From Streptococcus sp. 2342 (GTDB lineage Bacteria; Bacillota; Bacilli; Lactobacillales; Streptococcaceae), in the NCBI RefSeq assembly GCF_013276795.1, contig NZ_VMLR01000006.1, forward strand, positions 1 to 64,000: a DNA stretch of 64,000 nucleotides, in the 5' to 3' direction. The notes under the pieces were generated by a model. That model was not told the DNA's origin. It did no database searches and worked only from the letters and a program-made list of their open reading frames with translations. Shown one piece after another: positions 1 through 64,000 of this stretch. How positions within the stretch are numbered: the first letter of the stretch is position 1; every line of letters begins with the position of its first letter. A program made the position numbers and the translations under genes.

Positions 1-15
1 ATCCTGTCTTCCCGA
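1..15 (+). tRNA. tRNA-Pro, 3' end only (cut by window start)
   Basis: The first 15 bases match the T-stem 3' strand plus an acceptor strand CTTCCCG and discriminator A, as in Firmicute tRNA-Pro. It sits just upstream of tRNA-Met, the order seen in Bacillus/Streptococcus tRNA arrays. The anticodon lies outside the window, so the identity is inferred. Confidence 0.6.
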
Positions 16-20
16 TACAT

Positions 21-94
21 GGCGGTGTAGCTCAGCTGGCTAGAGCGTCCGGTTCATACCCGGGAGGTCGGGGGTTCGATCCCCTTCGCCGCTA
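21..94 (+). tRNA. tRNA-Met (CAT), elongator
   Basis: A full cloverleaf is readable: acceptor GGCGGTG pairs with CGCCGCT (one G-U at the end) and the discriminator is A. The anticodon loop holds CAT. It lacks the initiator C1-A72 mismatch. Array order (Met, Ile2, Ser, fMet) and the acceptor bases favour elongator Met over the lysidine Ile2 species. Confidence 0.88.
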
Positions 95-107
95 TAATGA
101 TCTTGTC

Positions 108-181
108 GGACCTTTAGCTCAGCTGGTTAGAGCTCTCGGCTCATAACCGAGTGGTCGTAGGTTCAAGTCCTACAAGGTCCA
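108..181 (+). tRNA. tRNA-Ile2 (CAT, probably lysidine-modified) or Met
   Basis: The cloverleaf has acceptor GGACCTT/AAGGTCC, discriminator A and anticodon CAT. C4-G69 and C5-G68 in the acceptor are the pairs known to favour TilS (lysidine) recognition. This is the second CAT tRNA of the array, the position held by Ile2 in Bacillus. Annotation tools will often call it Met. Confidence 0.8.
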
Positions 182-191
182 TTTGAATATT

Positions 192-281
192 GGAGGATTA
201 CCCAAGTCCGGCTGAAGGGAACGGTCTTGAAAACCGTCAGGCGTGTAAAAGCGTGCGTGGGTTCGAATCCCACATCCTCCT
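192..281 (+). tRNA. tRNA-Ser (TGA)
   Basis: A class II tRNA with a long variable arm, acceptor GGAGGAT/ATCCTCC and anticodon TGA in a CGGTC/ACCG stem. The length of about 90 nt is usual for Ser. Confidence 0.93.
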
Positions 282-291
282 TTTATATTAA

Positions 292-365
<74 letters not shown>

Positions 366-368
366 TAA

Positions 369-441
369 GGCTCGGTAGCTCAGTTGGTAGAGCAATGGAT
401 TGAAGCTCCATGTGTCGGCGGTTCGATTCCGTCTCGCGCCA
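369..441 (+). tRNA. tRNA-Phe (GAA)
   Basis: Cloverleaf with anticodon GAA (TTGAAGC loop). The acceptor GGCTCGG pairs with TCGCGCC with one T-C mismatch at the fourth pair; discriminator A. Confidence 0.9.
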
Positions 442-461
442 TTTTTACTTATAGTATGTAT

Positions 462-532
462 GCGGGTGTAGTTTAGTGGTAAAACTACAGCCTTCCAAGC
501 TGTTGTCGCGAGTTCGATTCTCGTCACCCGCT
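462..532 (+). tRNA. tRNA-Gly (TCC)
   Basis: Short 71-nt tRNA with acceptor GCGGGTG/CACCCGC, anticodon TCC and discriminator T, as is typical for bacterial Gly. Confidence 0.94.
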
Positions 533-566
533 TTGAACTTTGTTCAAATTACCAAGTTTTTAACTT

Positions 567-640
<74 letters not shown>

Positions 641-646
641 TTAATT

Positions 647-734
647 GGAGAATTACTCAAGAGGCTGAAGAGGACGGTTTGCTAAATCGTTAGGTCGGGT
701 AACTGGCGCAAGGGTTCGAATCCCTTATTCTCCG
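647..734 (+). tRNA. tRNA-Ser (GCT)
   Basis: Class II tRNA, 88 nt, long variable arm, acceptor GGAGAAT/ATTCTCC, anticodon GCT, discriminator G. It is the last gene of the array. Confidence 0.94.
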
Positions 735-741
735 TTTTAAT

Positions 742-764
742 GAGAGTTTGTAACTCTCTTTTTT
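742..764 (+). terminator. Intrinsic terminator of the tRNA array
   Basis: A perfect 7-bp stem GAGAGTT/AACTCTC with a 3-nt loop is followed by TTTTTT, 8 nt after the last tRNA. Confidence 0.88.
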
Positions 765-859
765 ACTTTTAGAGACAATAAAACTTCAAATCTGTAAAAC
801 TTAATTGCATTACTAATCTGAAGTTATTTTTATATCGTTTATATTATAATTGTGTTATT

Positions 860-1795
860 TCACTTCCAACCCTTGAGTGAAATTTCTCCGCTATTGAGCC
901 AGATTTCTTTTCCGTTATCACATTGAACTAAAAGTTTACCACTTTCAGAGATGTCTTTAGCAAGTCCCTTGTAGTCTTTTTGATCTAGTGTGAAAGTAAC
1001 TTCTTTTCCTAGAACGAATGACTGTTTTTTATATAGGTATAATAACTCATCTGCTGGTGTTTCGAAGAAAGCACGCCAGATTTCTATGATTAATTCATTC
1101 CTTGTTATTGGAGCTGTAGTTTTAAATAAGCTAGCAGCTTTTTCTTTTAACTCTTGTGGGAAGTCATTAATAGTAAAGTTGATTCCTACTCCAATAATGA
1201 TATCTGTGACTAAGCCTGTTTCTACAGAGGTCATTGCTTCAGTGAGAATTCCTCCAATTTTATGATTGTTTAGGTAGATATCATTGACCCATTTTATGTC
1301 GACATCTATTAATGTTAGGTTCTTAATGGCTTTGTAGATAGCTCCTGCTACAAGTAGTGTGTAGGATGGTAATTGGTCATAGGGGAGATTTGGTTTAAGA
1401 TGGAGTGTCATATAAATGCCACCTTGTGGTGAGTAGAAAGAACGTTGAAATCGACCTCGGCCTGCTGTTTGATAGGAAGCTATATAGAGGGTGTTTGCTT
1501 CATTTCCTAAATCAATTGCTTCTTTTGCATCTAGTTGTGTTGATTTTGTTTCGGGTTTAAAGCTGACTTTAATTGGAAGATTTTCTTCTAGAAGTTCTGG
1601 AAGAATAAGGTCTCCATTCACCAGTTTATAGCCTTTGTTTTTGATACTATCAATTTCAATGCCTTCTTGTTCTAACCGCTTGATGGCTTTCCAAATTGAT
1701 GTTCGGGTCAGTGATAGTTCTTCTGCAATTTTTTCTCCGCTTATATAGTCGGTTTCTTTAGCTAGAATCTGATAGACAGCTTGGTAGGATTTCAT
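860..1795 (-). CDS. birA: Biotin--[acetyl-CoA-carboxylase] ligase / biotin repressor BirA
   Basis: This 311-aa bifunctional BirA attaches biotin to the acetyl-CoA carboxylase carrier protein and can bind DNA. Residues 1-60 form a winged helix (SGEKIAEELSLTRTSIWKAI). The central catalytic domain has the biotinyl-AMP loop GRGRFQRSF and the KWVNDIYL segment, with an SH3-like C-terminus. Its ATG overlaps the stop of rafR (ATGA), so the two are co-transcribed. In pneumococcal raf literature this gene was called rafS. No link to raffinose metabolism is visible in the protein itself. Confidence 0.93.
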   Translation of the reverse strand: MKSYQAVYQILAKETDYISGEKIAEELSLTRTSIWKAIKRLEQEGIEIDSIKNKGYKLVNGDLILPELLEENLPIKVSFKPETKSTQLDAKEAIDLGNEANTLYIASYQTAGRGRFQRSFYSPQGGIYMTLHLKPNLPYDQLPSYTLLVAGAIYKAIKNLTLIDVDIKWVNDIYLNNHKIGGILTEAMTSVETGLVTDIIIGVGINFTINDFPQELKEKAASLFKTTAPITRNELIIEIWRAFFETPADELLYLYKKQSFVLGKEVTFTLDQKDYKGLAKDISESGKLLVQCDNGKEIWLNSGEISLKGWK

Positions 1796-2652
1796 AGTGT
1801 TTCCTTTCTCACTAGTTGGTATTGAGAGTATTCTTTTCTTGTATGACTTGGAGTCTGATTAAAGTATTGTTTATAGGCTTTAGAAAAATGTAGTGGATCT
1901 GAAAAACCTACCGAGTATGCAATTACCTTGATGGACTCTTGGGTATTTTCGAGAAGTTGTTTAGCTCGGTGCATTCGAACGTAGAGTAGGTATTCTTTAG
2001 GTGATAAGGTATTAAATTCTTTGAATACACTTGATAAGTAGCTCCTGTGAACGGATAGTTCTTTTGCTAAATCTTGGATTGTAAGTGATTGAGGATAGTG
2101 GCTATCAATTAATCTTTTGCATTCAAGATAGAGTTGGTGGGTTGATGAAATATTATTTTTTTTCTGATTGGGAGCAATAGTTCCCAGATGAAACATCAGT
2201 TCATGGAGCTGTCCCATGATATGGAGTTGAGCTAATTCATTTGATTTTGTAATCTGAGCGAAGCGGACAATGTCTGAGATGAGTTTTGCAGTAGACTGGG
2301 TATGACAAGTTTCAGATTGGATGAGATAGGATTGGTCAGAAATTTGAGAAAGAGCAAAATAATCAGGAGCTTTCCCTCCAGTGATTCCCAACCAGTAGTA
2401 GGCCCAAGGTTCTTTACTATCTGCTTGATAAAAGGTTAGTTCCTATGGTTTTAATAGAAAGAAATCTCCTTCTTTTAAATCAACAATTTTACCCTTGTAA
2501 TGAAATTTTCCTTGTCCTTTAGTAATGTAATGTAGAACGTATGTATCACGAATGGCTGGACCAAAAGAGTAATTTGGTGTGCATTCCTCATATCCATAAA
2601 AGCTTAAGGAAAGGTCAATTGTTCCAGTCTGGTATTCTGAAAAAACTAGCAT
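1792..2652 (-). pseudogene. rafR: rafR/msmR AraC-family raffinose regulator, interrupted by an amber codon
   Basis: The intact frame would encode 286 aa, the usual RafR length, with an N-terminal cupin-like sensor and a C-terminal AraC double helix-turn-helix (LTIQDLAKELSVHRSYLSSVF, then VGFSDPLHFSKAYKQYF). Codon 70 is TAG (2443-2445 on the plus strand). Reading through it gives an uninterrupted frame (PxELTFYQADSKEPWAYYW), so the lesion is one nonsense change. Downstream TTG or ATG codons could restart translation and yield the DNA-binding half without its sensor. It is divergent from aga, its expected target. Confidence 0.85.
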
Positions 2653-2705
2653 GTGCTACCTCCTACCTAACATTTTACCATATTCTTGAGACATTTTTCT
2701 ATTTT

Positions 2706-2730
2706 GGAAAGCGATTTCAGATGATAAAAT
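2706..2730 (+). promoter_or_regulatory. aga promoter with cre-like site
   Basis: GGAAAGCGATTTCA (2706-2719) fits the catabolite-responsive element with one mismatch at its first base. It lies just before a TAAAAT -10 (2725-2730). The -35 is poor, as expected for a promoter needing an AraC-type activator (RafR). The placement suggests CcpA repression of the raf operon. Confidence 0.6.
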
Positions 2731-2759
2731 AGAATCAATAAAGTGATGAGGTGAAGTAA

Positions 2760-4922
2760 ATGGGAGTTAGGCTAGAGAATAATCTATTTTATGTTGAGAG
2801 TAAAAATTTAAGTTTGATTATTGAAAATCGAAATGGCTACTTACTTTTGAAACATTTAGGAAAGACTATTAAGAACTATAAAGGTTGCAATAGTGTTTAT
2901 GAACGAGACCATGCCTTTTCAGGGAATCCAACGGCTAATAATAGAACCTTTAGTTTAGATACTCAGCGTCAGATTTTCGGACAACATGGCTTAGGAGATT
3001 TTAGGAAACCAACTATACAGGTTCAGCATAGTGTAACTGAAGTAACAGACTTTCGATTTGTAGAAGCAAAGATTTTAAAAGGTCAGAATGGTCCACAGGG
3101 ATTACCTTCTCCGCATAGCATGGACGATACAGAGACCCTTGCTTTGATGTTAGAAGATTCTAAGGCTCAACTTAGCCTGACTTTGTATTATACTGCTTTT
3201 GATAATGATGCGACAATTGCTAGCTACAGTAAATTAGAGAATAATAGTAATCAGGAAGTTGTCATCCATAAAGATTTTTCTTTTATGGCTGATTTGCCAG
3301 CTGCAGCTTACGAAATCGTAACTCTTCAGGGTGCTTATGCTCGCGAAAAGACTGTCAGACGTCAACAGGTAGAACAAGGAATCTTTTCGATTAGTTCGAA
3401 CCGCGGTGCTTCTGGTCATGCTCAAACACCAGCTCTTCTACTATGTGATCAAGGAGTCACAGAGGATGCTGGGAATGCACTTGCTATTCAACTAATGTAT
3501 AGTGGAAACTTTGAAGCTTTTGTTCAAAGGAATCAATTGAATGAAGTTCGACTGGCGATTGGGATTAATTCGGAAAACTTTTCTTGGAAGTTAGACCCTG
3601 AGGAATACTTTGAAACACCAGTAGCTTTAGTGACCTATTCAGATAAGGGATTAACTGGTATTAGCCATGAAAGTCAAAATTTTGTACTGAAGCATATTCT
3701 GCCAAGTAAATTTTCTAAAAAAGAACGTCCAATTCTAATCAATAACTGGGAAGCAACCTACTTTGACTTTCAGAGAGAAAAACTGTTAGAGCTGGCTGAT
3801 GAAGCTAAGAAAGTTGGTATTGAACTTTTTGTATTGGATGATGGATGGTTTGGCAATCGCTTTGATGATAATCGTGCTTTAGGTGATTGGATTGTTAATG
3901 AGAAAAAACTGGGTGGTAGCCTAGAAAGTCTGATTTCAGCTATCCATGAAAGAGGTCTACAGTTTGGACTTTGGTTAGAACCGGAAATGATTTCTGTAGA
4001 TAGTGATTTGTATCGTAAACATCCTGACTGGGCTATTCAGGTTCCAGGATATGAGCATACTTATTCTCGGAATCAATTAGTACTTAATCTTGCCAATCCT
4101 CAGGTAGTAGAATACTTGAAAAATGTCTTAGATCAACTCCTATCTTATCATGAGATTGATTATATTAAATGGGATATGAATCGTAATATGACCAACCTAG
4201 GAAATGGCTTTACTTATCTAGAGACAAAGATGCAATCTCATCAGTACATGTTGGGGCTTTACGAACTCGTTTCTTATCTGACAGAGAAGCACAGCCATAT
4301 TCTCTTTGAGTCCTGCTCTGGTGGTGGTGGACGAAATGATCTGGGTATGATGCGCTATTTCCCACAAGTCTGGACTAGTGATAATACTGATGCTATTGCA
4401 CGTTTACCAATTCAATACGGTTCATCTTATCTCTATCCAACCATTTCTATGGGGGCTCATGTGTCAGCAGTACCGAATCATCAGATGGGGCGAACGACAC
4501 CATTAGAAACACGTGGTCATGTAGCAATGATGGGAAATTTGGGATATGAGCTTGATTTGACAAGTTTATCAGATGAAGAGAAAGCTGAGATTGCTAATCA
4601 GGTGAACTTGTATAAAGAATTACGACCAGTAGTTCAGTTAGGACAACAGTATAGGTTAATCAATCCCGAGTCTGCATCCAATGAAGCAGCTGTACAATTT
4701 AATTACAAAAATCAAACGATTGTAACCTACGTTCGCGTTTTGTCAGTTGTAGAGACCATGGAAACAACTTTAAAGTTAAAAGATTTGGATGAAGAGGGAC
4801 TGTATGAATTACAGGAAAATGGAGAAGTTTACTCAGGTGCAGAACTCATGTATGCAGGCTTAACTGTTATCTTATCCCAAGGAGATTTTTTGAGTAGACA
4901 GTATATTTTTAGAAGACTATAA
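2760..4922 (+). CDS. aga: Alpha-galactosidase, GH36 family
   Basis: This 720-aa enzyme releases galactose from raffinose and melibiose in the cytoplasm. It has the GH36 layout: an N-terminal beta-sandwich to about residue 325, then a TIM barrel. Visible motifs are [11 protein letters not shown], the nucleophile region YIKWDMNRN (Asp of KWD), the acid/base region WTSDNTDA and the substrate-contact motif [17 protein letters not shown] ribosome site precedes the ATG. It starts the aga-rafEFG-gtfA operon. No disruption is seen. Confidence 0.96.
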
Positions 4923-4956
4923 TAAAGGTGTATAAATTTATAAAGGAGGCTTTCCA

Positions 4957-6207
4957 ATGAAATGGTATAAGAAAGCAGGTTTTCTTTTAGTCGCTGGGGC
5001 TAGTTTACTAGGTCTAGCAGCTTGTGGTCAGAATAATCAATCGACTGATGGAAAGGTAACGATTGAATTTTTTAACCAGAAGACCGAAATGGCGGATACT
5101 TTGCAAAAAATTGTAGATAATTTTGAAAAGGATCATCCTACTATTGATGTAAAACTGACGACTGTTCCGGCAGCTGGTATTGTTCTGAAGACTCGGATTT
5201 TATCAGGAGATGTTCCAGATATTGTTAATATCTATCCTCAAAATATGGATTTTCAGGAGTGGGCAAAAGCAGGTTACTTTGCAGATATGACAGGGAAATC
5301 TTATCTTGAGAATATTAAGAATGACTATGCAGAAAAGTATGCAATCAATAACAAGATTTATAGTGTGCCTTTAACTGCTAACCTTTATGGAATTTATTAC
5401 AATAAAACAAAGTTTAAAGAATTAGGACTTGAGGAACCGAAGACTTTTAAAGAGTTTCAAGAGATTGTTAAAAAGATAAAAGATAGTGGGAATTCTCCGT
5501 TTGCAGTTGCAGGCAATGAAGGATGGACATTAAACGGTTATCACCAACTTTCTCTCATTACCATTACAGGCAGTGGAGACGCAGCTAATAACTATCTTCG
5601 CTTTTCAAAACCAAATGCTATTTCTGCAGATGATGCTATTTTAAAAGCAGATGCAGAACGACTAGATTTGTTGGCGGATAATGCTCAAGATGGATGGCGT
5701 GGTGCCTCTTATAATGATGCGGTGGTAGCATTCTCGAATGAAAAAGCCTTGATGATGCCACAAGGATCATGGGCATTAGCGGCAATTAATCAACAGGATC
5801 CAAAATTTGATGTGGGGATGTTTGCCTTCCCAGGAGAAGAAGTAGGAAAAGAAGTCACTGTTGGTGCAGGGGACATGGCATTATCAACTTCAGCTACTAC
5901 CAAACATCCTAAAGAAACCGAAGAATTTATCAGCTATATGACTAGTTCAAAAGCTATGCAAGCATATTATGATGTGGATGGATCACCAGTTGCTGTAAAA
6001 GGTGTACAGGAAAAAGAAGATTCAGCACTTGCAGAGATTTCTAAACTAGCATTTACGGATAAACATTATGTTTGGTTGGGCCAACACTGGAATTCTGAAG
6101 AAGATTTTTTCAATCTAAGTGCAGGTTACTTGATGGATAAAAATCTGAAAAATATGGCAAACAATCTCAATGCTTTCTTTAATCCAATGAAGGCAGATTT
6201 GGACTAG
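4957..6207 (+). CDS. rafE: Raffinose-binding lipoprotein RafE
   Basis: A 416-aa extracellular solute-binding protein (family 1) of a carbohydrate ABC importer. A signal peptide ends in a lipobox LAAC with the lipidated Cys at residue 23. The mature part has typical sugar-binding segments (SGDVPDIVNIYP, VPLTANLYGIYYNK, MMPQGSWAL). It is preceded by AAAGGAGG and followed by rafF after 18 nt. The ATPase (MsmK) is not encoded here, as usual in streptococci, where it is shared and encoded elsewhere. Confidence 0.95.
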   Translation: MKWYKKAGFLLVAGASLLGLAACGQNNQSTDGKVTIEFFNQKTEMADTLQKIVDNFEKDHPTIDVKLTTVPAAGIVLKTRILSGDVPDIVNIYPQNMDFQEWAKAGYFADMTGKSYLENIKNDYAEKYAINNKIYSVPLTANLYGIYYNKTKFKELGLEEPKTFKEFQEIVKKIKDSGNSPFAVAGNEGWTLNGYHQLSLITITGSGDAANNYLRFSKPNAISADDAILKADAERLDLLADNAQDGWRGASYNDAVVAFSNEKALMMPQGSWALAAINQQDPKFDVGMFAFPGEEVGKEVTVGAGDMALSTSATTKHPKETEEFISYMTSSKAMQAYYDVDGSPVAVKGVQEKEDSALAEISKLAFTDKHYVWLGQHWNSEEDFFNLSAGYLMDKNLKNMANNLNAFFNPMKADLD

Positions 6208-6225
6208 AATAGGAGTTAAGATGAT

Positions 6226-7098
6226 ATGGCTATTCGAAAATTTTTAAATAAATACTGGGGTTGGACTTTTTTGTTCATCCCGCTTGCATTACAAGCTATC
6301 TTCTTTTACTTTCCGATGGTACAAGGTGCTTTCTATAGTTTGACTAACTGGACTGGATTGACCTATAATTATAAATTTGTTGGTCTGAATAACTACAAAT
6401 TGCTGATGATTGATGGGAAATTCTTCACAGCCATTGCTTTTACTTTGATTGTAACCCTGGCATTGATTATTGGAGAGATTACAATTGGGATGGTTGTGGC
6501 TCGAGCCTTAAATTCTAAGATGAAAGGGCAGACCTTCTTTAGAGCATGGTTCTTTTTCCCAGCGGTTTTGTCTGGTTTGACAGTTTCCTTGATTTTTAAA
6601 CAATTCTTTAACTATGGTCTTCCAACGATTGGAAAAATTTTAGGGATTAGTTTTTTACAAGAAAGTCTATTAGGAACACCAATCGGAGCGGTAGTGGCAA
6701 CTATTTTTGTTCTTCTATGGCAAGGAGTAGCAATGCCAATTATTCTCTTTCTTGCTGGTCTTCAGAGTATTCCATCTGATATTTTGGAGGCGGCATCAAT
6801 TGATGGTGCAACAAGCAAACAAACTTTTTGGAAGATTGAATTACCATATTTGTTGCCAACGATTTCTATGGTTTTTATCCTAGCTCTTAAGTCCGGTTTG
6901 ACTGCCTTTGACCAAATTTTTGCCTTGACGAGTGGTGGTCCAAATAATGCTACAACGTCTCTTGGTCTTTTAGTCTATAACTATGCCTTCAAGAGTAATC
7001 AATATGGATATGCGAATGCAATTGCCTTGATTTTATTCTTAATTATTGGAATTGTTTCTCTTATCCAAATCAAACTATCAAAGAAATTTGAAATCTAA
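6226..7098 (+). CDS. rafF: Raffinose ABC transporter permease RafF
   Basis: A 290-aa inner-membrane permease of the MalF type with about six transmembrane segments. The ATPase-contacting EAA loop is LEAASIDGATSKQTFWKIELP near residues 185-205. It lies between rafE and rafG on the same strand with gaps of under 20 nt and forms the channel with RafG. Confidence 0.95.
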   Translation: MAIRKFLNKYWGWTFLFIPLALQAIFFYFPMVQGAFYSLTNWTGLTYNYKFVGLNNYKLLMIDGKFFTAIAFTLIVTLALIIGEITIGMVVARALNSKMKGQTFFRAWFFFPAVLSGLTVSLIFKQFFNYGLPTIGKILGISFLQESLLGTPIGAVVATIFVLLWQGVAMPIILFLAGLQSIPSDILEAASIDGATSKQTFWKIELPYLLPTISMVFILALKSGLTAFDQIFALTSGGPNNATTSLGLLVYNYAFKSNQYGYANAIALILFLIIGIVSLIQIKLSKKFEI

Positions 7099-7114
7099 TA
7101 GGGGAGTCTGACAC

Positions 7115-7948
7115 ATGAAAAAAGAAGAAAAATTGAATCAGTTTTGGAAGTATGTCCTCTTGATAGTAGGTGGTATTCTCATACTTGTTCCTTTGTTGGT
7201 AACGGTTTTTAGTTCCTTCAAGACAACCAAGGATATCATGAATCATTTCTTTGGTTTGCCCAATCCTTTTACATTAAGCAATTATGAACGATTGGTTTCG
7301 GATGGAATTGGAGGCTATTTCTGGAATTCAGCTGTTATTACGGTGTTATCATTGATTGTAGTAGCCTTCTTTATACCAGCTGCAGCCTATTCCATTGCTC
7401 GAAATATGTCCAAGAAAAAAGCCTTTGCAATTATGTATTCGCTCTTGATCTTAGGGATATTTGTTCCATTTCAGGTGATTATGATTCCTATCACAGTTAT
7501 GATGAGCAAACTCGGCCTGGCAAATATGTGGGGGTTGGTACTACTTTATCTAACTTATGCAATTCCACAGACCCTCTTCTTGTATGTTGGTTATATTAAA
7601 ATCAGTGTACCAGATAGTTTAGATGAAGCTGCAGAAATTGATGGGGCTGATCGATTTACAACTTACCGTCGAATTATCTTTCCAATGCTGAAGCCCATGC
7701 ATGCTACAACCTTGATTATCAATGCATTATGGTTCTGGAATGACTTTATGTTGCCATTGTTGATTTTGAATAAGGATTCCAAGATGTGGACTTTGCCTCT
7801 CTTCCAGTACAACTACCAAGGTCAGTATTTTAATGACTATGGGCCAAGTTTTGCATCCTATATTGTGGGAATTGTAACAATTACTGTCGTCTACCTCATC
7901 TTCCAAAAACATATTATTTCAGGAATGAGCAACGGAGCAGTGAAATAA
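7115..7948 (+). CDS. rafG: Raffinose ABC transporter permease RafG
   Basis: A 277-aa MalG-type permease with six predicted membrane segments. The EAA loop reads LDEAAEIDGADRFTTYRRI at about residues 169-187. It pairs with RafF. It is followed by a 297-nt gap before gtfA, unusually long within this operon, which holds a hairpin and a duplicated sequence. Confidence 0.95.
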   Translation: MKKEEKLNQFWKYVLLIVGGILILVPLLVTVFSSFKTTKDIMNHFFGLPNPFTLSNYERLVSDGIGGYFWNSAVITVLSLIVVAFFIPAAAYSIARNMSKKKAFAIMYSLLILGIFVPFQVIMIPITVMMSKLGLANMWGLVLLYLTYAIPQTLFLYVGYIKISVPDSLDEAAEIDGADRFTTYRRIIFPMLKPMHATTLIINALWFWNDFMLPLLILNKDSKMWTLPLFQYNYQGQYFNDYGPSFASYIVGIVTITVVYLIFQKHIISGMSNGAVK

Positions 7949-7950
7949 GA

Positions 7951-8103
7951 TACAAAGGGACGATTCAGCTTGCTGAAAATTTCTGTAGAAAAATAGGAAA
8001 TTGACGTAGTGTGCTTGCACACAAGAAGATTTATCTTTTTTCCTAAGAAATTAGTCCCGTGTTCAATTCCGTATACGAAGGGACGATTCAGCTTATTGAC
8101 AAT
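7951..8103 (+). repeat. Near-duplicate 30-bp sequence flanking a hairpin, rafG-gtfA gap
   Basis: Positions 7951-7980 and 8074-8103 match at 26 of 30 bases, including an exact 17-bp run starting AAGGGACGATTC. Between them lies a perfect 6-bp hairpin GTGTGC-TT-GCACAC (8009-8022). TTGACA occurs at 8096-8101 inside the second copy, without a clear -10 at proper spacing. The remaining gap up to 8231 holds nothing else recognised. Confidence 0.6.
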
Positions 8104-8245
8104 TCAAGAAAAAAATAAAGTAGTACTTAGTTTATCACAGTCTATATTAATACGAGTTTGATGATAAACAGAGATTTAAAATGAATTTGATTTACGAAGC
8201 CAGGTCATATAAGACTTGGCTTCAATTAGAAAAAGGAGAGTAATG

Positions 8246-9688
8246 ATGCCAATTCAGAATAAAACCATGTTGATTACCTATTCAGATAGTCTGGGAAATA
8301 ATCTTAAAGACTTATATGAGAATTTGGAAGAGCATTTTGGAGATGCTATTGGGGGAGTTCACCTTCTACCATTTTTCCCATCAACAGGTGATCGTGGATT
8401 TGCGCCAGTTGACTACGACGAAGTGGACTCAGCTTTTGGTGATTGGGAGGATGTTAAGCGTTTAGGTGAGAAGTATTATCTTATGTTTGACTTTATGATT
8501 AACCATATTTCTCGTCAATCTAAGTATTATAAGGACTATCAAGAAAAACATGAAGCCAGTGAATTTAAAGATCTCTTTTTAAACTGGGATAAGTTTTGGC
8601 CAGAAAACCGTCCAACACAGTCTGATGTAGATTTAATTTACAAGCGTAAGGATCGTGCACCAAAGCAAGAGATTGTGTTTGAAGATGGTTCAGTGGAACA
8701 TTTGTGGAATACCTTTGGTGAGGAGCAGATTGATCTTGATGTGAGCAAAGAAGTAACGATGGAATTTATCCGTAAGACCATTCAGCACTTGGCAAGTAAT
8801 TGATGTGATTTGATTCGTCTAGATGCCTTTGCTTATGCAGTGAAGAAATTGGATACTAATGATTTCTTTGTAGAACCAGATATTTGGGATTTATTGGACA
8901 AAGTTCGAGATATCGCTGCTGAGTATGGGACAGAGCTTTTACCTGAGATTCATGAACACTATTCGATTCAGTTTAAAATAGCAGACCATGATTACTATGT
9001 TTATGATTTTGCTCTTCCAATGGTGACACTTTATACTCTTTACAGTTCCAGAACAGAGCGTTTGGCTAAGTGGTTGAAGATGAGCCCGATGAAGCAATTT
9101 ACGACGCTAGATACCCATGATGGGATTGGAGTAGTAGATGTCAAGGATATCCTGACCGATGAGGAGATTGATTATGCTTCAAATGAACTCTATAAGGTTG
9201 GAGCTAATGTCAAACGTAAGTACTCCAGTGCCGAGTATAATAATTTAGATATCTACCAAATCAATTCAACCTATTATTCTGCGCTTGGAGATGATGATGT
9301 TAAGTATTTTCTCGCTCGTCTAATTCAAGCTTTTGCTCCAGGTATTCCTCAAGTTTACTATGTAGGTCTATTAGCAGGCAAGAATGACTTGAAATTATTA
9401 GAAGAAACTAAAGAAGGTCGAAATATTAATCGTCATTACTATAGCAATGAGGAAATAGCAGAAGAAGTCCAACGTCCTGTGGTGAAGGCACTTCTCAATC
9501 TATTTTCTTTCCGTAATCGTTCAGAAGCATTTGATTTAGAAGGAACTATTGACGTTGAAACACCAACAGCCCACAGCATTGTAATCAAACGTCAAAATAA
9601 AGATAAGTCCGTAACAGCAGTAGCAGAAATTGATTTGCAAAATCAGACTTATCGGGTAATTGAGAACGGAATTAAAGTAACATTTTGA
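8246..9688 (+). pseudogene. gtfA: gtfA sucrose phosphorylase, interrupted by an opal codon
   Basis: The full frame (480 codons from the ATG after AAAAGGAGAG) matches GH13 sucrose phosphorylase, which turns sucrose plus phosphate into glucose-1-phosphate and fructose. Codon 186 is TGA (8801-8803) where GtfA proteins have Gly ([15 protein letters not shown]). The stop falls seven codons before the nucleophile Asp of IRLDAF, so the truncated product cannot be active. The frame continues intact past the stop, including acid/base LPEIHEH and [10 protein letters not shown]-to-T change in a GGA codon is the simplest origin. Confidence 0.88.
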
Positions 9689-9725
9689 AGCCTTGATATG
9701 GTTGATAAAATAGGATTTTTATTTT

Positions 9726-9771
9726 GGAAAACGTTTCCTTTGTTTTCAAATTGCTAAAAAAGTGGTACAAT
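9726..9771 (+). promoter_or_regulatory. rafH promoter with palindromic cre-like site
   Basis: TTTTCA (9743-9748), 17 nt, TACAAT (9766-9771). A near-perfect palindrome GGAAAACGTTTCC (9726-9738) sits just upstream and resembles a CcpA site, though it deviates from the consensus at three bases. rafH may therefore be transcribed separately from gtfA. Confidence 0.55.
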
Positions 9772-9825
9772 ATAGGATAGCTTACTATTATCTGAATCAA
9801 CTGATTTGGAGAGAAAGGATTCATT

Positions 9826-11019
9826 TTGAAATCAATAGGCTTTATTGAAAAGCTGAGAGGGTTGTCTAGTAAAGAGCTGATTTTATTGGGAATTATCCTG
9901 AGTATCTTTTTACCCTTTTATCTTTTTGTAGTTGTATTCTGTTTATATATTATCAGTTTGATTTTTACAGGAGACATGAAAAGTATTCTTCAGAAAATGG
10001 GGGAGCATCCGATGCTGCTTCTTTTTCTTGGCTATAGTACTGTTATATCCGTTTTTGCACAAAATTGGATGGGAGTTGTGGCTTCAGTAGGAATTTTTCT
10101 ATTTACTGTTTTCTTTTTGCACTATCAGTCGATTTTATCACATAAATTCTTTCGATTGATTTTGCAGCTCGTCTTGTTTGGTAGCGTCTTGTCAGCTGCT
10201 TTTGCGAGTTTAGAACATTTCCAAATTGTGAAGAAATTTAACTATGCTTTTCTTTCACCCAATATGCAGGTGTGGCATCAGAATCGTGCAGAAGTGACCT
10301 TCTTTAATCCTAATTATTATGGAATTATTTGTTGTTTCTGTATCATGATTGCCTTCTATCTGTTTACAACGACCAAGTTGAATTGGTTGAAAGTATTCTG
10401 TGTGTTTGCAGGCTTTGTGAATCTCTTTGGTTTGAACTTTACGCAAAATCGAACTGCATTTCCTGCTATTATCGCTGGAGCCATTATTTATCTCTTTACG
10501 ACCATTAAAAACTGGAAGGCCTTTTGGCTTAGTATTGGGGTCTTTGCGATTGGCTTGAGTTTCCTCTTTTCCAGTGATCTAGGAGTTCGGATGGGGACTT
10601 TAGACTCTTCTATGGAAGAACGCATTTCTATCTGGGATGCTGGGATGGCCTTATTTAAGCAAAATCCTTTCTGGGGTGAGGGGCCATTGACCTATATGCA
10701 CTCTTATCCTCGGATAAATGCTCCTTATCATGAACATGCTCACAGTCTATATATCGATACGATTCTGAGTTACGGAATTGTGGGGACTATTTTATTAGTT
10801 TTGTCTTCTGTTGCTCCTGTTCGCTTGATGATGGATATGAGTCAGGAGTCGGGGAAACGCCCGATTATCGGTCTTTATCTGTCTTTCCTTACAGTGGTTG
10901 CTGTACACGGAATCTTTGACTTGGCCCTCTTCTGGATTCAGTCAGGTTTCATTTTCTTGCTAGTTATGTGCAGTGTTCCATTGGAGCATCGAACGTTGGT
11001 ATCGGACATGACGGATTAA
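9826..11019 (+). CDS. rafH: RafH, O-antigen-ligase-like polytopic membrane protein
   Basis: A 397-aa protein with about ten hydrophobic segments. It has the Wzy/WaaL-type motif HEHAHSLYIDTILSYGIVG near residues 305-325, and the preceding conserved region FNPNYYG. The start is TTG at 9826, placed by GGAGAGAAAGGA. It is listed as the last gene of the pneumococcal raf locus, but the family joins glycans on lipid carriers, so a role in raffinose use is not evident. Its substrate is unknown. Confidence 0.8.
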   Translation: MKSIGFIEKLRGLSSKELILLGIILSIFLPFYLFVVVFCLYIISLIFTGDMKSILQKMGEHPMLLLFLGYSTVISVFAQNWMGVVASVGIFLFTVFFLHYQSILSHKFFRLILQLVLFGSVLSAAFASLEHFQIVKKFNYAFLSPNMQVWHQNRAEVTFFNPNYYGIICCFCIMIAFYLFTTTKLNWLKVFCVFAGFVNLFGLNFTQNRTAFPAIIAGAIIYLFTTIKNWKAFWLSIGVFAIGLSFLFSSDLGVRMGTLDSSMEERISIWDAGMALFKQNPFWGEGPLTYMHSYPRINAPYHEHAHSLYIDTILSYGIVGTILLVLSSVAPVRLMMDMSQESGKRPIIGLYLSFLTVVAVHGIFDLALFWIQSGFIFLLVMCSVPLEHRTLVSDMTD

Positions 11020-11036
11020 GTTTATAAGATTAAAAT

Positions 11037-11063
11037 CTTCTACCTTGGGTAGGAGGTTTTTTT
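11037..11063 (+). terminator. Terminator after rafH
   Basis: Stem CTTCTACC/GGTAGGAG with a 3-nt loop, followed by G and TTTTTTT. Confidence 0.85.
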
Positions 11064-11077
11064 ACTGGGAAAAATTA

Positions 11078-11148
11078 TTTCCAAATCGAAATAGTTGACA
11101 GTTGGAACGATGAGTGTTATAATTGTTTTATTCTTTTCGATATCGAAA
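11078..11148 (+). promoter_or_regulatory. Consensus promoter between two matching palindromes (marR operon)
   Basis: TTGACA (11095-11100), 17 nt, TATAAT (11118-11123): both hexamers are perfect consensus. The exact 14-bp palindrome TTTCGATATCGAAA (11135-11148) lies downstream of the -10. A 12/14 match, TTTCCAAATCGAAA (11078-11091), lies just upstream of the -35. These are the natural operators for the MarR protein encoded 16 nt further on. Confidence 0.78.
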
Positions 11149-11163
11149 TAAATTGGAGGTGTT

Positions 11164-11607
11164 ATGAAAGATAGTCATTTGCTAGCCCATCATATTCGTT
11201 TGTTGAATGGGCGGATTTTTCAAAAGTTACTGAGCCAAGATCCTGAAGCTCTTTATCGTAGTGAACAGGGTAAGATTTTAGCGGTTTTATGGAATAGTGA
11301 AACTGGCTGCGCAACTGCGACAGATATTGCGCTTGCGACTGGTCTTGCTAATAATACGCTGACGACTATGATAAAAAAGCTTGAGGAACAAAATCTTGTA
11401 ACTGTTAGTCCATGTGGAGAAGACAAGCGTAAGAAGTATTTAGTTTTAACAGATTTGGGGCAGTCCCAGAAAGAAGTGGGACATCGTGTCAGTCAGAAAT
11501 TGGATACGATCTTTTACAAAGGATTTTCAGAGGAAGAAATTAGGCAGTTTGAAGCCTTTCAAGAAAGAATTTTGGATAATCTGAAAGAGAAGGAAAATGA
11601 GGTTTAA
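11164..11607 (+). CDS. MarR-family transcriptional regulator
   Basis: A 147-aa winged-helix dimer. The recognition helix region is ATDIALATGLANNTLTTMIKKL and the wing follows as SPCGEDKRKKYLVLT. It is first in an operon with an NTF2-like gene (3-nt gap) and an ABC transporter. Two matching palindromes around its promoter point to autorepression of the whole operon. The ligand is unknown; the transporter suggests a sulfur-containing or osmolyte compound. Confidence 0.88.
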   Translation: MKDSHLLAHHIRLLNGRIFQKLLSQDPEALYRSEQGKILAVLWNSETGCATATDIALATGLANNTLTTMIKKLEEQNLVTVSPCGEDKRKKYLVLTDLGQSQKEVGHRVSQKLDTIFYKGFSEEEIRQFEAFQERILDNLKEKENEV

Positions 11608-11610
11608 ATC

Positions 11611-12375
11611 ATGTCACAACAAGTGAAAAATGCTCACAACCTATACATTCATGCCATTCAAGACGGACGAGTTGCTGAGGCTCAAGCCCAGTCTGTAGGG
11701 GATACTTATATCCAACACTCGACAGGTGTGCCTGACGGAAAAGAAGGGTTTGCGGCCTTCTTTGCAAATTTCTTCGAGCGTCATCCAGAACGTCAGATGA
11801 AGATTGTCCGCACTATTGAGGATGGCGATCTGGTCTTTGTTCATGTTCATCAATATCTGAATGGTGGGGAAGCTCAATGGGTAACGACAGATACTTTCCG
11901 TGCAGATGAGAATGGACGTATCGTGGAGCATTGGGACGTTATTGACTACTATCGAACACCTGAAAATGGTCAATTAGATCAAATTTTTGGAGATTTTGAA
12001 ATCAAGGATTTAGACAAAACAGCAGAAAATAAAAAGTTGGTTCGCCGTTTCTTGACAGAAATTTTCCAAAATGGGGAACTGGAGCAGTGGAGTGATTATG
12101 TGGCAGATGATTTGATTCAGCATAATCATGAGATTGGACAAGGAAGTGTCGCTTATAAAAACTATGTGGCTGAACCTGGTGTCACTTTCGACTTTATTTT
12201 CCAACTATTAGGAAAAGGAAACTATGTGGTTAGTTATGGTCAAACTCAGATTGATGGCCTTGCTTATGCCCAGTACGATATCTTCCGTCTAGAAAATGGG
12301 AAAATTGTGGAGCATTGGGATAATAAGGAAATTATGCCAAAGGTTGAAGATTTGACCAACCGAGGAAAGTTTTAA
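11611..12375 (+). CDS. Tandem NTF2-like (SnoaL-type) protein
   Basis: A 254-aa cytoplasmic protein with two NTF2-like alpha+beta barrels in a row. Each ends in the family signature GRIVEHWDVID or GKIVEHWDNKE (near residues 110 and 235) and begins with a conserved His pattern (YIQHSTG, LIQHNHE). Such folds bind small hydrophobic or cyclic molecules and sometimes act on them. It lies between the MarR gene and the transporter, which suggests it handles the imported compound. The reaction is unknown. Confidence 0.75.
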   Translation: MSQQVKNAHNLYIHAIQDGRVAEAQAQSVGDTYIQHSTGVPDGKEGFAAFFANFFERHPERQMKIVRTIEDGDLVFVHVHQYLNGGEAQWVTTDTFRADENGRIVEHWDVIDYYRTPENGQLDQIFGDFEIKDLDKTAENKKLVRRFLTEIFQNGELEQWSDYVADDLIQHNHEIGQGSVAYKNYVAEPGVTFDFIFQLLGKGNYVVSYGQTQIDGLAYAQYDIFRLENGKIVEHWDNKEIMPKVEDLTNRGKF

Positions 12376-12389
12376 ATTGAGGACAAAGA

Positions 12390-14631
<2,242 letters not shown>

Positions 14632-14676
14632 CTTGAAAAGCTAAACTCAACTTGGTTAAACGACTATATAGAAGAA

Positions 14677-14704
14677 AGCTCAGACAATGTCGTCTGGGCT
14701 TTTT
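14677..14704 (+). terminator. Terminator after the EgtU-like gene
   Basis: A 9-bp stem AGCTCAGAC/GTCTGGGCT with a 6-nt loop, ending in TTTTT. Confidence 0.85.
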
Positions 14705-14712
14705 GATTATTG

Positions 14713-14753
14713 AAAAAATAAAAACTCAGTAGCCAGGGTATAAGGCGACTGAG
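14713..14753 (-). terminator. Probable terminator of sczA (minus strand)
   Basis: Stem CTCAGTaGCC/GGCgACTGAG (one mismatch). On the minus strand it is followed by a T-rich run TTTTTATTTTTT. A BOX repeat separates it from the sczA stop codon, so it may be the original terminator displaced by the repeat. Confidence 0.6.
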
Positions 14754-14767
14754 CTCTAGTCTGTATT

Positions 14768-14874
14768 TATACTCTTCGAAAATCAAATTCAAACCACGTC
14801 AGCTTCACCTTGCCGTACTCAAGTACAGCCTGCGGCTAGCTTCCTAGTTTGCTCTTTGATTTTCATTGAGTATT
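14768..14874. repeat. BOX element, boxA-boxC type without boxB
   Basis: The left half (TACTCTTCGAAAATC ... CACGTCAGCTTCACCTTGCC) matches pneumococcal boxA, including the region used for BOX-PCR. The right half (CAGCCTGCGGCTAGCTTCC ... TTTTCATTGAGTAT) matches boxC. No boxB copy separates them. The two ends form the long inverted pairing typical of BOX. The element ends inside the sczA stop codon. Confidence 0.88.
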
Positions 14875-15409
14875 AGTCTTTAGAAATGAAAAGGTCTAGA
14901 TAAAACTGGACAACTTCCTGATTTGTGAAGTCTTGCCCTTTTTTGAGCCACCAGGTCAATGTTTCGATAAAGTTGGTCACGACCAAGTGTTGGAGATAAG
15001 AAGCAGGCAGACTTGGGTGTGCTTCTTTCAAATCGTCAACCAGCATGGGGTAGACGTGGTGTTCCAACTCTCTCTGGAGTTGGCGGAGGAAGTAGTCATT
15101 CTTAGAGAATAGTAAACTGGTGATATGGTCTTGGTTTTTCTGAAAATGAAGAAAGAGATGGGCGAGATAAACCTTAGTTGAAATGGATTTTTCTCTTTCA
15201 AAGAGGTGATGGAAGAGGTAGCGGCAGAGCTCGTCCAGAAGCAGCTCCTTACTCTCATAGTGACAGTAAAAGGTGGAGCGTCCCACATCTGCAAGATCAA
15301 TGATATCCTGAACAGTAGTGGTCTCGTAGCCCTTAGCATTCAAAAGTTGTAGAAAAGCTTGATAGATGGCTTTTTTTGTTTTACTGATACGGCGGTCAAT
15401 GTTAGTCAT
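14873..15409 (-). CDS. sczA: SczA, zinc-responsive TetR-family regulator
   Basis: A 178-aa TetR-type protein. Its N-terminal helix-turn-helix reads TTVQDIIDLADVGRSTFYCHY (residues ~30-50) and a His/Glu-rich ligand domain follows. It is divergent from czcD, the known arrangement of pneumococcal SczA, which activates czcD in Zn excess. Palindromic TGTTCA/TGAACA sites lie between the two genes. Its stop codon is formed at the edge of a BOX repeat. Identity rests on family and neighbour. Confidence 0.87.
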   Translation of the reverse strand: MTNIDRRISKTKKAIYQAFLQLLNAKGYETTTVQDIIDLADVGRSTFYCHYESKELLLDELCRYLFHHLFEREKSISTKVYLAHLFLHFQKNQDHITSLLFSKNDYFLRQLQRELEHHVYPMLVDDLKEAHPSLPASYLQHLVVTNFIETLTWWLKKGQDFTNQEVVQFYLDLFISKD

Positions 15410-15428
15410 ATGGACACTTGAGGCAAAT

Positions 15429-15526
15429 TGTTCAGAACTGAATAAAGCTGACCTTTTGCTTCTATCCTTTCTTTGAGTTTTAGTGGATAATGATAATGAA
15501 CAAGATGTTCATAAATCTATTATAAC
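15429..15526 (+). promoter_or_regulatory. SczA operator candidates and czcD promoter
   Basis: TGAACA-AGA-TGTTCA (15497-15511) is a perfect inverted repeat overlapping the -35 zone of a TATAAC -10 (15521-15526). A second, imperfect site, TGTTCA-GAAC-TGAATA (15429-15444), lies next to sczA. A weak -35 covered by an operator fits activation in the presence of Zn. Confidence 0.68.
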
Positions 15527-15541
15527 AAAGGAATGAGAAAT

Positions 15542-16399
15542 ATGAAGGCAAAATATCCTGTTTGGCTAGCTTTTTTCTTAAATTTGACTTATGCCATTGT
15601 CGAGTTTATCGCTGGTGGAGTGTTTGGTTCCAGTGCAGTTCTTGCTGACTCGGTGCATGACTTGGGAGATGCGATTGCTATTGGGATCTCAGCCTTTTTG
15701 GAAAGTATCTCCAATCGTGAAGAAGACAGCCACTATACTTTGGGCTACAAGCGTTTTAGCCTTTTAGGGGCTATGGTAACGGCTGTGATTCTTATGACAG
15801 GGTCCGTTTTGGTCATTTTGGAAAATATAGCGAAAATCTTTCATCCACAACCGGTCAATGATGAGGGGATTCTCTGGTTAGGAATTATTGCGATTACTGT
15901 CAATGTGCTAGCGAGTCTCGTCATTCGCAAAGGACAAACCAAGAACGAATCCATTCTCAGCCTGCACTTTCTGGAAGATACCTTGGGTTGGGTGGCTGTC
16001 ATCCTGATGGCCATTGTTCTTCGATTTACCGATTGGTATATCTTGGATCCGCTCTTGTCTCTTGCTATTTCCTTCTTTATTCTGTCAAAAGCCCTTCCAC
16101 GTTTTTGGAGAACGCTCAAGATATTCCTCGATGCAGTGCCAGAAGGAGTAGATATCCAGAAAATCAAGACGGATTTAGCAGAATTGGATCATGTCGCTAG
16201 TATCAATCAGCTTAATCTCTGGACTATGGATGGTTTGGAAAAAAATGCCATTGTCCATGTTTGTTTAAAAGAGATGGAGCATATGGAAACTTGTAAAGAA
16301 TCTATTCGAATTTTCCTCAAAGATTGTGGCTTTCAAAATATTACCATTGAAGTTGATGCTGACCTAGAAAGTCACCAAACACATAAGCGAAAAGTGTGA
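15542..16399 (+). CDS. czcD: CzcD cation-diffusion zinc exporter
   Basis: A 285-aa CDF-family transporter with six membrane helices. Metal-site motifs are in helix 2 (SVHDLGD, His/Asp) and helix 5 (HFLEDTLGW, His/Asp), followed by a cytoplasmic C-terminal domain (AVPEGVDIQKI onward). It exports Zn2+ in exchange for protons. An ATG nine bases earlier is possible, but spacing to AAAGGA favours 15542. The SczA gene is divergent, matching Zn-induced control. Confidence 0.93.
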   Translation: MKAKYPVWLAFFLNLTYAIVEFIAGGVFGSSAVLADSVHDLGDAIAIGISAFLESISNREEDSHYTLGYKRFSLLGAMVTAVILMTGSVLVILENIAKIFHPQPVNDEGILWLGIIAITVNVLASLVIRKGQTKNESILSLHFLEDTLGWVAVILMAIVLRFTDWYILDPLLSLAISFFILSKALPRFWRTLKIFLDAVPEGVDIQKIKTDLAELDHVASINQLNLWTMDGLEKNAIVHVCLKEMEHMETCKESIRIFLKDCGFQNITIEVDADLESHQTHKRKV

Positions 16400-16460
16400 G
16401 TTGGAGCGGAATCATAGAGATTATTAGAGAAACAGCCTTGCTAGAGGTAGTTTTGTAATC

Positions 16461-17483
<1,023 letters not shown>

Positions 17484-17543
17484 TTAGTATATCATATTTT
17501 TCTGCTTTTTACTGATAGTTTAGTAAAATTTTAGTAAAAAGGA

Positions 17544-17589
17544 TTGACCTTGGGAAATCCCTTAGATACAATATAAGAAAACGATTACA
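17544..17589 (+). promoter_or_regulatory. galK promoter with cre site
   Basis: TTGACC (17544-17549), 17 nt, TACAAT (17567-17572). AGAAAACGATTACA (17576-17589) directly after the -10 fits the cre consensus with one mismatch, so CcpA could block initiation. Repeated TTTAGTAAAA units just upstream are GalR operator candidates. Confidence 0.75.
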
Positions 17590-17628
17590 CGTTAAGGTGA
17601 CTTAACGGACAGTCAAAGGAGAATTCAT

Positions 17629-18807
17629 ATGACACAACATCTTACTGCAGAAGCACTTCGTAAAGACTTTCTTGCTGTTTTTGGTCAAGAAGCGGACCAA
17701 ACCTTCTTTTCACCAGGCCGTATCAACTTGATTGGTGAACACACAGACTACAATGGTGGACATGTATTTCCGGCAGCCATTTCCTTAGGAACTTATGGGG
17801 CTGCTCGCAAACGTGATGACCAAGTCTTGCGTTTCTACTCAGCCAACTTTGAGGACAAGGGCATTATCGAAGTGCCTCTCGCTGACCTCAAGTTTGAAAA
17901 AGAGCACAACTGGACCAATTATCCAAAAGGGGTTCTTCATTTCTTGCAAGAAGCTGGACATGTGATTGACAAAGGTTTTGATTTTTATGTTTATGGGAAT
18001 ATCCCAAATGGTGCTGGCTTGTCTTCTTCAGCATCCCTTGAACTCTTGACAGGAGTCGTGGCAGAGCATCTCTTTGATTTAAAATTAGAGCGTCTCGATT
18101 TGGTTAAAATTGGAAAACAAACAGAAAATAACTTTATCGGAGTCAATTCTGGTATCATGGACCAGTTTGCTATCGGTATGGGGGCTGACCAACGTGCTAT
18201 TTACTTAGATACTAACACTTTAGAGTATGATTTGGTACCACTTGATTTGAAGGACAATGTCGTTGTTATCATGAACACTAACAAATGCCGTGAATTGGCG
18301 GATTCTAAATATAATGAACGCCGTGCTGAATGTGAAAAAGCAGTAGAAGAATTGCAAGTTGCCTTGGATATTAAGACCTTGGGTGAATTGGACGAGTGGG
18401 CCTTTGACCAATATAGCTATCTGATTAAAGATGAAAATCGTTTGAAACGTGCTCGCCATGCTGTGCTTGAAAACCAACGTACCCTCAAAGCTCAAGCAGC
18501 CCTTCAAGCAGGAGATTTGGAAACATTTGGTCGTTTGATGAATGCGTCACACGTTTCCCTAGAGCATGACTATGAAGTAACTGGCTTGGAATTAGATACC
18601 CTAGTTCATACGGCTTGGGCTCAAGAAGGAGTTCTCGGTGCTCGTATGACAGGGGCTGGTTTTGGCGGCTGTGCCATTGCTTTGGTGCAAAAAGATGCTG
18701 TTGATGCCTTTAAGGAAGCTGTAGGCAAACACTACGAGGAAGTAATTGGATACGCTCCAAGCTTCTATATTGCTGAAGTTGCAGGTGGCACTCGCGTCCT
18801 TGACTAG
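17629..18807 (+). CDS. galK: Galactokinase GalK
   Basis: A 392-aa GHMP kinase converting galactose and ATP to galactose-1-phosphate. The galactokinase signature [15 protein letters not shown] is near residue 28, the ATP-binding GHMP motif [13 protein letters not shown] near 122 and the C-terminal [12 protein letters not shown] near 339. AAAGGAG precedes the ATG. galT follows after 18 nt. Confidence 0.97.
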
Positions 18808-18825
18808 TCAAAAGGAGGCTCTATA

Positions 18826-20307
18826 GTGACCTTAGTAGATAAATTTGTAACACATGTCATTTCTGAAAGTTCATTTGAGGAAATGGATCGAATCTACCTG
18901 ACCAATCGTGTCTTGGCACGAGTGGGAGATGGTGTTTTGGAAGTTGAGACGGATCTGGATAAAGTGATTGACCTCAAGGACCAGCTGGTTGAGGAAGCCG
19001 TTCGATTAGAGACGATTGAGGATAGTCAGGCTGCGCGTGAAATCCTTGGTGCTGAACTAATGGACTTGGTGACCCCTTGTCCGAGTCAGGTCAATCGTGA
19101 CTTCTGGGAAATCTATGCTCACTCTCCTGAGCAAGCGATAGAGGATTTTTACCGACTCAGTCAGAAGAATGACTACATCAAACTCAAGGCCATTGCTAAA
19201 AATATCGCTTATCGTGTTCCGTCTGACTACGGTGAACTTGAAATTACCATCAATCTCTCTAAGCCTGAAAAGGATCCCAAAGAGATTGCGGCAGCCAAGT
19301 TGGTGCAAGCTAGTAATTATCCTCAGTGTCAGCTTTGTCTAGAGAATGAGGGCTACCATGGTCGAGTTAACCACCCAGCCCGTAGCAATCACCGTATTAT
19401 CCGCTTTGAAATGGCTGGTCAGGAGTGGGGCTTCCAGTATTCGCCCTATGCTTATTTTAATGAGCACTGTATTTTCTTAGATGGCCAGCATCGTCCCATG
19501 GCCATTAGTCGTCAGAGTTTTGAACGTCTGCTAGCTATCGTAGAGCAGTTTCCAGGATATTTTGCTGGATCTAATGCCGACTTGCCGATTGTGGGAGGGT
19601 CTATTCTCACTCATGACCACTACCAGGGAGGCCGTCACGTCTTTCCGATGGAATTGGCTCCCTTGCAAAAGACCTTCCGATTTGCTGGTTTTGAGCAGGT
19701 TAAGGCTGGGATTGTCAAGTGGCCAATGTCAGTGTTGCGTTTGACTTCAGATTCCAAAGAAGATTTGATTAACTTAGCTGATAAGATTTTGCAGGAATGG
19801 CGTCAGTATTCAGACCCTGCCGTGCAGATTTTGGCAGAAACAGACGGGACACCGCATCACACCATCACACCTATAGCACGTAAGCGTGATGGACAGTTTG
19901 AGTTGGACTTGGTCTTGAGGGACAATCAGACTTCTGCAGAACATCCTGATGGCATCTATCATCCTCACAAGGATGTCCAACATATCAAGAAGGAAAATAT
20001 CGGTTTGATTGAGGTCATGGGTTTGGCTATTTTACCACCTCGTCTGAAAGCAGAAGTGGAGCAAGTCGCTAGCTATCTTGTAGGAGAAGCTGATACAGTT
20101 GCTGATTATCATCAGGAATGGGCAGACCAACTCAAAGCTCACCATCCAGACCTAACAGATAAAGAAAAAGCCCTTGAAATCGTCAAGGCCTCTGTGGGGG
20201 CTATCTTTGCTCGTGTGCTTGAGGATACAGGAGTCTACAAGCAGACAGAACAAGGACAGGCAGCCTTTATGCGCTTTGTGGAGCAGGTAGGAATTTTGCC
20301 AGACTAG
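18826..20307 (+). CDS. galT: Galactose-1-phosphate uridylyltransferase GalT (Firmicute class)
   Basis: A 493-aa enzyme exchanging UMP between UDP-glucose and galactose-1-phosphate. The length and motifs ([34 protein letters not shown] with the catalytic His region) are of the class II form of low-GC Gram-positives. The start is GTG at 18826 after AAAGGAGG. It is the second gene of the galKT operon. The epimerase galE is not in the window. Confidence 0.95.
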
Positions 20308-20376
20308 GAGCTTTCTCCTTGCACAGTCCTATAAAAAGTAGTATCATAGTGTCGTTTGAAATATCAGGAGGAAACG

Positions 20377-20781
20377 ATGAAAGACTTTCATTTTGACGCT
20401 ATATCTGCCTTTGAAAATTACGAAATTGAACAAATGAGAGATGGTCACGTTGTGGTGACGACCAAAGTAGTGGACTCGTCGCTCAACTACTATGGCAATG
20501 CCCATGGTGGCTATCTCTTTACTCTCTGTGACCAGATCAGTGGTTTGGTGGTTATCTCGCTGGGGCTTGATGGAGTGACACTCCAGTCCTCTATCAACTA
20601 CCTCAAGGCAGGAAAACTTGATGATGTATTGACAATAAAAGGAGAATGTGTCCATCAAGGTCGCACAACCTGTGTCGTGGATGTTGATATCACGAATCAA
20701 GAAGGAAAAAATGTCTGTAAGGCAACCTTTACTATGTTTGTCACAGGCCAAAGGTCAGAAGACAGACAGGTACGAATATAG
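20377..20781 (+). CDS. PaaI-type hotdog thioesterase
   Basis: A 134-aa hotdog-fold protein with the PaaI-family signature NAHGGYLFTLCDQISG (residues ~42-57). It probably hydrolyses acyl- or aryl-CoA thioesters. The ATG at 20377 follows AGGAGGAAACG; an upstream TTG-initiated extension would place that ribosome site inside the gene. The substrate is unknown. It converges on pbuX with a shared terminator. Confidence 0.8.
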   Translation: MKDFHFDAISAFENYEIEQMRDGHVVVTTKVVDSSLNYYGNAHGGYLFTLCDQISGLVVISLGLDGVTLQSSINYLKAGKLDDVLTIKGECVHQGRTTCVVDVDITNQEGKNVCKATFTMFVTGQRSEDRQVRI

Positions 20782-20790
20782 ATAACTAAA

Positions 20791-20810
20791 AAAGAGGCTC
20801 GCACCTCTTT
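20791..20810. terminator. Bidirectional terminator between thioesterase gene and pbuX
   Basis: A 7-bp stem AAAGAGG/CCTCTTT, with T-rich sequence on the right and A-rich sequence on the left, serves both converging units. Confidence 0.82.
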
Positions 20811-20813
20811 TTC

Positions 20814-22076
20814 TTATTTCTTTTTATGATTTAATACTGCATTGAGGACAATGGCGAGTAGGCTGGCTACGACGATTCCGTTTGAGAAGAACATTTGGAA
20901 GGCTGTTGGCATGCTGACAAAGAGATTACTGTTGTTTAGTCCTACACCTGCAGCGATTGAAACAGCTGCGATAAGGAAGTTGTGTTCATTGTTAGCAAAG
21001 TCAACACGAGCGAGGATTTGCATCCCTTGAATCGATACAAAACCAAACATCACCAGCATAGCACCACCGAGGACAGGGCTTGGAATGATTTGGGCAAGGG
21101 CACCAAACTTAGGAAGGAGTCCAAGGAGAACCAGGAAACCAGCCGCATAGTAGATTGGTAGGCGAGTCTTGATACCTGATAATTTAACCAAACCAACGTT
21201 TTGTGAAAATCCTGTGTACGGGAAGGTATTAAAGATTCCTCCGAGAAGTACGGCCAAGCCTTCTGCGCGATAACCGTTGCGCAGGCGCGTGCTGTCGATT
21301 GGGTCTTTCGTGATATCAGACAAGGCTAGGTAAACACCAGTGGATTCAACCATAGACACTGTTGCGATGATACACATCATGACAATCGATGAGATTTCAA
21401 AGGTTGGCATCCCAAAGTAGAGTGGAGTTGGGACATGGACAAGTGGTGCTGCTGCAACAGGAGAGAAGTCAACCAAGCCCATGCTAGCAGCAATGGCAGT
21501 TCCAACAACCAGACCAATCAAAATGGAGATAGACTTGATAAATCCTTTGGTAAAGATGTTGATCAAGAGGATAATCAAAACAGTAATAGCTGCAAGTAAG
21601 AGACTTTGACCAGTTGGTTCTGGAACGTTATTTCCCATATTTCCAATAGCGACAGGAATCAAGGTTAAACCAATCGTGGTAATAACAGATCCTGTTACGA
21701 TAGATGGGAAGAGATTGGCAACTTTTGAGAAGATGCCTGAAACAAGAACAACGTAAATCCCTGATGCGATAAGGGCACCAAACATAGCACCACTACCATG
21801 GCTTTGCCCAATCATAATCAAGGGAGCGACCGACTGAAAGGCGACTCCAAGAACGACTGGTAGCCCAATACCAAAGTGTTTGTTGAGTTGGAGTTGGAGG
21901 AAGGTTGCCACCCCACACATGAAGATATCTGTAGAAATCAGGTAGGTTAACTGCTCAGCCGAATAGCCAAGGGCTGTCGCAATCATGATGGGAACCAGGA
22001 TAGATCCTGAGTACATAGCTAGTAAGTGCTGCAAGCCAAGAACGGCTGCTTGCGAGTGTTTTTCTTGAGTTTGCAT
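20814..22076 (-). CDS. pbuX: Xanthine permease PbuX
   Basis: A 420-aa NCS2-family purine permease with 12-14 membrane segments (GLQHLLAMYSGSILVPIMI at the start; QNVGLVKLSGIKTR in the middle). Its ATG shares a base with the xpt stop (TAATG), so the two form an operon under the guanine riboswitch. It imports xanthine, the substrate of Xpt. Confidence 0.94.
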   Translation of the reverse strand: MQTQEKHSQAAVLGLQHLLAMYSGSILVPIMIATALGYSAEQLTYLISTDIFMCGVATFLQLQLNKHFGIGLPVVLGVAFQSVAPLIMIGQSHGSGAMFGALIASGIYVVLVSGIFSKVANLFPSIVTGSVITTIGLTLIPVAIGNMGNNVPEPTGQSLLLAAITVLIILLINIFTKGFIKSISILIGLVVGTAIAASMGLVDFSPVAAAPLVHVPTPLYFGMPTFEISSIVMMCIIATVSMVESTGVYLALSDITKDPIDSTRLRNGYRAEGLAVLLGGIFNTFPYTGFSQNVGLVKLSGIKTRLPIYYAAGFLVLLGLLPKFGALAQIIPSPVLGGAMLVMFGFVSIQGMQILARVDFANNEHNFLIAAVSIAAGVGLNNSNLFVSMPTAFQMFFSNGIVVASLLAIVLNAVLNHKKK

Positions 22077-22657
22077 TAGAGATCTGCCTCCTTAAATACG
22101 ACTTGACCATTTTCAAAACGATCCAAACGAGCGAGTGATAGAACAGGGTAGCCTGCTTTTTCAAGCAAATCACGGCCATCTTGGAAGGTTTTTTCAATCA
22201 CGATACCGATAGCTTGGACTGTGGCACCAGCTTGTTCGATGATTTGAATCAAGCCTTTGGCAGCTTGGCCATTAGCAAGGAAATCGTCGATAATCAAGAC
22301 CTTGTCCTCTGGTGAGAGGAATTTTCCAGCGATAGAAACGGTGCTGGTTACCTGCTTGGTAAAGGAGTAAACTTCGGCAGTTAAGATTCCTTCGTTCATA
22401 GTGATATTTTTAGCTTTTTTAGCGAAAATCATGGGAACGTTTAAGGCTTCAGCTGTAAAAACGGCTGGAGCGATGCCTGACGCTTCAATGGTCACAACCT
22501 TAGTAATGCCAGCAGCAGCAAATTTTTCCGCAAAAACCTTACCGATTTCTCTCATTAGGCTAAAGTCAACTTGGTGGGTTAAAAAGGAATCCACTTTGAG
22601 GATGCTATCACCCAAGATATGCCCATCCTTGAGGATGCGCTCTTCTAATAATTTCAT
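22076..22657 (-). CDS. xpt: Xanthine phosphoribosyltransferase Xpt
   Basis: A 193-aa type I phosphoribosyltransferase. The PRPP-binding motif [14 protein letters not shown] is at residues ~125-138 and the N-terminal region is typical ([27 protein letters not shown]). It converts xanthine and PRPP to XMP. It is first in the xpt-pbuX operon, behind a guanine-class riboswitch and terminator. Confidence 0.95.
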
Positions 22658-22724
22658 AAGACCTCCTAAAGTCTAAAAGCCAATTCATTTGCTTGTTTCA
22701 GATTTCTATCCAGTAAAACGGATA

Positions 22725-22868
22725 GAAAAAGGACCTACTTAATCTCTAAGTAAGTCCCCAAAATAGGCATGGCAAAAACGACCATACCTCACTGCTGACT
22801 TACTTATTGTTAGGTGTTCCGGCACCTTGTAGAAACGTCGTGCCAATTCACGACATAAACAAGTAAAA
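22725..22868 (-). promoter_or_regulatory. Guanine riboswitch with intrinsic terminator
   Basis: On the minus strand the aptamer (22868 to about 22798) has P1 formed by a TTACTTGTT/AATAAGTAA pairing, P2 GTCGTG/CACGAC, the conserved J2/3 GTTTCTAC, P3 AGGTG/CACCT, and a C in J3/1 as in guanine/xanthine-binding members. A terminator hairpin GGACTTACTTA/TAAGTAGGTCC followed by TTTTT lies at 22757-22725. The 3' strand of P1 is complementary to the 5' arm of the terminator, giving the expected antiterminator switch. Confidence 0.92.
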
Positions 22869-22906
22869 CGATATTAAATTTTAAATAGGCTTGAGCCAAT
22901 GTTTTT

Positions 22907-22935
22907 ATTTTACACTAAATAACTTTAGAAATCAA
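22907..22935 (-). promoter_or_regulatory. xpt-pbuX promoter
   Basis: On the minus strand TTGATT (22935-22930), 17 nt, TAAAAT (22912-22907), about 40 nt upstream of the riboswitch aptamer. Confidence 0.65.
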
Positions 22936-23112
22936 ATGTTTTGTTAGTGTTTTGGTTTGAAAAACGAACAAATATAAAAATGGGCAAGGATTAACTTATT
23001 GACTAACATTTAGAAGATTTTTTCATCATAAAAGACATATTATCAAGATTTTTCAAGACCTGACAATATGCCTCTTTCTAACTTTAAAGACTTTTTCCCA
23101 ATCTTTATTGTT

Positions 23113-23499
23113 CTACTCGCTAAATCTTAAAAAATAGCCATCTGGGTCTAGAACTGCAAATTCATGAGGGTAGATATATTGTTCGCCAACTCGAAATTCT
23201 CTTTTTGTCAGGGGACGATGGATAGGATAGTCAGCTTCCAGCAGTTTTTGGTGGAGCTGAGGAGCATCTGCAATGCCAAAGGAAATATTGACACCGCGCC
23301 CGAAAGGATAGGTCAGCTGAGCTAATTCTTCTGCGCTTCCTTCTTCTAGCATAAGCTGGCAATCTTCAAGCGAGAGGAAGAGAAATTTCTCCTCTGGACG
23401 ATCGTATTCGACAGAGAATCCTAGCAGGTCGCAGTAGAAGTGGCGTGATTTTTCGATGTCAGATACTACAAATTCAGGAATGACAGCTTGATAGTCCAT
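23113..23499 (-). CDS. VOC-superfamily protein (glyoxalase/bleomycin-resistance fold)
   Basis: A 128-aa protein with the two-repeat VOC fold: IPEFVVSDIEKSRHFYCDLLGF at the N-terminus and EFAVLDPDGYFLRFSE at the C-terminus. Many family members bind bleomycin-like drugs or act on glyoxal-type substrates. It lies 11 nt after exoA on the same strand and is probably co-transcribed. The substrate is unknown. Confidence 0.78.
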   Translation of the reverse strand: MDYQAVIPEFVVSDIEKSRHFYCDLLGFSVEYDRPEEKFLFLSLEDCQLMLEEGSAEELAQLTYPFGRGVNISFGIADAPQLHQKLLEADYPIHRPLTKREFRVGEQYIYPHEFAVLDPDGYFLRFSE

Positions 23500-23510
23500 T
23501 CGTTTTCTCC

Positions 23511-24338
23511 TTAGAGTTCAATCTCCAAGACAATCGGTGTATGGTCTTGACGAGCTCCTGAGTCGATCATATCAGACTTGGTCACCTTGTCAGCGATGCG
23601 GTTACTTGTGAGCCAGTAGTCGATTCTCCAGCCTGTATTGTTGATTTTAGAAGTTTTGCTGCGTTGTGCCCACCAAGTGTAGCGTTCGGGAACATCGCCG
23701 TGAATGTGGCGGAAGGTATCCGTGAATCCAGTTGCCAAAAGGTTGGTAAATCCAGCACGCTCCTCGTCGGTAAATCCTGGTGAACGGCGGTTGCTAGCAG
23801 GATTTGCAAGGTCGATCTCATTGTGGGCTACATTGTAGTCACCGGTTGCAAGGACTGGTTTTTCTTTGTCTAGTTCAGCCAAGTATTCAGCATATTTGAC
23901 ATCCCAGACTTGACGTTCTTCCAAGCGTTTGAGACCATCGCCAGCGTTTGGAGTGTAAACTTGTGTCACGAAAAATTCATCAAATTCCAAGGTGATGATG
24001 CGGCCTTCCAAGTCCATGGTAGAAGGGGCACCGATTTCTGGGAAAGTGACAGTGGGTGTGAGTTCTTTCTTATAGAGGAACATAGTACCAGCATAGCCTT
24101 TCCGGGCAGGCTCTTGAGAAGAGCGCCACGTGTTTTCGTAGCCTGGGAAGAGTTCTTCTAAAATTTCCAAGTGTTTCTTTGTAGGCCCTTTGGCAGAAAG
24201 CTTGGTTTCTTGGATAGCGATAATATCAGCATTTTCAGCGACCAAGGTTTGTAGGACTTCTTGGGACAATTTGGCACGAGCTGAGTCACTAGTTAGGGCA
24301 GCATTGAGGGAATCAATATTCCATGAGATAAGTTTCAT
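23511..24338 (-). CDS. exoA: Exodeoxyribonuclease III / AP endonuclease ExoA
   Basis: A 275-aa member of the EEP nuclease family. Catalytic motifs are LISWNIDSLN (Asn), IIAIQETKL (metal-binding Glu), ATGDYNVAHNEIDL (Asp/Asn) and the C-terminal DHTPIVLEI (Asp-His). It repairs abasic sites and trims 3' ends. The ATG follows AAAGGTAAC, a modest ribosome site. Confidence 0.94.
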   Translation of the reverse strand: MKLISWNIDSLNAALTSDSARAKLSQEVLQTLVAENADIIAIQETKLSAKGPTKKHLEILEELFPGYENTWRSSQEPARKGYAGTMFLYKKELTPTVTFPEIGAPSTMDLEGRIITLEFDEFFVTQVYTPNAGDGLKRLEERQVWDVKYAEYLAELDKEKPVLATGDYNVAHNEIDLANPASNRRSPGFTDEERAGFTNLLATGFTDTFRHIHGDVPERYTWWAQRSKTSKINNTGWRIDYWLTSNRIADKVTKSDMIDSGARQDHTPIVLEIEL

Positions 24339-24387
24339 AAAGTTACCTTTTTCATTCAGATTATAGATTTTATTATACCAAAAAAAG

Positions 24388-24421
24388 GTCTATTTCCCCA
24401 ACGTATGGTTTGAAAAATCAC
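24388..24421. repeat. 34-bp direct repeat, left copy
   Basis: Identical over 34 bases to 26393-26426 (begins GTCTATTTCCCC). The homology carries a TTGAAA -35 (24410-24415), but the -10 of this copy is decayed to TATCCT (24433-24438). The two copies bracket the CPBP-SdpR-SdpI genes. Confidence 0.92.
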
Positions 24422-24460
24422 TCTTTAGACTTTATCCTGAGAAAATAAAAATTCCCTAAA

Positions 24461-24540
24461 CTATTTAGAAAAAAATCTAAATAGTTCTTGTATTTAGAAT
24501 AGAAAGGTGTATAATGTTATTTAGAAAAACATCTAAATAG
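24461..24540 (+). promoter_or_regulatory. SdpR-type operators around the cassette promoter
   Basis: Two 24-bp sites, 24461-24484 (a perfect CTATTTAGA/TCTAAATAG inverted repeat, 6-nt spacer) and 24517-24540 (one base weaker), start 56 bp apart. A half-site TATTTAGA lies at 24491-24498. Between them are TTGTAT (24488-24493), 16 nt and TATAAT (24510-24515). This is the expected layout for an ArsR autorepressor. Confidence 0.78.
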
Positions 24541-24557
24541 AAAGTGAAGTTATATAT

Positions 24558-25457
24558 ATGTCAAATAAGAGAACAATCCTTCTTTTTGTGGTCTTGGCCT
24601 ATGCCCTTGCTTGGATAATATGGTTGGCACTATGGTTAAGTGGTGTTGGTCTAAATTCTCCATGGAGTCAACTTGCTAGTATTGTAGCTATGTGGATGCC
24701 TGCACTTGCAGTCTTTATTTTAGGGAAAATCACGAATCAACCTAGTGGAATCAAATCTAAATTAGTCGTGAATCTCAAGAGGAACTGGAGCTTTTACTTA
24801 CTAGCTATCTGGTTACCAGCAGTCATCAGTTTTTTAGGAGCGGGACTTTATTTTCTTGTATTCCCTAGTAATTTCAGCCTTGGTTTTGAATCTATTCAAG
24901 CTATTTTACAAGAAAAAGGAGTCCTTCAATCAGCCATTCCCTTATCTTTCTTGGCTTTGATTCAAATCCTATCTAGTTTGACCTACGCTCCTTTTCTTAA
25001 TAGTTTCTTTGCATTGGGAGAGGAAATTGGTTGGCGTGGCTATCTTTACCCAGTGCTAAGAGAACGCTTTTCACTAGTCCAGACTCATGTCTTACTTGCT
25101 CTCATTTGGAGTCTATGGCATTTACCAATCAATTTGCAAGGATATAATTATGGCCTTACTTATTTTGCTTATCCCGTTTTGGGAGTTGTTGCTATGTTTC
25201 TATCTTGTTTTAGCCTAGGAATATTGTTGAGCTGGTTGTTGGAAAAGACAGGTTCTATCTGGGCTTCTGCCCTATTTCATGGGGCAATCAATGCAACTGC
25301 AGGTCTTGGTTTACTCTTTCAATTACCAGGAGAAAAAATTTCAAGCCTCTTGATTTTAGGCCCATCACCGACAGGAATGCTATCAGTTCTACCTTGCTTA
25401 GTCCTATCCCTACTAATATTACAAAGGGAAAGGAGTCATTATGAGTTTTGCAAATAG
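24558..25457 (+). CDS. CPBP-family (CAAX-like) intramembrane metalloprotease
   Basis: A 299-aa protein with about eight membrane segments. The three CPBP motifs are present: GEEIGWRGYLYP (EExxxR, near residue 157), LIWSLWHLPINL (near 185) and ALFHGAINATAG (near 237). Such proteins in streptococci are linked to bacteriocin immunity and peptide processing. It overlaps the next gene by 17 bp and is controlled from the paired palindromes upstream. Its peptide substrate is unknown. Confidence 0.85.
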   Translation: MSNKRTILLFVVLAYALAWIIWLALWLSGVGLNSPWSQLASIVAMWMPALAVFILGKITNQPSGIKSKLVVNLKRNWSFYLLAIWLPAVISFLGAGLYFLVFPSNFSLGFESIQAILQEKGVLQSAIPLSFLALIQILSSLTYAPFLNSFFALGEEIGWRGYLYPVLRERFSLVQTHVLLALIWSLWHLPINLQGYNYGLTYFAYPVLGVVAMFLSCFSLGILLSWLLEKTGSIWASALFHGAINATAGLGLLFQLPGEKISSLLILGPSPTGMLSVLPCLVLSLLILQRERSHYEFCK

Positions 25458-25728
25458 CTTTAAAGCCTTATCTCATCCAGTTAGGAGAGAGATTTTGAAT
25501 TTACTCAAAACAGATAGATTACCTGCAGGAGAAATTGCCAGTCAATTCGAGTTGACTAGTGCAACTATTTCACATCATCTCACGATTTTGAAAGCAGCGG
25601 ATTTGATTCATGAAATGAAAGAAAAAAACTTTATTTATTATGAGTTAAACACATCGGTTTTAGAGGATATAATGGTTTGGTTAGCAGATCTGAAAGGAGA
25701 TCATTTTGATGAAGATAAAAATCAATAA
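25441..25728 (+). CDS. ArsR-family autorepressor, SdpR-like
   Basis: A 95-aa winged-helix protein: ALSHPVRREILNLLK then AGEIASQFELTSATISHHLTILKAADLI. The metal-binding Cys of ArsR/SmtB are absent, and SdpR is the closest described type. It lies between a CPBP protease and an SdpI-like protein with overlaps on both sides. In B. subtilis, SdpI sequesters SdpR at the membrane on sensing toxin; the same logic is likely here. Confidence 0.87.
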   Translation: MSFANSFKALSHPVRREILNLLKTDRLPAGEIASQFELTSATISHHLTILKAADLIHEMKEKNFIYYELNTSVLEDIMVWLADLKGDHFDEDKNQ

Positions 25729-26350
25729 GAAATTGGTATTATTTACGAGCATTCTCATCCTACTACCTTCCCTTGTAGGTTGTGTTTTCTGGAATCAATT
25801 ACCAGAGGAGATACCCACTCATTTTAATCTACTGGGTCAAGCAGATGGCTACAATCATAAAGTGTTTGCTATCTTTGGATTGCCTGCTCTCATGCTTTTG
25901 ATGCATTGGTTGCTTCTATTTATAATGATTAAGGATCCTAAATCTAGCAATATCAGTTCAAAAATACAAGTTTTGATTTACTGGATTATTCCTTTTGTAT
26001 CTTGTCTATCAATGATTTCTATATACGGAGAATCTTTGGGTTATTCCATGATGAGTGGGCTACTAGCTCAGATTTTTATGGGAGTCGTGATGATCGTAAT
26101 TGGAAATTATCTACCAAAAACACACCGAAATTATATAATCGGTATTCGACTTCCGTGGACCTTGGAGAGTGATAAAAACTGGAGAAAAACACATCGATTA
26201 GCTGGAAAAATTTGGGTATTAGGAGGATTGTTATTGTTTCTAAATTCCTTTGTGCAACTGTATGTTTACTGGGTATTCTTCTTGACACTTTTCTTTGTAG
26301 TGATAATTCCTAGTGTCTATTCTTATCAATTATCAAAATTAGAATCTTGA
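25709..26350 (+). CDS. SdpI-family membrane protein (immunity/signal protein)
   Basis: A 213-aa protein with about six membrane segments and the SdpI/DUF1648 pattern PEEIPTHFNLLGQADGY near residue 31, then NYIIGIRLPWTLESDKNWRKTHR near residue 145. The ATG at 25709 follows GAAAGGAG and overlaps the SdpR-like gene. By family it would give immunity to a peptide toxin or relay its presence. No sdpAB/sdpC-like toxin genes are seen in this window. Confidence 0.85.
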   Translation: MKIKINKKLVLFTSILILLPSLVGCVFWNQLPEEIPTHFNLLGQADGYNHKVFAIFGLPALMLLMHWLLLFIMIKDPKSSNISSKIQVLIYWIIPFVSCLSMISIYGESLGYSMMSGLLAQIFMGVVMIVIGNYLPKTHRNYIIGIRLPWTLESDKNWRKTHRLAGKIWVLGGLLLFLNSFVQLYVYWVFFLTLFFVVIIPSVYSYQLSKLES

Positions 26351-26392
26351 AACAGGTATTTGAGTCATTAGTTAGAGAAGTTGGTCTGATAA

Positions 26393-26443
26393 GTCTATTT
26401 CCCCAACGTATGGTTTGAAAAATCACCCTCTTTCGTTTATAAT
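26393..26443 (+). promoter_or_regulatory. Right copy of the 34-bp repeat, forming the DUF3290 promoter
   Basis: 26393-26426 is identical to 24388-24421. It supplies TTGAAA (26415-26420), followed after 17 nt by a perfect TATAAT (26438-26443), the promoter of the next operon. The left copy has lost its -10. Confidence 0.82.
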
Positions 26444-26476
26444 GAAGAATGATTTTATGAAAAGGAGTGAAAATAA

Positions 26477-26932
26477 ATGAAATTTTACTCATATGACTAT
26501 GTACTTAGCCAAATCAGTCAGCAAAATGGAATTATGATTGGCTTTGGGATTGTGCTCCTAGCTATCACAGGATTTTTTGCTTTTAAGGCTTATCGTGATA
26601 AAAAGGGGACTAAGTTTCGGGAATTGGTCATGATTTTGGCCTTGACTTTGGTAGCCATGCTTTTGGTGACGATTTCAAAATACCAGACCAATCAAGCCTC
26701 TAACAATCAATTTCAAACCTCCCTTCATTTTATAGAGGTCGTTTCCAAAGACTTGGGAGTGGATAAATCAGAAGTTTACGTCAATACTTCAGCTGCCACT
26801 GATGGAGCGCTTGTCAAGGTCGGTTCAAATGTCTACCGTGCCATGAACGGGAGCCAACCAGACAAGTATCTTTTAGAGAAATTAGAATTGCATCAAACAG
26901 ACGCTATTGAATTGGTGGAGGTAAACAAATGA
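26477..26932 (+). CDS. DUF3290-family membrane protein
   Basis: A 151-aa protein with two N-terminal membrane helices (residues ~20-38 and ~52-70) and a soluble tail. Sequence and coupling to a DUF421 protein fit DUF3290. It overlaps the next gene by 4 bp and the two probably form a complex. No function is established. Confidence 0.75.
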   Translation: MKFYSYDYVLSQISQQNGIMIGFGIVLLAITGFFAFKAYRDKKGTKFRELVMILALTLVAMLLVTISKYQTNQASNNQFQTSLHFIEVVSKDLGVDKSEVYVNTSAATDGALVKVGSNVYRAMNGSQPDKYLLEKLELHQTDAIELVEVNK

Positions 26933-27564
26933 CACTCAACTATATGGAAATTTTAATCAAACTGGCCTTGGGTCTCTTCTCGCTTGTTTTTGTTATCAAT
27001 GTGACAGGAAAGGGAAACCTAGCACCTAACTCTGCGACAGACCAAATTCAGAACTATGTTCTTGGTGGTATCATCGGTGGGGTGATTTACAATAGTTCAA
27101 TTAGTATTCTCCAGTATGCAGTGATTTTGATGATGTGGACGATTTTGGTCTTGACCCTCAAGTGGCTTAATAACAATGTTCGTTTTGTCAAACGCTTGAT
27201 TGATGGGAAACCAACTCTCCTCATCAAAAATGGGAAGATTGACCCAGAAGCCTGCCGTTCAGTTGGTTTGTCTGCGTCGGATGTAGCCCTCAAACTTCGT
27301 AGCCAAGGGATTTTCCAGATGAAGCAAGTTAAACGAGCTGTGCAGGAGCAAAATGGCCAACTCATCGTGGTCCAAATGGGAGATGAAAATCCTAAGTATC
27401 CAGTTGTGACTGACGGTGTGATTCAAGTTGATGTTTTGGAATCGATTGGCCGTAGCGAAGAGTGGCTGCTTGACAATCTCAGCAAGCAAGGGCATGACAA
27501 TGTAGCCAACATCTTTATCGCTGAGTATGACAAGGGTGCTGTTACAGTCGTAACCTATGAATAA
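26929..27564 (+). CDS. DUF421 (YetF-like) membrane protein
   Basis: A 211-aa protein with three N-terminal membrane helices and a cytoplasmic YetF domain. The family motifs are NSSISILQY and the DGKPTLLIKNGKID segment; the substrate is unknown. It is translated from an ATG overlapping the DUF3290 gene. A 10-bp hairpin at 27568-27593 follows, without a good T-run. Confidence 0.8.
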   Translation: MTLNYMEILIKLALGLFSLVFVINVTGKGNLAPNSATDQIQNYVLGGIIGGVIYNSSISILQYAVILMMWTILVLTLKWLNNNVRFVKRLIDGKPTLLIKNGKIDPEACRSVGLSASDVALKLRSQGIFQMKQVKRAVQEQNGQLIVVQMGDENPKYPVVTDGVIQVDVLESIGRSEEWLLDNLSKQGHDNVANIFIAEYDKGAVTVVTYE

Positions 27565-27567
27565 GAA

Positions 27568-27593
27568 AAACCTGGGGTTTTGGCCTCAGGTTT
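27568..27593 (+). terminator. Hairpin between DUF421 and the ABC exporter genes (weak terminator or attenuator)
   Basis: A 10-bp stem AAACCTGGGG/CCTCAGGTTT (one G-T) with a 6-nt loop. Only TTTCCATTT follows, so termination would be partial, leaving some read-through into the ABC genes. Confidence 0.5.
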
Positions 27594-27618
27594 CCATTTG
27601 CAATCAGAAAGGGATTTT

Positions 27619-29364
27619 ATGTCCATTATTCAAAAACTTTGGTGGTTTTTCAAGTTAGAAAAACGCCGTTATTTAGTCGGGATTGTGGCCCTGGTCTTGG
27701 TTTCCGTCCTCAATCTCATTCCCCCCATGGTTATGGGGCGGGTCATTGATGCCATCACTTCGGGGCAATTAAGCCAGCAGGACTTGCTTTTGAACCTCCT
27801 TTATCTGCTTCTTGCAGCTTTGGGTATGTACTATCTACGCTATGTTTGGCGCATGTATATCCTTGGGACTTCCTACCGTTTGGGACAGATTATGCGCTCT
27901 CGCTTATTTGAGCATTTCACAAAAATGTCTCCAGCCTTTTATCAAACCTATAGGACGGGGGACCTGATGGCACATGCCACCAACGATATCAATGCCTTAA
28001 CCCGTCTCGCAGGGGGAGGGGTTATGTCAGCGGTGGATGCCTCTATCACAGCTTTAGTGACCTTGCTGACCATGCTCTTTAGCATTTCGTGGCAGATGAC
28101 CTTGGTTGCCATTCTTCCCCTGCCTTTCATGGCTTATGCCACCAGTCGTTTAGGGAGAAAGACCCACAAGGCCTTTGGTGAATCCCAAGCAGCCTTTTCC
28201 GAACTTAATAACAAGGTACAGGAGTCTGTATCAGGTATTAAAGTGACCAAGTCTTTCGGTTATCAGTCTAATGAATTGGCCTCTTTTCAGGAAGTAAATG
28301 AATTGACCTTCCAAAAGAACCTCCAAACCATGAAATACGATAGTCTCTTTGACCCTATGGTTCTCTTATTTGTTGGTTCATCCTATGTTTTAACGCTTTT
28401 GGTCGGCTCCTTGATGGTTCAGAAAGGGCAAATCACGGTTGGGAATCTAGTTACCTTTATCAGCTACTTGGATATGCTAGTTTGGCCTCTTATGGCCATC
28501 GGCTTCCTCTTTAATATTACTCAGCGAGGGAAGGTTTCCTATCAGCGGATTGAGGAACTTTTGTCTCAGAAATCACCTGTACAAGACCCTGAGTTTCCTT
28601 TAGATGGTATCGAAAATGGGCGTTTGGAGTACGCTATTGACAGCTTTGCCTTTGAAAATGAGGAAACACTGACAAATGTTCACTTTAGTTTGGAAAAAGG
28701 GCAAACATTGGGCTTGGTTGGTCAGACAGGCTCTGGAAAAACGTCTTTAATCAAACTCCTCTTGCGTGAGTATGATGTTGACAAGGGAGCCATTTATCTA
28801 AACGGTCACGATATTCGTGACTATCGTCTGACAGACCTTCGCAATCTCATGGGCTACGTCCCTCAGGACCAGTTCCTCTTTGCGACTTCAATCTTAGACA
28901 ATATTCGCTTTGGCAATTCTAAACTGCCTCTTTCAGCTGTCGAGGAAGCTACTAAGCTAGCCCAAGTTTACCAAGATATTGTAGCCATGCCTCAGGGATT
29001 TAATACGCTGATTGGTGAAAAGGGAGTCAGTCTTTCTGGTGGTCAAAAGCAGCGTCTGGCCATGAGTCGGGCTATGATTTTAGACCCTGATATCTTGATT
29101 TTGGATGATTCTTTGTCGGCTGTGGATGCCAAGACGGAGTATGCGATTATCGACAACCTTAAGGAGACGCGAAAGGACAAGACAACCATTATTACGGCTC
29201 ATCGCCTCAGTGCGGTTGTCCATGCAGATCTGATTTTAGTCCTGCAAAATGGTCAAATTATCGAACGAGGCAGGCACGAAGACTTGCTAGCCTTGGATGG
29301 CTGGTATGCCCAAACCTACCAGTCTCAGCAGCTGGAAATGAAGGGAGAAGAAGATGCAGAATAA
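27619..29364 (+). CDS. Heterodimeric ABC exporter, subunit 1 (degenerate catalytic Asp)
   Basis: A 581-aa half-transporter: six membrane helices, then an ATPase with Walker A VGQTGSGKTS, a canonical signature LSGGQKQR and Walker B ILILDDSLSAVD. The residue after Walker B is Asp rather than the catalytic Glu. It is co-transcribed with a partner (11-bp overlap) that has the opposite defect, as in multidrug exporters such as LmrCD or BmrCD. The ATG at 27619 follows AGAAAGGG. The exported compound is unknown. Confidence 0.88.
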   Translation: MSIIQKLWWFFKLEKRRYLVGIVALVLVSVLNLIPPMVMGRVIDAITSGQLSQQDLLLNLLYLLLAALGMYYLRYVWRMYILGTSYRLGQIMRSRLFEHFTKMSPAFYQTYRTGDLMAHATNDINALTRLAGGGVMSAVDASITALVTLLTMLFSISWQMTLVAILPLPFMAYATSRLGRKTHKAFGESQAAFSELNNKVQESVSGIKVTKSFGYQSNELASFQEVNELTFQKNLQTMKYDSLFDPMVLLFVGSSYVLTLLVGSLMVQKGQITVGNLVTFISYLDMLVWPLMAIGFLFNITQRGKVSYQRIEELLSQKSPVQDPEFPLDGIENGRLEYAIDSFAFENEETLTNVHFSLEKGQTLGLVGQTGSGKTSLIKLLLREYDVDKGAIYLNGHDIRDYRLTDLRNLMGYVPQDQFLFATSILDNIRFGNSKLPLSAVEEATKLAQVYQDIVAMPQGFNTLIGEKGVSLSGGQKQRLAMSRAMILDPDILILDDSLSAVDAKTEYAIIDNLKETRKDKTTIITAHRLSAVVHADLILVLQNGQIIERGRHEDLLALDGWYAQTYQSQQLEMKGEEDAE

Positions 29365-31096
29365 GAAAGAACAATGGACTGTATTGAAGCGCTTGATGTC
29401 CTATCTCAAGCCTTACGGCCTCCTGACCTTTTTAGCACTCAGTTTTCTCCTAGCGACGACGGTCATTAAAAGTATCATTCCCCTTGTGGCTTCCCATTTT
29501 ATTGACCAGTATCTCAGCAATCTCAACCAACTCGCAGTAACCGTTTTGCTGGTCTATTATGGCCTTTATATCCTACAAACTCTGGTCCAGTATGTCGGTA
29601 ATCTTCTCTTTGCACGGGTGTCATACAGTATTGTTAGAGATATTCGTCGGGATGCTTTTGCCAATATGGAAAAACTGGGTATGTCTTACTTTGACAAGAC
29701 GCCAGCAGGCTCCATCGTCTCTCGTTTGACAAATGACACCGAGACTATCAGTGATATGTTTTCGGGGATTTTATCTAGCTTTATCTCAGCAGTTTTCATC
29801 TTTCTGACAACTCTTTATACCATGTTAGTATTGGATTTTCGTTTGACAGCTTTAGTCTTGCTCTTTCTCCCCTTGATTTTCCTTTTGGTCAATCTCTATC
29901 GGAAAAAGTCCGTCAAGATTATCGAGAAAACCAGAAGTCTCTTGTCAGATATCAATAGTAAGCTGGCAGAGAACATCGAGGGAATCAGAATAATCCAGGC
30001 CTTTAATCAAGAGAGGCGCCTGCAGGCAGAATTTGATGAAATCAACCAAGAACACTTGGTCTATGCCAACCGTTCTGTAGCCTTGGATGCCCTCTTTTTG
30101 AGACCTGCCATGAGTTTGCTGAAACTTCTAGGCTATGCAGTTTTAATGGCCTATTTTGGCTATCGTGGCCTTTATCTGGGAATAACAGCAGGGACCATGT
30201 ATGCCTTTATCCAGTACATCAATCGTCTCTTTGACCCCTTGATTGAGGTGACGCAAAATTTTTCGACCCTTCAAACTTCCATGGTGTCTGCAGGTCGTGT
30301 ATTTTCTCTGATCGACGAGAGGATCTATGAGCCTCATCAAGAAGATGGGCAGGCTAAAGTCAAAGAAGGCAATATTCGATTCGAACATGTGTGCTTCTCA
30401 TATGATGGCAAACATCCGATTCTGGATGACATTTCTTTCTCTGTTAACAAGGGTGAGACCATTGCTTTTGTAGGTCATACAGGTTCTGGGAAATCGTCTA
30501 TTATCAATGTTCTCATGCGCTTTTATGAATTTCAGTCAGGGCGAGTTCTCTTGGATGATGTGGATATTAGGGACTACAGTCAGGAAGAACTGAGAAAAAA
30601 TATCGGGCTGGTCTTGCAGGAACCCTTCCTCTATCATGGGACCATTAAGTCCAATATCGCCATGTACCAAGACATTAGTGATGAGCAGGTCCAGGATGCG
30701 GCAGCCTTCGTGGATGTAGATTCCTTTATTCAGGAACTTCCTTTGGGCTATGATTCCCCTGTTTCCGAGCGTGGTTTGAGTTTTTCAACTGGACAGCGTC
30801 AGCTTCTTGCCTTTGCTAGAACAGTCGCCAGTCAGCCTAAAATCCTGATTTTGGATGAAGCGACAGCCAATATTGACTCTGAAACAGAAAGTCTGGTTCA
30901 AGCTTCTCTGGCTAAGATGAGACAGGGACGAACAACCATTGCCATCGCCCACCGCCTTTCTACCATCCAAGATGCCAACTGTATCTACGTATTGGACAAG
31001 GGGCGCATTATCGAGAGTGGAACCCATGAGGAACTCTTGGCTTTGGGTGGAACCTACCACAAGATGTATAGCTTGCAGGCAGGGGCCATGTCTTAA
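29354..31096 (+). CDS. Heterodimeric ABC exporter, subunit 2 (degenerate signature)
   Basis: A 580-aa half-transporter with six membrane helices. The ATPase has Walker A VGHTGSGKSS, a degenerate signature FSTGQRQL in place of LSGGQ, and a complete Walker B with catalytic Glu (ILILDEATANID). Paired with subunit 1 this gives one good and one degenerate ATP site. A BOX-like repeat begins at its stop codon. Confidence 0.88.
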   Translation: MQNKKEQWTVLKRLMSYLKPYGLLTFLALSFLLATTVIKSIIPLVASHFIDQYLSNLNQLAVTVLLVYYGLYILQTLVQYVGNLLFARVSYSIVRDIRRDAFANMEKLGMSYFDKTPAGSIVSRLTNDTETISDMFSGILSSFISAVFIFLTTLYTMLVLDFRLTALVLLFLPLIFLLVNLYRKKSVKIIEKTRSLLSDINSKLAENIEGIRIIQAFNQERRLQAEFDEINQEHLVYANRSVALDALFLRPAMSLLKLLGYAVLMAYFGYRGLYLGITAGTMYAFIQYINRLFDPLIEVTQNFSTLQTSMVSAGRVFSLIDERIYEPHQEDGQAKVKEGNIRFEHVCFSYDGKHPILDDISFSVNKGETIAFVGHTGSGKSSIINVLMRFYEFQSGRVLLDDVDIRDYSQEELRKNIGLVLQEPFLYHGTIKSNIAMYQDISDEQVQDAAAFVDVDSFIQELPLGYDSPVSERGLSFSTGQRQLLAFARTVASQPKILILDEATANIDSETESLVQASLAKMRQGRTTIAIAHRLSTIQDANCIYVLDKGRIIESGTHEELLALGGTYHKMYSLQAGAMS

Positions 31097-31197
31097 TATT
31101 CTTTGAAAATCTCTTAAAACCATGTCAGCTTTATCTGCAATCTCAAAGCTGTACATTGATCAGCCTGTGGCTAGCTCTTTGATTTTCATTGAGCATA
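31096..31197. repeat. Degenerate BOX-like element (boxA-boxC remnants)
   Basis: TATTCTTTGAAAATCTCTT ... CATGTCAGC resembles boxA, and CAGCCTGTGGCTAGC ... TTTGATTTTCATTGAGCA resembles boxC. The middle is diverged. As with the copy at 14768, it abuts a stop codon. Confidence 0.72.
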
Positions 31198-31302
31198 AGA
31201 AGGAAATCCTTCAAATTACAGATTTCTTTCACCGCCTTTTCCATTTTGTGGTATAATGAAAAATGTTGACAAATAGTATAATAAAAACAAAGGAGAAACA
31301 GC

Positions 31303-31995
31303 ATGCTGAAATGGGAAGACTTGCCCGTGGAAATGAAATCAAGCGAGGTTGAGTCTTACTACCAGCTTGTCTCTAAAAGGAAGGGTTCGCTGATTTTTAA
31401 GCGTTGTTTGGACTGGGTTCTGGCCTTGGTCTTACTGGTTCTGGCCTCTCCCATCTTTCTCATCTTGAGCATTTGGATCAAGTTGGATAGCAAGGGACCA
31501 GTGATTTACAAGCAAGAGCGCGTGACCCAGTACAATCGACCTTTCAAGATTTGGAAGTTCCGTACCATGGTGACGGATGCGGATAAAAAAGGGAGTCTGG
31601 TGACTTCTGCTAACGATAGCCGCATTACCAAGGTTGGCAATTTTATCCGCCGTGTCCGTTTGGACGAACTGCCTCAGCTGGTGAATGTCCTTAAAGGCGA
31701 AATGTCCTTTGTCGGTACACGACCTGAAGTGCCACGCTACACAGAGCAGTATAGCCCTGAAATGATGGCAACCTTGCTTTTACCAGCAGGGATTACCTCT
31801 CCAGCCAGCATTCACTACAAGGATGAGGACACTATTATCAGTCAAATGACCGAAAAAGGCCTGTCAGTTGACCAAGCCTATGTCGAACATGTCCTTCCTG
31901 AAAAGATGCGCTATAACCTTTCTTATCTCCGAGAATTTAGTTTCCTTGGAGACATCAAAATTATGTTTCAAACCGTGTTTGAAGTGCTAAAATAA
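31303..31995 (+). CDS. Undecaprenyl-phosphate sugar-1-phosphate transferase (teichoic-acid initiation)
   Basis: A 230-aa bacterial sugar transferase of the WbaP/PglC core type. One hydrophobic segment lies at residues ~38-58, followed by the catalytic core (KRCLDWVLALVLLVLASP, WKFRTMVTDAD, RRVRLDELPQLVNVLKGEM, VGTRPEVPRY). In pneumococcus the matching gene next to an aminotransferase is proposed to load AATGal-phosphate on the lipid carrier for teichoic-acid repeats. The pairing here supports that role. Confidence 0.86.
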   Translation: MLKWEDLPVEMKSSEVESYYQLVSKRKGSLIFKRCLDWVLALVLLVLASPIFLILSIWIKLDSKGPVIYKQERVTQYNRPFKIWKFRTMVTDADKKGSLVTSANDSRITKVGNFIRRVRLDELPQLVNVLKGEMSFVGTRPEVPRYTEQYSPEMMATLLLPAGITSPASIHYKDEDTIISQMTEKGLSVDQAYVEHVLPEKMRYNLSYLREFSFLGDIKIMFQTVFEVLK

Positions 31996-32037
31996 AGTAG
32001 TCATGAGAAAATGAGTACAGATAAAAGGAGCAAATCA

Positions 32038-33267
32038 ATGCCAAATTACAATATTCCATTTTCACCACCCGATATTACGGAAGCAGAAATTGCTGAAGTA
32101 GCGGATACTCTTCGTTCTGGTTGGATTACAACAGGTCCTAAGACAAAAGAACTAGAGCGTCGCTTGTCTCAATACACACAGACGCCTAAGACTGTCTGCC
32201 TCAACTCTGCGACTGCCGCTCTTGAGTTGATTTTGCGTGTTTTGGAAGTGGGGCCTGGTGATGAAGTCATCGTTCCAGCTATGACTTACACAGCTTCATG
32301 TAGTGTCATCACGCACGTGGGAGCAACCCCTGTCATGGTGGATATCCAAGCAGATACGTTTGAGATGGACTATGATCTGCTGGAGCAAGCTATCACTGAG
32401 AAAACTAAGGTGATCATCCCAGTAGAGCTCGCAGGGATTGTTTGCGATTATGACCGTTTGTTCCAAGTCGTGGAGAAAAAACGTGATCTCTTTACTGCGT
32501 CAAGCAAGTGGCAAAAAGCCTTTAACCGTATCGTGATTGTTTCTGATAGTGCCCATGCTTTGGGATCAACATATAAAGGACAACCAGCTGGTTCTATCGC
32601 TGACTTTACATCCTTCTCTTTCCATGCTGTTAAGAACTTTACAACAGCTGAGGGAGGAAGTGCGACTTGGAAAACAAGTCCAGCGATTGATGACGAAGAG
32701 ATGTACAAAGAATTCCAAATCCTTTCCCTTCACGGGCAAACTAAGGATGCTCTTGCCAAGATGCAACTGGGTTCATGGGAATACGATATCGTCACACCAG
32801 CCTACAAGTGCAATATGACAGATATAATGGCATCACTTGGATTGGTACAATTGGATCGTTACCCAAGTTTGCTTGGCCGTCGTAAGGACATCGTGGACCG
32901 TTATGATCGTGGTTTTGCAGGTTCTCGTATCTATCCATTGGCACACAAGACTGAAACTGTCGAATCTTCACGCCACCTCTACATCACCCATGTAGAAGGA
33001 GCAAGTTTAGAAGAGCGCAACCTCATCATCCAAGAATTAGCCAAAGCAGGAATTGCAAGTAACGTCCACTACAAACCACTTCCGCTCTTGACAGCTTATA
33101 AGAATCTTGGCTTTGATATGGCGAACTATCCTAAGGCTTATGCCTTCTTTGAAAATGAAATTACTCTCCCTCTTCATACTAAACTAAGCGATGAAGAAGT
33201 GGACTATATCATTGAGACTTTCAAAACAGTTTCTGAAAAAGTACTAGCTTCATCAAAAAAATTGTAA
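32038..33267 (+). CDS. DegT/DnrJ/EryC1-type sugar aminotransferase (AATGal synthesis)
   Basis: A 409-aa PLP enzyme. The Schiff-base Lys lies in SFSFHAVKNFTTAEGG (near residue 205), and VPAMTYTASCSVI and SDSAHALGS are typical cofactor-pocket segments. It probably installs the 4-amino group of 2-acetamido-4-amino-2,4,6-trideoxygalactose, the first sugar of pneumococcal teichoic acid, which the preceding transferase uses. The ATG at 32038 follows AAAAGGAG; an upstream ATG lacks one. Confidence 0.87.
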   Translation: MPNYNIPFSPPDITEAEIAEVADTLRSGWITTGPKTKELERRLSQYTQTPKTVCLNSATAALELILRVLEVGPGDEVIVPAMTYTASCSVITHVGATPVMVDIQADTFEMDYDLLEQAITEKTKVIIPVELAGIVCDYDRLFQVVEKKRDLFTASSKWQKAFNRIVIVSDSAHALGSTYKGQPAGSIADFTSFSFHAVKNFTTAEGGSATWKTSPAIDDEEMYKEFQILSLHGQTKDALAKMQLGSWEYDIVTPAYKCNMTDIMASLGLVQLDRYPSLLGRRKDIVDRYDRGFAGSRIYPLAHKTETVESSRHLYITHVEGASLEERNLIIQELAKAGIASNVHYKPLPLLTAYKNLGFDMANYPKAYAFFENEITLPLHTKLSDEEVDYIIETFKTVSEKVLASSKKL

Positions 33268-33274
33268 AAAAGTC

Positions 33275-33303
33275 TTGACAAAGAAAAAACAAAGTATTAA
33301 AAT
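33275..33303 (+). promoter_or_regulatory. Promoter of the first T-box / trpB unit
   Basis: TTGACA (33275-33280), 17 nt, TAAAAT (33298-33303), ending 10 nt before the stem I base of the T-box leader. Confidence 0.82.
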
Positions 33304-33309
33304 AAGTTC

Positions 33310-33561
33310 AACAAATCAGAAAAGTAACTATTTTTGATCTTCAGGGAGCCTGTGGTGATTGTGAACAGGTGGTTGGAAGTAGTGAAAGTGGGCTGATTTT
33401 AAAAATGAATTTGAAACAATGAAAATTCGGTGCGCACACCTTACAGTGCAACTTGTTGTTAGACAAGGCAGAGATGTAAAGGGATAGTCCCTTTATAATT
33501 GAGGTGGCACCGCGTTACCAACGCCCTCACACGGAAGTATTTTCTGTGTGTGGGCTTTTTT
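33310..33561 (+). promoter_or_regulatory. T-box leader 1 (tRNA-Trp), controls the stand-alone trpB
   Basis: The stem I base AAATCAG/CTGATTT (33313-33319 with 33393-33399) encloses a specifier-loop region with TGG at 33389-33391, the Trp codon. The conserved antiterminator sequence GAGGTGGCACCGCG is at 33501-33514. A terminator GCCCTCACAC/GTGTGTGGGC with TTTTTT is at 33523-33561. Uncharged tRNA-Trp should allow read-through into trpB. Confidence 0.92.
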
Positions 33562-33693
33562 CTATCCGTCATTTTGTTTATCTTTTATTAGGGCGTTAAG
33601 TCGCTTTGATGAACTTGAGTTCTATCTGCAGCTCCTTGCCTACTACTAAAAGCAAACAAAAAGTCGAATAAATACTGAAAGAGGAAAAATTTT

Positions 33694-34872
33694 ATGACAA
33701 CTAAAGGTTATTTTGGACAATTTGGTGGTAGTTTTGTACCGGAGCCGATTCAGGCTTTGTTGGATGAGTTGGAAGTGACATTTGAAAAGTACAAGGATGA
33801 TCCAGAATTTTTGGCAGAATTTCGCCATTACTTGAAGGACTATTCAGGTCGCGAAACACCGCTCTATTTTGCAGAAAGTTTGACAGAGCACCTAGGTGGT
33901 GCTAAGATTTATCTCAAGCGCGAAGACCTTAACCACCTTGGTTCTCACAAACTTAACAATGTTTTAGGACAAATTCTTCTTGCCAAACGTATGGGCAAAA
34001 AACGAGTGATCGCGGAAACAGGAGCTGGTCAGCACGGTGTTGCGACAGCAGCGGCTGCAGCCAAGTTTGGTATGGCCTGTGACGTCTACATGGGGGCAGA
34101 AGATGTGGAACGTCAACGTCTCAATGTTTTCCGTATGGAGATGATGGGAGCAACTGTTCATGCAGTTGAAACGGGAACACGAACTCTTAAGGATGCGGTT
34201 GATGCAGCCTTTGGAGCATGGATGAATGACCTTGAAGCCTTTTATGTTCTGGGATCTGCTGTGGGACCTCACCCATATCCAACCATTGTTCATGAGTTCC
34301 AAAAAGTCATCAGTGAAGAATCTCGCCGTCAAATCTTAGAAAAAGAAGGACGCTTACCAGACTATGTCATTGCTTGTGTAGGTGGTGGTTCTAATGCTAT
34401 TGGTGCATTTTCTCAGTATGTGGCTGATGAAGAAGTTAAATTGGTTGGGGTCGAAGCTGCTGGTCACGGACTTGACACAGACAAGCACGCAGCTACTATG
34501 ACAAAAGGTAGTATCGGAATTGTCGACGGCATGAAGACTTATGCAGTCTTTAAGGAAGATGGAGAGTTGGCTCCAGTTTACTCTATCTCAGCTGGATTGG
34601 ACTATCCAGGGGTTGGCCCAGAACACGCCTACTTCAAAGATTCAGGTCGCGTGGAATATGTGGCTGCGACGGATGAAGAAGCTGTTCAGGCTCTCCTCCT
34701 TCTCAGCAAGACTGAAGGAATTATCCCAGCGATTGAAAGTTCGCACGCTATCGCAGAAGCAGTTAAACGTGCACCAAAACTAAGTAAAGATGATATTATC
34801 ATCATCAATGTCTCTGGTCGTGGAGACAAGGACGTAGCTGCGATTGCAGACTACCTAGAAGCTAAAAAATAA
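33694..34872 (+). CDS. trpB: Second tryptophan synthase beta chain (stand-alone TrpB)
   Basis: A 392-aa PLP enzyme homologous to TrpB. It keeps the PLP Lys ([10 protein letters not shown]), the catalytic Glu loop [12 protein letters not shown], the phosphate loop [10 protein letters not shown] and the Ser loop SGRGDKD. The K-loop differs from the operon copy (HLGSHKL versus HTGAHKI), as does the segment [14 protein letters not shown], which lies where partner contacts are made. It has its own T-box and no trpA. It may convert free indole and serine to tryptophan; a different indole-like or serine-like substrate is possible. Confidence 0.88.
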
Positions 34873-35119
34873 AAGATGGAAAAATTACAGTCTTTTCTCT
34901 CACAGAGAGCTTGTGGTTGCTGGAAACAAGCAGAGAAAGCTGTAAGGTTGGGTCCATCTGAAACAAGAGAAGAAAACATAATTCTCAAGGGAGTGCCCTT
35001 TATCGCACAGCCTGTTACAGAATCTTTCTAAGACAGGAATGAGAGATAGGAGAAATCCTATAATTGAGGTGGCACCGCGAATTTCGTCCTCACGCAAGTT
35101 ATTTTGCGTGGGGTTTTTT
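34873..35119 (+). promoter_or_regulatory. T-box leader 2 (tRNA-Trp), controls trpEGDCFBA
   Basis: The stem I base AGATGGA/TCCATCT (34874-34880 with 34953-34959) begins two bases after the trpB stop codon. TGG at 34949-34951 is the specifier. The conserved T-box GAGGTGGCACCGCG is at 35066-35079. The terminator CCTCACGCAA/TTGCGTGGGG with a T-run is at 35088-35119. I see no convincing promoter between the trpB gene and this leader. Confidence 0.9.
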
Positions 35120-35216
35120 ATATATTTATCGTAGATATGGCTATCAGTTTTAAATTATGCTTCATCACTAGATAAATTTCTATAAAATATTTGCGAACGA
35201 AGTGAGCATTAAACCG

Positions 35217-35352
35217 CTATTTCCCGCCATAGTGGTATCTTAGAGAAGCAAAGATGCTTCTCTAGGACGGAATTTTTGAGACACATGGCTCAAAAATTAG
35301 GGATGAAATTTCGGAGAAAGTTGCTCCCGTCCGCACTATTTAAGGGAAATAG
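35217..35352 (+). other. 136-bp highly structured element between T-box 2 and trpE
   Basis: The ends form CTATTTCCC (35217-35225) and GGGAAATAG (35344-35352). Inside are nested ATAGTG/CACTAT, a perfect 10-bp hairpin TAGAGAAGCA/TGCTTCTCTA (35241-35264), a GGACGG/CCGTCC pairing (35265-35270 with 35327-35332) and TTTTTGAG/CTCAAAAA (35273-35296). It could be a small MITE-like repeat or a structured RNA in the trp leader. No family is recognised. Confidence 0.6.
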
Positions 35353-35398
35353 AAAAAAGATAAAAAATTAAAAATAAGGAACTGAAAGGGAAATTACA

Positions 35399-36760
35399 AT
35401 GGAACGAATCATTCATGGAGATGTCTTATCACCAATCTTGGCTTATATGCGCCTAAAGGGGCAACACAAGGTTATCTTAGAGAGTATTCCGAGAGACAAG
35501 GAAACCGCTCGTTTTTCTATCCTAGCCTATAATCCAGTTTTTGAGATTAAGTTTGAAAATGGAGTCCTTTATCAAAATGGTCAAGTGATTGATCGGGATC
35601 CTTTGGATTTCCTTTATGAAGTGGCTCATAAGAGCCAGCACCATTCAGACCTACCTTTTGGTGGGGGAGCTATTGGCTTTGTTGGTTACGATATGATTTC
35701 GCTCTATGAAGAAATTGGTCAAATCCCTGAGGATACCATTGGAACGCCAGACATGCATTTCTTTGTCTATGAGAGTTACATAGTTTTTGACCACAAGAAG
35801 GAAAAAATTCATGTTATAGAGGATGCTCTTTACAGCGAGCGCAGTCAAGAAGATTTGGAAGAAGCCTTGAACCAAGTGCTGGAGGAATTACGCATCCCTG
35901 CTCCAAATGAATTTGAAGATTTGGATTTATCTCCGCTGGACTTCAAACCGCATATCGCTCCTCAGAAGTTTGAGGAAATGGTGGAAACAGCTCGTGACTT
36001 GATTCGTAACGGGGATATGTTCCAATGTGTACTCAGTCAGCGCTTCTCAGCAGAGGTTACTGGAAATCCATTTGACTTCTACAGAAATCTTCGCGTGACC
36101 AATCCATCTAATTATCTCTATTTCTATGATTTTGATGATTACCAAATCATCGGTGCCAGTCCTGAAAGTTTGGTTTCAGTCAAAAATGGCATCGTGACAA
36201 CCAATCCGATTGCGGGAACGAGACCAAGAGGGGCTACGGAAGAAGAGGACAAGGCCTTGGCGACAGATTTACTTTCTGATGAGAAGGAAACAGCAGAACA
36301 TCGGATGCTAGTAGATTTGGGACGTAATGATATCGGTCGCATTTCTGAAACGGCCAGTGTCCAAGTTACTAAGTATATGGAAGTGGAGCTCTTCCGCTAT
36401 GTCATGCATTTGACCAGCGTGGTCAAGGGGCGTTTGCTTCCAGAACTCACTGCAATGGATGCCTTGAAATCAACACTTCCTGCTGGAACAGTGTCAGGAG
36501 CACCAAAGATTCGTGCTATGAGACGCATCTATGAACTGGAAACGGAAAAACGTGGCGTATACGCAGGAGCGATTGGCTACTTGTCTGCGACAGGTGATAT
36601 GGATTTTGCCATTGCCATCCGAACTATGATTCTCAAAAATCAAACAGCTTATGTGCAGGCTGGGGCAGGGATTGTCTATGACTCCATCGCCCAAAACGAA
36701 TACCAAGAAACCATTAACAAGGCTAAATCTATGACTAGAATTGGAGAACTAAGACCATGA
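35399..36760 (+). CDS. trpE: Anthranilate synthase component I TrpE
   Basis: A 453-aa chorismate-utilising enzyme that makes anthranilate with TrpG. It has the catalytic domain motifs NPSNYLYFYDF, GASPESLVSV, PIAGTRPRG and AGAGIVYDS. The feedback-site region (LESIPRDKETARFSI) near residue 29 suggests Trp inhibition. Its stop overlaps the trpG ATG by 4 bp. Confidence 0.96.
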   Translation: MERIIHGDVLSPILAYMRLKGQHKVILESIPRDKETARFSILAYNPVFEIKFENGVLYQNGQVIDRDPLDFLYEVAHKSQHHSDLPFGGGAIGFVGYDMISLYEEIGQIPEDTIGTPDMHFFVYESYIVFDHKKEKIHVIEDALYSERSQEDLEEALNQVLEELRIPAPNEFEDLDLSPLDFKPHIAPQKFEEMVETARDLIRNGDMFQCVLSQRFSAEVTGNPFDFYRNLRVTNPSNYLYFYDFDDYQIIGASPESLVSVKNGIVTTNPIAGTRPRGATEEEDKALATDLLSDEKETAEHRMLVDLGRNDIGRISETASVQVTKYMEVELFRYVMHLTSVVKGRLLPELTAMDALKSTLPAGTVSGAPKIRAMRRIYELETEKRGVYAGAIGYLSATGDMDFAIAIRTMILKNQTAYVQAGAGIVYDSIAQNEYQETINKAKSMTRIGELRP

Positions 36761-37323
36761 TTTTATTGATTGACAACTATGATTCTTTTACCTATAACTT
36801 GGCGCAATACATTGGGAATTTTGCAGAAGTGCAGGTCTTGAGAAATGATGATCCCAAGCTGTATGAAGAAGCTGAAAAAGCAGATGGTCTGGTCTTTTCT
36901 CCTGGTCCTGGTTGGCCAGTTGATGCTGGTAAGATGGAAGACATGATTCGTGACTTTGCAGTCAAGAAGCCGATTCTAGGGATTTGTTTGGGCCACCAAG
37001 CCATTGCAGAAGTCTTTGGTGGTAAGCTAGGCTTGGCTCCAAAAGTCATGCATGGGAAACAGAGCAATATCAGCTTTGAAGCCCCATCTGTATTGTATCA
37101 AGGCATTGAGGACGGCCGTGCGGTCATGCGTTACCACAGTATTTTGATTGAAGAAATGCCAGAAGACTTTGAAGTGACAGCTCGTTCGACTGATGACCAA
37201 GCTATTATGGGAATTCAACACAAATCCCTTCCAATTTATGGATTCCAGTACCATCCAGAAAGTATCGGAACGCCAGATGGCTTGTCTTCTATTCGGAATT
37301 TTATCGAGAATGTTGTAAAGTGA
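36757..37323 (+). CDS. trpG: Anthranilate synthase component II TrpG (glutamine amidotransferase)
   Basis: A 188-aa class I amidotransferase with nucleophile Cys in GICLGHQAI (residues ~75-83) and His-Glu in [12 protein letters not shown]. It supplies ammonia to TrpE; not fused to TrpD here. In some Gram-positives a single TrpG-like subunit also serves PabB; whether that holds here cannot be seen. Confidence 0.95.
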
Positions 37324-37333
37324 GGAAACTAGG

Positions 37334-38338
37334 ATGAAAGAGATTATTGAAAAACTAGCAAAATTTGAAAATTTATCAGGTGTGGAAATGACGGATGTCA
37401 TTGAGCGTATCGTAACTGGGCGTGTAACGGAGGCGCAGATTGCTTCTCTCCTCTTAGCTCTTAAGATGAAGGGGGAAACACCTGAAGAACGCACAGCCAT
37501 TGCCCAAGTCATGAGAGGGCATGCCCAACATATTCCAACTGAAATTCATGATGCTATGGACAACTGTGGTACAGGTGGGGACAAGTCTTTCAGTTTTAAT
37601 ATTTCCACAACTGCAGCCTTTGTCTTGGCTGGTGGCGGTATTCACATGGCCAAGCACGGTAACCGTTCGATTTCTTCTAAATCTGGTTCTGCAGATGTTC
37701 TCGAAGCCTTGGGTATCAACCTAGACCTCAAACCAGCTGAACTAGGTAAGGTCTTTGATAAAACTGGCATCGTCTTTCTCTTTGCTAAAAATATGCATCC
37801 AGCAATGAAATACATCATGCCAGCTCGTTTGGAATTGGGAATTCCAACGATTATGAACTTGACTGGTCCTCTGATTCACCCAATGGCTTTGGAAACACAG
37901 CTTCTTGGAATTAGTCGTCCAGAACTTCTAGAAAGTACAGCTCAGGTTTTGAAAAATATGGGTCGCAAGCGTGCCATCGTGGTTGCTGGGCCAGAAGGAT
38001 TGGATGAAGCTGGCTTGAATGGAACAACTAAGATTGCTCTTCTTGAGAATGGCGAAATCAGCTTGTCAAGCTTTACTCCAGAGGATTTAGGGATGGAGCG
38101 TTACGCTATCGAAGATATCCGTGGTGGCAATGCTCAGGAAAATGCAGAAATTTTGCTCAGCGTTCTTAAAAATGAACCAAGTCCATTCTTGGAAACGACA
38201 GTCTTAAATGCTGGTCTTGGTTTCTATGCTAATGGTAAGGTAGATAATATCAAGGAAGGAGTTGCCTTAGCTCGTCAAGTGATTGCTAGTGGCAAGGCTC
38301 TTGAAAAACTCAGACTGTTACAGGAGTACCAAAAATGA
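37334..38338 (+). CDS. trpD: Anthranilate phosphoribosyltransferase TrpD
   Basis: A 334-aa enzyme joining anthranilate and PRPP. The PRPP loop [14 protein letters not shown] is at residues ~79-92, [21 protein letters not shown] follows, and the anthranilate-site region [12 protein letters not shown] is near 155. It overlaps trpC by 4 bp. Confidence 0.96.
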
Positions 38339-39102
38339 GTCAGGAATTTTTAGCACGAATTTTAGAGCAGAAGGCGAGTGAGGTGGAGCAGATGGAGCTG
38401 GAGGAAATCCAGCCCCTGCGCCAGACCTATCGCTTGGCTGACTATCTAAAGCAACACCAAGACCGCTTGCAGGTAATCGCTGAGGTCAAGAAAGCTAGCC
38501 CTAGTTTGGGAGATATCAATCTCGATGTGGATATTGTGCAACAGGCCCAGACTTATGAAGAAAACGGAGCAGTGATGATTTCTGTTTTGACAGATGAAGT
38601 TTTCTTTAAAGGGCATTTGGATTATCTACGGGAGATTTCCAGTCAGGTAAACATTCCGACGCTTAACAAGGACTTTATTATCGATGAAAAGCAAATCATT
38701 CGAGCTCGCAATGCTGGTGCGACAGTCATCTTGCTCATCGTTGCAGCCTTGTCAGAAGAACGTCTCAAGGAACTTTATGACTATGCGACAGAGCTTGGTC
38801 TGGAAGTTTTAGTGGAGACTCACAATCTAGCTGAACTAGAAGTGGCTCACAGACTTGGTGCCCAGATTATCGGGGTCAATAACCGCAACTTGACCACCTT
38901 TGAAGTTGACTTGCAGACCAGTGTAGACTTGGCTAAACATTTCAAAGATGATTGCTTGTACATTTCTGAATCTGCTATTTTCACAGGGCAGGATGCGGAA
39001 CGAGTAGCATCATACTTTAATGGAATTTTAGTTGGGACAGCTCTTATGCAGGCAGAAGATGTAGCTCAGAGAATCAAGGAGTTGCAGATTGACAAAGGTT
39101 AA
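38335..39102 (+). CDS. trpC: Indole-3-glycerol phosphate synthase TrpC
   Basis: A 255-aa TIM barrel. Visible active-site segments are [13 protein letters not shown] (Glu/Lys), [22 protein letters not shown] and ISESAI. Not fused to TrpF. Its 3' end overlaps trpF by 14 bp. Confidence 0.96.
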
Positions 39103-39688
39103 AATTTGCGGACTATCGACCAAAGAAGCGGTGGAAACAGCCGTCTCAGCAGGAGCCGACTACATCGGTTTTGTCTTTGCACCTAGTAAAAGACAGGTGA
39201 CTTTGGATCAGGCTGCCGAGCTGGCAAAGCTTATTCCTGCAGATGTCAAAAAGGTTGGTGTGTTTGTTTCACCAAGTCGGGCAGAACTGCTAGAAGCGAT
39301 TGAAAAAGTTGACTTGGACTTGATTCAAGTTCATGGTCAGGTGGCGGATGATTTGTTTGAGAATTTGCCTTGTGCCAGTATTCAGGCTGTGCAGGTGGAT
39401 GGAGAGGGTCATGTGCCCAATTCTCAGGCAGACTATCTACTCTTTGATGCCCCTGTGGCAGGGAGTGGCCAGACCTTTGACTGGGGACAACTGGATACGA
39501 CAGAATTAACTCAGCCCTTCTTTATCGCAGGTGGGCTTAATGAAGACAATGTAGTAAAAGCAATTCAACACTTTACTCCCTATGCAGTCGATGTATCAAG
39601 CGGAGTGGAGACAGACGGACAAAAAGATCATGAAAAGATTAGAAGATTTATAGAGAGGGTAAAGCATGGCATATCAGGAACCAAATAA
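39089..39688 (+). CDS. trpF: Phosphoribosylanthranilate isomerase TrpF
   Basis: A 199-aa TIM barrel with catalytic Cys in VKICGLS (residue 7) and Asp in AVDVSSGVE. The start is TTG at 39089, inside the end of trpC; the first conserved strand begins immediately, so no later start fits. It overlaps trpB by 23 bp, suggesting translational coupling. Confidence 0.95.
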
Positions 39689-40889
39689 AGATGGATTTTA
39701 CGGAAAATTCGGCGGACGTTTTGTCCCAGAAACATTGATGACAGCAGTTTTGGAGTTGGAGAAGGCTTACCGTGAAAGTCAGGCAGACCCAAGTTTCCAA
39801 GAGGAATTAAATCAGCTCTTACGTCAGTACGTAGGACGTGAAACTCCTCTTTACTACGCAAAAAACTTGACCCAGCATATTGGCGGAGCCAAGATTTATC
39901 TTAAACGTGAAGACCTTAACCATACAGGGGCTCACAAGATTAACAATGCCTTGGGACAAGTTCTTCTGGCTAAACGCATGGGTAAAAAGAAAATTATCGC
40001 AGAAACAGGTGCTGGTCAGCACGGTGTAGCAACTGCAACAGCTGCAGCCCTCTTTAACATGGAATGTACTATCTACATGGGTGAGGAAGATGTCAAACGC
40101 CAAGCCCTCAATGTCTTCCGTATGGAGCTTTTGGGAGCCAAGGTTGAGGCAGTGACAGATGGTTCGCGCGTGCTCAAGGATGCGGTCAATGCAGCCCTTC
40201 GTTCATGGGTAGCTAATATCGATGATACCCACTATATCCTTGGATCTGCCTTAGGACCTCATCCATTCCCAGAAATTGTTCGTGACTTCCAAAGTGTCAT
40301 CGGTCGAGAAGCTAAACAACAGTACCGCGACTTGACAGGTCAAGATCTGCCAGATGCCTTAGTAGCCTGTGTTGGAGGTGGTTCAAATGCCATCGGTCTC
40401 TTCCATCCCTTTGTAGAAGATGAGTCTGTAGCTATGTATGGAGCTGAAGCAGCAGGGCTTGGTGTGGATACAGAGCACCACGCAGCTACCTTGACCAAGG
40501 GTCGCCCAGGTGTCCTTCACGGTTCCCTTATGGATGTGCTCCAAGATGCCCATGGTCAAATTCTTGAAGCCTTCTCTATTTCAGCAGGTTTGGACTATCC
40601 TGGTATCGGTCCAGAACATTCTCACTACCACGATATTAAACGTGCTAGCTATGTCCCTGTGACGGACGAGGAAGCCTTGGAAGGATTCCAGCTCTTGTCT
40701 CGTGTGGAAGGGATTATCCCAGCCTTGGAATCTAGCCATGCTATCGCCTTTGCGGTGAAATTAGCCAAAGAACTGGGTCCAGACAAGTCCATGATTGTCT
40801 GTCTATCAGGTCGTGGGGACAAGGATGTGGTTCAAGTCAAGGACCGCTTGGAAGCAGATGCAGCAAAGAAGGGAGAAGCTCATGCCTAA
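39666..40889 (+). CDS. trpB: Tryptophan synthase beta chain TrpB (operon copy)
   Basis: A 407-aa canonical TrpB with PLP Lys in [10 protein letters not shown], Glu loop [12 protein letters not shown], phosphate loop [10 protein letters not shown] and SGRGDKD. It joins indole, channelled from TrpA, with serine. It overlaps trpA by 8 bp. The window carries a second, diverged TrpB at 33694-34872. Confidence 0.97.
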
Positions 40890-41658
40890 GACATTAACAG
40901 AAAAATTGAATGCTATAAAAGCAGCTGGAAAAGGAATTTTCGTTCCCTATATCATGGCTGGAGACCACGAGAAAGGTTTGGATGGTCTCGGTGAAACAAT
41001 CCACTTTTTAGAAGATTTGAGTGTCTCTGCCATTGAAGTGGGTATTCCCTTTTCAGATCCTGTCGCAGATGGACCTGTTATCGAAGAAGCAGGCTTGCGC
41101 AGTCTAGCTCATGGTACTTCGACACAAGCTTTGGTTGAAACCTTGAAAACCATTGAAACAGAGATTCCACTGGTCATTATGACCTACTTCAACCCCCTCT
41201 TTCAGTACGGTGTGGAGAACTTTGTCAAAGATTTGGCAGATACAGCGGTTAAGGGATTGATTATCCCAGACCTGCCTCATGAACATGCTAACTTTGTAGA
41301 GCCTTTTTTGGCAGATACAGACATCGTCTTGATTCCTCTAGTTAGTTTGACGACAGGGATTGAGCGTCAGAAAGAGTTGATTGAAGGGGCAGAAGGTTTT
41401 GTCTATGCCGTTGCTATCAATGGGGTGACAGGGAAATCAGGCAATTACCGAGCAGATTTGGACAAGCACTTGGCACAATTGCATCAAGTGGCTGACATCC
41501 CCGTCTTGACAGGATTTGGTGTATCTAGTCAAGCCGATGTAGAACGCTTCAATGCGGTGTCAGATGGTGTTATCGTCGGTTCAAAAATCGTAAAAGCTCT
41601 CCACAAAGGAGAGCCGATTCAGGACTTTATCAAACAAGCAGTAGCTTACCAAAAATAA
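40882..41658 (+). CDS. trpA: Tryptophan synthase alpha chain TrpA
   Basis: A 258-aa TIM barrel with catalytic Glu in [16 protein letters not shown] (residues ~46-61) and Asp in LIIPDLPHE. Start ATG at 40882, after GGGAGAAGC and overlapping trpB. Its last 29 bp overlap the convergent prepilin peptidase gene. It ends the trp operon. Confidence 0.96.
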
Positions 41659-42289
41659 TCACACAAGTAGCGAGTAATAGGAAAGGCACGAAAGGAAGTC
41701 TTTCCTTTTTCTTTTGCAGGAGAAAGGCCAGAATCCCTGTTGCAGAAGCAAACTGAATCAAGATGAGTAATTCGGTCGCACTAAAGACGAGAGCACAAGA
41801 AGCTAAAAAGAGAAAATCCCCTGCACCCATACGGATATCGATAAAATGAGCTAGAATTCCTAGGACAAGGAAAAAGACCATGACCAGATTCCAGCCTGAG
41901 TAGACCATTAGAGGCAGATGGAAAGTTATCCAGACCAGTAAGGGATATTCCTGATGGCGAAAGTCGTAGATGCCCAAGGTCAAACCAGCAGTGATTAGGA
42001 TGACTTGCCCCAAGGAAAGAAAACCCCAAGACCAAGATAGAAAGAGGAGTCCTAAGCTTAGTTCAAAGAGGGCATACCAGACAGGATAAGGAGCCTTGCA
42101 GTAGCGACAGCGAAAGCGATTGAAGATCTGCGAGAGAATCGGAATCAAATCTAAGGGACGCAAGCGAGTCTGACAGGAATCGCAGTGACTAGCAGGTCGG
42201 ATAATGGACTGCTCAGGAAAACGGTCAATGACCAAACCGAGAAAGGAAGCGAGAATGCTCCCAACAAGAAAAAAATAAAAATCAATCAT
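41630..42289 (-). CDS. cclA: Type IV prepilin peptidase (competence pseudopilus), CclA
   Basis: A 219-aa membrane aspartic protease. The N-terminal Cys-rich cytoplasmic domain ([24 protein letters not shown]) is followed by about six membrane helices with catalytic Asp in [11 protein letters not shown] and RMGAGDFLF. In pneumococcus it matures ComG pseudopilins for DNA uptake. The 3' end overlaps trpA on the other strand. Confidence 0.9.
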
Positions 42290-42358
42290 ACTTATCTATT
42301 CGTAAAAAATAGGAGAAGTAGTATAATGGAGAAACATAGATAAGATGGTGAGGCAAAG

Positions 42359-42814
42359 ATGATAATTCGTTTTGAAGAAAAGGTGAGCACAGAAAATGCT
42401 CAGCTCGTATGCCAATGGTCCAACTCCCTCGGCAAATCCTTTCAAGAACAATGGATGGGACCAATGATTCCTTTTCCCTTGACCATTCAAGTCTTGCAAG
42501 ATTTGGAAGGAATCTTTTCAATCTTTGATGGATACGAGTTTGTGGGGCTTATCCAGAAAATCAGGCAAGAAGACAGCAATCTTCATATTGGAAGATTTTT
42601 TATCAACCCCCAGAAACAGGGGCAAGGCTTAGGTAGCCAGGCCTTAAGGAAATTTGTTAGTTTGACTTTTGAAAATGGAGACATAGATAGTATTTCTCTA
42701 AATGTCTTCGATGCAAATCAAGCAGCCAAGCACCTCTATCAAAAAGAAGGATTTGAAATTGTTCAAACCATTGAAGCACCTGCACGAAAATACCTTATGA
42801 AAAAGTTTAGATAG
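42359..42814 (+). CDS. GNAT-family N-acetyltransferase
   Basis: A 151-aa GNAT fold with the acetyl-CoA loop NPQKQGQGLGSQAL (near residue 81) and the C-terminal DANQAAKHLYQKEGFE. The acceptor substrate is unknown. It is monocistronic, ending at a terminator shared with ltrA. Confidence 0.82.
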   Translation: MIIRFEEKVSTENAQLVCQWSNSLGKSFQEQWMGPMIPFPLTIQVLQDLEGIFSIFDGYEFVGLIQKIRQEDSNLHIGRFFINPQKQGQGLGSQALRKFVSLTFENGDIDSISLNVFDANQAAKHLYQKEGFEIVQTIEAPARKYLMKKFR

Positions 42815-42828
42815 AAATCAAAAAAGCC

Positions 42829-42848
42829 TTGGTTCCCAAAGCTTTTTT
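42829..42848. terminator. Bidirectional terminator, GNAT gene / ltrA
   Basis: AAAAAGC with GCTTTTTT forms the base of a hairpin whose upper part pairs TTGG with CCAA. A/T tracts on both sides serve the converging genes. Confidence 0.72.
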
Positions 42849-42862
42849 ATGTTATAAACTCA

Positions 42863-44008
42863 TTAAAATAACTCCCAGTTAGATTTGGAATATTTTTTAT
42901 TCTGTGTCATATAAAAATAAATAAAATGAATGGCTATAGCTAGAGCTAAAATGGTTGTTATACTCACTACTATTATAGGATTAGAAGCAAAGATTAAAGA
43001 GAGAATCAAGGCAGCCAGATAGAGTGTCGCTTGGACACAGTAGTAACTTTTCGAATAGCGAAGATAGTGTTTGTTATAGGGCCCATTTACTAGGACAGCA
43101 GCTTGAAAGAGGCCAAATCCGATATAAGAGAAGCTGGTTGCAAAGAGACGATTAGCTTCAGGATTCTGAAGAAAACTCATCGATACAGTCATCATCATAA
43201 GTCCAATGAAAATAGGATAGTGACTGTAAATTAGAAATAGTCCCTTTTGATTAGATTTTTCATCAATAGCATGGTCGAATTGACCAAAATAAAACAAGAA
43301 CAGAGAAATCATAATAATGAGATAAAGAACCGAATAAATCGAGAAATTCTCGATTGTAAAGAAGTTAGCTAGATTCGTAATCATCTCTCCAAACGTAATA
43401 ATGACAAGAAGGGAGATGCGCTCGATTAAATGGGGAAGATTTACCTGGTAATGCTTATCTTTATTAAGCAAGATACTTGGCATAATAAAGATAAACAGAA
43501 TACTAGCAAAGAAGATATAGACTCTAACGTAAATAGGAAGAAGAGTTGCTAGATAGACTCCTAAACTTCCTAGACCTGTTATCCATAGAAAACCTTTGAT
43601 ACTTTCCCGTTCAACATCATCGGTTGATTTTCTAAAAAATTCAACCAAATATTGAAAAAATAAGGTAAGGGTTAATGTACCAATAGCCCAACAGAGATAA
43701 TGAAAATATTGTTGCCAATCAGGTCCAATCATATTGGCTATAAAGAGTAAAAGTCCCATTTTGATAAACATGATTACCATGTTAAATAAAGAGTTCTTTC
43801 CATAGCGATTGGTATAATCGGTTTGAATCATCCAGGAATCGATGAGAACCAAAATAGCAATGAAAAAATCAAGGAAAGAATTCCAAGTCAAAATACCGTT
43901 ATGAAGATGGTCGATTAAAGTAGTTACTTTTGAAATTGCAAAAACAAAAACTAAGTCATAAAAAAGTTCTGAAAATTCTACACGTTTATGTTTAATAAGA
44001 GTTGTCAT
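42863..44008 (-). CDS. ltrA: Low-temperature-requirement LtrA-family membrane protein
   Basis: A 381-aa polytopic protein with about ten membrane segments. The LtrA hallmark VEFSELFYDLVFVFAISK is at residues 11-28, and SLLVIITFGEMI near residue 190 is the second conserved block. The family was named from a Listeria cold-growth mutant; the biochemical role is unknown. It is the last chromosomal gene before the integrated element. Confidence 0.85.
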   Translation of the reverse strand: MTTLIKHKRVEFSELFYDLVFVFAISKVTTLIDHLHNGILTWNSFLDFFIAILVLIDSWMIQTDYTNRYGKNSLFNMVIMFIKMGLLLFIANMIGPDWQQYFHYLCWAIGTLTLTLFFQYLVEFFRKSTDDVERESIKGFLWITGLGSLGVYLATLLPIYVRVYIFFASILFIFIMPSILLNKDKHYQVNLPHLIERISLLVIITFGEMITNLANFFTIENFSIYSVLYLIIMISLFLFYFGQFDHAIDEKSNQKGLFLIYSHYPIFIGLMMMTVSMSFLQNPEANRLFATSFSYIGFGLFQAAVLVNGPYNKHYLRYSKSYYCVQATLYLAALILSLIFASNPIIVVSITTILALAIAIHFIYFYMTQNKKYSKSNWELF

Positions 44009-44149
44009 CTTAAGACCTTTCTATTTTAGAAGTACAATTTACTATAACAGAAAATGGCAATAAAAGAAAAGGAGGTGCTTAAATAACTTCATATGGCGCA
44101 GTTCAGAAGGGGCGTTTTTTCTATCGTTTTTTAGTTCTAAGACTACACA
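44009..44149. other. Intergenic gap upstream of ltrA
   Basis: This AT-rich stretch holds the minus-strand ribosome-site region of ltrA and an isolated plus-strand AAAGGAGGTG (44069-44078) without a following ORF. I see nothing else. Confidence 0.4.
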
Positions 44150-44174
44150 AAAAAGCCTTGATTCCAAGGCTTTT
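44150..44174 (-). terminator. Original terminator of tRNA-Lys, displaced by the integrated element
   Basis: AAAAGCCTTG (44151-44160) pairs with CAAGGCTTTT (44165-44174). On the minus strand it ends in TTTTTTG. It lies just left of attL, so before integration it directly followed tRNA-Lys on the minus strand. It is now about 10.3 kb away from that tRNA. Confidence 0.78.
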
Positions 44175-44188
44175 CCTGTTGTATATAG

Positions 44189-44200
44189 ATGCCCCCTACA
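44189..44200. other. attL core
   Basis: ATGCCCCCTACA repeats the last 11 bases of tRNA-Lys (plus one) and marks the left junction of the element. Confidence 0.85.
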
Positions 44201-44293
44201 TGTAAATTAGCGTTAAAATAAGTTAAAATAAATAAGTAAAAAGCGATTAAATCAAGATATTATCACACGCTAGTTAGTATTGAAATTAAGGAA

Positions 44294-44315
44294 ATTGACC
44301 AGTGGTTGACCAAAT
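44294..44315. other. Left integrase arm-site pair
   Basis: ATTGACCA, 4 nt, TTGACCAAAT: two direct TTGACCA units 12 bp apart. The same arrangement occurs at 54461-54482 at the other end, which suggests arm-type sites for the integrase or excisionase. Confidence 0.6.
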
Positions 44316-44376
44316 AAATTTTTAGTTTTTCCTGTAATTCCTAAGTTTAAAAAATCAATAATCACGATTTTTTATA

Positions 44377-44402
44377 CATGGTTCGATACCGTGTTCGGCG
44401 CA
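44377..44402 (+). pseudogene. Possible tRNA 3' relic (T-arm plus acceptor strand)
   Basis: CATGG-TTCGATA-CCGTG forms a proper 5-bp T-stem with a 7-nt T-loop and is followed by TTCGGCGCA, like an acceptor strand with discriminator. No D-arm or anticodon arm precedes it. It may be an old att remnant or a chance match. Confidence 0.3.
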
Positions 44403-44475
44403 ATTGGTATAGTCCGATATGCATTCTCAAAAATGGTTTAAATAGCGTAGTCTTTTAAACTAGTTTTGTGAATCC

Positions 44476-44510
44476 AAAAAATCTTCCTACAAACGTAAGA
44501 AGATTTTTTT
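44476..44510. terminator. Bidirectional terminator A, downstream of the 207-aa gene
   Basis: An 11-bp AAAAAATCTTC/GAAGATTTTTT stem, extended by TAC/GTA after one mismatch, with A- and T-tracts on both sides. It is nearly the same as the terminator at 45180-45214. Confidence 0.85.
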
Positions 44511-44512
44511 AA

Positions 44513-45136
44513 TTATTCTATAATTGTATAATCTCCACTATCTAACAAGTCTATTACTTTTTGAACAAATTGAGTTGAAAGTAAATCTACTATATCAGCT
44601 CCATGAGTTTGAAAATTCTCATCTATTTCTTTGATTTCCAATTGAGTATTTTTTTCTACCCTTTCTTCTGTAATTGGGGTATGAAAACTATATTCACCGA
44701 TTTCATAATATAAGAAATATAAATATTTTTTCTCACCTAAGCTATAATCAAAAAATTCAACTTCCTTATTTCTATCGTAGTCATAGTAACTATTTTCCCA
44801 AACAATATCATTTCTTTTTTCATTATATAGTTTTTCATAATTTTTTTGATAACTATAGACTCGTTGTCTTTTCTCACCTGCATACTGTTTATGAATTAAT
44901 TTTGGACTGAAGTTTAATAATAAATCTTCTTTCATACTATAGTATTTTTCTTTCTGTTCTTTTGCATTTTCAATATTATTTTCTTTGTATCTATAGAATC
45001 CAGCTTGCTTATAATCTTCTATTTTATCTCGATAGTTTTTTGCTCTTTTATTAACAGAATATATACATTCTGCAATAATTTTATTTGTTATTTCTTTATT
45101 CTTAATTAAATCATTATATATCTTAGGAGTTCTCAT
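44513..45136 (-). CDS. Unrecognised 207-aa IME protein
   Basis: A soluble, charged protein rich in Lys, Glu and Tyr, with no signal peptide or membrane segment. The first third is helical and basic (KNKEITNKIIAECIYSVNKR); the last part is acidic (VEKNTQLEIKEIDENFQTHG). It is at the extreme left end of the element, where cargo genes are often found, and is bracketed by two nearly identical terminators. I do not recognise a family. A defence or toxin role is possible but unsupported. Confidence 0.6.
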   Translation of the reverse strand: MRTPKIYNDLIKNKEITNKIIAECIYSVNKRAKNYRDKIEDYKQAGFYRYKENNIENAKEQKEKYYSMKEDLLLNFSPKLIHKQYAGEKRQRVYSYQKNYEKLYNEKRNDIVWENSYYDYDRNKEVEFFDYSLGEKKYLYFLYYEIGEYSFHTPITEERVEKNTQLEIKEIDENFQTHGADIVDLLSTQFVQKVIDLLDSGDYTIIE

Positions 45137-45179
45137 TTTTTAATCCTCACATTATTTCTTTCTTTTAATATATTTTAAC

Positions 45180-45214
45180 AAAAATCTTCCTATTTATGAT
45201 AAGAAGATTTTTTT
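45180..45214. terminator. Bidirectional terminator B, downstream of the LPXTG gene
   Basis: Stem AAAAATCTTC (45180-45189) / GAAGATTTTT (45203-45212) with a T-run on the right and an A-run on the left. Near-copy of terminator A, with the same TTATTCTA sequence following. Confidence 0.85.
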
Positions 45215-45220
45215 ATTATT

Positions 45221-47875
45221 CTAATTTTTTCTACGTACTGTTACAACTCCAAATGTTCCAAGAATTGCACCGAATACCAACATTGCAACACTTGATGACT
45301 CTCCAGTATTTGGTAATGATTTTGAACGTTCTACTCGTGAATATGTCACTTTTTCATCTGCACCTGCTTTAACAGCTGGAGCTGAATATGTTTGTTGTTT
45401 ATCTTTTGTTTGTTCTTTATCTTTCGCAACAACATCTTCTTTAGCATCCAAAGCAACATCTTTACCTGATTGTGAAGCTGGTTTTGTTTTATCAACATTT
45501 TTTTCAGTATTTTCTGTAGGTAAAGTATTAGAATCTGAATCTACTCGAGGTACAGCCACAACAGTTCCGTCTGGTAGAGTTGCAACTACATTATCTTTAG
45601 CTTTGTTTTCTAAGTCTAGCAACTTATCAAACTCTTCTTGGATTTCAGCTAATTTAGTTTGTTCAGCTTGCAATTTAGCTGTAACTGCGTCTACTTTATC
45701 TTGTGCCAATTTTGCAGAAGATTTTGCTTGAGTCAATTTTGTTTCCAAATCAGCTACTTTTGCTTGCGCATCTGTAAGATTCTTATCTGCGTTTAGATAA
45801 GCACTCAATTCTGTTGCAATTGATTTCGCATCTGATACCAATTGGTCTTTTTCTGCATGGAGCTTCGCTTGTTCATCTTGAAGTGCAGTCAACTTGTTTT
45901 CTTCTGTTTGCAATTTTGCTTGCGCATTTGTAAGAGCATTTTCAGCATCTTTTTGAGCAGTTTTAGCTGTAGCTAGTTCATCTTTAGCTGTTTCAAGAGC
46001 AATTTCTTTTTCTGCTTGGCTTCTTGAGAAGTTTTCAACAGCTTTTTCAGCAGTTGCTTTACGTTCTTGTGCATTTTTCAAAGCAAGGTTTGCCAATTGC
46101 AAGTTCTTTTCAGCAACTTCTGTTTGAAGTGGACTAGCTGTTTTACTTGCCAATTCTTTTTCAGCTTCTGTTTTAGCGTCAAGTGCAGAAGCATATTTGC
46201 GTGAAGCGGCTGCCAATTCTGCTTTAGCATTTGTAAGAGCAGTTTGAGCTTGGCTATTTTGTTTTTGTGCTTCAGCTAGTTTTGCTTCAAGTTGGGCAAG
46301 TTCTTGGTTGAGGTTGATTTTATGTTTACCATCGCTACCAAATGAGTTGACAAACCAACGTTTACCATTGATATTAGCGACAGTCATTGCAACACCACCA
46401 CCGTTTAGGTTGTTAGCAGCGTGTCCCCAATTTGATTCATCATCTAAGAATGAATATTCTTTAAAAGCATCTAACACAGCATATTTCAAATCAAGCATTG
46501 TTGAAATTTGATCACTTTTATAGATGAATGCCATGTTTTCAGGATCAGTGTTTCTATTGATGTGACCAGCTACAGCAGGGTCAGTTCCACGAGCTTCATA
46601 AGCTTTAGCTTTTTGTTTACTGTGTTCAAGAGTATCTTGTGCAGCATAAGCTCGGTATTTTTCTGAATATCCCATTTTTTCTTGTAAAGCATTTACCAAT
46701 TTAGCATAAAAATCACTAATTTCAGCAATTTCTTTATCGGTTAAATTGTCAATATTGATGCTGCGTTTATCATCATTCTTATTGAAGTCAACTGTTAGAG
46801 CTTTATGCATTTTTGCTCCCATTGTCAACATAAGTTCGTCTGCTTTACCATCTCTCTTATAACGATTACGTACATAATAGCTTTTAGCATCTGAGAATGT
46901 GATATCGTTCTTATCAAGACCATAATAAGCTTTTTCTTCATCTGTCAAATGATGAACTGGATTTCCCATATGAATGATAGCTTCACCAGAGAGAGCTTTC
47001 TGTGTATCCAAGGCAGTTTGCGCTTCTTTTTCTTTAGACGCTGTAGCATCTGCTTTTTCTTGGATGGATTCAACTTTTGTTTTATCTGCGTCCATCATTT
47101 CTTTAGCTAGTTTCAAGGCATCGTTTTTGACATTTACATTGTTTGTAGCTTGTTTGATGGCGTCTGCGCGGTTGCTATCTGCTTTCTTAGCAGTTTCGAC
47201 AGCTGTTGTTGCACTTGAGATATTCGCATTTGCTTGTTCAATATCTTTTTCAGCTTGGGCAAGAGAGGCTTTGGCTTCGCCAAGTCCTGAACCATTTAGC
47301 GCGTCTTCAGCTGATTTTACATTCGCTTCTTTAGCGGTTACTGTTTTATCCGCTTCAGCTTTCTTACTTGTTGCGCTTGCAACGTTAGCTGTTTCAGTTG
47401 CTACAGTTTCAGTTTGAGCTTTAATCGCTTCAGTAGATGCTTCAGTTGCTTTTTGATTGGCTTCTTGAGCTTTTACATTCGCATCTTGTTTTGCTTTTGT
47501 AGCAGTGATATTTTCTTCTGTAGCATTGGCTTTAACAGCTTCAGCTGATTTCAAGTCCTCTTTAGCGCTTGTCAAAGCAGATTCAGTAGTTGTGACAACT
47601 TTGTTAGCAGAAGTAGCTTCAGCGGTTGCTGTTTCATTTTCAGCTTCAACTTGCTTAACAGTAGACGCTTGAGCATCAAGAGCAGGCTTGACATCAGAAG
47701 ATTTCTTCACTTCTGGTTTTGCGTTAGCTACAGGTTTTGAAACAAGAGCAGGTTCGTTTACAGCAGTTGTATCAACTGCTGTTGTAGTAGTTGCTTCTTG
47801 AGCAAATGCAGGCACACCAACAGACGCAAGCGCAATAGCTGTTGAAGTTGTTAGGGTTTTCAGTTTCTTCATCAT
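45221..47875 (-). CDS. LPXTG-anchored SEC10/PgrA surface-exclusion protein
   Basis: An 884-aa secreted protein. The signal peptide ends near residue 25 (VPAFA/QE). Ala/Lys/Glu-rich coiled coils span residues ~60-300 and ~515-780. Between them lies the SEC10/PgrA domain (HHLTDEEKAYYGLDKNDITF ... NLNGGGVAMTVANINGKRWF). The C-terminus has the sortase motif LPNTG, a hydrophobic stretch and VRRKN. Family members on conjugative plasmids stop redundant mating into a cell already holding the element. It is transcribed divergently from an XRE regulator. An adhesin role is an alternative. Confidence 0.85.
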   Translation of the reverse strand: MMKKLKTLTTSTAIALASVGVPAFAQEATTTTAVDTTAVNEPALVSKPVANAKPEVKKSSDVKPALDAQASTVKQVEAENETATAEATSANKVVTTTESALTSAKEDLKSAEAVKANATEENITATKAKQDANVKAQEANQKATEASTEAIKAQTETVATETANVASATSKKAEADKTVTAKEANVKSAEDALNGSGLGEAKASLAQAEKDIEQANANISSATTAVETAKKADSNRADAIKQATNNVNVKNDALKLAKEMMDADKTKVESIQEKADATASKEKEAQTALDTQKALSGEAIIHMGNPVHHLTDEEKAYYGLDKNDITFSDAKSYYVRNRYKRDGKADELMLTMGAKMHKALTVDFNKNDDKRSINIDNLTDKEIAEISDFYAKLVNALQEKMGYSEKYRAYAAQDTLEHSKQKAKAYEARGTDPAVAGHINRNTDPENMAFIYKSDQISTMLDLKYAVLDAFKEYSFLDDESNWGHAANNLNGGGVAMTVANINGKRWFVNSFGSDGKHKINLNQELAQLEAKLAEAQKQNSQAQTALTNAKAELAAASRKYASALDAKTEAEKELASKTASPLQTEVAEKNLQLANLALKNAQERKATAEKAVENFSRSQAEKEIALETAKDELATAKTAQKDAENALTNAQAKLQTEENKLTALQDEQAKLHAEKDQLVSDAKSIATELSAYLNADKNLTDAQAKVADLETKLTQAKSSAKLAQDKVDAVTAKLQAEQTKLAEIQEEFDKLLDLENKAKDNVVATLPDGTVVAVPRVDSDSNTLPTENTEKNVDKTKPASQSGKDVALDAKEDVVAKDKEQTKDKQQTYSAPAVKAGADEKVTYSRVERSKSLPNTGESSSVAMLVFGAILGTFGVVTVRRKN

Positions 47876-47922
47876 TTTCTCCTTTGATGGCTGATAAAAT
47901 GAGCTAATTTTTATAGTTTTAC

Positions 47923-47979
47923 TACACTATTTTATCATTATATAGTGTAATATTCAACACTTATATACTATACAAGTGT
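47923..47979 (-). promoter_or_regulatory. LPXTG-gene promoter overlapped by inverted repeats
   Basis: On the minus strand TTGAAT (47957-47952), 17 nt, TAAAAT (47934-47929). TACACTAT (47923-47930), 11 nt, ATAGTGTA (47942-47949) covers the -10. ACACTT (47957-47962), 11 nt, AAGTGT (47974-47979) starts at the -35. Equal 11-nt spacing suggests one regulator, most likely the adjacent XRE protein. Confidence 0.68.
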
Positions 47980-48040
47980 AATTTGTACTACTTATTATTT
48001 ATAATGTTTATCTTTAAAATAATAGTGAAGGTAAACAATT

Positions 48041-48379
48041 ATGAATCAAAACAACTTACAAACTTTTATTGCAAAAAGAATTAGATATTTACGATTAACA
48101 AAAGGGCTAAGCCAAGAAAAACTTTCCGAATTAGCCGGCTTAGGCTCGAAACATATCCACAACATAGAAAATGAAAAATATAATTTTCAAATACAAACAC
48201 TGAATAAAATACTTATAGCTCTTGAAGTAGATGAAAAAACATTTTTTAATTTCGGTTTTCCAGAAAAGAGTAAAGAAATTGAAAATATTATCAATCAACT
48301 TGAACAAATACCAGAACCACAAAAAACAGATATAATTGATGCAGTAGCAACCCTATTAAACAACATAAATAACCGCTAA
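48041..48379 (+). CDS. XRE-family transcriptional regulator
   Basis: A 112-aa protein with an N-terminal Cro/CI helix-turn-helix (KRIRYLRLTKGLSQEKLSEL ... GLGSKHIHNIENEKY, residues ~12-50) and a short helical tail. It is divergent from the LPXTG gene, with paired inverted repeats between them, so it probably represses that gene and perhaps itself. A TATAAT at 48000-48005 is its likely -10. Confidence 0.85.
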   Translation: MNQNNLQTFIAKRIRYLRLTKGLSQEKLSELAGLGSKHIHNIENEKYNFQIQTLNKILIALEVDEKTFFNFGFPEKSKEIENIINQLEQIPEPQKTDIIDAVATLLNNINNR

Positions 48380-48407
48380 GATTCACACATCCTAGCGGTT
48401 ATTTTTT
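48371..48407. terminator. Bidirectional terminator, XRE gene / 194-aa gene
   Basis: AACCGCTA (48371-48378) and TAGCGGTT (48393-48400) form an 8-bp stem followed by ATTTTTT. The left arm contains the last codons and stop of the XRE gene. Confidence 0.8.
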
Positions 48408-48413
48408 ATTCAT

Positions 48414-48998
48414 TTATTTTCTTTCCTTATAATATGCAGATTTATTGTGAGACGAATAACGTTCCTTCGCCCTGTAATATTCAAAACTAGATTCTCTATC
48501 ATCATTAGCATCAACAATTGTTAAAAAATCACTGTCTTTTTGCCATTGTTCAATATCAATAGAAGTAAAAAATTTTTCAAATAAAGCTGTTAGCATGACA
48601 TCTCGAATCTCTTCTTTTGAAATAGAACCAGCCCATGACCTAAAAACAGCTCTTTCATGCATATCCTTTAGCTCATCTTCTGTTGCTTCTTCAAAATAGT
48701 TTTCACTATCTATGTTGCTTTTATAATCTTTGAACTTATCAAAATCAAATCCGCTCTTCTTAACTAAATATCGTTCACACCGTTTCTCTAATCTATCAAG
48801 AATTTCATAATTGAATACCTTTGTTCTGTTTCGACCAAAAGTTTTAGAATTAGCTTTATCCCACTGTCCCATAGCTTCCAATTCTGTAACAAATTTTCTA
48901 CGTAAACTTTTTTTAATATTTTTTGTTTCCTCAATTTGATACTTTTGTATCATGTCATCAATAAATTCAGATAATCTTTTTAGTTTTAAATTAGTCAT
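48414..48998 (-). CDS. Unrecognised 194-aa IME protein
   Basis: A highly charged, cytoplasmic-looking protein. Residues 1-60 are basic and helical (LKLKRLSEFIDDMIQKYQIE, KKSLRRKFVTELEAMGQWDK) and the middle is acidic (ATEDELKDMHERAVFRSWAG). No motif is recognised. It is divergent from the transfer gene block at 49183 and may regulate it, since TATATCGTA-like repeats lie between them. Confidence 0.6.
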   Translation of the reverse strand: MTNLKLKRLSEFIDDMIQKYQIEETKNIKKSLRRKFVTELEAMGQWDKANSKTFGRNRTKVFNYEILDRLEKRCERYLVKKSGFDFDKFKDYKSNIDSENYFEEATEDELKDMHERAVFRSWAGSISKEEIRDVMLTALFEKFFTSIDIEQWQKDSDFLTIVDANDDRESSFEYYRAKERYSSHNKSAYYKERK

Positions 48999-49182
48999 TT
49001 TTTATTCCTTAACACTTTCTAATGTATATCGTACACATAAATTATATATCGTAAATATTGATTTGTCAAATTTAAAATACACATTTTATAGATTTTCGAA
49101 AAAATTATTGCTAGAATAGACTCATAAAGTTACTGCTCTCGTAGCAAAACTTTAAAATACTTTTTAACAAAGGGGGCCAATT
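48999..49182. promoter_or_regulatory. Divergent regulatory region before the transfer block
   Basis: TATATCGTA occurs at 49024-49032 and again near 49044-49052, both within the likely promoter zone of the minus-strand gene. TAGAAT near 49114 may be the -10 for the plus-strand block. GGGGGCC precedes the ATG at 49183. No clear -35 was found. Confidence 0.4.
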
Positions 49183-49542
49183 ATGGCATTTTTTAAACGC
49201 ACAAATGGCTACAGTGCTAGCCTAGCAGAACAAGCTCTTTCAGATGAAGTTGTAAAATTGGTTGGTAAACAACTTGAGATTCAATATGAATTTGAAAAAT
49301 CGGGCGAAATTGTCAACGGTAAAGAAAAAATGAAACGTACAGATAACATTCAAGGCTATCAAGTTTACGTTGCAAGTGATAATCACAATCCTTTTAAGGT
49401 CAAGTTTTTACCAGAAAATAAGCCAAATTTATCAAAATTCGAAATCGGAGATATTGTTGAATTTGAAGATTTAGAAGCTTTTGAAAACCAGTACGGACAA
49501 CTTTATTTCAGGGCAAAAGATATTAAGAAGAAAGGAAAATAA
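49183..49542 (+). CDS. Small IME transfer-block protein (119 aa)
   Basis: A small soluble protein with a beta-rich C-terminal part (GYQVYVASDNHNPFKVKFL, FEIGDIVEFEDLEAFENQYG). It directly precedes the coupling-protein gene (3-nt gap). Small DUF961-type genes take this position in Tn916/ICESt1-related elements. I cannot confirm that family by eye; an OB-like nucleic-acid-binding role is a guess. Confidence 0.65.
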   Translation: MAFFKRTNGYSASLAEQALSDEVVKLVGKQLEIQYEFEKSGEIVNGKEKMKRTDNIQGYQVYVASDNHNPFKVKFLPENKPNLSKFEIGDIVEFEDLEAFENQYGQLYFRAKDIKKKGK

Positions 49543-49545
49543 TGC

Positions 49546-50718
49546 ATGGCTTTTTTAATGAATAAAAGCCAAAATCAGAAAGTGTCAGAAGCGGTTGTTT
49601 CTGACACTACTGAATTTGGTAAAAACAAATTCGAATTAGAACAATTTATTTTGAGAAATTTGAATAACGCTCTCAATATTAATGATGAATCATCTTATTT
49701 AAATTCATTTGATATTAAGGTTGCAAGCAATGATTCCGGCGTTTTTTACGTCCCAAATCTCCCTGTAAGTTATTCTTTAAGCAAAAAACTATACTTTGAT
49801 ATTTTTGCAATTTGCGCTGGCATACTCTACCCATTCAAGACTCTCTTACCACAGAATAATGCTTTTTTTGTTCCTTATGATACAAAAAATGAAAATCAAG
49901 CACGTGCATTTTTCTTTCCTTGGGTTGATGGGATTCCAACTCGGTTAAAGATTGATAATCTTTCATCTTTTATTAAAAAGAACGTGTCAGAAAATACTCT
50001 CCCAATTATGGCTAACAATATTTGTAATATCCCAATGAAAGCGGTGACAAGTTTGGCGGTGAGTGGAGCATCTGGTACAGGAAAGACTCATTTCTTACGT
50101 TATTTGATTAGTTGTCTAAAATCTTTCACAAATCAAATTATTTGCGTCGACCCTAAAATCGCTGATGTTTACTTACTAAGTAAGGAATTAGGTTTAGAAG
50201 TATTAGCACCAACACATGGTTCAAACTTAAACAGTTTTATTACAGAGGTCAATGAATTGTTGGGTCGAATCATTAATAAGATATATGAACGGCAAAAAAT
50301 ATTATTAACAAATCCAAAAACTCAGTTTGAACGCATTTATATTGTTATTGATGAACTGTTGGCACTTGTTCAGGGGAGCTCTAAGCAGTCTCGTGAATCA
50401 TTTGGGCAATTACTTGGGACGATTGCTCTTCTCGGCCGTCAGACCTCCATCTCACTCATTTTATGTAGCCAACGCTTTGATGCAACTGCATTTGGCGGTA
50501 ATACAGCAGTACGTGAACAAATTAACTGTATCTTTATTTTAGGTGAGATAAATGCGAATACTTGTCAGTTTTTATTGCCCAACATCAATGTTGATAATAT
50601 TGTAGTCCCACCTGGTATTGGTACAGGTATAGTCAAGTTTACAGATAGTGAACATCGAACGCATATTATGCCACTTCTAACCCCCTCTTATAACATCAGG
50701 AAGGAAGAAATCACATGA
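49546..50718 (+). CDS. FtsK/SpoIIIE-type coupling protein (TcpA-like)
   Basis: A 390-aa ATPase with Walker A GASGTGKT at residues 174-181 and Walker B IYIVIDELLAL near residue 265. Sensor-like segments LLGRQTSISLILCSQR and GEINANTCQFLLP follow. Short N-terminal region without clear membrane helices. Proteins of this type link the relaxase-DNA complex to the secretion channel; RCR-Rep-based IMEs often carry one. The next gene overlaps by 4 bp and encodes a membrane protein that could anchor it. An upstream start in the same region is possible. Confidence 0.82.
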   Translation: MAFLMNKSQNQKVSEAVVSDTTEFGKNKFELEQFILRNLNNALNINDESSYLNSFDIKVASNDSGVFYVPNLPVSYSLSKKLYFDIFAICAGILYPFKTLLPQNNAFFVPYDTKNENQARAFFFPWVDGIPTRLKIDNLSSFIKKNVSENTLPIMANNICNIPMKAVTSLAVSGASGTGKTHFLRYLISCLKSFTNQIICVDPKIADVYLLSKELGLEVLAPTHGSNLNSFITEVNELLGRIINKIYERQKILLTNPKTQFERIYIVIDELLALVQGSSKQSRESFGQLLGTIALLGRQTSISLILCSQRFDATAFGGNTAVREQINCIFILGEINANTCQFLLPNINVDNIVVPPGIGTGIVKFTDSEHRTHIMPLLTPSYNIRKEEIT

Positions 50719-51299
50719 CGAAATACTTTAATAAATACAATGTAGTTAATTTTACAATTTTTGTTTCTATTATATTTTTTATTTTAGAGCGTTTGGCTAC
50801 ATTTATCATTTTTCAAATACATATAGAAACATTTTTTTATTTTATTGTTTTTATATCAGTACTACGTTTAATTTCGAGTGTATCATTTATATTATTACTA
50901 TTTATAATTAATATCGATTTTGCATTTAGAAATGCTGAATTTGATTATTTCAGAAATAGCATTAAGTCATATGTTGCGACGTGGCAAATGAGACGATTTT
51001 GTAGGCAGATAAATGTAGAGCCAACTTTGGAAGAATCTTCTCGCTACAGCAATTCAAAACAGGAAATTATCAGAAAAGCAAACCGTTCTCTATTGACATT
51101 AACTGTTGTTTACTATGAACAAAAAGCTGTTGCAACATGGACTTTTCCAGCGAATTGTGAAAGTTATAATATTATGGAAGAATTATTAGCACAGGCTAAA
51201 AGAGAATTAAATCAGTTAGATAGTAGATATTTATTTAATGATTTTATTAGATTAGAAAATAGTAGAACATTCAGCTCAACAGCATTTAGAAAAAAATAA
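50715..51299 (+). CDS. Membrane protein of the IME transfer block (194 aa)
   Basis: Two hydrophobic helices at residues ~12-34 and ~40-72, then a soluble, basic domain (SYVATWQMRRFCRQINVEPT ... KQEIIRKANRSLLTLTVVYY). It overlaps the coupling-protein gene by 4 bp. No family is recognised. A membrane partner for the coupling protein or relaxosome is the most economical guess. The candidate oriT hairpins begin one base after its stop. Confidence 0.65.
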   Translation: MTKYFNKYNVVNFTIFVSIIFFILERLATFIIFQIHIETFFYFIVFISVLRLISSVSFILLLFIINIDFAFRNAEFDYFRNSIKSYVATWQMRRFCRQINVEPTLEESSRYSNSKQEIIRKANRSLLTLTVVYYEQKAVATWTFPANCESYNIMEELLAQAKRELNQLDSRYLFNDFIRLENSRTFSSTAFRKK

Positions 51300-51300
51300 A

Positions 51301-51344
51301 GGTGCGGTGTACTGCTACTGAAGGTAAGCAAGTACACCAGCACC
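51301..51344. other. Cruciform 1 of the candidate oriT region
   Basis: GGTGC-GGTGTACT-GCT pairs with AGC-AAGTACACC-A-GCACC: 16 base pairs with two single-base bulges and a 10-nt loop. It starts 1 nt after a stop codon and lacks a T-run, so a terminator is unlikely. Confidence 0.65.
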
Positions 51345-51385
51345 ATAAATTTAAAACAATTCACGTCTAATGAATAAGATTTTTA

Positions 51386-51478
51386 TGTTGTGATGTGTCA
51401 AGAAAATATGATGTTTGTTTGGATGTGGATGCACGTTTTTCTCCGTCAGTGCATCCACATTCAAACCATATCACAACA
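51386..51478. other. Cruciform 2: candidate origin of transfer/replication
   Basis: The inner stem 51418-51434 pairs with 51449-51465 over 17 bp (one G-T) with loop GTTTTTCTCCGTCA. An outer stem TGTTGTGAT (51386-51394) / ATCACAACA (51470-51478) encloses it. It lies 54 nt upstream of the relaxase start. Rolling-circle Rep proteins nick in hairpin loops next to their own gene, so this is the best oriT/dso candidate. Confidence 0.65.
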
Positions 51479-51531
51479 ACTCAAAATCAACACACACTCT
51501 CTATTTTGTGTCAAAATCAGGAAGGATTTTT

Positions 51532-52860
51532 ATGAAGATTAATCAAAATGATAGAAAAAGAAAATTTTTTGGTCAAATTTCATTTGAATATGAACATAAT
51601 GCAAATTTAAAATTAACTGAAAAAGATTTTCGTGAATCCGTTGTTCAACGTATTAAAGACTATTGTAAAAATGAAGATGATAGGTATCATATTATTTTTC
51701 ATGATAAAGATTTAAAAGATGACGGAAGTTCAAAACCATTGCATGCCCATTTTTATATTGATTTCAAACATGCTCATACTTATTCATCTGTTTATAAAAG
51801 CTTATCAATTTCAAGAGAACAAAATTTAGAGTTTGTTCGTAGTTCGATAAAAGCATGTCGATATTTAACACATAGAAATGAACGTAATATGGAAGAACAC
51901 AAATTCCCCTATGAGGTCAAAGAAGTCATTTCATCAGAAAATACAAACTATATCGATGATATCATGGGAAAAATCAAAAATCATAGCAAAGAAAAATCTG
52001 ACAATGGTCTAGAAATAGACGATTATTGTTTAGAATTAAGCTATCTAATCTCAGAAGAAGGCTTACTTACAACTGAAGCAAAACAACAATTATTTGAGCA
52101 ATTCACTCAACGGATAGCACAAAAAGCGTGGAATTCAAATAAAAGACAATTTGAGGAAAACAGACAAGAATTTATTCATAAGGAGTTTATTCGTATGAGT
52201 AAGGGCGAACGAAATCATACAGGTATTTATATTCAAGCTGAAGGAGGAACAGGAAAATCATATTTAGCACGCTTACTTGCAGAAGAACGTGATAGATTAG
52301 GAGCACATACCCCATCAATAAATAAAAAGCGTTTCGATTTAGGTTCTGGCTACAAAGGAGAAAAAACAATTGTAATCAATGAACTAGATGCAAGTTGTGG
52401 CATGACTTTTCGAGAGTTATTTCAGATACTAGAACCAGATTCAGCTACACAGTTAAGTTCACGGTTTAAAGATGCGTATATCATCAATGATTTAACAATT
52501 ATCACAAATTCAGATAGTTATTGGGATTGGTGTGATTCGTGGTTTGGAAAGAAAAATAAAGAATATCATCAGCTAATGCGAAGAATTAGATTTGTAATTA
52601 AAATGATTCACGATGAAAAGAATAAGGTTATCAAAATTGAATTATGGAATTACACAGCAAAACGTGATTTAAAAGAAAAAGCAAAACAAGCATTTGAAAA
52701 ATTACAGACGTATTCACTAAACAGTGTAGAAAATGAAGAAGAATTTCGAAAAATCGCTTCGGATATATTAGGAAGAATTAAGAAAGTAAAAAATATTGAC
52801 AGCAAAAGAAAAGTTATCACTACAGACTCAACCGACCAAAGCGAGTGCAGTGATAACTAA
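51532..52860 (+). CDS. HUH Rep-type relaxase with SF3 helicase domain
   Basis: A 442-aa two-domain protein. The N-terminal Rep_2-like endonuclease has the HUH metal motif HAHFYIDF (His71, His73) and a likely nicking Tyr111 in CRYLTHRNE. The C-terminal P-loop region has Walker A AEGGTGKS near residue 237, a Walker B-like KTIVINELDA and a sensor-like TIITNSDSYWDW, as in SF3 helicases of small DNA replicons. Streptococcal IMEs use such proteins as relaxases. The ATG at 51532 follows GGAAGG. It may both replicate and mobilise the element. Confidence 0.85.
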   Translation: MKINQNDRKRKFFGQISFEYEHNANLKLTEKDFRESVVQRIKDYCKNEDDRYHIIFHDKDLKDDGSSKPLHAHFYIDFKHAHTYSSVYKSLSISREQNLEFVRSSIKACRYLTHRNERNMEEHKFPYEVKEVISSENTNYIDDIMGKIKNHSKEKSDNGLEIDDYCLELSYLISEEGLLTTEAKQQLFEQFTQRIAQKAWNSNKRQFEENRQEFIHKEFIRMSKGERNHTGIYIQAEGGTGKSYLARLLAEERDRLGAHTPSINKKRFDLGSGYKGEKTIVINELDASCGMTFRELFQILEPDSATQLSSRFKDAYIINDLTIITNSDSYWDWCDSWFGKKNKEYHQLMRRIRFVIKMIHDEKNKVIKIELWNYTAKRDLKEKAKQAFEKLQTYSLNSVENEEEFRKIASDILGRIKKVKNIDSKRKVITTDSTDQSECSDN

Positions 52861-52923
52861 AACTAGTGGAAATAATAAATACTATTTCTGCTTCTATTGT
52901 ATCATAGAATAAGGAAAAATTAT

Positions 52924-53262
52924 ATGACAGATAAAATTTTAATCAAAATAGACAATTTAGAAGTACAGTTGCCTGCCTCTCATATCATAGTAGAAAAAGA
53001 TGAATACCTCAACTTAAAAAACAAGGCTTCTCAGGGGAAGTATATGAGCTTATCCGAGGTTTTAGAGATGGTTTCAGTCTCTCGACCTTGGCTATTGGAA
53101 CATGTTCTTTATCAACCTGCTATTCGCTCAAAAATCGATATTGATAAAAACAAAGATGGGTTTGTGAAATATCCAGACAGTCAGGGTGGACGGTACTATT
53201 TCTTAGCTAGTAAAACGAAACAATTTTTTGAAGAAAACTTTGCAGAAATCTTTAGTTTATGA
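52924..53262 (+). CDS. DUF771-like DNA-binding/excisionase-type protein
   Basis: A 112-aa protein. The segment YMSLSEVLEMVSVSRPWLLEHVL resembles the helix-turn-helix of DUF771 proteins in phages and islands, and the C-terminus GGRYYFLASKTKQFFEENF is aromatic. The ATG at 52924 follows AAGGAAAAA. It lies 51 bp upstream of the integrase, the usual place for an excisionase or recombination directionality factor. Confidence 0.68.
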   Translation: MTDKILIKIDNLEVQLPASHIIVEKDEYLNLKNKASQGKYMSLSEVLEMVSVSRPWLLEHVLYQPAIRSKIDIDKNKDGFVKYPDSQGGRYYFLASKTKQFFEENFAEIFSL

Positions 53263-53313
53263 TACGATAATCAAGATAATATCTTGGTTATCGTCTTTTA
53301 GAAAGAGGTAATC

Positions 53314-54456
53314 ATGTCAGTTTCATTCAGAAAACGAGGAAAAAAGAATTTATGGGATTATAGAATTTTTGATAAAAATAAAAAGGTGGTTGCTTCAAAT
53401 TCAGGCTTTAAGACAAAAAGAGAAGCTGAAATTGAAGCGTTAGCTCTTGAGTTAAAATTGCTTAATGGTGCAATAATTGATAAAAATATTACATTCTATG
53501 CTCTATGGGAAAAGTGGCTAGAATTAACAGTTAAACCAATTGGAAAAGCGGAATCTACTTTCAATAAGCATCTAATACGTGGTAAATTCATTCAAGCATA
53601 TTTCAAAGACAAACCAGCCTTAAAAATTAAAGCAAGCGAATATCAAGAATTTATTAATAAGTACGCTGAAACTAATAGCAGAGACAATGTTAGTAGAATG
53701 AATGCGGAAATTAGAAATGTGATTGTATTTGCGAAAAGAGATAAGCTTAATATCGAAGATTTTACTGAAGGAGTTATACTCTCAGGACGACCTCCACAAA
53801 AGCGAAGAGATGAAAAATATATTCATAGCTTTGAAGACTATCAAAAGTTAGTAACATATTTAGAAAGCAATCTTGATTTAACAACTTCAATCGTTCCACA
53901 TTTACTATTAATTCAACTAAAAACGGGATTACGTGCAGGGGAAGTTGCAGGTCTCACATGGGATTGTGTATTGTGGGAAAGTTCAGAAATAAAAACATAT
54001 CGCAGATATGATACTATAAAAAAACGTTGGACAAAACCCAAAACGGAAGATTCAGTTCGAACAGTTCCAATAGATGAAGATACATTAACAATTTTAAAGA
54101 AAATAAAACAAGAGCAATCTGTATTCATTGAAAATGAGATGATTACGAATAATGAAAATATGATTTTTATTGATTTGAATTATAATGTTGTAACAAATGC
54201 AGGAGTGAACAAGCATTTAAAACAAATTTTAAAGACCTTAAAAATTCATCCTCAAACTATGACAAGTACAGGTCTGAGACACACGTATTGTTCAACAATG
54301 TTAGCAATGGGTGTTGATATTTGGGCAGTTTCAAAATTAATGGGTCATAGAGATATTAAACAAATAACTGAAACTTATGGACATCTTATAAAAGAAAAAG
54401 CAGATATTGAAAATAACAAAGTTCGTGCTGTTTTGACGAGTTTAGTTAAAAAATAG
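53314..54456 (+). CDS. int: Tyrosine-family site-specific integrase
   Basis: A 380-aa recombinase: an N-terminal AP2-like arm-binding domain (MSVSFRKRGKKNLWDYRIF), a core-binding SAM-like domain (residues ~60-165) and the catalytic domain. Arg207 (LKTGLRAGE), Arg322-His323 (TGLRHTY), His345 (LMGHRD) and nucleophile Tyr355 (ETYGHL) are visible. It lies 70 bp from attR and the tRNA-Lys gene, the standard orientation. It should catalyse integration into tRNA-Lys. Confidence 0.95.
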   Translation: MSVSFRKRGKKNLWDYRIFDKNKKVVASNSGFKTKREAEIEALALELKLLNGAIIDKNITFYALWEKWLELTVKPIGKAESTFNKHLIRGKFIQAYFKDKPALKIKASEYQEFINKYAETNSRDNVSRMNAEIRNVIVFAKRDKLNIEDFTEGVILSGRPPQKRRDEKYIHSFEDYQKLVTYLESNLDLTTSIVPHLLLIQLKTGLRAGEVAGLTWDCVLWESSEIKTYRRYDTIKKRWTKPKTEDSVRTVPIDEDTLTILKKIKQEQSVFIENEMITNNENMIFIDLNYNVVTNAGVNKHLKQILKTLKIHPQTMTSTGLRHTYCSTMLAMGVDIWAVSKLMGHRDIKQITETYGHLIKEKADIENNKVRAVLTSLVKK

Positions 54457-54460
54457 AATT

Positions 54461-54482
54461 ATTGACCAAAAGTTGACCAAAT
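54461..54482. other. Right integrase arm-site pair
   Basis: ATTGACCA, 4 nt, TTGACCAAAT: same unit spacing and orientation as 44294-44315 at the left end. Confidence 0.6.
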
Positions 54483-54487
54483 CAAAA

Positions 54488-54513
54488 AGAAACGTTGATT
54501 TAACAACGTTTCT
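54488..54513 (-). terminator. IME-supplied terminator for tRNA-Lys
   Basis: AGAAACGTTG (54488-54497) pairs perfectly with CAACGTTTCT (54504-54513), loop 6 nt. On the minus strand the stem is followed by TTTTT. It therefore ends transcripts leaving tRNA-Lys before they enter int in antisense. Confidence 0.8.
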
Positions 54514-54525
54514 AAACTATATACT

Positions 54526-54537
54526 ATGCCCCCTACA
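54526..54537. other. attR core within the tRNA-Lys 3' end
   Basis: ATGCCCCCTACA, identical to 44189-44200. It covers the discriminator, acceptor 3' strand and first T-stem bases of tRNA-Lys, leaving the tRNA complete. Confidence 0.85.
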
Positions 54538-54599
54538 GGGATCGAACCTGTGACCCACGGATTAAGAGTCCGCTGCTCTGCCAGCTGAGCTAAGGAGGC
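54527..54599 (-). tRNA. tRNA-Lys (CTT)
   Basis: A 73-nt cloverleaf on the minus strand: acceptor GCCTCCT/AGGGGGC, discriminator A, T-arm ACAGG-TTCGATC-CCTGT and anticodon CTT. It reads in the same direction as the upstream 6S-like RNA and rarA. It is the integration target of the IME and is restored by the element's att core. Confidence 0.93.
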
Positions 54600-54601
54600 A
54601 A

Positions 54602-54740
54602 AGAAAAAGCTGTATTGGTGCCGAAACTTCACGGTTTGTATTGAACCCGCGCAATTAAGCAGGTGGGCAACTCGCTCTAACTGAAGCTGTTTCCGTGTGA
54701 GACGGCCTACATGCTGTTAGAAGACTTTTGTTTCCCTAAT
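54602..54740 (-). ncRNA. ssrS: Probable 6S RNA (SsrS)
   Basis: The minus strand between rarA and tRNA-Lys holds a conserved-looking GC-richer block ending in CAGCTTTTTC. It folds as a rod: GTAGGCCG with CGGCACCAATAC closing, CACGG/CCGTG inside, a large internal bulge, and an apical TTGCCC/GGGTTCAA region. 6S RNA often lies beside rarA in low-GC Gram-positives. The ends are estimates, and a different small RNA remains possible. Confidence 0.5.
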
Positions 54741-54862
54741 AATACAAAAAATAGTCGGTCAACACTTAAGTGTGAAGTCGTACACCACAGCGTTTCTATG
54801 TTTATATGATACCACTTTTTCAAAAAAAATCAAGAGGAAAGTGCAATTTTTTGAAAAGGATT

Positions 54863-56134
54863 TCAGATTTTTCGCAAACGGTCGATGGCTTCCTTTCTTT
54901 GAGCCAAAGCCCGTTCATATTTACCAGTGTCTTCTGCTTGGAAATAGTGATGATTACGGATTTTTTCTGGCAGATAGTCTTGTTTAATCCAATTTCCAGG
55001 ATAGTTGTGTGGATAGAGGTAGTCTTGGGCATTCCCCAGTTCCTTGCTTCCACTGTAGTGCCCATCACGCAGGTGTCGCGGAATAGGCAAGTGCCCTGAT
55101 GTTTTGAGGTCAGCAAGTGCCTTATCCATAGCTACATAGGCTGAGTTGGATTTTGGAGAAAGGGCCAAATCAATGACGACATTGGCAATGAGAATGCGGG
55201 CTTCTGGGAACCCAATCTTCTGGGCAGCATCCAGAGCAGTCACGGTATGAATCTGGGCCTCAGGATTGGCTAAGCCGATATCTTCATAGGCGATAACGGT
55301 CAAGCGACGAGCGAGACTTGGCAAATCACCAGCCTCAATCAAGCGGGCAGCATAGTGAAGACTGGCATCAACATCTGAGCCACGGATAGACTTTTGCAGG
55401 GCTGAGAGAACATCGTAGTGGCCATCTCCATCCTTGTCCATGGTAATGTAGCTCCGCTGCAAGCTATTTTCCATGATGTCTAGGGTGATGTGGCGGATGC
55501 CCTCGTCATTCTCAGGGGTAGAGAGAACTGCCAAGTCCAGTGAGTTAAAGGCAGAGCGAAGGTCTCCGTTTGTAGAGGTTGCGATGAAATCCAGCGCATC
55601 CTCATCTAGTTCTACTGGAAAATCAAAACCACGCTCAGGGTTACTTAGAGCTATCTGCAGGGCCTCTTTGACGTCTTGGTTAGACAGAGGTTCCAGTTCA
55701 AAAATTTGAACGCGACTGCGAATGGCAGGAGTGACAGAGAAGAAAGGATTTTCAGTCGTAGCGCCAATCATGATGACCAGTCCACTTTCCAAGAGAGGCA
55801 AGAGGAAGTCTTGCTTGGTTTTATCTAGTCTATGAATTTCGTCAAGGAGTAGTACAAGTCCCCCTGAGAATTTAGCTTCTTCCGCGATTTCTTGAAGTCG
55901 TTTTTTACTATCAACTGTCGCATTGAAAGTTCGAAAGGCATACTTAGTAGTCCCAGCGATGGCTGAGGCAATACTGGTCTTGCCGATTCCTGGAGGTCCA
56001 TATAGAATCATGGAGGACAGGCGGTTGGCTTCCACCATACGGCGGATGATTTTTCCAGGTCCGACCAGATGTTCCTGACCGATGACCTGGTCGATGGTTT
56101 TAGGGCGCATGCGAAGCGCGAGATTGTCTGGCAT
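54863..56134 (-). CDS. rarA: Replication-associated recombination protein RarA (MgsA)
   Basis: A 423-aa AAA+ ATPase with Walker A YGPPGIGKTSIA (near residue 45), Walker B LVLLLDEIHRLDK, sensor 1 MIGATTENPFFSV and a C-terminal tetramerisation domain (GHYSGSKELGNAQDYLYPHN). It acts at stalled replication forks. It is upstream of the 6S-like RNA and tRNA-Lys on the same strand. Confidence 0.94.
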   Translation of the reverse strand: MPDNLALRMRPKTIDQVIGQEHLVGPGKIIRRMVEANRLSSMILYGPPGIGKTSIASAIAGTTKYAFRTFNATVDSKKRLQEIAEEAKFSGGLVLLLDEIHRLDKTKQDFLLPLLESGLVIMIGATTENPFFSVTPAIRSRVQIFELEPLSNQDVKEALQIALSNPERGFDFPVELDEDALDFIATSTNGDLRSAFNSLDLAVLSTPENDEGIRHITLDIMENSLQRSYITMDKDGDGHYDVLSALQKSIRGSDVDASLHYAARLIEAGDLPSLARRLTVIAYEDIGLANPEAQIHTVTALDAAQKIGFPEARILIANVVIDLALSPKSNSAYVAMDKALADLKTSGHLPIPRHLRDGHYSGSKELGNAQDYLYPHNYPGNWIKQDYLPEKIRNHHYFQAEDTGKYERALAQRKEAIDRLRKI

Positions 56135-56248
56135 AGCAGTCCTTTCTAACGTGGATTTTCTGATGTATATGTGGTAAGATGGTAGTATCTATTTTAGCAT
56201 ATTTCCGAGCAATCGGGGCGATTAAGAGTCGCATAGGAAGAGGACAAA

Positions 56249-56719
56249 ATGGCAACATATGGATTTTTAGATGTTTTAGAGGAAGAGTTGGAGAAGAATT
56301 TTCCCTTTGACTTTGAGATTAGTTGGGACAAGCGCAATCACGCGGTTGAAGTGAGTTTTCTATTGGAAGCGCAAAATGCTGCAGGTGTGGAGATGGTGGA
56401 TGAGGATGGAGAGGTTTCATCAGATGACATTCTCTTTGAAGAAGCAGTGCTTTTTTACAATCCTGCCAAATCAACAGTCAATGAGGAAGACTATTTGACT
56501 GTCATTCCTTATCTGCCTAAAAAGGGATTTTCTCGTGAGTTTTTAGCTTATTTTACCCTTTTCCTTAAAGATACTGCCGAGGTTGGACTAGATGCCCTCA
56601 TGGACTTTTTGGAAGACCCAGAAGCAGAAGAATTCGTCATGGAATGGAACCAAGAAGTCTTTGAAGAAGGAAAAGTAGGTTTGGAAGAGGGAGAGTTTTA
56701 TCCTTATCCGAGATACTAG
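56249..56719 (+). CDS. DUF3013-family protein
   Basis: A 156-aa acidic cytoplasmic protein (FPFDFEISWDKRNHAVEVSF; DYLTVIPYLPKKGFSREFLAYF). The pattern fits the streptococcal DUF3013 family; no function is known. Divergent from rarA and 18 nt before the M50-like gene, so probably first in a small operon. Confidence 0.72.
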   Translation: MATYGFLDVLEEELEKNFPFDFEISWDKRNHAVEVSFLLEAQNAAGVEMVDEDGEVSSDDILFEEAVLFYNPAKSTVNEEDYLTVIPYLPKKGFSREFLAYFTLFLKDTAEVGLDALMDFLEDPEAEEFVMEWNQEVFEEGKVGLEEGEFYPYPRY

Positions 56720-56737
56720 GAGTTGGTTGGAGATTTT

Positions 56738-57805
56738 ATGAAGAAAATTGGGATTTATTTGGTTTATGTGCTAGCTGTTGTCTTTATTATGCTGGCTTGT
56801 GCTTGTGGAACAATCGCATTTGCAGAGCTGGGGTATTCCGCAGTTTTAGTCTTTACTTTTGGTTATGCCTTCGCTCTTCTAAGCATGTATTTAATCTTGA
56901 TTCTTCATGAGCTGGGACATGCTTTTTGTGGCTACTTGACAGGCTATCGGCTGGTGGCTTTTGGATTAGGACATTTTATTTTGACCAAAAAGTCAGGTAG
57001 GTTTCATCTTAGTAGAACAGCCATTCTGAAAAATGTTGGTGCTCAATACATTGGTTTAAAAGAGGATGAAAGCGATCAAAGAATCATCTTGATGCTTTCA
57101 GGAGGATTGATAGTTCATCTTTGCTTGATATTATTGGCGATAGTGTTTGGATTTTTAACAAGAAACTGGTATTTTGCAGGGACTTGGATTTTTCTTAATC
57201 TGTCTTTCTTCCTAAATAACATTTTACCAGTCGGCATCACCGATGGCGCAAAAATTTGGGAATTGCTACAACACCCTGAAAATACGAAATACGCCTACCT
57301 GATGTTGAGGCATTCTGCCCAGACCTTGCTAGCTCCTCAAGAATATGATTTAAAAGACTTTATCATGTCTGTTGATGAGGAGGCGAGAGGGAGTTTTGCA
57401 GAAAGTGTTCAGACTCTTCAGGGGTTGGTATTCATATTGGATGATAATATAGAGCTTGCAAAGCAAGAGTTTCAGTCTGTGTTAGAGAAAACAGATAATC
57501 CAATGTCTAAAACTAGTTCTCAATTATACCTTCTTCAAGTTGCTCTGATGGAAGGAGATAATAAGAAAGCGGAAGAATATGCAAGTATTCGAGGGGTCAA
57601 ATCCTTTTTATCTCTAAAAACAGCAGATATGCAGGTCATTCAAGCTTGGTATCAATTTAAGGTAAGGAAAGATGTAGTTCAAACTCACAAGGCTATGAAG
57701 ATTGCTAGACAGAAAATGAATAGCAGTCGGATGTTACGGGATGAGAAAAGCTATTATCAAAACTGGTTAGCCGAGCTGGAAAAGGAATTAACCGAAGGAG
57801 TCTAA
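56738..57805 (+). CDS. M50-family (site-2-protease-like) membrane metalloprotease
   Basis: A 355-aa protein. The zinc motif HELGH (LILHELGHAFCGYLTGY) lies in a membrane helix near residue 57, and a DGAK motif (LPVGITDGAKIWELL) near residue 170 supplies the third ligand position. The C-terminal 180 residues are soluble and helical, TPR-like in character. The ATG at 56738 has GGAG upstream. The substrate is unknown; these enzymes release membrane-bound regulators or peptides. Confidence 0.8.
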   Translation: MKKIGIYLVYVLAVVFIMLACACGTIAFAELGYSAVLVFTFGYAFALLSMYLILILHELGHAFCGYLTGYRLVAFGLGHFILTKKSGRFHLSRTAILKNVGAQYIGLKEDESDQRIILMLSGGLIVHLCLILLAIVFGFLTRNWYFAGTWIFLNLSFFLNNILPVGITDGAKIWELLQHPENTKYAYLMLRHSAQTLLAPQEYDLKDFIMSVDEEARGSFAESVQTLQGLVFILDDNIELAKQEFQSVLEKTDNPMSKTSSQLYLLQVALMEGDNKKAEEYASIRGVKSFLSLKTADMQVIQAWYQFKVRKDVVQTHKAMKIARQKMNSSRMLRDEKSYYQNWLAELEKELTEGV

Positions 57806-57806
57806 T

Positions 57807-58235
57807 ATGGAAATAGAGATTTCTGATTTTACAGGCTGTAAGATTGCTTTGTTTTGTGGGGATAGGCTCTTGACTATCTTACGCGATGATAAGACAAGCA
57901 TTCCCTGGCCCAATATGTGGGAACTGCCAGGTGGTGGACGCGAAGGTGATGAAAGTCCTTTTGAGTGCGTGGCGCGTGAAGTTTATGAAGAACTGGGAAT
58001 TCATCTGACTGAGGATTGTCTACTATGGAGTAAGGTTTATCCAAGTATGCTTTTTGCGGATAAACAATCTGTATTTCTAGTCGGCAAGTTAACGCAAGAA
58101 CAGTTTGACCAGATTGTATTTGGAGATGAAGGACAGGGCTATCAGTTAATGAATGTCGAGGAATTTCTTAGTTCCAGTCAAGTTGTACCTCAGTTGCAGG
58201 ATAGAGTGAGGGATTATTTGGAGGAAAGTTTATGA
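57807..58235 (+). CDS. NUDIX hydrolase
   Basis: A 142-aa protein with a full NUDIX box (GGGREGDESPFECVAREVYEELGI; Glu residues for Mg2+ are present) at residues ~41-64. It hydrolyses a nucleoside-diphosphate-linked compound; the preferred substrate is not evident. It follows the M50 gene by one base and overlaps the GNAT gene by 4 bp. Confidence 0.85.
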   Translation: MEIEISDFTGCKIALFCGDRLLTILRDDKTSIPWPNMWELPGGGREGDESPFECVAREVYEELGIHLTEDCLLWSKVYPSMLFADKQSVFLVGKLTQEQFDQIVFGDEGQGYQLMNVEEFLSSSQVVPQLQDRVRDYLEESL

Positions 58236-58705
58236 TAAGACTTGAACGAGCAGGAGCAGAGAATTTGGAGACCATCATTGCGATTCAAAGAGCTAGCTTT
58301 AAGGCGGTTTATGAGAAATACCAAGATGAGTATGATCCTTATCTGGAGGACCGTGAACGAATTAAGTGGAAACTAGTCGAGCGTCCCAATAGCTATTACT
58401 ACTTTGTGAAAGAAAAGGGAGAAAATATCGGATTTTTACGAATTCAGACCAATGAAGAGTTAACGAATGCTTGGTTGGGAACAGCGGCAATTTTGCCCCA
58501 GTATCAAGGAAAAGGTTATGGTTCTGAAGGATTGGAATTGCTGGAAAAGGAATTTCCAACCGTTAGACAGTGGGATTTGTGTACGGTATTACAGGATGAA
58601 GGTATGGTTGCTTTCTATGAGAAGAACGGCTACCATCAAACCCATATTGAACCTGAAAAAGAAGGCATGGATATGGTATACATGAAAAAATGCATAGAGA
58701 AATAG
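58232..58705 (+). CDS. GNAT-family N-acetyltransferase
   Basis: A 157-aa GNAT protein with acetyl-CoA loop LPQYQGKGYGSEGLELLE (near residue 88) and the C-terminal GMVAFYEKNGYHQT. The acceptor is unknown. It is translationally coupled to the NUDIX gene. Confidence 0.83.
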   Translation: MIRLERAGAENLETIIAIQRASFKAVYEKYQDEYDPYLEDRERIKWKLVERPNSYYYFVKEKGENIGFLRIQTNEELTNAWLGTAAILPQYQGKGYGSEGLELLEKEFPTVRQWDLCTVLQDEGMVAFYEKNGYHQTHIEPEKEGMDMVYMKKCIEK

Positions 58706-58713
58706 AAAGGATA

Positions 58714-58828
58714 GTTCAGTTACATTTCTAAACTGAACCCGCCCTAAACACTGTGCCAAAAAGATAAACTTCTCTTAGACACAAGCGTCTTCAGAGAATT
58801 TTCTATTTTGGCTTTGTGTTTTACGGGC
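58714..58828 (+). ncRNA. Structured leader or small RNA before prmA
   Basis: An 8-bp hairpin GTTCAGTT/AACTGAAC (58714-58738) is followed by one long hairpin (58741-58828). Its pairings are GCCC/GGGC, AAACAC/GTGTTT, GCCAAAA/TTTTGGC, TTCTCT/AGAGAA and AGAC/GTCT around a 6-nt loop. The structure ends 14 nt before the prmA ATG, over the usual ribosome-site zone. No family recognised; a MITE-like insert is an alternative. Confidence 0.55.
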
Positions 58829-58842
58829 TTGGTATCTTAATA

Positions 58843-59793
58843 ATGGAAACATGGCAAGAGTTAAAAGTTACAGTGAAGCGTGAGGGGGAGGAACTAGTCT
58901 CTAACCTCCTGATTGAGCTGGGAGCGCAAGGCGTTGCGATTGAAGACAGCATGGACTATGTGGGAAATGTTGACCGCTTCGGCGAGATTTTCCCAGAGGT
59001 TGAGCAACAGGAGGAAATCGTAGTGACAGCCTACTACCCTGAAACGGTAGATGTGGAAGTGGTTGAGGCAGACTTGCAGGCTCGCTTAGCAGAATTGGCA
59101 GATTTTATGGATTTGGGTGAGGTCAAGATGGGGACAACTGCTTTGGCTGAGGAAGATTGGGCAGACAACTGGAAGAAATACTATGAGCCAGCTCGTATCA
59201 CTCATGATTTGACTATCGTGCCGTCTTGGACAGACTATGAGGCGACTGCTGGGGAAAAGATTATCAAGCTGGATCCTGGTATGGCTTTTGGTACGGGTAC
59301 CCATCCAACCACTAAGATGAGCCTCTTTGCCTTGGAGCAGGTTCTTCGTGGTGGGGAAACAGTGTTAGATGTGGGGACTGGATCAGGTGTCCTTTCTATT
59401 GCCAGCTCGCTGCTTGGTGCTAAGGAAATTTTCGCCTACGACCTAGATGATGTGGCAGTTCGTGTGGCTCAGGAAAATATTGAGCTCAACCCTGGCATGG
59501 AAAATATCCATGTAGCTGCAGGTGATTTGCTTAAGGGTGTTGAGATTGAGGCAGATGTGATTGTAGCTAATATCTTGGCGGATATCCTCATTCATCTGAC
59601 AGATGATGCCTATCGTTTGGTTAAGGACGAAGGCTACCTCATCATGAGTGGAATTATTAAGGACAAGTGGGATATGGTGCGCGAGTCGGCTGAGTCAGCT
59701 GGATTTTTCCTTGAAACTCACATGGTTCAAGGGGAATGGAATGCCTGTGTCTTTAAGAAAACCAAGGATATTTCCGGTGTGATTGGAGGCTAG
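58843..59793 (+). CDS. prmA: Ribosomal protein L11 methyltransferase PrmA
   Basis: A 316-aa enzyme with an N-terminal L11-binding domain and a SAM domain: [14 protein letters not shown] (residues ~177-190), [13 protein letters not shown] and [12 protein letters not shown]. It trimethylates ribosomal protein L11. The ATG at 58843 has no good Shine-Dalgarno sequence, and the upstream zone is occupied by a strong hairpin. rsmE follows with a 1-nt gap. Confidence 0.94.
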
Positions 59794-59794
59794 C

Positions 59795-60538
59795 ATGCAA
59801 CAGTATTTTGTCAAAGGCAGTGCTATCTCTCCTGTCACTATTGAGGACAAGGAAACCAGCAAGCACATGTTTCAGGTTATGCGCTTGAAAGAAGATGATG
59901 AGGTTACCTTGGTCTTTGAGGATGGCATCAAGCGCTTGGCACGTGTGCTTGATGTGGAAGCTCGTCAGTTTGAATTGGTAGAAGAACTAGATGACAATGT
60001 GGAACTGCCAGTCCAAGTGACCATTGCATCCGGCTTTCCCAAGGGGGACAAGCTAGAGTTCATCACTCAAAAAGTAACCGAACTGGGTGCTAGCCAGATT
60101 TGGGCCTTCCCTGCTGATTGGTCGGTCGCCAAATGGGATGGCAAGAAATTGGGTAAAAAGGTTGAAAAACTAGAAAAAATCGCCCTTGGAGCAGCAGAGC
60201 AAAGTAAGCGTAATATCGTTCCAAGTATCCAGCTTTTTGAGAAAAAAGCAGATTTTCTAGCCCAACTTGACCAGTTTGACTCTATCGTAGTGGCTTATGA
60301 AGAGTCGGCTAAAGAAGGAGAAGCTGCTGCGCTTTTACAAGCAGTTACTGGATTCGATAAGGGAGCCAAATTGCTCTTTATCTTTGGTCCAGAAGGTGGT
60401 CTCTCACCTGCAGAAATCGAAAGTTTTGAAGCTAAGGGAGCGGTTCTTGCAGGACTTGGCCCTCGTATCTTGCGAGCAGAAACAGCACCACTTTACGCCT
60501 TATCAGCCCTTAGTGTTTTATTAGAATTAGAGAAATAA
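59795..60538 (+). CDS. rsmE: 16S rRNA m3U1498 methyltransferase RsmE
   Basis: A 247-aa SPOUT-class methyltransferase with an N-terminal PUA-like domain and the C-terminal knot motifs ITQKVTELGASQIW, IFGPEGGLSPAEIE and LGPRILRAETAPLYAL. The ATG at 59795 follows GGAGG in the end of prmA. It modifies the small-subunit rRNA. Confidence 0.94.
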   Translation: MQQYFVKGSAISPVTIEDKETSKHMFQVMRLKEDDEVTLVFEDGIKRLARVLDVEARQFELVEELDDNVELPVQVTIASGFPKGDKLEFITQKVTELGASQIWAFPADWSVAKWDGKKLGKKVEKLEKIALGAAEQSKRNIVPSIQLFEKKADFLAQLDQFDSIVVAYEESAKEGEAAALLQAVTGFDKGAKLLFIFGPEGGLSPAEIESFEAKGAVLAGLGPRILRAETAPLYALSALSVLLELEK

Positions 60539-60548
60539 GAGGAAGAAA

Positions 60549-62345
60549 ATGGAACAAAAACACCGTTCAGAATTTCCAGAAAAGGAACTTTGGGACTTAA
60601 CTGCCCTATACCAAGACCGTGAGGATTTCTTGCGTGCAATCGAGAAGGCTCGTGAAGACATCAACCAATTTAGCCGTGATTACAAGGGTAATCTTCATAC
60701 TTTTGAGGATTTTGAAAAAGCCTTTGCGGAATTGGAACAAATCTACATTCAGATGAGCCATATTGGCAACTATGGCTTTATGCCGCAGACGACAGACTAT
60801 AGCAATGACGAATTTGCCAATATTGCTCAAGCTGGGATGGAATTCGAAACAGATGCCAGTGTAGCCTTGACCTTCTTTGACGATGCCTTGGTGGAAGCTG
60901 ATGAGGAAGTCTTGGACCGTTTGGGTGAATTACCTCATTTGACGGCAGCTATTCGTCAGGCAAAAATCAAAAAAGCCCACTATCTAGGGGCTGATGTGGA
61001 GAAAGCCTTGACCAATCTCGGTGAAGTTTTCTACAGTCCGCAGGATATCTATACGAAAATGCGAGCTGGAGATTTTGAAATGGCTGACTTTGAAGCTCAT
61101 GGTAAGACTTATAAAAACAGCTTTGTGACCTATGAGAATTTCTACCAAAACCATGAGGATGCTGAGGTTCGTGAGAAATCTTTCCGTTCCTTCTCAGAAG
61201 GTCTTCGTAAGCACCAAAATACGGCTGCTACAGCCTATCTAGCTCAAGTCAAGTCTGAAAAAATCTTGGCTGATATGAAGGGCTACGACTCAGTCTTTGA
61301 TTATCTTCTAGCTGAGCAGGAAGTGGATCGTGCCATGTTTGACCGCCAGATTGACCTCATTATGCAGGAATTTGCGCCAGTCGCTCAGAGATACCTCAAG
61401 CATGTTGCCAAGGTCAATGGTCTTGAAAAGATGAGCTTTGCAGACTGGAAATTGGACTTGGACAGCGCCCTGAATCCTGAAGTGACTATTGACGATGCCT
61501 ATGATTTGGTCATGAAGTCAGTAGAACCTTTGGGGCAAGAATATTGTCAGGAAGTTGCTCGCTATCAAGAAGAGCGCTGGGTGGACTTTGCTGCTAACAG
61601 TGGCAAGGATTCCGGTGGTTATGCGGCGGACCCATATCGCGTACACCCTTATGTACTCATGAGCTGGACAGGCCGTTTGAGCGATGTTTATACCTTGATT
61701 CATGAAATCGGGCATTCTGGTCAATTCATCTTTTCAGACAATCACCAAAGCTATTTCAACGCTCACATGTCTACCTACTATGTTGAAGCGCCGTCAACTT
61801 TCAATGAATTGCTCCTCAGTGACTACTTGGAGCACCAGTCTGACGACCCACGTCAAAAACGCTTCGCTCTGGCTCATCGCTTGACAGACACCTACTTCCA
61901 TAATTTCATCACCCACCTCTTGGAAGCATCCTTCCAGCGTAAGGTTTATACATTGATTGAAGAAGGGGAAACCTTTGGGGCAAGCAAACTTAACAGCATT
62001 ATGAAGGAAGTTTTGACGGATTTCTGGGGAGATGCCATTGAAATCGATGATGATGCAACTCTGACTTGGATGCGCCAAGCTCACTACTACATGGGCTTGT
62101 ATAGTTACACTTACTCTGCTGGTCTTGTCATCTCGACAGCTGGTTACCTTCATCTTAAAAACTCAGAAACTGGAGCTGAAGACTGGCTCAATCTCCTCAA
62201 ATCAGGTGGTAGCAAGACACCACTGGAGTCAGCCATGATTATCGGTGCGGATATTTCAACAGACAAACCACTTCGTGATACCATCCAATTCTTGTCTGAT
62301 ACGGTTGATCAGATTATCGCCTACAGTGCCCAGTTGGGAGAGTAA
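60549..62345 (+). CDS. pepF: Oligoendopeptidase F
   Basis: A 598-aa M3B-family metallopeptidase with the zinc motif HEIGH (YTLIHEIGHSGQF) near residue 386 and the downstream Glu in STFNELLLSDYLEHQ. It cleaves short peptides in the cytoplasm. A 10-nt gap separates it from rsmE; a repeat-type terminator follows. Confidence 0.95.
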   Translation: MEQKHRSEFPEKELWDLTALYQDREDFLRAIEKAREDINQFSRDYKGNLHTFEDFEKAFAELEQIYIQMSHIGNYGFMPQTTDYSNDEFANIAQAGMEFETDASVALTFFDDALVEADEEVLDRLGELPHLTAAIRQAKIKKAHYLGADVEKALTNLGEVFYSPQDIYTKMRAGDFEMADFEAHGKTYKNSFVTYENFYQNHEDAEVREKSFRSFSEGLRKHQNTAATAYLAQVKSEKILADMKGYDSVFDYLLAEQEVDRAMFDRQIDLIMQEFAPVAQRYLKHVAKVNGLEKMSFADWKLDLDSALNPEVTIDDAYDLVMKSVEPLGQEYCQEVARYQEERWVDFAANSGKDSGGYAADPYRVHPYVLMSWTGRLSDVYTLIHEIGHSGQFIFSDNHQSYFNAHMSTYYVEAPSTFNELLLSDYLEHQSDDPRQKRFALAHRLTDTYFHNFITHLLEASFQRKVYTLIEEGETFGASKLNSIMKEVLTDFWGDAIEIDDDATLTWMRQAHYYMGLYSYTYSAGLVISTAGYLHLKNSETGAEDWLNLLKSGGSKTPLESAMIIGADISTDKPLRDTIQFLSDTVDQIIAYSAQLGE

Positions 62346-62353
62346 ATTAAAAG

Positions 62354-62432
62354 AGTCTGGGACAAAAGTTTAACCTTAAATATAAAAAGCGAACAAAACG
62401 AGTTATCTGACACTCAGAATTCTGTCTTGTTC
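62354..62432 (+). terminator. Terminator after pepF, within a streptococcal intergenic repeat
   Basis: AAAAAGCGAACAA pairs with TTGTTCGCTTTTTT across a loop of roughly 30-35 nt, ending in a T-run. The sequence begins GAGTCTGGGACAAAA, seen in many streptococcal intergenic repeats that carry terminators (SPRITE-like). Confidence 0.72.
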
Positions 62433-62513
62433 GCTTTTTTTCTAATCTATCGATTTTAAAAATTTAGAATAAAGAATACCTAAAATCAAAATTTTTTGTA
62501 CTGGCCTCTTAAA

Positions 62514-62903
62514 TTATCCCCAAAAGCTATCTTCTTCAGCTTGATCTGAAGAGAAGAGCCAAACTTCTTTGATTTTTCCGTCTTCAATACGGAAGAGGTC
62601 AATCCCGTTCATATTGAGTTCAGTACCATCAGCACGTGTTCCAAGAAAAGTAACATTGGCTGCGATTAAATCCTTATTGTCAGAAACCCAATTTGTTATC
62701 ACCTTAAAGGTTCCATTAGTTTTCTCAGCAAATGTAGCCAGGTGAGTTCCTAGCTTGTCCTTACCAACAACTGTACCAGATATACTATGAGTACCAGGTT
62801 GATGCCAGATAATATCGTCTGCCATCGTTTCAAAGACACCAGGAAAGTCACCAGCAATTAAAGCTTGGTTATAAGCATTGAAAATTTCTAAGTTTGTTGA
62901 CAT
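62514..62903 (-). CDS. NTF2-like (SnoaL/limonene-hydrolase-type) protein
   Basis: A 129-aa single-domain NTF2-like protein (FNAYNQALIAGDFPGVFE, IIWHQPGTHSISGTVVGK, GIDLFRIEDGKIKEVW). The start is taken at 62903 (MSTNLEIF), because upstream residues are not family-like. It is divergent from an HxlR regulator. Such pairs often respond to electrophiles or quinones; the ligand is unknown. Confidence 0.8.
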   Translation of the reverse strand: MSTNLEIFNAYNQALIAGDFPGVFETMADDIIWHQPGTHSISGTVVGKDKLGTHLATFAEKTNGTFKVITNWVSDNKDLIAANVTFLGTRADGTELNMNGIDLFRIEDGKIKEVWLFSSDQAEEDSFWG

Positions 62904-62934
62904 ATCTATTCTCCATTTCTTTTTTATGATATAA

Positions 62935-63013
62935 TTGTAACAGTTACAAACAAAAAAACAAGTAGACACTTTTTCGATAGCTAGTATCAAAAGTAGTACT
63001 TTTATTGATACTA
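62935..63013. promoter_or_regulatory. HxlR operator candidates in the divergent promoter region
   Basis: TTGTAACAGTTACAA (62935-62949) is a perfect 15-bp palindrome overlapping a minus-strand TTGTTT-16-TACAAT promoter. A larger inverted repeat at 62982-63013 has TAGTATCA/TGATACTA outer arms and an AAAGTA/TACTTT centre. Both suit a dimeric winged-helix regulator. Confidence 0.65.
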
Positions 63014-63053
63014 AAAGATAAATTTTTTTTAAAAAATAGAAAGAAGATATTTT

Positions 63054-63386
63054 ATGACAAATAAAGTGAGTGAGTATGGTATTTGTCCATTTGCGACAAC
63101 GCAGAGGGTTTTAACGGGGAAATGGGCACTGGTAATCATTTATCAGTTGAGTACGGGTACCAAACGATTTAAAGAATTGCAGAGATTATTGCCTGGGATT
63201 ACTCAAACTATTTTGACCCGTCATCTCCGTCAATTAGAAAAGGATAAGATTGTTCAACGAAAGGTCTATGCCGAAGTTCCACCACGAGTTGAGTACAGCT
63301 TAACCGAAATGGGGCAGGAATTCAGAGTTGTTTTAGATGCTGTCGAGAAATGGGGTCTAGATTATATCAAGTTGCTAGAAATGTAG
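63054..63386 (+). CDS. HxlR-family transcriptional regulator
   Basis: A 110-aa winged-helix protein with the family layout: CPFATTQRVLTGKWALVIIY (conserved Cys12 and GKW), FKELQRLLPGITQTILTRHLRQLEKDKIV and the wing VPPRVEYSLTEMG. The N-terminal Cys is the residue sensing electrophiles or disulfide stress in several members. It is divergent from the NTF2-like gene, its likely target. Confidence 0.87.
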   Translation: MTNKVSEYGICPFATTQRVLTGKWALVIIYQLSTGTKRFKELQRLLPGITQTILTRHLRQLEKDKIVQRKVYAEVPPRVEYSLTEMGQEFRVVLDAVEKWGLDYIKLLEM

Positions 63387-63397
63387 AGGTATTGACC

Positions 63398-64000
63398 ATG
63401 TATCAAGAGTTACTTAGAAAAATAGCAGAAGAAAAACCGAGCTATCGTCAAGAAGAACTCCAGTGGTTGCTTGATCACTTAGGGGATCCCAATCCAGAGA
63501 TTCGTGATGAATTGGTTTTTACTAGTTTGGCTAGAGGGATTCAGGAAGAGCTATTTACACAGGAACAATTTCATTTCATTGCTGAGGCGGTTTTATCTGA
63601 TGGAGGACTAGACAAAGAGATTGATAAGACAGGAACTTCAACGCTTGAACGTTCTTTTAGGGCACTTATTTATGCAAATCTCTTGTCTGCGGATGCCAAC
63701 CCGCAATCAATTTTCTATCAGGGATTAAAAGCAGAAATTCGTAATGTTCTTTTAAATCAAGGCTTGCACTATCTTTCAAAAGAACAGGATACAACAGGTT
63801 TTTCAAGTCAGTATGGTTGGGTTCACGCTTTTGCACATGGATCCGATTTACTGACAGAGGTGGTTTGTCATCCAGACTTTCCTAAAAACAGAGTTCATGA
63901 AGTATTTGACATACTTAACCAACTATTTAAAAGAATTTCGATTCGTTTTACAGATGATGAGGATTGGCGTTTAGCGAGAGTGATCTATGAACCTATTTTA
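63398..64000 (+). CDS. DUF2785-family protein (3' end beyond window)
   Basis: An open frame from ATG 63398 runs 201 codons to the window end without a stop. It reads MYQELLRKIAEEKPSYRQEE, later GWVHAFAHGSDLLTEVVCHP and KRISIRFTDDEDWRLARVIY, the DUF2785 pattern of helical-repeat proteins. It starts 11 nt after hxlR and is probably co-transcribed. Function unknown. Confidence 0.78.
   Translation, partial: MYQELLRKIAEEKPSYRQEELQWLLDHLGDPNPEIRDELVFTSLARGIQEELFTQEQFHFIAEAVLSDGGLDKEIDKTGTSTLERSFRALIYANLLSADANPQSIFYQGLKAEIRNVLLNQGLHYLSKEQDTTGFSSQYGWVHAFAHGSDLLTEVVCHPDFPKNRVHEVFDILNQLFKRISIRFTDDEDWRLARVIYEPIL

Follow-up and report, generated by a model that had tools for sequence, protein, structure and literature searches.

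The window, that is the whole stretch of 64,000 nucleotides of Streptococcus sp. 2342 that was analysed, contains an IME of about 10.3 kb bounded by two copies of a 12-bp repeat, the right one belonging to a Streptococcus tRNA-Lys gene (Table 1). In two relatives, G236 and G023, the left flank is alike up to position 44200; on the right the similarity resumes at 54526 in G236 and at 54524 in G023, and the matching flanks enclose about 4 kb of different DNA. As these flanks stop and start at the repeats around other inserts, the repeats at 44200 and 54526 are the ends of the element. The final 53 bases up to the end of attL (44148-44200) are 80-96% similar to many other places in related genomes, so that a dispersed repeat may abut the attachment site, and a 6S RNA gene (54603-54796, minus strand) adjoins the tRNA-Lys attachment site.

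The genes follow each other in the order 119-aa protein, TcpA-like protein, 194-aa protein, hairpin gap, Rep, DUF771 protein and integrase, the place of the excisionase in such an order being taken from PMC5357655. In addition, an LPXTG protein encoded on the minus strand at 45221-47875 has a surface-exclusion domain of the SEC10/PgrA kind (191.8 bits against a cut-off of 70) and appears to be cargo; the related elements L078 and L079 carry proteins similar to it in size and start. The class of IME is known: the compact TcpA - relaxase - excisionase - tyrosine integrase order, the relaxase made of a Rep plus a helicase, and the tyrosine integrase with site-specific insertion between short direct repeats are those of the Rel_PF01719-PF00910 IMEs (Coluzzi 2017, IME class 4), from which the window element differs in that its Rep stays below the Pfam cut-offs. 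No oriT or nick site was found described for this class in the available part of the Coluzzi 2017 account.

Table 1 Features of the element and of its hairpin gap (positions in the window)
Feature	Position	Strand	Evidence
attL copy of the 12-bp direct repeat	44189..44200	+	flank matches in two relatives
119-aa protein, predicted OB fold	49183..49542	+	best structural match SAG0934 (2k5d)
TcpA/FtsK-like coupling protein	49546..50718	+	PF01580 27 bits, cut-off 24
194-aa third coupling-block protein, hydrophobic N-terminal half, probably membrane	50715..51299	+	no family match
H1, bulged hairpin of the coupling-protein block	51301..51345	+	DNA folding; single-base bulges
Outer stem, not conserved	51386..51478	+	arms 51386-51397/51467-51478, 11/12 paired
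Left box TGTGTCAA, candidate Rep-binding repeat	51394..51401	+	near-constant spacing
H2, putative Rep nick hairpin (nic locus of dso / candidate oriT)	51417..51466	+	folding, conserved loop, covarying stem
H2 loop, 14 nt, GTTTTTCTCCGTCA	51435..51448	+	
Invariant CTCCGTC with predicted nick 51445/51446	51441..51447	+	register with pMV158 TACTACG/AC
Right box TGTGTCAA, candidate repeat for Rep binding, perhaps also with a role in regulating rep	51507..51514	+	near-constant spacing
Rep/relaxase, 442 aa	51532..52860	+	HUH LHAH (70-73), YLTH (111-114), helicase region
DUF771 protein, at usual excisionase place	52924..53262	+	PF05595 77.2 bits
Tyrosine integrase	53314..54456	+	PF00589 76.1 bits
attR copy of the 12-bp direct repeat, 3' end of tRNA-Lys(CTT)	54526..54537	+	

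The 119-aa protein that opens the coupling block was modelled with a pLDDT of 83.8 as an OB fold closest to SAG0934 (2k5d; Z 9.3, rmsd 3.0 over 91 residues; next Z 7.4), as expected of a HelP/OrfM-type protein. Foldseek gave an E of 0.034, with no match at 0.001 or better, and no match in the PDB was found by sequence, so that the link to HelP rests on fold comparison. SAG0934 is a HelP homologue, and such OB-fold proteins are relaxosome parts in ICESt3 (PMC12614216); the 119-aa protein fits a transfer block, a shared fold not being a shared function.

The Rep is a relaxase by homology only, and it is encoded, like the coupling protein, beside the candidate oriT. It combines an HUH motif with YLxH in motif III, the signature of the pCRESS YLxH supergroup; H71, H73 and YLTH are invariant in 10/10 aligned Reps, the HUH motif reading LHAH or, in L009, LHVH, and Y111 of YLTH is the predicted nucleophile. 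The pCRESS4-8 Reps of this supergroup share the YLxH signature, and most of their groups sit on integrated elements (Kazlauskas 2019); no origin or loop sequence was found for them in the available part of that paper. The window Rep has no match to Rep_OBD (PF01719), and its match to RNA_helicase (PF00910), at 16.6 bits, lies under the cut-off of 21.5. At E up to 0.1, PF01719 is found in four and PF00910 in all 10 of the alignment members, and the homologue L013 passes both cut-offs. The predicted structure of the Rep is poor (AlphaFold, pLDDT 48.8), too weak for a structure search. By sequence, the Rep gave nine matches in the PDB, all with E of 0.2 or worse, no match in PHROGs and no relative among viral contigs; 10 distant matches were obtained in phage records and 25 records matched among plasmids, five of which were inspected for loops (L212-L216).

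As the preliminary description had it, two hairpins occupy the gap between the coupling block and the Rep, which measures 232 bp from the stop at 51299 to the ATG at 51532. In a folding scan of the window, the most stable 48-nt stretch (n=10,659, step 6) starts at 51301 and the most stable 96-nt stretch (n=10,651) at 51385. DNA folding gives one hairpin for the first of them, H1, which is real and has single-base bulges. The second, H2, was described as a 17-bp inner stem with a 14-nt loop, and indeed 17/18 bp are paired between its arms (51417-51434/51449-51466). No Rfam family matched any part of 51296-51531 at E up to 1, and the possibility that H1 and H2 are known structured RNAs was dropped.

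The conservation of H2 was examined in relatives of the Rep, which matched in 47/284 genomes of the genus and, in a search at the level of the order, in 33/395 genomes. Eleven intact loci with 54-100% Rep identity, including the window and the near copies L005 and L006, form the close set; with L013, which has the next best Rep, and L038, from the order search, they make up the 13 intact loci of type A. CTCCGTC lies in the loop of a stem of at least 8 bp just upstream of rep in all 11 close loci and in L013 and L038, and it occurs in a hairpin loop in 0/26,000 dinucleotide shuffles of the 13 type-A stretches. In L012, a broken copy of rep, no CTCCGTC was found in the stretch examined. The stem varies around this fixed loop: in an alignment of 10 distinct sequences, in which the loop heptamer is invariant, 99.2% of 120 cells are paired, 45/120 carry compensatory changes and 11/12 pairs show a double change. 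The covariation score is 1.033 versus 0.241 (sd 0.054) in shuffles, is reached in 0/500 of these, and falls to at most 0.262 when the alignment is slid out of register.

Moreover, TGTGTCAA-like boxes stand on both sides of H2 in 11/11 close loci with near-constant spacing. The left box, TGTG[TC][TC]AA, starts 47-48 nt before CTCCGTC in 10/11 loci and 37 nt before it in L004; the right box begins 65-66 nt from the first base of CTCCGTC in 9/11 and 76-77 nt from it in L010 and L011, reading TGTGGCAA in L011. A conserved sequence in a hairpin loop beside rep (13/13 type-A loci) and repeats near the nick hairpin for putative Rep binding (11/11 close loci) are both marks of an RCR dso of the pMV158/YLxH kind. 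The 9-bp outer stem of the preliminary description fared less well. The pairing is present in the window, yet it recurs in just 4/11 close loci (L001, L003 and the near copies L005 and L006), the seven others having weaker, different outer pairings; since it also overlaps the conserved TGTGTCAA box, it is probably incidental, and was dropped as a part of H2.

The strongest evidence for H2 as the nick hairpin comes from a natural swap, in which other Rep families appear to bring their own loop. A search with the 194-aa protein gave matches in 41/279 genomes, and the Reps encoded behind the related coupling blocks are of four types: type A; type B, a Viral_Rep-like protein of 411 aa (PF02407 24.4 bits, just below the cut-off of 26); type C, which has PF01719 as well as PF00910; and type D, a RepB-like protein of 203 aa without helicase. 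Behind these blocks, the loop contains the TAGTATTAC-like sequence [TC]AGT[AG]TTAC in 5/5 folded type-B loci and [TG]ACTACG in 4/4 folded type-D loci. Loci fetched by Rep similarity agree. For type B, counted on the 12 strong places (E 2.9e-118 or better) of 29, the script recognised [TC]AGT[AG]TTAC in 10/12, and the other two were read by eye, L115 having it on the opposite strand and L137 having TTAGTATTAC in an imperfect stem. For type D, of which 30 loci covering part of the places found were fetched, ACTACG is present in 29/30, as TACTACG in 25 and GACTACG in four; no hairpin was found in L148. RepB of pMV158 is experimentally proven to nick at TACTACG/AC in a hairpin loop (PMC5030251), and type D therefore calibrates the method. 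Furthermore, H2 stays with type-A Reps when different genes lie upstream, such as that of a 479-aa protein in L078 and L079. The preliminary description had suggested comparing the loops with those of related IMEs; in that comparison CTCCGTC is invariant with this Rep and the loop changes with the kind of Rep. Judged from the sequences compared, H2 with its loop is tied to this Rep and is replaced along with the kind of Rep. A further motif, (C/T)(A/G)(C/T)GTCTA (51362-51369 in the window), is placed either between the two hairpins or ahead of H2 in 9/11 close type-A loci and is also present in 4/5 type-B loci.

Further kinds of loop, GGGCTTGTTA-like, GGTCTTGGCAT and GGACTTGACGA, were found in wider helicase-bearing relatives, the loci with other loop classes beside such Reps being among L014-L030, L042-L055, L215 and L216. 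The script flagged the GGGCTTGTTA-like loop in 13/28 loci, to which two plasmids are added; the GGGCTTGTTA loop is common to streptococcal loci, the staphylococcal plasmid SAP110B and a phytoplasma plasmid. Among the five plasmids inspected, CTCCGTC is in the loop of L214, a Staphylococcus plasmid, and GGCTTGT in those of L215 and L216; L212 and L213, with distant Reps, have no recognised loop (254 upstream bases examined in L213). The Rep of L214 is 27% identical to that of the window (97/356 columns, E 7e-24), and its loop, TTGCTCCGTC, is closed by a perfect 8-bp stem unlike that of the window. Farther out, the Reps are accompanied by different loops or by none that was recognised, so that CTCCGTC marks one clade and not the superfamily.

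In a tree of 39 Reps the 13 CTCCGTC rows form one side of a single branch (support 100/99), and the four loop labels require 4 changes versus 19.7 in shuffles (0/200 as low), a clustering that near copies inflate. Its rows are the loop-labelled loci, whose labels come from a script or from reading by eye. The tree omits the near copies L006, L015 and L016, the broken L012, the unlabelled L059, L060, L212 and L213 and the order-search loci L052, L056-L058 and L061-L065, the others being second copies of loci used. The row of L007 is shortened by the choice of start. Long branches were flagged by the program for L013, L038, L214, L215, L216 and L047, and make the positions of L013, L038 and L214 unsure.

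Taken together, these comparisons strongly support H2 as a Rep nicking hairpin, i.e. as dso and candidate oriT. We consider it very likely that H2 is the nick site of this Rep, and probable that it also serves in transfer. The literal pMV158 nick sequence TACTACG is absent from the H2 loop, which has TTCTCCGTC, so that the dso would work like the pMV158 kind with a motif of its own. TTCTCCGTC equals TACTACGAC at 6/9 positions, and Y111 and H114 of the window Rep can be compared with RepB. By eye, TACTACGAC, TTCTCCGTC, GGCTTGTTA, GACTTGACG and GTCTTGGCA can be lined up on a common CT, and a nick after the seventh letter of the lined-up loops would fall between G51445 and T51446. The two systems differ in the loop motif, CTCCGTC in the window, in the helicase region of the window Rep and its place on an integrated element, and in the repeats, the distal ones of pMV158 being 84 bp downstream of the nick, whereas the boxes of the window flank the hairpin on both sides. 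The origin of CRESS-DNA viruses is a TAGTATTAC-type nonanucleotide. There too the nick sequence lies in a hairpin loop (PMC8780604), and the TAGTATTAC-type motif is found in the sister elements with a Viral_Rep-type relaxase, whereas in the window element both the Rep family and the loop are different. The oriT of ICESt3 (IR1 with nic, IR2 the binding site) also has a nick in a hairpin loop and a second inverted repeat apart from it; unlike the window element, ICESt3 has a MobT relaxase and a CT'AA nick, and its IR2 is downstream and bound by the relaxase, whereas H1 is upstream and unlinked to the kind of Rep.

From what is described for RepB and for the mobilisation of RCR plasmids (PMC5030251, PMC5714925), we infer the following course for binding, cutting, strand, nick position and transfer. 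After excision, the Rep would bind the TGTGTCAA boxes and extrude H2 from supercoiled DNA. It would then cut the plus strand in the H2 loop, at the predicted CTCCG/TC, by Tyr111, and stay bound to the 5' end. Rolling-circle replication could be primed from the free 3' end, and the Rep-bound strand could pass to the TcpA coupling protein and then to the secretion system of a helper. H2 and its boxes would thus be the double-strand origin and, by extension, the oriT, with H1 as a second, Rep-independent element of the coupling block.

A dso is not necessarily functional as an oriT. H2 could be only the dso of the excised circle, with transfer, if any, proceeding through another site such as H1 or through the relaxase of a helper: the H2 loop and boxes resemble the dso of RCR plasmids, a plasmid typed as non-mobilizable carries the same loop, and L036 and L037 keep H2 with a gene for a 106-aa protein upstream and no TcpA-sized ORF beside the Rep. 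Against this, RCR plasmid Reps can use a dso as oriT with ConQ, the coupling protein of ICEBs1 (PMC5714925), and six type-A loci have a related coupling block upstream (with the third gene split in L003), so that we regard a role in replication alone as improbable. Strong intergenic hairpins are common, and both hairpins could also be incidental repeats or terminators without any role in an origin; such a reading, which the fixed loop with its covarying stem, the loop following the Rep family and the shuffles argue against, is hardly credible, and for H2 it is refuted at the level of sequence.

H1 has a different distribution from H2. A pattern search found the H1 of the window in 8/279 genomes, in two of which (G066 and G113) it stands before type-B Reps. 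A covariance model built from nine H1 copies (R1) matched 8/147 genomes at E 2.9e-15 or better, all of which have a good match to the 194-aa protein; there was no further strong match in the 147 genomes, the next best having E 0.2. R1 detects H1 in 6/13 type-A loci, and not in L004, L008-L011, L013 and L038. As R1 finds H1 in only some type-A loci and H1 also precedes a type-B Rep, H1 goes, on this comparison, with the coupling block, independently of the kind of Rep, and H2 goes with the Rep. The preliminary description had joined the two as a two-cruciform oriT. Of that claim, H2 stands as the Rep nicking hairpin and candidate oriT; H1 falls outside the Rep-specific origin, the outer stem is unconserved, and a single unit was abandoned since the two hairpins dissociate. 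The candidate oriT is accordingly H2 with its boxes, because H1 follows the coupling block and H2 the Rep.

Hairpins from the corresponding position in distant blocks were used to build another model (R2), which gave 17 places. The best 12 (E up to 0.0019) each adjoin a Rep found by the Rep searches; among the remaining five, one is the best match read on the opposite strand and four have no known Rep alongside. R2 also has a weak match in L080, about 2.8 kb before the nick motif. A single H1 model for all blocks failed, as R2 misses the H1 of the window and those of L086-L091, L093, L097 and L098. Since R1 and R2 miss each other's copies, the case for H1 as one family across blocks is one of place and build. 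Covariation in the close set is modest (2/19 pairs with double changes, 6 cells, score 0.183 versus 0.135).

Whether H1 acts as RNA or in the transferred single strand is about evenly balanced. That it is an RNA-level element, i.e. a hairpin serving in termination, processing or stabilisation at the 3' end of the mRNA of the coupling block, has somewhat under an even chance. A strong hairpin follows the stop of the third, 194-aa gene in 27/30 loci, the exceptions being L083, cut by an insertion or assembly gap, and L084 and L085, in which the frame runs into the hairpin; a T run follows it in L092-L096. In the window, however, the tail of H1 is ATAAATTT, with no T run, and the terminator scan lists no plus-strand terminator at 51301-51346, so that an intrinsic terminator is unsupported there. 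The bulges are also unusual for a terminator, being confined to the 3' arm in 21/26 loci (five also have unpaired 5' bases in the outer extension). Wobble pairs favour the plus strand (G-T 26 versus A-C 4 in two alignments, 13 to 1 and 13 to 3), with structures drawn on the plus strand, which itself leans toward G-T; this bias is equally compatible with RNA and with single-stranded DNA.

A single-strand DNA element of the transferred strand, such as an sso or a site at which the OB-fold/TcpA relaxosome docks, is given a similar chance, a little short of even. H1 travels with the OB-fold and TcpA genes, and in each of the 8 pattern-matched genomes (the insertion-cut L083 aside) it is found on the 5' side of the nick motif, on the same strand, as expected of an sso. 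One-armed bulges are in keeping with it as well. In L115 (G056) the stretch carrying H1 and the nick hairpin seems to be turned round with respect to the genes on either side, a single case that speaks for a DNA element and against a pure mRNA role. Conversely, the OB-fold homologues OrfL and OrfM bind DNA weakly and without sequence specificity (PMC12614216). Some type-D loci, moreover, have another hairpin: L097, L099 and L100 carry, between H1 and the nick hairpin, an extra one with the loop TAGCGTAGTCT. TAGCGT, present in this loop, is the CS-6 motif of ssoA-type single-strand origins.

One survey, quoted through a review, found relaxases like rolling-circle initiators in 118/144 streptococcal IMEs. 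In the literature searched, no published origin was found for this relaxase class, nor for the kinds of such relaxases other than MobT. A loop motif that can be read from sequence gives a testable nick position and would allow origins to be annotated for several IME classes at once. The swap shows that Reps resembling those of viruses and of plasmids are exchanged next to a single kind of coupling module, and H1 is a conserved structure. A tentative reading, possible though on balance unlikely, is a bipartite plug-in transfer origin, in which a fixed H1 with the OB-fold/TcpA block, read as a folded single strand, would be combined with an exchangeable Rep-specific nick hairpin. If this were true, viral and plasmid relaxase families would be swapped like cassettes, with the export module and its own cis signal staying in place, and joining mediated by the Rep at the nick could be one route of swapping.

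Relaxase-made chimeras at nic have been proposed for Tn916-like ICEs (PMC7563491). As a separate observation, the locus L007/L090 of G210 has between H1 and H2, upstream of its type-A origin, what looks like the fossil of a type-B nick hairpin reduced to its left half (ATGTCTA ... GTGTAAAGCTAGTA). The sequence of this locus is clearly similar to type B as far as about the usual nick position, from which point it resembles a type-A locus.
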